A stretch of DNA of 27,829 bases from a bacterium (GCA_030652805.1 JAUSPT010000001.1:1-27829); one strand, 5' to 3'. Shown: positions 1 to 27,829, numbered from the stretch's first letter. Translations and numbers: made by a program. The notes: generated by a model from the letters alone, not told the origin.

Positions 1-149
1 AGGGCTAACTCCCGAACTCTTCAGACAATTTGATTTGCCACAAACAAGATCGCCTTGATTATTATTTTTATTTCGTTCAAATTTATTCGCTGATTTTCTC
101 ATCTAAATTTTCTCATTACTTTTTGTAGCTAAACTGTTACCAACAAACA
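1..149. other. Left flank of the IS1380-type transposase, no supported gene
   Basis: AT-rich stretch before the transposase. A short open frame from base 2 to a stop at 56-58 could be the tail of a gene cut by the window edge, but 18 codons are too few to judge. I compared this stretch by eye with the bases after the transposase stop and found no convincing terminal inverted repeat, so the left end of the insertion sequence is not located. Confidence 0.3.
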
Positions 150-1415
150 GTGCTTCCATTCAAGTTAGAAATGACGAAAGATATAATAACTGCGCATGCA
201 GGATTAGGTTTACTTGGAGAATTTGCAGCAGGTTTAAAATTACTGGAGCTAACGGACAGATATCTGCCGGGGCCAGGCAGCGGAGCAGGATATAAAGCTC
301 ATGAGTACATCTTTCCACTGATTTTGATGCTCAATGGAGGCGGGAGAAGTTTGGAAGATCTCCGACAGATAAGAGAAGATAATGGACTTCGGAAGATTTT
401 ACCTTTAAAAAGAGTTCCTTCCTCAGACGCAGTTGGAGATTGGTTGAGGAGAATGGGAGAGAAAGAAGGTCTTAACGGGCTTGAGAAAGCAAACAAGATA
501 CTGCTAAAGCGGGGAATGAAATATGACGGGCTGAAGAAATACACACTGGATATAGATGCTACAGGCATTATAGCGGAGAAAGAGTCAGCAAAGAAAACTT
601 ATGAAGGATTTAAAGGATATATGCCAATGACAGGTCATATAGCGGAAAATGGTCTGATATTGGGAGACGAGTTCAGGGAAGGGAATGTGGGGCCTTCAGC
701 CATGAATCTCGAATTTCTGAAGTACTGCATAAAACAAATGCCAAAAGCAAAGGGAGTTGGAGCGGTTAGATCTGATAGCGCCGCATATCAAGCTGAGATT
801 GTAAACTACTGCGAAGACAACAATATTTCATTTGCCATAGGCGCTGGTTTAGACAAAGCAGTGTTGGAAGCTGTAAAAACAATTCCAAAAGAAGATTGGG
901 AACCTTATCAGAACGGGCATATTGCCGAGACGGTTCATTGCATGAACAAAACTAAGAAAGCTTTTAGGCTCATAGTAATACGGAGACCCTCTCAGAAGGA
1001 AATGTTTGCATACGAAGACACTGGTACAAAATATACTGCAATAGTCTCCAACAAGACAGAATCAGCAGAAGAGATTATAGAGTGGTACAATCAACGTGGA
1101 GAATGCAGTGAAAACAGGATAAAGGATCTGAAGATAGGATTTGGCATGGAAAGAATGCCTTGTGGACAGTTTGAGGCAAATGCTGTTTTCTTTAGAATAG
1201 GTGTCATAGCGTATAATACTTACAAATTGTTTGTTCTGCATGCTCTGGATAGATCGTGGCATAAACATCAGGTACAAACAGTGCGATGGCGATTGTATCA
1301 AATAGCTGGAAAGATTGTATATCATAGTGGACAAATCTTCTTAAAGGTGAGAAAGGCTTTATGCCGGATGTTTAAAGATGTTCGTCTGAGAATATGGGAG
1401 TTTGCCAATACTTAG
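150..1415 (+). CDS. IS1380-family transposase
   Basis: DDE transposase of 421 residues that cuts and joins the ends of its own insertion sequence. The family is recognised from the N-terminal block FKLEMTKDIITAHAGLGLLG (residues 4-23), the first acidic site in LDIDATG (D136), the second in VRSDSAAYQ (D209), and the C-terminal YNQRGECSENRIKDLK block, whose E321 is the likely third catalytic residue. The length is normal for IS1380 members and no frameshift is seen, so it may be active. The GTG at 150 is chosen because the family-like FKLE block lies upstream of the first ATG (171), and an in-frame stop at 126-128 rules out anything much longer. No clear Shine-Dalgarno sequence precedes it, which is common in transposases. 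The family call is from remembered sequence, not a search. Confidence 0.88.
   Translation: MLPFKLEMTKDIITAHAGLGLLGEFAAGLKLLELTDRYLPGPGSGAGYKAHEYIFPLILMLNGGGRSLEDLRQIREDNGLRKILPLKRVPSSDAVGDWLRRMGEKEGLNGLEKANKILLKRGMKYDGLKKYTLDIDATGIIAEKESAKKTYEGFKGYMPMTGHIAENGLILGDEFREGNVGPSAMNLEFLKYCIKQMPKAKGVGAVRSDSAAYQAEIVNYCEDNNISFAIGAGLDKAVLEAVKTIPKEDWEPYQNGHIAETVHCMNKTKKAFRLIVIRRPSQKEMFAYEDTGTKYTAIVSNKTESAEEIIEWYNQRGECSENRIKDLKIGFGMERMPCGQFEANAVFFRIGVIAYNTYKLFVLHALDRSWHKHQVQTVRWRLYQIAGKIVYHSGQIFLKVRKALCRMFKDVRLRIWEFANT
150..1415 (+). mobile_element. IS1380-family insertion sequence (ends not resolved)
   Basis: Coding core of an IS1380-type element. The true element must extend beyond both ends of the gene, but I could not pick out terminal inverted repeats or a target-site duplication in 1-149 or 1416-1500, so only the gene span is given. 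Confidence 0.7.
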
Positions 1416-1709
1416 GATACAGATTAGGAGAAAAGATTTTTGGCCTATACAGGGAGGGGTATGTCTTAAATAGCTGTTATAAGACTTGAGCAGGCATAAA
1501 TTCCTGAATAAAGATTATTCTCTGTCCTCTGAACTGTTTTTGAAGACTGAAATGACAAAATTTGGAGATATATTTAAATCAATGTCGGATTTTGGGTCAA
1601 GCACGATTTTAGTGAATTTTTCCATTTGACAAAGGCTGCAGAATTGAATAAGATTCAGGTGCGTTTTCGATAAGTTGTAAGTCAAAACAATCAACATAGG
1701 GGAGAAAAA
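1416..1709. other. Intergenic spacer between the IS and the serine genes
   Basis: 294 bases. It should contain the right end of the insertion sequence (not identified) and ends with the promoter and leader of the aminotransferase gene. A small hairpin is possible (GTCTTA ... TAAGAC, about 1464-1486). A 60-codon open frame on the minus strand (1515-1697) has a low-complexity, unfamiliar product and no visible ribosome binding site; I do not accept it as a gene. Confidence 0.5.
1626..1654 (+). promoter_or_regulatory. Sigma70-like promoter for the serine unit
   Basis: TTGACA (1626-1631), a 17-base spacer, then TAAGAT (1649-1654). The -35 box is perfect and the -10 differs from TATAAT at two positions. 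It lies 55 bases before the aminotransferase start, giving a leader of about 48 bases. A strong ribosome binding site (AGGGGAG) follows just before the gene. Confidence 0.6.
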
Positions 1710-2843
1710 ATGAGGAAGAATTATTTACTGACTCCAGGTCCGACTTCTGTGCCTTCTGATGTGCTTTTAGAATTGGCTAGGCCTATTGTGCATCACAGAA
1801 CTCCTCAATTTGCCGAGATATTTCGTTCTGTTAATGAAGGGCTGAAATATGTTTTTCAGACAAAAAACGATGTTCTCATATTTGCTTCATCAGGCACAGG
1901 AGCTATGGAAGCCAGTGTTGTTAATCTTCTGTCTCCCGGGGATAAAGCGCTGACAATTAGAGGTGGTAAGTTTGGAGAAAGATGGGATGAAATATGTAAG
2001 GCATACAACATAGAAACTTTTCCAATAGATGTTGAATGGGGTAGGGCAGTTAATCCTGATGATGTAAGAAAAATCTTAGAAAGAGAGAAGGGAATAAAGG
2101 CTGTTTTTGCCACATTGATAGAAACATCAACAGGTATTATGCATGATGTCAAAGCATTAGGCAGTATTGTCAAAGAATTTCCTGCTGTTTTAGTAGTAGA
2201 TGCTGTTAGCGGGCTTGGAGCGGTTGATATACAGACTGATAATTGGAATATAGATGTAGTAGTTGCCGGTTCTCAAAAGGCGTTAATGCTGCCTCCTGGA
2301 TTGGCGTTTGCAAGCGTAAGCAATAAAGCATGGGATTTGGTAGAAAGTTCTAAATGTCCTAAGTACTATTGGAGTTTTGCAAAGGCAAGAAAGTCCCTAA
2401 AAACTGATCAGACTTCATATACTCCTGCTGTGTCACTAATAGTTGGTTTAAGTAAGTCTTTAGAGATGATAAAGGAAGAAGCTCTTGAGAATGTACTCGC
2501 AAGACACAGCAAACTGGCTAAAGCTACGCGAGCTGCAGTAAAGGCTATGGGGCTTGAGCTTTTAGCTCCAGAGTCTCCATCAGACGCAGTAACGGCTGTT
2601 AAGGTTCCACAGGGAATAGATGGTGTGGATTTAGTGAAGAGCTTAAAGAAGAGATACGATGTTATGATTACCGGCGGCCAGGAGCAACTTAAGGGGAAGA
2701 TAATAAGAATCGCTCATATGGGTTATTCGGATACGTTTGATATTATTACAGTAATTTCAGCCTTGGAAATGGCTCTGGTAGATTCCGGATATAATCTTGA
2801 ACTTGGGAAAGGTATAAAAGCTGCAGAGGAGGTCCTAAAATGA
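1710..2843 (+). CDS. Class V PLP-dependent aminotransferase, probable serine-pathway transaminase
   Basis: Fold-type I aminotransferase of the alanine-glyoxylate / serine-pyruvate group (377 residues, normal length). Seen: the N-terminal TPGPTSVP, the cofactor-phosphate loop region SSGTGAMEASV (60-70), the D of VVDAVSGLG (about 164) that contacts the PLP ring nitrogen, and the Schiff-base lysine K190 in AGSQKALMLPPG. The start has the ribosome site AGGGGAG eight bases upstream. Its stop overlaps the serA start (ATGA), so the two are translationally coupled. Family members transfer amino groups between alanine, serine or glyoxylate. Because the partner is serA and no separate serC is visible, I infer that it makes phosphoserine from 3-phosphohydroxypyruvate. 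Alternatives are serine-glyoxylate or alanine-glyoxylate transaminase. The class is certain, the substrate is not. Confidence 0.85.
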   Translation: MRKNYLLTPGPTSVPSDVLLELARPIVHHRTPQFAEIFRSVNEGLKYVFQTKNDVLIFASSGTGAMEASVVNLLSPGDKALTIRGGKFGERWDEICKAYNIETFPIDVEWGRAVNPDDVRKILEREKGIKAVFATLIETSTGIMHDVKALGSIVKEFPAVLVVDAVSGLGAVDIQTDNWNIDVVVAGSQKALMLPPGLAFASVSNKAWDLVESSKCPKYYWSFAKARKSLKTDQTSYTPAVSLIVGLSKSLEMIKEEALENVLARHSKLAKATRAAVKAMGLELLAPESPSDAVTAVKVPQGIDGVDLVKSLKKRYDVMITGGQEQLKGKIIRIAHMGYSDTFDIITVISALEMALVDSGYNLELGKGIKAAEEVLK

Positions 2844-4420
2844 AGATATTAGTAAGTGATTCCTTGGCAAAAGAAGGGATAGAGATTCTCAAAAATAGTA
2901 AGATAGATGTTGATGTAAAAACAAGCATGTCTCCCGAAGAACTCAGAGGCTGCATCAAAGATTATGAAGGTCTGGTTATAAGAAGTAAAACCAAGGTTAC
3001 TAGTGATATAATTGAATCTGCAGAAAAGTTAAAGGTAATTGGCAGGGCTGGAGTTGGCGTGGATAACGTAGATATACCTGCAGCTACGGAACGCGGTATA
3101 GTTGTTATGAATACGCCCGGAGGCAATACTATTTCAGCGGCAGAACATACACTAAGCATGCTTCTGGCTCTTTCCCGCAATATTCCTCAGGCAAATCAAT
3201 CTTTAAAGAATGGTCTCTGGGATAAAAAGAAATTTATTGGAACAGAGGTGTATGGCAAGGTGTTGGGTATAATTGGGCTAGGGAAAATTGGCACAGAGGT
3301 TGCCGGTCGCGCTCAGGCATTTGGAATGCGTATTACAGCATATGATCCATTTATCTCTGTTGAAAAGGCAGATAAACTTGGCATAAGACTTGAGACTTTC
3401 GAGAATGTTTTAAAAAAGTCAGATTATATAACAGTTCACCTTCCTCTAACGCCTGATACAAAGTATATAATAAATGATAAAGAATTTGGTTTGATGAAAC
3501 AGGGTGCAAGGATTATAAATTGTGCGCGTGGAGGCATAATAGATGAGAATGCTCTATGTAGAGCCGTAAAGTCAGGGAAACTTGCAGGAGCAGCTGTGGA
3601 TGTCTTTGAGACAGAACCTTTGCCGGCGGACAGCCCTCTTCTATTATATGAGAATATCATAGTCACACCACATTTAGCTGCTTCTACTGAGGAGGCTCAG
3701 ATTAATGTTGCTATAGACATTGCGCATCAGATAATAGACGCACTGCAAAATGAGAATTATTCTAATGCTGTCAATATTCCGAGTATAGATCCTAAGGTGT
3801 TCAAAGAGATAAAGCCATATTTTAATCTGGCAGAACGGTTGGGGAAATTGCAGCGCCAGCTGGTTGATGGGCATATAAAGGTTTTGAGAATAGAATATAG
3901 CGGAGACGTTACAAACTATAATGTGACTCCTATAACAGTGGCTTTAATAAAAGGTTTGCTGGATCCTGTGCTTAACAAGGTAGTTAATTATGTGAATGCG
4001 TCTTTTATTGCGAGAGAGAGAGGAATAAAAGTTGTAGAGAGTAAGACTAGTAAGGCAGAGGATTTTACAAATTTAATCACTATATACACACAAACTAATT
4101 CCGGAGAATCTTCAATAGCAGGAACTCTGTTTAGGGAAAATGATCCAAGGATTGTACGTATAAATGATTATCATGTTGATGCAGTTCCTGAGGGGTTTAT
4201 GCTTGTGTGTATAAATAAAGATATGCCTGGAATAATGGGGAATATGGGAACAATACTTGGTAAGCATAATGTCAATATTGCAAGCATGACACTTGGTAGG
4301 AAAAAGCAAGGGGAGCAGGCAGTGACCGTATTTAACCTGGATAATGAACCTCCCAGAGAAATACTAGGTGAAATCGAGAAACTAAAAGAGATAATATCAG
4401 TCAAGTTAGTAAGGTTTTGA
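2840..4420 (+). CDS. serA: D-3-phosphoglycerate dehydrogenase
   Basis: Oxidises 3-phosphoglycerate with NAD to 3-phosphohydroxypyruvate, the first step of serine synthesis, in the cytoplasm. At 526 residues it is the long (type 1) form. The substrate domain is split around the nucleotide domain, whose GLGKIG motif is at 146-151. The catalytic set R230 (NCARGG), E259 (FETEP) and H278 (TPHLAAS) is complete. An intervening allosteric domain spans about 315-440 and a C-terminal ACT domain about 452-526 (starts near FMLVCINKDMPG). The ACT domain usually senses serine, so feedback control is likely. The start overlaps the upstream aminotransferase stop by four bases. No promoter of its own is seen. 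Confidence 0.96.
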   Translation: MKILVSDSLAKEGIEILKNSKIDVDVKTSMSPEELRGCIKDYEGLVIRSKTKVTSDIIESAEKLKVIGRAGVGVDNVDIPAATERGIVVMNTPGGNTISAAEHTLSMLLALSRNIPQANQSLKNGLWDKKKFIGTEVYGKVLGIIGLGKIGTEVAGRAQAFGMRITAYDPFISVEKADKLGIRLETFENVLKKSDYITVHLPLTPDTKYIINDKEFGLMKQGARIINCARGGIIDENALCRAVKSGKLAGAAVDVFETEPLPADSPLLLYENIIVTPHLAASTEEAQINVAIDIAHQIIDALQNENYSNAVNIPSIDPKVFKEIKPYFNLAERLGKLQRQLVDGHIKVLRIEYSGDVTNYNVTPITVALIKGLLDPVLNKVVNYVNASFIARERGIKVVESKTSKAEDFTNLITIYTQTNSGESSIAGTLFRENDPRIVRINDYHVDAVPEGFMLVCINKDMPGIMGNMGTILGKHNVNIASMTLGRKKQGEQAVTVFNLDNEPPREILGEIEKLKEIISVKLVRF

Positions 4421-4439
4421 ATGTGAAGGAGTTTGAAAA

Positions 4440-4466
4440 CTTGAAGTCGCATTTTGCGACATCAAG
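4440..4466. repeat. Intergenic hairpin after serA
   Basis: Near-perfect inverted repeat of two 12-base arms: CTTGAAGTCGCA, a TTT loop, then TGCGACATCAAG, with one A-A mismatch. It sits 20 bases after the serA stop. No run of T follows, so it is not a textbook intrinsic terminator. It may stabilise the serA mRNA 3' end or be part of a dispersed repeat. A TATAAT box at 4486-4491 lies downstream without a convincing -35 and might serve the next gene. Confidence 0.5.
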
Positions 4467-4538
4467 CAAGGAAGAATTCGGTTTGTATAATAATAAAAAT
4501 GTCAATGTGCTTGAAGCACAAGTAAAGAGGAGGCAACA

Positions 4539-5498
4539 ATGAAGTATTCTCGTCATTCCATTTATATTGTAATGCTTTTAGCGTTAGTCGTAACAGGATG
4601 TGCAACGAGAAAGGCATTCGTTTCTACTACAAGACTCGCGGAAATAAATTTAAAAGGGATTAAAAGAATTGCAGTAGATAAAATTAATGGAAATATTGGT
4701 CAAAGACTAGCAGATTTAATTACAGTTGCATTATTTAAATCAGATCGTTTCGAGGTAGTAGATAGGGAAAATACTAATAAGATAATAAAAGAGTATCAAT
4801 TAAATATTGGTGGCGTTATTGATGAAAATACGGCAGTTCAGATGGGTAAAGTTTTAGGTGTTTCAGCACTAGTTTGTGGAAATTCATTAATAGACTATGA
4901 CACTAATACATGGACAAAGGATGAAGAATATCGTTCAAGCGGCGGATATGACTATACACGCACTAAATATTATCTAAAGCAGATAGCTAAAATCGAAGCA
5001 ACTTTTCGTATTATTGACTTAACTACTGGTAAACTACTAGTTGCGAAATTGATAACTGAGGAAGCGAGTCATTCAGACTCTTCTTATGATGGGTGGCCAC
5101 AAGGGATAGATAAAGACATACTTATTAAAAATGCATTGGATAAAACCGCTAATAGTTTTATGAGAATAATTGCCCCGTATAATTACCGTGTTGGGATAGA
5201 ATTTGCCCGTTCAAAATCATCCGAGGGGAAAAGCGGAATAAATTTTGCTAAGGCAGGATTATGGAATGATGCACTAAAACAGTTTGAATTAGCCGCAAAG
5301 AAAACCCCAAATGATTCCAGAGCATGGTACAATTTAGGGCTTGCCTATGAATATAACAACATATTTGATAAGGCAATCGAAGCATTCAAAAAATCAAATG
5401 AGCTAAAACCATCCTATGAAAATATGATAGAGATAAATAATGTTAGGCGTATGGAAGCAGATAAGGAAAAGCTAAAAGAACAGGGAGTTAAGGAATAA
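4539..5498 (+). CDS. CsgG-like lipoprotein with TPR repeats
   Basis: 319-residue exported lipoprotein. The N-terminus has a hydrophobic stretch and a lipobox (VVTGC, lipidated Cys21), so the protein should be anchored to a membrane facing the periplasm. Residues about 35-190 look like the CsgG/curli-assembly fold: a strand-rich core with LADLITVALFKSDRFEVVDR (57-76) and the GKVLGVSALVCG pattern, as in proteins that assemble or gate outer-membrane structures. Residues about 235-300 hold TPR units (SRAWYNLGLAYEYNNIFDKA is recognisable), which bind partner proteins. The gene stands alone with a GAGGAGG ribosome site five bases before the ATG. The CsgG assignment is by pattern, and the partner or secreted substrate is unknown. 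Confidence 0.75.
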   Translation: MKYSRHSIYIVMLLALVVTGCATRKAFVSTTRLAEINLKGIKRIAVDKINGNIGQRLADLITVALFKSDRFEVVDRENTNKIIKEYQLNIGGVIDENTAVQMGKVLGVSALVCGNSLIDYDTNTWTKDEEYRSSGGYDYTRTKYYLKQIAKIEATFRIIDLTTGKLLVAKLITEEASHSDSSYDGWPQGIDKDILIKNALDKTANSFMRIIAPYNYRVGIEFARSKSSEGKSGINFAKAGLWNDALKQFELAAKKTPNDSRAWYNLGLAYEYNNIFDKAIEAFKKSNELKPSYENMIEINNVRRMEADKEKLKEQGVKE

Positions 5499-5590
5499 AA
5501 TCTAATCGAAAAATGCAGAAGAGAAAAGTCCCAAATCTTTATCAGACAAATTAGAGAAAGAATAATACAAAAATGATATTGTGCAATAAA

Positions 5591-5625
5591 TGTCTGGATT
5601 CTGCGGTCAAGCCACAGAATGACGT
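5591..5625 (-). repeat. Palindromic repeat, GTCATTC...GAATCCAG type
   Basis: Read on the minus strand it runs from CGTCATTCTGTGG to CCGCAGAATCCAGACA. The arms ATTCTGCGG (5598-5606) and CCACAGAAT (5612-5620) pair over 8 of 9 positions around a 5-base loop. From memory, this is the layout of a very common dispersed bacterial intergenic repeat. Its copy number in this genome cannot be seen here. Confidence 0.6.
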
Positions 5626-5636
5626 AATAAAGCAAA

Positions 5637-5658
5637 GGGACAGGCGTGTGCCTGTCCC
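5637..5658. repeat. Perfect palindrome GGGACAGGC-GTGT-GCCTGTCCC
   Basis: Nine-base arms (5637-5645 and 5650-5658) match perfectly around a GTGT loop. The G+C content is far above its surroundings. Such GGGACAG/CTGTCCC palindromes occur as dispersed repeats in several uncultured lineages (from memory). It has no following T tract, so it does not read as a terminator. Confidence 0.65.
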
Positions 5659-5680
5659 CTACACAAGAATTCCGAAGGAC

Positions 5681-5722
5681 GAGATTGCTTCACTCCGAAC
5701 ACTTTCGGGATTCGCAATGACA
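5681..5722 (-). repeat. Palindromic repeat, TCATTGCGA...GCAATCTC type
   Basis: On the minus strand it begins TGTCATTGCGAATCCCGAAA and ends GAAGCAATCTC. The outer arms ATTGC/GCAAT and the inner arms CCGAA (5695-5699) / TTCGG (5704-5708) give a two-tier stem. This resembles a widespread dispersed intergenic repeat (from memory). It ends 11 bases before the ORF6N gene start, so it probably forms part of that gene's 5' leader. Its core recurs in altered form near 26452-26467. Confidence 0.6.
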
Positions 5723-5733
5723 GAAAAGGGAAA

Positions 5734-6642
5734 ATGACGGATATTGTTAAACAAGATATTATTGAGAAAAAGATATTTTTGATTAGAGATTTAAATGTAA
5801 TGTTAGATAAAGACCTTGCTGAACTTTATGGCGTCCAAACAAAATCACTTAATCTTGCAGTAAAAAGAAATATAGACAGATTTCCAAATGATTTCATGTT
5901 TCAATTAAGCAAAGAAGAGTTTACTAACTTGAGGTTTCAATTTGAAACCTCAAGATGGGGCGGCATTAGATATCTGCCGTATGCTTTTACTGAGCAAGGA
6001 GTTGCTATGCTTTCCAGTGTTCTTAACAGCAAAAGGGCGATACAAGTAAATATCGGGATAATGCGGATATTTGTCAATATAAGGAAAGTGGTTTCTGCGA
6101 ATAAAGAAACGCTTAACAAATTGAATCAATTGGAGGATAAGATTCAATCACACGACGAGAAAATAAGAACGATATTTGAAATTATCCACAAACCATTAGA
6201 TTCAAAATTACTATCTCCGAAAGAACCATTCTCAAATAAAAAAACAATTAGGGATATTATTCGTTCCTGTGAGGAGTATGTTTACTGGATAGATAAATAC
6301 TTTTCAAAAGCAGGCATGGATTGGCTTTTAGAATTACTTGATACTAAAAAAGTAAAATTTGTTAAAATCCTGATGACACCAGAAAAAGCAGATGGAAAGT
6401 TTATTTCGTCGTATAAGGATTTAAAGAAAGAGTTTAAAAATAATGGCATAAAATGTGATTTGCGACTTATAACCGATAAAAATCTGAAAGCAGATATTCA
6501 TGATAGATGGATTATTTCAAAAAATCTATGCTATAATATTCCTTCAACTGATACCGTTAGGAGAGGGCAATATAGTGAGGTAAAAAGAACGGCAAATTTT
6601 CCACCGTTCAATAATTGGTGGGAAAAAAGCAAAGATGTTTAA
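5734..6642 (+). CDS. ORF6N-domain protein with a PLD-like C-terminal domain
   Basis: 302 residues. Residues about 5-95 are a clear ORF6N domain: DLAELYGVQTKSLNLAVKRN (27-46), RFPNDFMFQL (49-58), YLPYAFTEQGVAML (80-93). These are DNA-binding modules of phage antirepressors and KilA-N-type proteins, also found on chromosomes. A charged helical linker (about 118-152) is likely coiled coil. Residues about 166-302 form a second domain (EEYVYWIDKYFSKAG, LRLITDKN, DIHDRWIISKN with H256-D257-R258, then RRGQYSEVK) that looks like a degenerate phospholipase-D-type fold, but I cannot name the family. The ribosome site is weak (AAAAGGG). It lies between housekeeping genes and right behind a repeat cluster, which suggests acquisition. 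A regulatory or phage-related role is inference. Confidence 0.8.
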   Translation: MTDIVKQDIIEKKIFLIRDLNVMLDKDLAELYGVQTKSLNLAVKRNIDRFPNDFMFQLSKEEFTNLRFQFETSRWGGIRYLPYAFTEQGVAMLSSVLNSKRAIQVNIGIMRIFVNIRKVVSANKETLNKLNQLEDKIQSHDEKIRTIFEIIHKPLDSKLLSPKEPFSNKKTIRDIIRSCEEYVYWIDKYFSKAGMDWLLELLDTKKVKFVKILMTPEKADGKFISSYKDLKKEFKNNGIKCDLRLITDKNLKADIHDRWIISKNLCYNIPSTDTVRRGQYSEVKRTANFPPFNNWWEKSKDV

Positions 6643-6670
6643 GTAAAGCAGAAAGATGAAAGAGAGTTTG

Positions 6671-7570
6671 ATGAAGTCAGTAACAATAAAAGTTCCAGCA
6701 ACAACAGCAAATCTCGGGTCAGGTTTTGATACGCTTGCTTTGGCTCTGGATCTGTATAATTATGTTACAATTGAATTGGCTGCAAAAACGCATATAGAGG
6801 TTGAAAATGAGGGGAAAGACAGTTTGCCTCTTGATGAGAAGAATATAGTATATATTGCCGCAAAGGCTGTTTTTGATATGGCTAAGGTCAAGATGGATGG
6901 GTTAAAAATAAAGCTGGTTAATAATATCCCATTAGCCAGAGGATTGGGCGCTAGCGCAGCAGCACGTGTAGGAGGAGCAATAGGAGCAAATTGTTTGCTT
7001 GGGAACAGGTTTAGCAAGGATGAAATTATGTCTCTAACTGCAGAGCTTGAAGGGCATCCTGATAATGTAACACCGGCTCTTTTTGGAGGTTTTACGATTT
7101 CTTATATTGATAAAGGAGAGTTAAAGTATTTCAAGATTAGTCCAAATGTTAAGTTTAAAATAGTAGTGGTTATTCCGCAGTTTGAGGTATCAACATCCAA
7201 GGCGCGTGAAATACTGCCTTCAAAAATTTCGAGAAAAGAAGCTGTGTTCAATATAAGTCGAGCGTGTTTGTTAGTCAGCTCTATTCTAACTGGACAACTT
7301 GAATATGTTGGCCCTGGCATGCAGGATATGTTACATCAGCCTTACAGAAAAAAATTAGTTCCTGGTATGGATGATGTTTTTGAAGCTGCTATGAAAAATG
7401 GTGCCAGAGGTGTGGCTTTAAGCGGAGCCGGTCCTTCAATAGCCGCTTTTGCAACAGAAAGCTTTGAAGCAATAGGAAAGTCTATGCAAAGAGCTTTTCT
7501 GGAGCACAATATAGAGAGCAGATTTCTGGTGACAGAAATTAACAGTAATGGAATAGAAATTATAGATTAA
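6671..7570 (+). CDS. thrB: Homoserine kinase
   Basis: GHMP-family kinase that phosphorylates homoserine with ATP in threonine synthesis. Seen: the N-terminal VPATTANLGSGFDTLALAL, the ATP loop IPLARGLGASAAA (P-x3-G-L-G-x-S-x-A), HPDNVTPALFGGF, and the third GHMP motif ALSGAGPSIAAFA. An in-frame ATG lies 15 bases upstream (6656), but AGAGAG is well placed before the ATG at 6671, and family proteins usually begin a few residues before VPATTANLG, so I take 6671 (299 residues). It is 28 bases after the ORF6N stop and 24 before the next gene. No other threonine-pathway gene is adjacent. Confidence 0.94.
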   Translation: MKSVTIKVPATTANLGSGFDTLALALDLYNYVTIELAAKTHIEVENEGKDSLPLDEKNIVYIAAKAVFDMAKVKMDGLKIKLVNNIPLARGLGASAAARVGGAIGANCLLGNRFSKDEIMSLTAELEGHPDNVTPALFGGFTISYIDKGELKYFKISPNVKFKIVVVIPQFEVSTSKAREILPSKISRKEAVFNISRACLLVSSILTGQLEYVGPGMQDMLHQPYRKKLVPGMDDVFEAAMKNGARGVALSGAGPSIAAFATESFEAIGKSMQRAFLEHNIESRFLVTEINSNGIEIID

Positions 7571-7594
7571 AAATAGGGTGCAAAGGAAGGCGAT

Positions 7595-8860
7595 ATGGAA
7601 CAGAAGAAAAAAAATAAAATTTATATAATTGATGTTACAAATCGAGATGGTGTGCAAACAGCAAAACTTGGTCTGGCAAAGCTGGAAAAAACAATGATAA
7701 ATATTATGCTCAATGACATGGGCATATATCAAAGTGAGTTTGGATTTCCTCTTACAAAGCATGAGACTAATTATATTAATGCTAATCTTGAACTTGCAGA
7801 TGTGGGGCTCCTTTCTCCTATAATTCTTGAAGGCTGGAGCAGAGCAATGGCAAAGGATATTGAAGAGTCTTACAAGAATACTAACATTAAGCATTGGAAT
7901 CTGTCTATTTCAACATCCAAGCAGATGATAGATGGGAAATTCGGAGGGAGGATAACAAGGGATTTTGAGAGTAAAGATAAACCAAGTGTTTTAGGTCTTA
8001 TGGCAGATGCTGTAAAAGCAGCGAAGAAGCATGGAGCATTGACAATTGGCGTTAATGCAGAAGATGCATCAAGGACAGATATGGAGTTTCTCATTAAATT
8101 TGCAAAATATGCCAAAGAGCATGGAGCAGACAGAATCCGCTATTGTGATACATTAGGTTATGATGATCCTTTTTCAATTTACGAGAGAATAAAAACACTT
8201 GCAGAGGAAGTAGAAATTCCAATAGAGCTTCATTGCCATAATGATTTAGGGCTTGCAGTGGCATGTTCTATAGCTGGAGCTAAAGGAGCAATAAACGGAG
8301 GAGTAGATGCATACATAAATACCACACTTAACGGCATGGGAGAAAGAGCAGGGAACGCAGATATGGTGTCGGTTATTCTTGCTATTAAAAAGTCCTCAGG
8401 ATTTGGGGGGAACTATAAATTGGACGATAGGATTAAGTTAAAGAAAGCATGGAAAATAGCGAAGTATGCATCTTATGCATTTGGAGTTCCAATACCTGTG
8501 AATCAGGTTGCTGTTGGAGAGAATGCCTTTGCGCATGAATCAGGAATACACGCAGACGGCGCTCTCAAGGATAGAAGAAATTACGAATTGTATGATTTTG
8601 AGGAACTGGGTAGAGGCGAGCCTGAGGTAATAGATACAGGCAGAAAGATAACAGCAGGGGAGTATAGCGGAGTAAAGGGCTTTAGAAATGTGTATGGAAA
8701 ACTGGAAATAGAGTTCAAAGATGATAAAGAAGCTGCTAAAGTCCTGGATCTTGTTAGATATGCCAATGTGCATACACAAAAGCCTCTTACTAATGATGAA
8801 TTGAAGTTCATTGCGCATTATCCAAAACAGGCAAAACAAATAATGACAGTAATACCATGA
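7595..8860 (+). CDS. Homocitrate / 2-isopropylmalate synthase family; candidate Re-citrate synthase
   Basis: 421-residue HMGL-type enzyme that condenses acetyl-CoA with a 2-oxo acid in a metal-dependent aldol step. The metal and catalytic motifs are present: DVTNRDGVQ (13-21), HCHNDLG with H213 and H215, GMGERAGNADM (248-257), and AHESGIHADG (313-322). It lacks the long C-terminal regulatory domain of LeuA. The N-terminal motif reads TNRDGVQ where LeuA and NifV have TLRDGEQ. From memory, TNRDGVQ followed by EFGFP and HETNYINANLEL is shared with the Re-face citrate synthases of anaerobes such as Clostridium kluyveri. Re-citrate synthase is therefore my preferred role, and homocitrate or citramalate synthase is possible. 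A strong AAGGAAGG site precedes the ATG. Neighbours thrB and purA do not decide the substrate. Confidence 0.85.
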   Translation: MEQKKKNKIYIIDVTNRDGVQTAKLGLAKLEKTMINIMLNDMGIYQSEFGFPLTKHETNYINANLELADVGLLSPIILEGWSRAMAKDIEESYKNTNIKHWNLSISTSKQMIDGKFGGRITRDFESKDKPSVLGLMADAVKAAKKHGALTIGVNAEDASRTDMEFLIKFAKYAKEHGADRIRYCDTLGYDDPFSIYERIKTLAEEVEIPIELHCHNDLGLAVACSIAGAKGAINGGVDAYINTTLNGMGERAGNADMVSVILAIKKSSGFGGNYKLDDRIKLKKAWKIAKYASYAFGVPIPVNQVAVGENAFAHESGIHADGALKDRRNYELYDFEELGRGEPEVIDTGRKITAGEYSGVKGFRNVYGKLEIEFKDDKEAAKVLDLVRYANVHTQKPLTNDELKFIAHYPKQAKQIMTVIP

Positions 8861-10173
<1,313 letters not shown>

Positions 10174-10183
10174 CGACATTTTC

Positions 10184-10260
10184 GGGTCGCTAGCTCATCT
10201 GGTTAGAGCACCGGCCTTTTAAGCCGGGTGTGGAGAGTTCGAGTCTCTCGCGACCTACCA
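10184..10260 (+). tRNA. tRNA-Lys, anticodon UUU
   Basis: Full cloverleaf. The 7-bp acceptor stem is GGGTCGC / GCGACCT with one G-U pair. The D arm is GCTC/GAGC, and the anticodon stem is CCGGC/GCCGG with loop CTTTTAA (10216-10222), anticodon TTT at 10218-10220. The T arm is GAGAG/CTCTC with loop TTCGAGT. The discriminator is A and the CCA end is encoded (10258-10260). It follows purA by 21 bases and has its own promoter. Confidence 0.97.
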
Positions 10261-10282
10261 ATTCGAAAAAAAGCAATTCAAC

Positions 10283-10311
10283 TTGAAAATTCCTGTCTGA
10301 TTTGGTATCTT
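10283..10311 (+). promoter_or_regulatory. Promoter candidate for the kdsC-to-GHMP-kinase run
   Basis: TTGAAA (10283-10288), a 17-base spacer, TATCTT (10306-10311). It lies in the gap between the tRNA and kdsC, 26 bases before the preferred kdsC ATG. It is the only promoter-like site I see ahead of a run of 13 closely spaced plus-strand genes. Read-through from the tRNA is also possible because no terminator separates them. Confidence 0.45.
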
Positions 10312-10337
10312 GCCAATTATTAAATAAAGGTGTATTA

Positions 10338-10859
10338 ATGATTGATAATAATAGAATAAAAAAGATAAAAATGCTTATCCTTGATGTGGACGGGGTTATG
10401 ACAGATGGCAGGATTATATGGACTAGTTCTGCTGAAGAGATAAAAATTTTTAATGTACAGGATGGTGTTGGAATAATTTTAGCTCAAAGAGTAGGCTTAA
10501 AGGTAGCAATAATATCTGCGCGGGAATCTAAGGTAACTGAGATTCGTGCAAAAGAGCTGAAGATAACAGATTGTTATCAAGTTGTAGAAAATAAACTTAT
10601 TACATATAAAGAGCTGAAAGATAAATATAAATTGGCTGATGAACAAGCTGCCTATATAGGTGATGATTTGCATGATGTCCCTGTTCTCAGGAGAGTGGGC
10701 TTTGCAGTGGCTACAGCAAATGCTCAGGAGGAAGCAAAGCAGGTTTCACATTATGTAACTGAGAAGAATGGTGGCGAAGGAGCTGTACGCGAAGTTATCA
10801 ACATGATCCTTAAAGCAAAGGGATTATGGGATAAAGCAGTGGAAAAATATTATATATAA
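10338..10859 (+). CDS. kdsC: 3-deoxy-D-manno-octulosonate 8-phosphate phosphatase
   Basis: Small HAD phosphatase without a cap domain (C0, tetrameric family) that removes phosphate from KDO-8-phosphate in lipopolysaccharide core synthesis. Motif I is LDVDGVMTDG (nucleophile D16, acid D18), motif II is the S of IISARES, and motif IV is YIGDDLHDVPVL. The C-terminal NGGEGAVREV segment, which reaches into the neighbouring subunit in KdsC, is present. I start it at ATG 10338 (173 residues): AAAGGTG is six bases away, and an upstream TTG (10302) would lie inside the promoter. It implies an outer membrane with KDO. The partners kdsA and kdsD are not in the window. A close relative acting on another sugar phosphate cannot be excluded. 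Confidence 0.88.
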   Translation: MIDNNRIKKIKMLILDVDGVMTDGRIIWTSSAEEIKIFNVQDGVGIILAQRVGLKVAIISARESKVTEIRAKELKITDCYQVVENKLITYKELKDKYKLADEQAAYIGDDLHDVPVLRRVGFAVATANAQEEAKQVSHYVTEKNGGEGAVREVINMILKAKGLWDKAVEKYYI

Positions 10860-10871
10860 GGAGAATAAAGG

Positions 10872-11741
10872 GTGAAACTAAAACTTGGATTACCAAAAGG
10901 GAGTCTTCAGGAAGCAACTGCCAGAATATTTAAAAAAGCTGGATTTAATATATCAACTTCTGAACGTTCTTACTTTCCAATAGTTGATGATAACGAGATT
11001 GAGGCCATTCTTATCAGAGCGCAGGAAATGGCAAGGTATGTATATGACGGGGTTCTGGATTGTGGTCTGACAGGAAAGGATTGGATAATGGAAAATGGCG
11101 TTCAGGTTGTTGAAGTAGCAGATCTTATATATGCAAAAAGTGGGATGAAACCAGTTAGGTGGGTTTTAGGAGTTAATGATAATTCAGAAATAAAGACAGT
11201 TAAGGATCTGGAAGGAAAGAGGATTGCAACAGAACTTGTAAATGTTACAAAGAAATACCTTAAATCACAAGGTGTGCAAGCGGAAGTAGAATTTTCATGG
11301 GGTGCAACTGAGGCAAAAGTTCCTGACTTGGTAGATGCGATTGTTGAGCTTACTGAAACAGGCTCATCTTTACGGGCAAATAACATTCGGATAATAGATG
11401 AAATTATGACTTCAACAACTAAACTTATTGCAAATAAGGGTGCATGGAAAAACACGTGGAAAAAGAGAAAGATACAGAATCTTGCAATGCTTCTTACAGG
11501 TGCACTAAACGCTGAAGAAAAAGTTGGTCTTAAAATGAATGTTGCTCAGAAAGATTTAAAGAATATCATAAAAATACTGCCTGCAGTAAAGACTCCTACA
11601 ATATCACAATTAGTTGGGGGAAAATGGGTGGCACTGGAAGTAGTAATAGATGAAGATATAGTTAGAAATATTATCCCTAAGTTAAAGGAAGCTGGCGCGC
11701 AGGGCATTGTAGAGTATCCACTTAACAAAGTAATCTACTAA
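10872..11741 (+). CDS. hisG: ATP phosphoribosyltransferase, long form
   Basis: First enzyme of histidine synthesis, joining ATP and PRPP. At 289 residues it is the long HisG with a C-terminal ACT-like regulatory domain (about 210-289, ending in [15 protein letters not shown]), so it needs no HisZ and is probably inhibited by histidine directly. Seen: the N-terminal [17 protein letters not shown], and the PRPP-binding [13 protein letters not shown]. The GTG start has AAGGAG upstream; it is 12 bases after kdsC and two bases before the next gene. No other his gene is present, so it is an orphan within this operon. Confidence 0.95.
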
Positions 11742-11743
11742 AG

Positions 11744-12643
11744 ATGAAATTCTGTAAGCATTTCGTTTTAAGTTTACTTGTTCTTTCCCTGATATCTTTA
11801 TCAGGTTGTGCAATACTTACTCACAACAAAGATATATCTCCTAATAATTCTGACGCCTATGCACATTATTGTATGGGCACTATATATGAGAATAGAATGG
11901 ATATTGATAAGGCTATACGTGAGTATGAGAGCACAATACAGGTAGACAGGACAGCAATAAGACCAAGATACATCCTGGCTGGACTCTACGTTAGAAGGGG
12001 ATTCATTGAACAGGCTATAGAGCAATATAGAATATTATCTAAGTTGGATCCGAAGAATACAAGACTCAGTACAGTTCTTGGCGCTTTGTATTTACATCAA
12101 GGACTTACGTACAGTAAAATAGGAGATTATGAACATGCTGTTGTATCCTATAAAAAGTTATTAAAAATATTTAGATCTGATTTAAGCTATTATTATCTTG
12201 GGGTTGCCTACGAGCGCATGGGAAAAATATATCATGCAGACAGGCAGTTTAACCGCGCTATAAAATTAAATCCGGATTATGCAGAAGCTTATAATTATTT
12301 AGGATATATGTATATAGATAAGGGGAAGAAACTTGATAAATCTATAAAATTAATTAAGAAGGCTCTTGAAATTGAGCCGGAGAACGGCTACTTTGTTGAC
12401 AGCTTAGGGTGGGGATATTACAAAAGAGGAATGCTTGAGGCAGCAATGTTACAGCTTGAAAGAGCTGTGGAGCTTACTAAAGCAGAAGAAGACGATCCTG
12501 TAATAAGAGATCATCTTGGAGATGTATATTTTCAAAAAAAAATGTATAATAAAGCTATCAAGCAGTGGGAAAAAGCGGTAGAATTGGGCGCAGAAGATAG
12601 GAAAATAATTGAAGAGAAAATAAAAAATGCAGGGGAGAACTAA
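11744..12643 (+). CDS. TPR-repeat lipoprotein
   Basis: 299-residue exported lipoprotein with signal and lipobox SLSGC (Cys22). From about residue 36 to the end it is built almost entirely of tetratricopeptide repeats: AYAHYCMGTIYENRMDIDKA, a block near 142-190 (YYYLGVAYERMGKIYHADRQ), YNYLGYMYIDKG, and a final LGDVYFQKKMYNKAIKQWEK. Such proteins scaffold envelope machines, and no specific partner can be named. It starts two bases after the hisG stop without a clear ribosome site, so translation is probably coupled. It ends one base before the next gene. Confidence 0.88.
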   Translation: MKFCKHFVLSLLVLSLISLSGCAILTHNKDISPNNSDAYAHYCMGTIYENRMDIDKAIREYESTIQVDRTAIRPRYILAGLYVRRGFIEQAIEQYRILSKLDPKNTRLSTVLGALYLHQGLTYSKIGDYEHAVVSYKKLLKIFRSDLSYYYLGVAYERMGKIYHADRQFNRAIKLNPDYAEAYNYLGYMYIDKGKKLDKSIKLIKKALEIEPENGYFVDSLGWGYYKRGMLEAAMLQLERAVELTKAEEDDPVIRDHLGDVYFQKKMYNKAIKQWEKAVELGAEDRKIIEEKIKNAGEN

Positions 12644-12644
12644 T

Positions 12645-13454
12645 ATGGACCTTAGATTTAATTATGAACCAAAATCCGGTTATACAAAGGTATTGTTTCC
12701 TGATGGAGAATTATTGAATTATATTGAATTCGGTATTATAAAACTTTCTCAAGGAGAACAGTATTCAGAAAATACAGAGGATAATGAGGTTGTCCTGGTT
12801 ATTCTTAAGGGAAAGTGCGTGATCAGTACAAACATTGTAAAGTGGGGACCGATAGGTGGGAGAAAGGATGTGTTTAGTGGTAAGGCTTACGCTACGTATA
12901 TCCCCAGACAGAACAGATATGATATTACTGCAACGACTGATTTAGAAGTGGCTGTATGCAAAGGAAGAACTGATTTTGCTGGGGAACCTGTTGTTATAAC
13001 TCCTGATAAAGTAAAAGTGCGATCTGTTGGAAATGGGATCTGGACAAGAAATGTGTATGATATTATTGATGAGAGAACTCCTGCAGGGTGTCTTCTTGTT
13101 GGGGAGACAATAAATCCTCCTGGCAATTGGTCATCATTTCCTCCGCATAAACACGATATTGAAAATCCACTAGAAGAAACAAAATTAGAAGAGGTATACT
13201 TTTTTAAAATTCAGCCTGAAGAAGGATTTGGCATGCAGAGACTTTATACAGCACCTGATTCGAAAGATGAAGGTTTTGATGAAGCAGTAGTCTTGAAGAA
13301 TAATACCGTAACAGTTATGCCAAGAGGTTATCATCCGGTCTGTGCCGCACCCGGATATTCAGTTTATTACCTCTGGATACTTGCAGGGAAAAACAGAAAA
13401 CTCATTCCCAAAGAAGATCCGCAGCATTCATGGATCGGGAAGAAAGTAAGTTAG
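12645..13454 (+). CDS. IolB-like sugar-acid isomerase (KduI/IolB family)
   Basis: Bicupin metal enzyme of 269 residues that converts an aldose-type uronate to its ketose. The diagnostic block PPGNWSSFPPHKHD (158-171) supplies metal ligands H168 and H170, followed by E183 (KLEEVYFF) and H230 (PRGYHPVCAAPG). These are the features of IolB, 5-deoxy-glucuronate isomerase of inositol breakdown. No other iol gene is in the window, and the next gene is a mannonate oxidoreductase-type SDR. I therefore infer that it may isomerise D-glucuronate to D-fructuronate, the same chemistry on a substrate that has the 5-hydroxyl. The ATG at 12645 follows AGGGGAG; an ATG at 12627 would overlap the previous gene and adds only six residues. 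The family is solid, the substrate is inferred. Confidence 0.85.
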   Translation: MDLRFNYEPKSGYTKVLFPDGELLNYIEFGIIKLSQGEQYSENTEDNEVVLVILKGKCVISTNIVKWGPIGGRKDVFSGKAYATYIPRQNRYDITATTDLEVAVCKGRTDFAGEPVVITPDKVKVRSVGNGIWTRNVYDIIDERTPAGCLLVGETINPPGNWSSFPPHKHDIENPLEETKLEEVYFFKIQPEEGFGMQRLYTAPDSKDEGFDEAVVLKNNTVTVMPRGYHPVCAAPGYSVYYLWILAGKNRKLIPKEDPQHSWIGKKVS

Positions 13455-13463
13455 GAGGGAGAA

Positions 13464-14327
13464 ATGGACAATAGCGGGTTATTTAACATTAGGAATAAAG
13501 TAGCTGTAATAACTGGAGGAGGAGGGATTCTTTGTGGCGAAATGGCAAGGGCTTTATCAAAGCATGAAGTAAAAGTAGCCATCCTGGATCTCAGAGAGGA
13601 TGTAGCAGTAGGACTTGCTGATGATATTGTAAAACATGGCGGAAAAGCAGTAGGCTTAGCCTGTAATGTGCTGGATAAAGAGAGCATTAAAAAGGCATCT
13701 GTCAGGATATTAGAGTTATTTGGAAGAGTGGATATTCTTATAAATGGCGCTGGAGGCAACAGCCCAAAGGCAACTACAGCTAAGGAGACTCTGGAGCCTG
13801 AGGATCTAAAGAAAATTGATGTACTGGGAAACAAAAGCTTTTTTGATATGGATCAGGAAGGAGTAAAATTTGTTTTCAATCTGAATTTTCTAGGTACTCT
13901 TCTCCCGACCCAGGTATTTGCGAAACTAATGGCGGAACAAGGAGATGGCGGGAATATCGTAAATATATCTTCCATGAATGCGTTCAGACCTTTAACAAAG
14001 ATTCCCGCATATTCAGCGGCAAAGGCAGCTGTGTCTAATTTTACACAATGGCTTGCAACTCACCTGTCTCCTGTTAATATTAGAGTTAATGCTATTGCGC
14101 CAGGGTTCTTTCTAACAGATCAGAATCGTTTCCTGCTTGTTGATGAAAAGACAGGCAAACTTACTCCAAGAGGGGAAACTATAATAAATCATACTCCAAT
14201 GCGCCGTTTTGGTGATCCAGCTGATTTAATTGGATCTCTTATATGGCTTGTTTCTCCTGCATCAGAATTTGTAACAGGAATTGTTGTTCCTGTAGACGGA
14301 GGCTTTTCTGCTTTTAGCGGAGTATAA
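13464..14327 (+). CDS. SDR oxidoreductase, D-mannonate oxidoreductase (fructuronate reductase) type
   Basis: Classical short-chain dehydrogenase of 287 residues. The nucleotide loop is TGGGGILCG (17-25), NGAGG is at 94-98, the catalytic Ser is S170 (NISSMNAF), and Tyr/Lys are Y183 and K187 (AYSAAK). Several blocks are typical of the SDR-type D-mannonate oxidoreductases as I remember them: GGN.PKATT, FNLNFLGTLLPTQVFAK, MNAFRPLTKIPAYSAAKAA and VDGGFSAFSGV. These reduce D-fructuronate to D-mannonate with NAD(P)H in glucuronate breakdown. TAGGAGG lies just before the start, nine bases after the IolB-like gene. No mannonate dehydratase (UxuA) is nearby, which makes the fate of mannonate the key question. 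Other sugar-acid reductase roles are possible. Confidence 0.82.
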   Translation: MDNSGLFNIRNKVAVITGGGGILCGEMARALSKHEVKVAILDLREDVAVGLADDIVKHGGKAVGLACNVLDKESIKKASVRILELFGRVDILINGAGGNSPKATTAKETLEPEDLKKIDVLGNKSFFDMDQEGVKFVFNLNFLGTLLPTQVFAKLMAEQGDGGNIVNISSMNAFRPLTKIPAYSAAKAAVSNFTQWLATHLSPVNIRVNAIAPGFFLTDQNRFLLVDEKTGKLTPRGETIINHTPMRRFGDPADLIGSLIWLVSPASEFVTGIVVPVDGGFSAFSGV

Positions 14328-14351
14328 ATAAAATGGAGGAGTTATAGAGTA

Positions 14352-15656
14352 ATGAGTGAATTAAAGAATGTTATTATTGCGCAGTCTGGCGGCCCATCAC
14401 CAGTAATTAATAACTCTCTCAGGGGAGTTATCGAGACATGTAAGCTGTTTCCTGAGAAGTTCGGCAGAATATATGCCGGATATCATGGAATAGAGGGGAT
14501 TCTTAAGGAGGAATTGTTGGATTTGAGTGCTCAGAGTGAAGAGGAAATATCTTTTTTAAGAACAACTCCAGCTGCTGGAGCAATAGGAACATGCCGCTAT
14601 AAATTAAAACAGGAACAAGTTGCAGATTTTAATCGTGTCATAGAGGTTTTTAAAGCTCATAATATCGGCTATTTTTTTTACATTGGCGGTAATGATTCAA
14701 TGGATACGGCCCATAAAATTAGTGTGCTTGCAAAGGATAAGGGGCTGGATTTAATTGCCGTAGGTGTGCCGAAAACAATAGACAATGATGTTGGGGATGA
14801 AAAATTTAAGCTTATAGATCATACCCCGGGATACGGCAGTGTAGCAAGATACTGGGCGTATTGCATTCAGAATGCAAATGAAGAGAATGCTGGGTCTTCT
14901 CCTGCAGATCCTGTTACGGTGATTCAGGCTATGGGAAGGAAGATAGGTTTTATTCCTGCAGCAGCGCGTCTTGCAGATCCTGAAAGGGAGATGCCGTTAC
15001 AGATATATCTTGCTGAGACTGAGCTTTCCATAGAAGATCTTGCAGATAATGTGAATGAAGAGTTGAAAAGATCAGGCAGAGTTATTGTGGTGATAAGTGA
15101 GGGATTTCAGGTTGGAGATATTGGAGAAGCAAAGGATGCTTTCGGACATACGGAGTTTGGGGCAAGTCAGAGTACTGTTAAGCAGATAGTTGCGAATTAT
15201 TTAAATAAAGTTGGACTTAAAGCAAGAGGCAGTGCAAGAGGCTTTATTCCTGGAACTGACCAGCGTGATACGGCAATTTATGCCTCTACAGTGGATTTAG
15301 ATGAAGCTTATAAAGTTGGACAGAAAGCGGTTCTGATAGCTTATGAAGGAACTAACGGTTTCATGTCTACAATTCTCAGAAAACCAGGGTCAATTTATAG
15401 TGTTGAATATGACAAGGTTTCTCTTGAGAAAGTTGCAAATTCTGAAAGAAAATTTCCTTCAAGCTGGATAGCAAAGAATAGGATTGATGTAACTGACGAG
15501 TTCATAAAATATGCAAGACCTCTCATTGGAGAGGATTGGGTGAGTGTGCCGATAGTTAACGGAATACAGCGCTTTGCGAGAATTAAGCCTGTATTTGCGG
15601 GAAAGAAATGTGCTGAGTATATTCCTCAGGCGTACAAATTAAAATATGGAGGGTAA
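14352..15656 (+). CDS. Phosphofructokinase, PPi-dependent type by motif
   Basis: PfkA-superfamily enzyme (434 residues) that phosphorylates fructose 6-phosphate at C1. The phosphoryl-donor loop reads GGNDS (112-116), and the next motif is PKTIDND with K141 and the catalytic base D144. ATP enzymes have GGDGS and PGTIDND. A residue larger than Gly at 115 together with a Lys at 141 marks the PPi-using group, where the donor loop is usually GGDDS; here the first Asp is Asn. Other landmarks are AMGRKIG and ISEGF. GGAGG lies well before the ATG. The length (versus about 320 for ATP-Pfk) also fits PPi-type or atypical clades. The sugar substrate could differ because it sits among sugar-acid genes. 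Confidence 0.83.
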   Translation: MSELKNVIIAQSGGPSPVINNSLRGVIETCKLFPEKFGRIYAGYHGIEGILKEELLDLSAQSEEEISFLRTTPAAGAIGTCRYKLKQEQVADFNRVIEVFKAHNIGYFFYIGGNDSMDTAHKISVLAKDKGLDLIAVGVPKTIDNDVGDEKFKLIDHTPGYGSVARYWAYCIQNANEENAGSSPADPVTVIQAMGRKIGFIPAAARLADPEREMPLQIYLAETELSIEDLADNVNEELKRSGRVIVVISEGFQVGDIGEAKDAFGHTEFGASQSTVKQIVANYLNKVGLKARGSARGFIPGTDQRDTAIYASTVDLDEAYKVGQKAVLIAYEGTNGFMSTILRKPGSIYSVEYDKVSLEKVANSERKFPSSWIAKNRIDVTDEFIKYARPLIGEDWVSVPIVNGIQRFARIKPVFAGKKCAEYIPQAYKLKYGG

Positions 15657-15659
15657 TCT

Positions 15660-16544
15660 ATGCAGGATGCAGCAGGGAAATTAAAAGAATTTAAACCTGA
15701 AAAGCAGTTTTTTGTTGGAATTGATTCAGATGGGTGTGCGTTTGACACTATGGAAGTAAAGCATAAGGAATGTTTTATTCCTAATATTATAAATGAATGG
15801 GAACTTCAGGCAGTATCAAAGTATGCAAGAGAAGCTGCAGAATTTGTAAACCTTTATTCAAAGTGGCGTGGAATAAACAGGTTTCCTGCTCTTACAATGG
15901 TTTTTGATCTTCTTCAGGAAAGGGAAGATGTAAAAAAACGCAAGGTTAATATTCCTGAAGCAAAGACTTTGCGCGAATGGATTGAGAAAGAAACAAAGCT
16001 CGGCAATCCAGCTCTGGAACAAGTCGTTCAGGAAACAAAAGACCCTGTGTTATCTCAGGCATTAAAATGGTCTAAGGCTGTTAATGAGACAGTAGCAAAG
16101 ATAGTTCGTGGGGTACCTCCGTTTCCTTTCGTCAGGGAAAGTCTTGAGAAGATTTTCAATACAGTAGATGCAATTGTTGTGTCTGCGACTCCATGTGAAG
16201 CTCTCAAGAGAGAGTGGGATGAACATGATATTGCTAAATACGTTAGGGTAATTGCAGGACAGGAGATGGGAACAAAGAAAGAACATCTGGCATTTGCTGC
16301 TGTAGGCAACTATAAGCCAAATCATATTCTAATGATAGGTGACGCCCCCGGAGATATGAAAGCTGCACGCGCTAACAATGCTCTCTTTTATCCCATTAAT
16401 CCCGGAGATGAGGATATATCATGGGAGAGATTTCACAATGAAGCCTTTGATAAATTTATAAATGGAACATATGCTGGAGATTATGAAAAGTCCTTAATAG
16501 ATGAATTTGATAAATATTTACCCAGCATCCCTCCATGGAAATAG
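15660..16544 (+). CDS. HAD-superfamily hydrolase, unassigned
   Basis: 294-residue HAD protein, probably a phosphatase. Motif I is GIDSDGCAFDTM (nucleophile D22, acid D24), motif II is the S of VVSATPCEAL, motif III is a Lys in the KKEH region, and motif IV is MIGDAPGDMKAA. About 110-150 residues lie between motif I and motif II, a large helical cap (C1 type). The charged, Trp-rich cap segments do not match a subfamily I know. It is three bases after the phosphofructokinase and one base before pdxB, with a GGAGGG site. The position suggests removal of phosphate from a sugar or sugar-acid phosphate, or repair of a side product. The substrate is unknown. Confidence 0.78.
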   Translation: MQDAAGKLKEFKPEKQFFVGIDSDGCAFDTMEVKHKECFIPNIINEWELQAVSKYAREAAEFVNLYSKWRGINRFPALTMVFDLLQEREDVKKRKVNIPEAKTLREWIEKETKLGNPALEQVVQETKDPVLSQALKWSKAVNETVAKIVRGVPPFPFVRESLEKIFNTVDAIVVSATPCEALKREWDEHDIAKYVRVIAGQEMGTKKEHLAFAAVGNYKPNHILMIGDAPGDMKAARANNALFYPINPGDEDISWERFHNEAFDKFINGTYAGDYEKSLIDEFDKYLPSIPPWK

Positions 16545-16545
16545 T

Positions 16546-17703
16546 GTGAAAATAGTTGTTGATGAGAATATTCCATTTGCCAAAGAGGCATTTTCTACAT
16601 TAGGCAAGGTTGAAACTTCACACGGAAGAGAGATAACTCCTCAAAAGGTGGAAGATGCTGATGTTTTGATTGTCCGCTCTATCACAAAGGTTAATTCTGA
16701 ACTTTTAGAAAAAAGTCAGGTTAAGTTTGTCGGGACAGCCACGATAGGGCTTGATCATATTGATGTTGAGTATTTGAAGAAAAGAAATATCGGGTTTGCA
16801 AGCGCGCCTGGCTCTAATTCTAATTCCGTTTCAGAGTATATAGCCTGTGGATTATTATATACAGCAAACAAGTTGTATCTCAATCTTTGCAATTTGACAA
16901 TTGGGGTTGTGGGAGTTGGTAGTGTTGGCAGTAAAGTTGCAAAGAAGGCTAAGGCTCTGGGAATGAGAATGCTTCTTAATGACCCTCCTCTTTTTGAGAG
17001 AACAGGAAATATAAAATATCGTCCGATACAAGAATTGATGGCAAATTGTGATATATTAACCTTTCATGTTCCCCTTGAAAGACAGGGCAAGTATCCTACA
17101 TATCATATGATAGATGAAAAGTTTCTGAGACGTTTAAAGAAATGTCCTGTAATTGTAAATACCTCTCGTGGTGGAGTTATGGACACAGAGGCTGTTAAGA
17201 GTGTCCTGATGCATTGCAGGATATCACAGGTTATTTTGGATGTGTGGGAAAACGAGCCGGATATTGATACAGAGATGCTTAAAATGGCCTTGATTGGGAC
17301 TCCTCATATTGCAGGTTATTCCTTTGACGGAAAAGTCAATGGGATGTTTATGGTATACAACAGCCTGTGTCAATATTTAAATAAGAAAGCGAAATGGAAT
17401 CCCAATAACTTTTTGCCGGATAGCAATTGTCCTGTTATTAAAGTTGGTGAAATGAATAATGGTTCATTAGAAAAAAAATTGCACGAAGTTATTTCTCAAG
17501 TGTATGATATTGAAAAGGATGATTCAAAACTTAGGGAATCTTTCTCTCTACCTGCTGAGAAAAGTGGCGCATATTTCGATTCTTTGAGAAAAAATTATCC
17601 TGTGAGAAGAGAATTTTTTAATACAGAGATCTTGTTCGAAAAAGAAGATTCGCAATTAGCGAATGTCTTATCAGAAATTGGTTTTAAAGTAGACAAAATA
17701 TAA
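16546..17703 (+). CDS. pdxB: PdxB-type 4-phosphoerythronate dehydrogenase
   Basis: D-2-hydroxyacid dehydrogenase of 385 residues when started at GTG 16546, two bases after the HAD stop. KIVVDENIPFAKEAFSTLG at the N-terminus, GTATIGLDHID, the GVGSVGSK nucleotide loop, and the catalytic residues R208, E237 and H254 fall at exactly the E. coli PdxB numbers. That supports the GTG start over the ATG at 16501. The C-terminal PdxB dimerisation domain is present (YDIEKDD...LRKNYPVRREF). PdxB oxidises 4-phosphoerythronate in the DXP-dependent route to vitamin B6. No other pdx gene is here, so the enzyme may serve either B6 synthesis or the surrounding sugar-acid chemistry. Confidence 0.88.
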   Translation: MKIVVDENIPFAKEAFSTLGKVETSHGREITPQKVEDADVLIVRSITKVNSELLEKSQVKFVGTATIGLDHIDVEYLKKRNIGFASAPGSNSNSVSEYIACGLLYTANKLYLNLCNLTIGVVGVGSVGSKVAKKAKALGMRMLLNDPPLFERTGNIKYRPIQELMANCDILTFHVPLERQGKYPTYHMIDEKFLRRLKKCPVIVNTSRGGVMDTEAVKSVLMHCRISQVILDVWENEPDIDTEMLKMALIGTPHIAGYSFDGKVNGMFMVYNSLCQYLNKKAKWNPNNFLPDSNCPVIKVGEMNNGSLEKKLHEVISQVYDIEKDDSKLRESFSLPAEKSGAYFDSLRKNYPVRREFFNTEILFEKEDSQLANVLSEIGFKVDKI

Positions 17704-17719
17704 GAGGAGAACATTAAAG

Positions 17720-19030
17720 ATGCCATGGTTTTATGAAGAATCCAAGGAGATAGATTTAAGTAAGAAGCAGGAAGTAATGGAGAGGGTGGTGCAGGAAGCA
17801 AGTGAGCGGATAACAAAAAATTTCAAAAAGGTGCTTTTATTGCCGCCGGATATTACCCGTTATCATTCAGGCGCAGGACAATTAACAGAGATAATTTACA
17901 AGCTTCTTCCCAAGAGTTGTAAGGTTGATGTTATACCTACATTGGGGCAGCATGTTCCTCATACTGATGAAGAGAATAAATGGATGTTTGGTTCTATTCC
18001 TCAGAATTGTTTTCTTGAGCATGATTGGCGAAAGGGTTGTAAAACCCTTGGAGAGGTTTCTCGGGATTATGTAAAGGAGGTCAGTGAAGGTAAAGCTGAT
18101 TGGCCAATACCTGTTGAAATTAACAGAAAAGTTACAGAAGAGAATTATGATATTATAGTAAATATAGGGCATGTTGTTCCTCATGAAGTGCTGGGTTTTG
18201 CCAATCATAACAAGAATTACTTTATTGGTCTTGGCGGAAAAGAAATGATATGTGCTTCCCATATGATGGCAGCAGCGTGTGGTATTGAAAATAATTTAGG
18301 ACAGCTTATAACACCTTTAAGAGCGTGTTACAATAAAGCGGAGAAAGAGTATTTAAACAACATTCCTCATGTATATGTTCAAATCGTTATGGCAAGAAAT
18401 CAGCAGGATAAACTCGTTACTACCGGATTATATGTCGGGAATGACCTTGAAACATATTTAATGGCAGCCAGAAAAAGCAAAGAGCAGAATATTACTGTTT
18501 TTGATAAACCTGTTAAGAAGATTGTTGCAGTAATGCAGGCAGATGAGTTTAAAAGTACATGGGTAGCTAATAAAGCAATATACCGCACACGTATGGCTAT
18601 AGCAGATGGAGGAGAATTATTGGTTATTGCTCCGGGACTTGAGCGTTTTGGAGAACAGCCGGAGGTTGATGAGATTATCCGTAAATATGGATACGTTGGA
18701 ACTCCAGCTGTTATGGAGCAATATAGAAAGAATGAAGATATGCAGGACCTAAGGCATGCTACTGCGCACCTTATTCATGGATCATCTGAGGGGCGTTTTA
18801 ACATAACATACGCTCCCGGGAAATTGACAAAAGAGGAGATAGAAGGAGTTAATTTTAAATATGCGGATATTAACGAAGCTTTAAATAGATACAATCCTGA
18901 AAAGATGTCAGAAGGTTGGAATACCATGCCTGATGGGGAACAAGTCTTTTTTATCAGCTCTCCGTCAGCAGGTTTGTGGGCATGTAGAGAAAAATTAGAA
19001 GCACGAAATTCGAAATACGAAACAAAATAG
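17720..19030 (+). CDS. LarA-superfamily nickel-dependent hydroxyacid racemase/epimerase
   Basis: 436 residues of the LarA (DUF2088) superfamily, which moves a hydride at the C2 hydroxyl of 2-hydroxyacids using a nickel-pincer nucleotide. Landmark residues are conserved: R47 (PPDITR), H78 (TLGQH), H155 (VPHEVLGF), K165 and H181. H155 to K165 is ten residues and K165 to H181 is sixteen, as between H174, K184 (covalent cofactor lysine) and H200 (nickel ligand) of Lactobacillus LarA. Superfamily members act on lactate, malate, other 2-hydroxyacids and, at C2, on gluconate. Here the context (mannonate-type SDR, gnd) points to mannonate/gluconate epimerisation, which is inference. The cofactor genes larB, larC and larE are not in the window. 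GAGGAG precedes the ATG, 16 bases after pdxB. Confidence 0.87.
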   Translation: MPWFYEESKEIDLSKKQEVMERVVQEASERITKNFKKVLLLPPDITRYHSGAGQLTEIIYKLLPKSCKVDVIPTLGQHVPHTDEENKWMFGSIPQNCFLEHDWRKGCKTLGEVSRDYVKEVSEGKADWPIPVEINRKVTEENYDIIVNIGHVVPHEVLGFANHNKNYFIGLGGKEMICASHMMAAACGIENNLGQLITPLRACYNKAEKEYLNNIPHVYVQIVMARNQQDKLVTTGLYVGNDLETYLMAARKSKEQNITVFDKPVKKIVAVMQADEFKSTWVANKAIYRTRMAIADGGELLVIAPGLERFGEQPEVDEIIRKYGYVGTPAVMEQYRKNEDMQDLRHATAHLIHGSSEGRFNITYAPGKLTKEEIEGVNFKYADINEALNRYNPEKMSEGWNTMPDGEQVFFISSPSAGLWACREKLEARNSKYETK

Positions 19031-19059
19031 AATAAAATAAACAAAAACAGGAGGATAGG

Positions 19060-20580
19060 ATGATAAAGAAAGTGTACGTGTTTTGTGTAGCTGCAGGGAT
19101 GTTTGTTGTTAGTATGAGAGCGGGGTTTGCTGAGCCGGCGCTGACGATCTATAATCAGAATTTTGCAGTTGTGCGCGACCAGCTGAGTCTTGAGTTGAAG
19201 AAGGGAACAAATGATGTTCGCCTGACAGATATAACAGCGCATCTGGAGCCTGATTCAGTGATTCTGCGCGATCCAAAAGGTAAAAGCGCAATCCGGATCC
19301 TTGAACAAAACTACCGCGCAGATCCAGTTTCACAGGGACTTCTGCTTTCTCTATATGAAGGAAAAACAATAGACTTTCTTATCTACCGCGGCGAGAAAAC
19401 TGAGATTGTTAAGGGAAAAATTATTCGCAGCGGCTATGTTCCTCATCAGAAAGGAATGCAGCAATATGGAGCTCAATACCGTTACAGGCAGATAGCTTAT
19501 GCCAATCCGAATGTAGGAGGTCAACCTGTAATTGAAGTGGATGGCAAGATTAGATTCGGATTGCCGGGCTTACCGCTTTTTCCTTCTTTAACGGACGACA
19601 CTGTCCTAAAGCCGACTCTTAATTGGCTTCTTGAAACCAACAGGCAGGGCAGAATAGAAGCGGAACTATGTTATATCAGCGGAGGTATGAGCTGGAAGGC
19701 GGATTATAATGTTGTGGCGCCGGAAAAGGGAGATGTTCTTGACATTGTCGGCTGGATAACAATGGATAATCAAAGCGGTAAGACATTTAAGAATGCAAAG
19801 ATCAAACTTATGGCTGGAGATGTAAGCAAGATTCAACCCGGGCAGGAAGATAGGTTAGGAACACTTGCAATGTCCAAAATGGAGAGTAGTGGTATGCGTC
19901 CTCCTGTATCTGAAAAAGCATTTGATGAATATCATCTCTATACTTTACATCGTTCTACAACTCTTCATGACAGAGAAACAAAACAAGTTGAATTTATGCG
20001 CGCTTCTGAAGTCAAATCACAACGTTTGTATGTCTATGATGGGGCAAAGATTGACTGGAACCGTTATCGCGGCTGGAACGCAGATAATATCCGTCAGGAT
20101 CGTGATTATGGCACGCAGTGTAATTCCAAGGTGTGGGTAATGAGGGAGTTTAAAAATTCAGAAGAGAACTGTTTAGGCATTCCTCTGCCACAAGGCCGTA
20201 TGCGATTCTATCGCCGCGGTGATGACGGGCAACTGGAGTTTACAGGAGAAAACACCATTGACCATACGCCAAAAGACGAAACTGTTCGTGTGTATACAGG
20301 AAATGCGTTTGATATTGTCGGGGAAAGGAAACGCACCTACTACAAGATTGATACAAATCAGGACTGGCTGGATGAAGCGTTTGAAATTAAACTCCGTAAT
20401 CATAAAAAAGAGAAGGTAGAAATCAGAGTCGTTGAGCACCTGTATCGCTGGATTAACTGGAATATCACAGAGAAATCAAACATTTATCTCAAGACTGACA
20501 GTCAGACCATTGAATTCCGGGTTCAACTGGCACCAGACGAGGAGAAGACTATAACCTACAAGGTTCACTATACGTGGTAA
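19060..20580 (+). CDS. Secreted DUF4139-domain protein
   Basis: 506 residues with a signal peptide (hydrophobic 8-18, likely cut after GFA, residue 24) and no lipobox. The mature N-terminus (LTIYNQNFAVVRDQLSLEL, a beta strand-rich block) and the region from about 200 to the end (ELCYISGGMSWKADYNVV, MDNQSGKTFKNAKIKLMAGD, the closing strands ending KTITYKVHYTW) are typical of DUF4139 proteins. Their role is unknown; they are all-beta exported proteins often near envelope or adhesion genes. AGGAGG precedes the ATG, 29 bases after the LarA homologue. Codon use looks more G+C-rich than upstream genes. It is paired with the next secreted protein (6-base gap), so the two probably act together in the periplasm or at the surface. 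Confidence 0.82.
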   Translation: MIKKVYVFCVAAGMFVVSMRAGFAEPALTIYNQNFAVVRDQLSLELKKGTNDVRLTDITAHLEPDSVILRDPKGKSAIRILEQNYRADPVSQGLLLSLYEGKTIDFLIYRGEKTEIVKGKIIRSGYVPHQKGMQQYGAQYRYRQIAYANPNVGGQPVIEVDGKIRFGLPGLPLFPSLTDDTVLKPTLNWLLETNRQGRIEAELCYISGGMSWKADYNVVAPEKGDVLDIVGWITMDNQSGKTFKNAKIKLMAGDVSKIQPGQEDRLGTLAMSKMESSGMRPPVSEKAFDEYHLYTLHRSTTLHDRETKQVEFMRASEVKSQRLYVYDGAKIDWNRYRGWNADNIRQDRDYGTQCNSKVWVMREFKNSEENCLGIPLPQGRMRFYRRGDDGQLEFTGENTIDHTPKDETVRVYTGNAFDIVGERKRTYYKIDTNQDWLDEAFEIKLRNHKKEKVEIRVVEHLYRWINWNITEKSNIYLKTDSQTIEFRVQLAPDEEKTITYKVHYTW

Positions 20581-20586
20581 AACCAG

Positions 20587-23220
20587 ATGAGGAATAAAAA
20601 ATTTATTCTAATATTTTTTCTTTCTGTCTTTTCTGTGCCTGTCGTATCCTGGGCGGATTTAGAGACAGCCTATTTCTTTGCCAACGGCAATGGTAGAGCC
20701 TGGGCAATAGAAGAAGGTAGTGATAAAAGACCGGACATTGGTATAGATGAGGATGGTCAAGCTTGGGTAATCTGTAATGGCAGTATTTATCGTGCTAATC
20801 CGGAAGTGTTGGGTGAGGTTATGGTTGCCGAAACAACAGGGATGAACCCTCTGTTCTTCGCCAAATCCCCTCAGGGTCAACTCTATCTACTCTGGAAAGG
20901 CGATTGCGGACTAAAGATAACTACTTTCTCAAAAGGCAAAATAAGAGAACTTGCTTATCTTCAAAAAAGTATTGAGGGACGGTGGAGTGTTTTTTTCTGC
21001 GTGGATAGCGCGGGACGCATCTGGATAAGCGGTAATTTCCCGGTAATCTATTGCTGGGAAGATGGACAATGGAAAGAATATAAATTAAAACAGGAGATGT
21101 TTCTTCTTAATGAATACGAAAGGGAAAGATGGCCTGAGCTCCTCTCACGGATCATTAAGAGTACGGAAGTATCGCCGGGCAAGATAATCTTTTGGGGGAC
21201 TGATCTGGATGGCTTGCTTGTTTTTTCTGAAGACAAGATTGAACATTTTCGCCAGATCTTTTCTCTACCGCGAATTAGATTCAAGGAAATAAAAGTCGTT
21301 ACTGATGGAGTCTTCTGGGCGGTGGAGGGTTTCAATCGGAAACCACAACTTTTTGAGGTAGATATGAAAAAGAAGAAAGGGACACTTCTTATTCCTCCTA
21401 ATCACCCTTTGAGAAATCAGGAGATTTTGCAGATTTTTCCGCAGGAACAAGGAGAAGGTTTTGTTCTTTGTAAAACAGAGAATGACGGCAAGGTTTCCCT
21501 ATGGCGGATAGTTAAGGAGGGAATAAAGTGCGAAATTGAAAGCATTGGACAAACATTTGTTTCTTGCGGAGGGGATCCTTCTTCGCTACTAATAAGTAAA
21601 AAAGGTCACCTTTGGCTCTCTGCCTTCCATCTGGGTATCTGGCTAAAGTTAAAGGATGCGGATGAGTGGGAACATCTGGATTATTCTTTTGGCTTTCCGC
21701 TACCTGCGGTGAGCAATGTAAAAGAAGACAAGGATGGAAATATCTGGGTTTCTGGTTATCGTAGTAATGGGTTGGTCTGTTTGAGCTCCCCTGTAAAGGC
21801 GGTTAAAAAATGGTTAAACTGTGCTCACTCTCAAAATTGGAAAATGGTAGGGAGACTTAGAGAATATGTTTTTGATAGCGATGACTGTCTCTGGACAATA
21901 TTGAGCAGAAATCCGTTTATCCTCGGTCGGTTTGCCTGGAGTGGATGGATGGCTCTTACTCCTTCAAAACAGCCGAAGTATCATAACCACATCTTATGCA
22001 GGGATAATAAAGGGGCTGTATGGCTAGTCGATCTTCGTGGACGGGAGGGAGGACGAGGACCTATCGTGTTTGAAAATAAAAAAGATGCCTACTTTTCTAA
22101 CATGGAATTGGCCTGTGAATCTCTGGCAAAGAAGGGTGAGATACGTAATGTTTATGAGGATCGGTATAGTTCTTATGGCGATATCCGCAATGCTATTTGT
22201 AGAATAAAGAATGAAAAGGCTTGTTTTTGTAGCCCTGCTTTGTTGCATTATTTTGATGGCAAGGGTTGGAAACATTGGCAAATTCAAGATATAGATGCTA
22301 TTTCCAGAGGGGAATTTGATAGAGCCTCCAACCAGCCCTTTTTTGATGCAAAAAGCAATCTTTGTGTGAATATAAGTCAAAGAACATGGTTATGGAATGG
22401 CAAGCGGTGGAATGCAGTCGGTTTTCTTGAAGGGACTTATGAGAAAACGAAACGATTGAATGCATTGAGAAAGGAGCGAGAAGAGGGTCTACAAGAGAAG
22501 TTAAATCGTTCAGGTGAACTTGGAAAAATAACGCGAGTAGTTGAGGCAAACGACGGAACATTCTGGGCGCTGACACAATTTTCTCTTTACAAAGTTGTGG
22601 GAGATTTATGGGTTGAGATAGATAAGGGCAGGCATCCATTAATGGGAGACCAAATAGATTCTATTCGTATAGACAAAGAAGGCAACCTTTTTGTTAAGGC
22701 CGAACTGAACGCGTATTGCAGATTAGCAGACAAACAGTTTCCTCCTGAGACATTAATAGAGGAGATGTTAGTGGTTATAAAGAAGATTCCTTTCTCCATA
22801 TCTTTCTCAGGTAAGGACGATAAAACTCCAGCAGAGAAACTCAGATTTTCGTGGTCCATGGATGAAGGAAAGTGGTCATCTCCGTCCTATGATAAAACTA
22901 TATCTTTTGAGCATCTTGCGAATGGGGAACATGTTTTGAAAGTAAAAGCATTAGACGAAGAACTTAATTACGATTCTACGCCTGCAGTCGTTCGATTTAC
23001 TGTGAAGGTTGATGCTAAAAATTTACTTGCTGAAAATTTGGAAATGTTAAAATCTTCTGATTACAAGGAGCGTGAGAAAGCAGTAAGGAATCTTGTTCAT
23101 ATTGGAAGAGAAGCCTTGTCGGAATTAAAGAAACTCAGAGAGGAGAGCAAAGACGATGATCTTCACTGGTGGATAGATGTTGTCATGCAGCAAATAGAGC
23201 AAAGTGTTACTTCAAAATAA
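20587..23220 (+). CDS. Large secreted beta-propeller protein with Y_Y_Y and HEAT-like ends
   Basis: 877 residues; signal peptide likely cut after SWA (residue 23). Residues about 25-720 contain repeated propeller-blade signatures of the two-component-regulator propeller kind: DEDGQAWVICNGSIYR, DSAGRIWISG, ISKKGHLWLSAF, DKDGNIWVSGYRSNGL, DKEGNLFV. An Ig-like Y_Y_Y domain follows (about 735-808: LRFSWSMDEGKWSSPS, NGEHVLKVKALDEE). The C-terminus (about 813-877) is a short HEAT-like helical unit (DYKEREKAVRNLVHIGREA). In hybrid sensors this propeller plus Y_Y_Y layout is the periplasmic glycan sensor, but here no membrane segment or kinase follows, so it is a free exported binding protein. It starts six bases after the DUF4139 gene. 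A sugar or polymer ligand is inferred. Confidence 0.8.
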   Translation: MRNKKFILIFFLSVFSVPVVSWADLETAYFFANGNGRAWAIEEGSDKRPDIGIDEDGQAWVICNGSIYRANPEVLGEVMVAETTGMNPLFFAKSPQGQLYLLWKGDCGLKITTFSKGKIRELAYLQKSIEGRWSVFFCVDSAGRIWISGNFPVIYCWEDGQWKEYKLKQEMFLLNEYERERWPELLSRIIKSTEVSPGKIIFWGTDLDGLLVFSEDKIEHFRQIFSLPRIRFKEIKVVTDGVFWAVEGFNRKPQLFEVDMKKKKGTLLIPPNHPLRNQEILQIFPQEQGEGFVLCKTENDGKVSLWRIVKEGIKCEIESIGQTFVSCGGDPSSLLISKKGHLWLSAFHLGIWLKLKDADEWEHLDYSFGFPLPAVSNVKEDKDGNIWVSGYRSNGLVCLSSPVKAVKKWLNCAHSQNWKMVGRLREYVFDSDDCLWTILSRNPFILGRFAWSGWMALTPSKQPKYHNHILCRDNKGAVWLVDLRGREGGRGPIVFENKKDAYFSNMELACESLAKKGEIRNVYEDRYSSYGDIRNAICRIKNEKACFCSPALLHYFDGKGWKHWQIQDIDAISRGEFDRASNQPFFDAKSNLCVNISQRTWLWNGKRWNAVGFLEGTYEKTKRLNALRKEREEGLQEKLNRSGELGKITRVVEANDGTFWALTQFSLYKVVGDLWVEIDKGRHPLMGDQIDSIRIDKEGNLFVKAELNAYCRLADKQFPPETLIEEMLVVIKKIPFSISFSGKDDKTPAEKLRFSWSMDEGKWSSPSYDKTISFEHLANGEHVLKVKALDEELNYDSTPAVVRFTVKVDAKNLLAENLEMLKSSDYKEREKAVRNLVHIGREALSELKKLREESKDDDLHWWIDVVMQQIEQSVTSK

Positions 23221-23249
23221 ACTTAACAAACAACAGGAGGATAATGTAG

Positions 23250-24662
23250 ATGCAGAAAGCAGACATTGGACTGATCGGACTTGCTGTGATGGGAGAGAAT
23301 CTTGTGCTGAACATGGAAAGCAAGGGATTTACTGTAGCGGTTTTTAACAGAACTGTTGAGAAGGTTGATAGATTTATAAACAGTGGGGCAAAGGGCAAGA
23401 ATATTATTGGAACTCACTCAATAGAAGAATTTGTCAATTCTTTAAAATCTCCGCGCAAAATTATGCTTATGGTTAAAGCTGGACAGGCTGTGGACGATTT
23501 TATAGAAAAACTGATACCTTATCTGGAAAAGGGAGATATTATTATTGATGGAGGCAATTCTCATTTCCCTGACACTATATGCAGGACAAAGTACTTGGAA
23601 TCTAAAGAACTTCTTTTTATAGGAACAGGTGTTTCAGGTGGTGAAGAAGGCGCATTAAAGGGTCCCAGTATTATGCCTGGAGGTTCTCCTGAAGCGTGGA
23701 AACATGTTAAACCTATATTACAGAAAATTTGTGCAATGACAGATGGCGAGCCATGCTGTCAATGGATAGGTTCGGACGGCGCAGGACATTTTGTAAAGAT
23801 GGTGCATAACGGCATTGAATATGGAGATATGCAGCTTATATGTGAGGCTTATTTTCTGATGAAAAATGCTTTAGGAATAGAAGCTCCGGAACAGCATAAG
23901 ATATTTGCGGAATGGAACAAGGGGGAATTAGATAGTTATTTGATTGAAATAACCCGAGATATATTATCAAAGACTGATCCTGATACAGGAAAACCTTTAG
24001 TGGAGATAATACTTGATACAGCAGGTCAGAAAGGAACCGGCAAATGGACTTCTCAGGCTGCCTTGGATCTTGGTATTCCAGCTCAGACAATTGCTGAAGC
24101 CGTATTTGCAAGATGCATTTCTGCTATAAAACAGGAAAGAGTAAATGCATCTAAAGTGCTTAATGGTCCATCAGAAAAGTATGAAGGAGATAAAGGGGAA
24201 TTCGTAAAAGCTATAAAGGATGCTCTTTATGCGTCAAAGGTATGTTCTTATGCTCAGGGCTATGCTTTGATGAGGGCTGCTGCAAAGGAATATGGATGGA
24301 ATCTAAATTTTGGCGAGATTGCATTAATGTGGCGCGGCGGATGTATAATCAGGGCGCGGTTTCTTGGAGAGATAAAGAAAGTCTTTGATAAAACTCCTGA
24401 TCTACCAAATCTATTGCTTGACTCCTATTTCAAGGAAATTGTTGAGAAGAATCAGGATAACTGGCGCAAGGTTGTTGCAACAGCAGTAGAGCTTGGCATA
24501 CCCACTCCTGCATTCAGTTCAGCGCTTGCATACTTTGACAGCTATAGAAGAGAAAGCCTTCCCGCAAATCTCCTGCAGGCCCAAAGGGATTATTTTGGTG
24601 CGCATACTTATAAGAGAGTTGATAAAGAAGGTACATTCCATACGGATTGGCTGAATATATAG
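23250..24662 (+). CDS. gnd: 6-phosphogluconate dehydrogenase, decarboxylating
   Basis: Oxidises and decarboxylates 6-phosphogluconate to ribulose 5-phosphate, normally with NADP. The 470 residues match the long E. coli-type enzyme. The nucleotide loop is [12 protein letters not shown] (7-18), with NRT (33-35) for the NADP 2'-phosphate. The substrate loop is [12 protein letters not shown] (125-136). The catalytic K183, N187 and E190 sit in [15 protein letters not shown]. The C-terminal YFGAHTY motif that closes the dimer active site is present. AGGAGG lies 11 bases before the ATG. No zwf or pgl is adjacent, so 6-phosphogluconate may come from gluconate rather than from glucose 6-phosphate oxidation (inference). 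Confidence 0.97.
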
Positions 24663-24674
24663 ATAGAGGCGTAT

Positions 24675-25721
24675 ATGAAACCCGTTGTAATCAATGCGAT
24701 AGCACCAACAAGAATCTGCGACGTTGGTGGATGGACAGACACTCATTTTGCCAGGTTCGGTGCCGTGCTCAATATTGCGATATACCCATATGTCGAGGTT
24801 CAAGTTTTCCCTTTGGACTCTGCAGAGCACGAGGATCGCATAGTCATTTCCGCAGAAAATTTTGGTGAATCTTATTCATTGGACCCGGAACACGTTGTCT
24901 ACAATAAACATCCTCTAATCGAGGCAGCCATCAAGATAATGAAGATACCACAAGCTGTTGCGTTGAGAATTAATATCTTTTCGTACGCTCCTCCGGGAGC
25001 GTCAATGGGAACTTCTGCAGCAGTGTCTGTAGCTTTAATCGGAGCGCTTGATGCCCTGACTAAAGAACACTTGACGTCACATGAAATAGCAGCCACTGCC
25101 CACTCAATTGAAACTAAAGAACTGGGGCTGGAGTGCGGTATTCAGGATCAGCTTGCAAGCGCCTATGGCGGAATCAACTTCATTGAGATGCATGATTTTC
25201 CTCACTCAAACATTTCAAGCGTACAGCTATCGGATGACGTTTGGTGGGAGCTTGAACACCGTCTTGTTGTAACATATATAGGCCAACCACACAGTTCATC
25301 AGAAATACATAAAATGGTTATCGCCAATCTTGGAAATTCTCCACATGAAGACAAGCGGATAAAGCAACTGCGGAAGCTGGCTCGTCAGGCGAAAAACGCT
25401 CTCAACGCAGGTGACCTTCCAGCACTTGGAAGAACTTTTAATAGAAATACTGAAGTTCAGCGGGAGCTCCATAAGGGTCTTGTATGCGACAAGTTTGAAG
25501 AGATCATATCAATAGCTGAAGATTTCCATGCTCTCGGCTGCAAGGTAAACGGTGCAGGAGGAGACGGCGGTTCAATTGCTATCCTGACGAATGGTGATAT
25601 GGCGAAGAAAAGAGAATTGCAGGAGGTACTTGTTCAAAGAGGTTTCCAGTGTCTCCCAATTTATCTTTCACGTCGCGGACTCCGAGTTTGGAAGATGCTT
25701 TCTAACAATGTAGTGGAATAA
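24675..25721 (+). CDS. GHMP-family sugar kinase (fucokinase / HddA-like)
   Basis: 348 residues. Motif 1 is APTRICDVGGWTDTHFARFG (9-28), motif 2 the ATP loop PPGASMGTSAAVSVA, and motif 3 KVNGAGGDGGSIAIL near 290. The R-x4-GGWTDT form is shared by kinases that phosphorylate sugars at the anomeric carbon (fucokinase, heptose-7-phosphate 1-kinase, glucuronokinase relatives), unlike the homoserine-kinase branch. The substrate is not decided. Candidates are heptose 7-phosphate, which would fit the kdsC link to lipopolysaccharide, or a uronate, which would fit the cluster. It starts 12 bases after gnd with GAGG upstream. Parts of the gene are near 50 percent G+C, higher than most of the window, possibly a transfer. 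Its 3' end overlaps the convergent AMMECR1 gene by 20 bases. Confidence 0.8.
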   Translation: MKPVVINAIAPTRICDVGGWTDTHFARFGAVLNIAIYPYVEVQVFPLDSAEHEDRIVISAENFGESYSLDPEHVVYNKHPLIEAAIKIMKIPQAVALRINIFSYAPPGASMGTSAAVSVALIGALDALTKEHLTSHEIAATAHSIETKELGLECGIQDQLASAYGGINFIEMHDFPHSNISSVQLSDDVWWELEHRLVVTYIGQPHSSSEIHKMVIANLGNSPHEDKRIKQLRKLARQAKNALNAGDLPALGRTFNRNTEVQRELHKGLVCDKFEEIISIAEDFHALGCKVNGAGGDGGSIAILTNGDMAKKRELQEVLVQRGFQCLPIYLSRRGLRVWKMLSNNVVE

Positions 25722-26277
25722 TATTCTGTGCCCTTTTTTCTCTGAAAACCTGTGCGCTGAAGACGTGGATTTCGGTGGTTTTGTCTTTCCATGCATCCGG
25801 AGAGAGACCTGCTTTATGACTGCAGAGAGAAGATAAGAATTCCTCTTTTGACCAGCCTGTTTCTTTGGCGACCTGAGGCAGGAATACTCCTTGATTAAAA
25901 CCTCTCTTTATTATTACTCCATGTTTGCCTAAATGGAATTCGTCAATATTTTCGATCCTTTTTGGATGAGTGAGAACAGAGATCTCTATATCTATTTGCT
26001 CTAATTCATCCTCTCTGACAGCAGAAAATCTCGGGTCACTTGTTGCAGATTCAATTGCCATATTCCTGACTGTTTCCCAGAGAGGCGTTGTGCCAATAAT
26101 ATTCCCTATGCAGCCGCATAATTGACCTTTTTTGTGGAGGGTTACAAAGGATCCATATTCTTCACTTAATAGTCTATCATCAATTTTGAATGTTGGTGTT
26201 TTACCTGTTTTGATATAGGTTTCCATAGTTTCTCTGGCGACTTTTAACAGAATTTGTTTTTGCTCACTATTTAACAT
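25702..26277 (-). CDS. AMMECR1-domain protein (AmmeMemoRadiSam protein A type)
   Basis: 191 residues, a single AMMECR1 domain: GSFVTLHKKGQLCGCIGNI (42-60), SDPRFSAVREDEL (80-92), and GVIIKRGFNQGVFLPQVA followed by TGWSKEEFLSSLC. The conserved LCGCIG core is intact. This domain is often encoded with a Memo-type protein and a radical SAM enzyme as a three-part system of unclear function. Here neither partner is present in the window. The gene is transcribed towards the GHMP kinase and overlaps its end by 20 bases, with no terminator between them. The ATG has only a weak AGGA site upstream. Confidence 0.9.
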   Translation of the reverse strand: MLNSEQKQILLKVARETMETYIKTGKTPTFKIDDRLLSEEYGSFVTLHKKGQLCGCIGNIIGTTPLWETVRNMAIESATSDPRFSAVREDELEQIDIEISVLTHPKRIENIDEFHLGKHGVIIKRGFNQGVFLPQVAKETGWSKEEFLSSLCSHKAGLSPDAWKDKTTEIHVFSAQVFREKRAQNIIPLHC

Positions 26278-26573
26278 GACTTATAAAATCCTGGTAATGC
26301 AAGAAGTTTTATGCAAATTCATACTATCCATCTCTCCTAAGGACTATAAATTATCAGTCACATCCTAAATTGTTTATGTTTCTTCTCTTCACCTTGTGGA
26401 TACTACCGTTCTGTGAATAACTTTCCAAGTTATTCACATCACTTGGACAACTCCGAAAGTTTTCGGACTTGACCACAGTCTCCACAATACTACTACTGCT
26501 TTTATCTCTCTCTTTCATTAACCCATTACTCTCCTTTCTTGGGTAATCTTTTAGTATTTTAAAATTAACCTTC
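26278..26573. other. Spacer between AMMECR1 gene and IS256 transposase
   Basis: 296 bases without a supported gene. It carries the complex inverted repeat at 26394-26487 and must include the outer end of the IS256-type element downstream of its transposase gene. Because the other end of the element lies beyond the window, the inverted-repeat terminus cannot be matched here. Confidence 0.6.
26394..26487. repeat. Nested inverted-repeat structure (three stems)
   Basis: Outer arms TTGTGGATAC (26394-26403) and GTCTCCACAA (26478-26487) pair over 9 of 10 positions and enclose two hairpins. The first is perfect: GTGAATAACT (26413-26422), loop TTCCA, AGTTATTCAC (26428-26437). The second pairs 26444-26458 with 26461-26475 at 13 of 15 positions around a GT loop, with core TCCGAAA/TTTCGGA. 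The whole can fold as a three-way junction. It has no T tract. It may be a dispersed repeat, a structured IS end, or an attachment-like site. Confidence 0.65.
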
Positions 26574-27824
26574 TTAAGCCGCCTTTCTTAAGGGCACATC
26601 CTTCGGTATTAATTCTATATTCTCAAATCGAAGATATCTTCTCTCCTGCCATCGCTCGTTCATAAATACCGCCATTATGAATATTATCTTCTCGCATCCA
26701 TCCATGTTTGGCATATGATTGCCCATCACATCTGTCCGCCGTCTGAACTCTCTAAAAACCCTCTCTATTGGGTTAGTCGTTCTTATCTTACTACGATGAC
26801 TCTTATCAAATACAAAGAAACTCAAAAGCTCATCCAGATCCTTCTCTATACAATTTACTGCATTTGGACACATCTTTTCCCATCTGTATTTCCATCTCTT
26901 GAATCTTTTCCTGGCTTGAGCTACATTTTCTGCCTTATACACTCCTTTAACTTCTCCCAGACATTTCTCTTGATCCTTCCTCCTGATGTATTTAGCTGCA
27001 TTCCTTAACTTATGCACCCAGCACCTTTGTCTTAATACACGAGCATATATTCTATCCAGAGCGCTGGATAACCCGCCGCATCCATCAATAATAATTAACT
27101 TTAAGTCATTCCCTTTTAGTCCCCTCTCATACAAGTTAAATAAAAATCCTTCCCAGTTCTCTTTCGACTCATTCCTCACTACCATAAAGTCTATTAGCTC
27201 CTTCTTTCCTTCTCTGTCTACTCCGTAAGCTGCCAGTACAACCTGTCTCTTCCCATTTCCGCTTATGCCTTTTATCGTTATTACTATTCCATCCAGATAA
27301 AGATAGACATACTTATCTTCCAAATCGCGACGATGGAATTTCTCCATCTCAGGCTTTATTCGATTCGTAATAGTACTTACCTGTGTTGAACTTATCCCTT
27401 CTTTCCCCAATATCGCCTCTAATCCCTTCTTCATCTTTCGTGTGCTTACTCCCACTAAATACAAATTAGCTATCAGCTCTAATATCTGTCTCTCATTTTT
27501 AGTATATTTTGGTAATACTTTACTTTCATAATTCTGCTTCCTTAACCGAGGTCGCCTTATCTCTATCTCTCCTAAACTTGTCTTTATTTTGATTGATGTA
27601 CTCCCGGAACGAAACCCTATCCTATCCGGACTTCTTTCATAACTCTCTAACTCTAAATATTCTTCCTGCTCAAATCGCAGTAATCCCTCCAATAGCCTTT
27701 TATAGTTAATCCTGCTTTGCTCTCTCATAAATCCCCAAAGGTCTCTTTCTGCTTCCTTTAACATGTAGGTTAAATTTTGCTTGCCTTCACCAAAATTCAG
27801 TGTATCATACCTTCCTGGGCGCAT
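26574..27824 (-). CDS. IS256-family (Mutator-type) transposase
   Basis: 416-residue DDE transposase. The first catalytic Asp is D178 in YLYLDGIVI, the second D247 in LIIIDGCGG, and the conserved C/H block is QRCWVHKLRNAAKYI (266-280). The Glu is E354 in TTNPIERVFREFRRR, followed by TDVMGNHMPN, all typical of IS256. The length is normal and the frame is open from the right edge inwards. The ATG used is five bases from the window end, so a slightly earlier start outside the window is possible. Base use is biased to A-rich codons on the coding strand. Confidence 0.92.
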   Translation of the reverse strand: MRPGRYDTLNFGEGKQNLTYMLKEAERDLWGFMREQSRINYKRLLEGLLRFEQEEYLELESYERSPDRIGFRSGSTSIKIKTSLGEIEIRRPRLRKQNYESKVLPKYTKNERQILELIANLYLVGVSTRKMKKGLEAILGKEGISSTQVSTITNRIKPEMEKFHRRDLEDKYVYLYLDGIVITIKGISGNGKRQVVLAAYGVDREGKKELIDFMVVRNESKENWEGFLFNLYERGLKGNDLKLIIIDGCGGLSSALDRIYARVLRQRCWVHKLRNAAKYIRRKDQEKCLGEVKGVYKAENVAQARKRFKRWKYRWEKMCPNAVNCIEKDLDELLSFFVFDKSHRSKIRTTNPIERVFREFRRRTDVMGNHMPNMDGCEKIIFIMAVFMNERWQERRYLRFENIELIPKDVPLRKAA

Positions 27825-27829
27825 TCTCT
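26574..27829 (-). mobile_element. IS256-family insertion sequence, cut by the window edge
   Basis: The transposase gene runs up to the right edge, so the left (5') terminus of the element lies outside. The 3' terminus should fall in 26278-26573 but cannot be fixed without its mate. The spacer hairpins at 26394-26487 may or may not belong to it. Confidence 0.7.

Follow-up and report, generated by a model that had tools for sequence, protein, structure and literature searches.

A route through C2 epimerization of mannonate to gluconate was proposed in 2012 for the UxaR-regulated gnd-uxaRED-gntEK genes of Thermotoga maritima (Rodionova 2012; PMC3750489), and the epimerase GntE of this bacterium was assayed in 2020 (PMC7583248). 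The latter study established that members of LarA groups 19 and 20 (GntE1 and GntE2) epimerize D-mannonate/D-gluconate and predicted a hexonate substrate for group 18 from residues common to groups 19 and 20, no group-18 enzyme being among the LarA homologues assayed (Desguin 2020; PMC7583248). A related flow was described for galacturonate fermentation by Lactobacillus suebicus, in which mannonate is converted to 6-phosphomannonate and then to 6-phosphogluconate, the genes having been left unidentified there (PMC6978723).

Here we analyzed a stretch of 27,829 nucleotides of DNA from an uncultured bacterium (GCA_030652805.1 JAUSPT010000001.1:1-27829), referred to below as the window and belonging to genome G000. 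We propose, with a probability of about 0.5, that an operon in it encodes a sugar-acid route ending in Gnd, as a variant of the Thermotoga-type route. A sequence-only reading of the window had put forward C2 epimerization in place of the dehydratase route, an idea that was anticipated by the T. maritima proposal and by the GntE assay.

The gene run and its conservation

By calling ORFs in the window, we found that the genes are real and lie on the strand and at the coordinates where the sequence-only reading had placed them. Families were assigned with curated profile models, each with its own cut-off. Positions 12627-25721 of the plus strand, to which all coordinates below refer, form one tight gene run, neighbouring genes being spaced by -44 to +29 bp, in the order IolB, SDR, PPi-type PFK, HAD phosphatase, PdxB-like dehydrogenase, LarA, DUF4139 protein, propeller-repeat protein, Gnd and GHMP kinase. 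The operon holds no uronate transporter or polysaccharide lyase. Gnd itself (23250-24662) is a decarboxylating 6-phosphogluconate dehydrogenase (TIGR00873, 764.7 bits, cut-off 427).

We found 36 related loci. HAD, LarA and Gnd stand together as in the window in six related loci (L006-L011), most of which also include the SDR and PdxB, with PdxB adjoining LarA in four of the six. This HAD-LarA-Gnd linkage is seen in the genus of the window, in G005/G006 and in G007/G008. The SDR lies within the cluster in G001, G004, G005 and G006. The locus of G002 has no SDR, and the closest match to it (43%) comes from elsewhere in that genome. In a phylogenetic tree, the Gnd-linked LarAs formed one clade with a support of 100/100, and therefore the LarA-Gnd linkage probably arose only once. 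Moreover, since the same-phylum searches returned 5 genomes for the window and 7 for G008 with zero overlap, the loci with Gnd-linked LarA seem to come from two phyla or more; the search of G008's phylum added no extra linked copies.

Outside this clade, G014 (Victivallales, on another LarA branch) has contiguous SDR, PFK, HAD and Gnd genes (54-71% identity for PFK, HAD and Gnd, 44% for SDR), with LarA elsewhere in the genome. LarA is unlinked to the cluster genes in most PVC genomes, and we found in PVC genomes no conserved neighbours of LarA that would explain its function. Gnd and a group-18 LarA co-occur in 16/16 genomes, and Gnd is present in none of the six genomes without a group-18 LarA. 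As five of these six belong to one phylum-level group and the other is a 62% complete genome, this co-occurrence does not amount to many independent observations.

The first gene of the run (12627-13454) encodes an IolB/KduI-family cupin isomerase (TIGR04378, 260.5 bits, cut-off 205; PF04962), whose nearest solved structure is 2qjv. IolB is present through the genus as well as in G005 and G014, and only the window and G004 have it joined to SDR-PFK. In G001, there is a break between IolB and SDR, with IolB on another contig together with hisG and the TPR gene. In the window, hisG and a TPR gene precede the run without a real gap, and hisG-TPR-IolB may thus be one unit that is joined to the genes from SDR onwards. 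Hence, of the linkage between IolB, SDR, LarA and Gnd claimed by the sequence-only reading, the LarA-Gnd part is backed by synteny in one clade and by the co-occurrence described above, but the IolB part does not extend beyond the genus.

Between LarA and Gnd, the genes for a DUF4139-like protein (19060-20580; PF13598, 30.9 bits, slightly under the cut-off) and for a large protein with two-component-regulator-propeller repeats (20587-23220; Reg_prop, PF07494) are local insertions that are not conserved. The former is present in G001 and absent in G002 and G004, and the latter is not found between LarA and Gnd in any of these three genomes. At the end of the run, the GHMP kinase gene (24675-25721; PF00288, with HddA, mevalonate kinase and galactokinase models matching below their cut-offs only) adjoins Gnd in the window and in G001 only, where the match is 96%.

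A candidate route from uronates to ribulose 5-phosphate

The LarA homologue (17720-19030) scored 620.6 bits (cut-off 500) with NF052594 (“nickel-dependent putative hexonate epimerase”), compared to 61.5 bits with the next-best LarA model. NF052594 corresponds to LarA group 18 of Desguin 2020, which makes the protein a putative nickel-pincer hexonate C2 epimerase. By aligning it to T. maritima GntE2 (4nar) and using the residue numbers given in PMC7583248, we assigned its catalytic and cofactor residues to D44, R47, H78, H155, K165, H181 and K285, equivalent to D72, R75, H108, H174, K184, H200 and K298 of LarA. These residues, as well as E156-V157 of the substrate loop, are invariant in 16 homologues, and both the E-V loop and the tryptophan of helix alpha-11 agree with the description of groups 18-20 by Desguin 2020. 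Since all the GntE-type catalytic and cofactor residues are kept and invariant in homologues, the sequence fits a working hexonate-type epimerase. The profile score and the residue set together support the assignment to the hexonate-epimerase branch that had been made from the sequence alone.

Then, we searched for enzymes that could feed Gnd. First, zwf was absent from all nine genomes searched (controls positive in 9/14), so the known enzyme does not supply 6-phosphogluconate from glucose 6-phosphate. As Gnd is encoded without a glucose-6-phosphate dehydrogenase beside it, the product of LarA is the obvious source of 6-phosphogluconate in these genomes. Second, the dehydratase route, which had been reported as not visible in the window, is not visible beyond it either. 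Indeed, uxuA was absent from all eight genomes searched (controls positive in 5/14) and the composite E. coli query, for which Gnd (~60% identity) was the internal positive control, gave no match to RspA/ManD. With single-sequence E. coli queries, Eda had no credible match (best E = 0.003) and KdgK had weak PfkB-type matches alone (20-32%). Third, the gluconate kinase already noticed to be missing from the window was not recognized in the genome either, as a known GntK or FGGY gluconokinase: there was no match to the P-loop GntK of E. coli in nine genomes, the FGGY kinases of G000 scored as XylB, as RhaB-like or, for one of them, as unclassified, without any gluconokinase, and in G004, which is 91% complete, FGGY kinases are lacking altogether. 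A kinase of another family is possible. The exact route to 6-phosphogluconate put forward by the sequence-only reading is weakened by this result, with no recognized gluconate kinase in the locus or in the genome.

As to the isomerase, UxaC turned up with the composite E. coli query in just two genomes, G002 and G004 (the G004 copy being 54% identical to that of E. coli). The E. coli query gave no UxaC match in G000 or G001, which leaves IolB as the only isomerase candidate there. The IolB of the window shares its Pfam family with KduI of E. coli, which is reported to aid the conversion of glucuronate and galacturonate (PMC3578941). Unlike KduI, it is classed by its score as a 5-deoxyglucuronate isomerase, with an activity on glucuronate that is only putative. 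We infer that IolB acts here as a uronate isomerase, possibly on glucuronate; we also considered that it takes part in myo-inositol catabolism. The following gene (13464-14327) encodes an SDR of the D-mannonate oxidoreductase type and a candidate fructuronate reductase (NF006132, 409 bits, cut-off 281).

In the route that we propose, for which all substrates, the direction of the flow and the kinase are predictions, fructuronate would be supplied by an isomerase acting on uronates, namely the IolB-like protein here and UxaC in two relatives, and would be reduced by the SDR to D-mannonate. The group-18 LarA would invert C2, thereby interconverting the mannonate and gluconate forms, and, following phosphorylation at C6 by a presumed kinase, Gnd would decarboxylate the resulting 6-phosphogluconate and thus yield ribulose 5-phosphate. 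The PPi-type PFK would probably serve the non-oxidative pentose-phosphate branch (on sedoheptulose 7-phosphate), or might itself be the missing sugar-acid kinase, while PdxB, and perhaps HAD, would clear away 4-phosphoerythronate, which arises as a side product and inhibits Gnd.

The PPi-type PFK-like enzyme (14352-15656; NF010675, 390 bits, cut-off 273) carries the D104/K124 signature of PPi-dependent enzymes. It belongs to a well-supported clade apart from a second PFK paralogue of the same genome (G000:C56), both having PPi-type signatures. To judge whether it could be a gluconate kinase, we compared its phosphate-site residues (P at 162 and T at 249) with those of E. coli PfkA, from which they differ, as do those of the second paralogue (K and Y). 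PPi-PFKs can phosphorylate sedoheptulose 7-phosphate and thereby replace transaldolase (PMC5673643). Alternatively, mannonate might be phosphorylated first, the PFK-clade enzyme perhaps making 6-phosphomannonate, from which LarA would then produce 6-phosphogluconate for Gnd, as in L. suebicus extracts. The KM of GntE2 for mannonate is 17 mM and thus leaves open the natural substrate of its relatives (PMC7583248). In addition, no gluconate kinase was found, and outside the genus no kinase-like gene other than that of this separate PFK clade is conserved with the cluster. However, we found no literature report of a LarA homologue acting on a phosphorylated acid. To our knowledge, members of the PFK family have no activity on aldonates either, and we consider this order of steps unlikely, albeit one to keep in mind.

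Accessory genes and maturation of the predicted nickel cofactor

The HAD phosphatase gene (15660-16544; HAD_2, 31.9 bits) encodes a protein with a large helical cap, whose four HAD motifs are all conserved in 15 homologues. Its AlphaFold model has a pLDDT of 92. HMM and single-sequence searches of the PDB yielded no close relative, and Foldseek gave generic HAD folds alone. The next gene (16501-17703), which shares 44 bp with the HAD gene, encodes a PdxB-like 4-phosphoerythronate dehydrogenase whose score with NF001309 (431.5 bits) is 2.5 bits below the cut-off of 434. Both genes had been omitted by the sequence-only reading, yet they are singled out by conservation.

Phosphatases including Pho13 and CpgA remove 4-phosphoerythronate, an inhibitor of Gnd (PMC6449344), and the presence of PdxB and HAD beside Gnd may reflect this compound. 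One could thus imagine that PdxB, HAD and LarA handle (4-phospho)erythronate, either for the synthesis of vitamin B6 by the DXP-dependent route or to protect Gnd, which would then be the enzyme protected. The inhibition of Gnd, the position of PdxB next to LarA in most of the linked loci and its overlap with HAD in the window speak for it, as does the presence of PdxA and PdxJ, both encoded in G000 elsewhere than in the operon and, according to the E. coli query, in most genomes. Nevertheless, the active-site residues of LarA are those of the hexonate group, the cluster has an SDR of the mannonate-oxidoreductase type, and HAD also occurs in G017-G020, genomes that have neither LarA nor Gnd. 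This last observation also means that HAD is not dedicated to the route. We therefore regard a cluster devoted to C4 acids as rather improbable, and retain the hexonate route ending in Gnd.

Such a route would require an active LarA. G000, G001, G002, G004 and G005 all encode LarB and LarE (in G000 with 293 and 350 bits, respectively, both above cut-off). In the same five genomes, PF01969 found no LarC, and TIGR00299 gave nothing above chance in G000-G005, with control genomes and G006-G008 matching. Because two models fail to match, we accept LarC as absent, that is, from all five genomes of the genus and one other, whereas G006-G013 have it. Genome completeness is 90-96%, and incompleteness alone would cause LarC to be missed in the four best genomes with a probability of ~2e-5 if these were independent, the genomes being related; four independent misses are very unlikely. 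The sequence-only reading had counted the absence of larB, larC or larE against its own scheme. We found larB and larE, and the loss of larC throughout the genus weighs against the scheme in part.

As LarC is absent, an active nickel cofactor is not guaranteed: nickel is either inserted by some other protein, or the cofactor is a different one. It could also be that LarA has been without an active nickel cofactor since LarC was lost, and fulfils another role or is decaying. In LarC-less genomes, however, the NPN-binding and catalytic residues are all retained, and such an unchanged active site argues, at the level of sequence, against a loss of function. LarB and LarE are retained as well, with larE and larB directly upstream of larA in the LarC-less G005. 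An inactive LarA is therefore doubtful and, in our view, clearly improbable. The most far-reaching version of the system, in which the group-18 LarA would be the missing 6-phosphomannonate/6-phosphogluconate 2-epimerase, acting together with a PFK-derived PPi-dependent sugar-acid kinase and a LarC-free nickel-pincer cofactor, seems very unlikely to us.

Finally, a reversed flow, in which Gnd would carboxylate ribulose 5-phosphate to 6-phosphogluconate, HAD would free gluconate, and LarA, the SDR and the isomerase would lead to mannonate and glucuronate, is highly improbable, since the oxidation of mannonate to fructuronate is uphill, HAD is not limited to Gnd-bearing genomes and a homologue of UDP-glucose dehydrogenase offers the normal way to UDP-glucuronate, even though the conserved cluster has a phosphatase and not a gluconate kinase, and a GHMP sugar kinase gene and a GalU-like gene adjoin larB in G000. 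Gnd is also able to run backwards in vivo (PMC7669889).

Relation to described systems

Taken together, the scheme of the sequence-only reading gains from the LarA branch, the link to Gnd, the absence of zwf and uxuA and the UxaC of two genus members, but loses on the kinase, LarC, the linkage of IolB and novelty. What the sequences themselves show is which families the genes belong to, that the catalytic residues are kept, that the linkage is conserved and that zwf, uxuA and any known gluconate kinase are missing. These results provide a gene-context prediction for a LarA branch for which we found no assay in the literature, and raise the questions of which kinase makes 6-phosphogluconate and how this LarA-bearing lineage copes without LarC. 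Our comparison suggests that what is new here is a known route idea combined with such a LarA group, with no recognized sugar-acid kinase and with no LarC.

As proposed for the window lineage, mannonate carbon enters 6-phosphogluconate in L. suebicus by C2 epimerization and is decarboxylated by 6PGDH. In L. suebicus, uxuA, kdgK and kdgA were not detected, and uxuA is likewise absent from the window lineage. There, in contrast to the route proposed here, mannonate is phosphorylated first, the epimerase acts on the 6-phosphate and a phosphoketolase follows. GntE1 and GntE2 (groups 19 and 20; PMC7583248) share with the window protein the superfamily, the NPN-binding and catalytic residues and the E-V/S type of substrate loop; unlike for these two, we found no assay for group 18 in the literature, and the window lineage encodes no LarC.

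The T. maritima locus follows a similar logic, and its epimerase has been assayed. Its LarA homologue belongs to the distant group 20 (GntE2), compared to group 18 in the window lineage, its locus includes GntK and UxaE, and T. maritima has retained the dehydratase route (kdgAK-uxuBA) as well. In the window lineage there is no recognized gluconate kinase, uxuA or LarC, and HAD, PdxB and PFK are added. Both loci nonetheless combine Gnd with an SDR mannonate oxidoreductase and a C2 epimerase of the LarA superfamily, a set that would lead from mannonate to gluconate, 6-phosphogluconate and ribulose 5-phosphate.

Gene order from larA to gnd

In the window, a DUF4139 gene and a propeller-repeat gene are interposed between larA and gnd (19060-23220). 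In the same-genus relative G001, DUF4139 alone lies between the two genes, with no propeller-repeat gene there, and neither gene was found between larA and gnd in two further relatives of the genus (G002 and G004). Transposase-like ORFs lie within the window at either end (150-1415 and 26574-27824), presumably resembling the IS1380 and IS256 families.

Neighbours of the HAD phosphatase

Genes for a class-III aminotransferase, a Gfo/Idh-like protein and a NagA-like amidohydrolase precede the HAD gene in G002 (L006:79-4984), and the aminotransferase is also close to the Gnd cluster in the related locus L009. The HAD phosphatase is kept at 54-67% identity in four genomes without LarA or Gnd (G017-G020; L131-L134), where an apparent hisI gene adjoins it.

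Maturation of the putative nickel-pincer cofactor

The window's own genome encodes LarB (G000:C100:70518-71141) and LarE (G000:C92:49922-50701). Directly upstream of larB, one gene encodes a GalU-like nucleotidyltransferase and another a GHMP sugar kinase (L061:6448-9145, on C100), the latter being conserved at 96% in G001 and 89% in G004. No LarC was found in the related genomes and G005 (G000-G005), though LarA, LarB and LarE are present. These LarC-less genomes must either provide for nickel insertion by other means or use a different cofactor.
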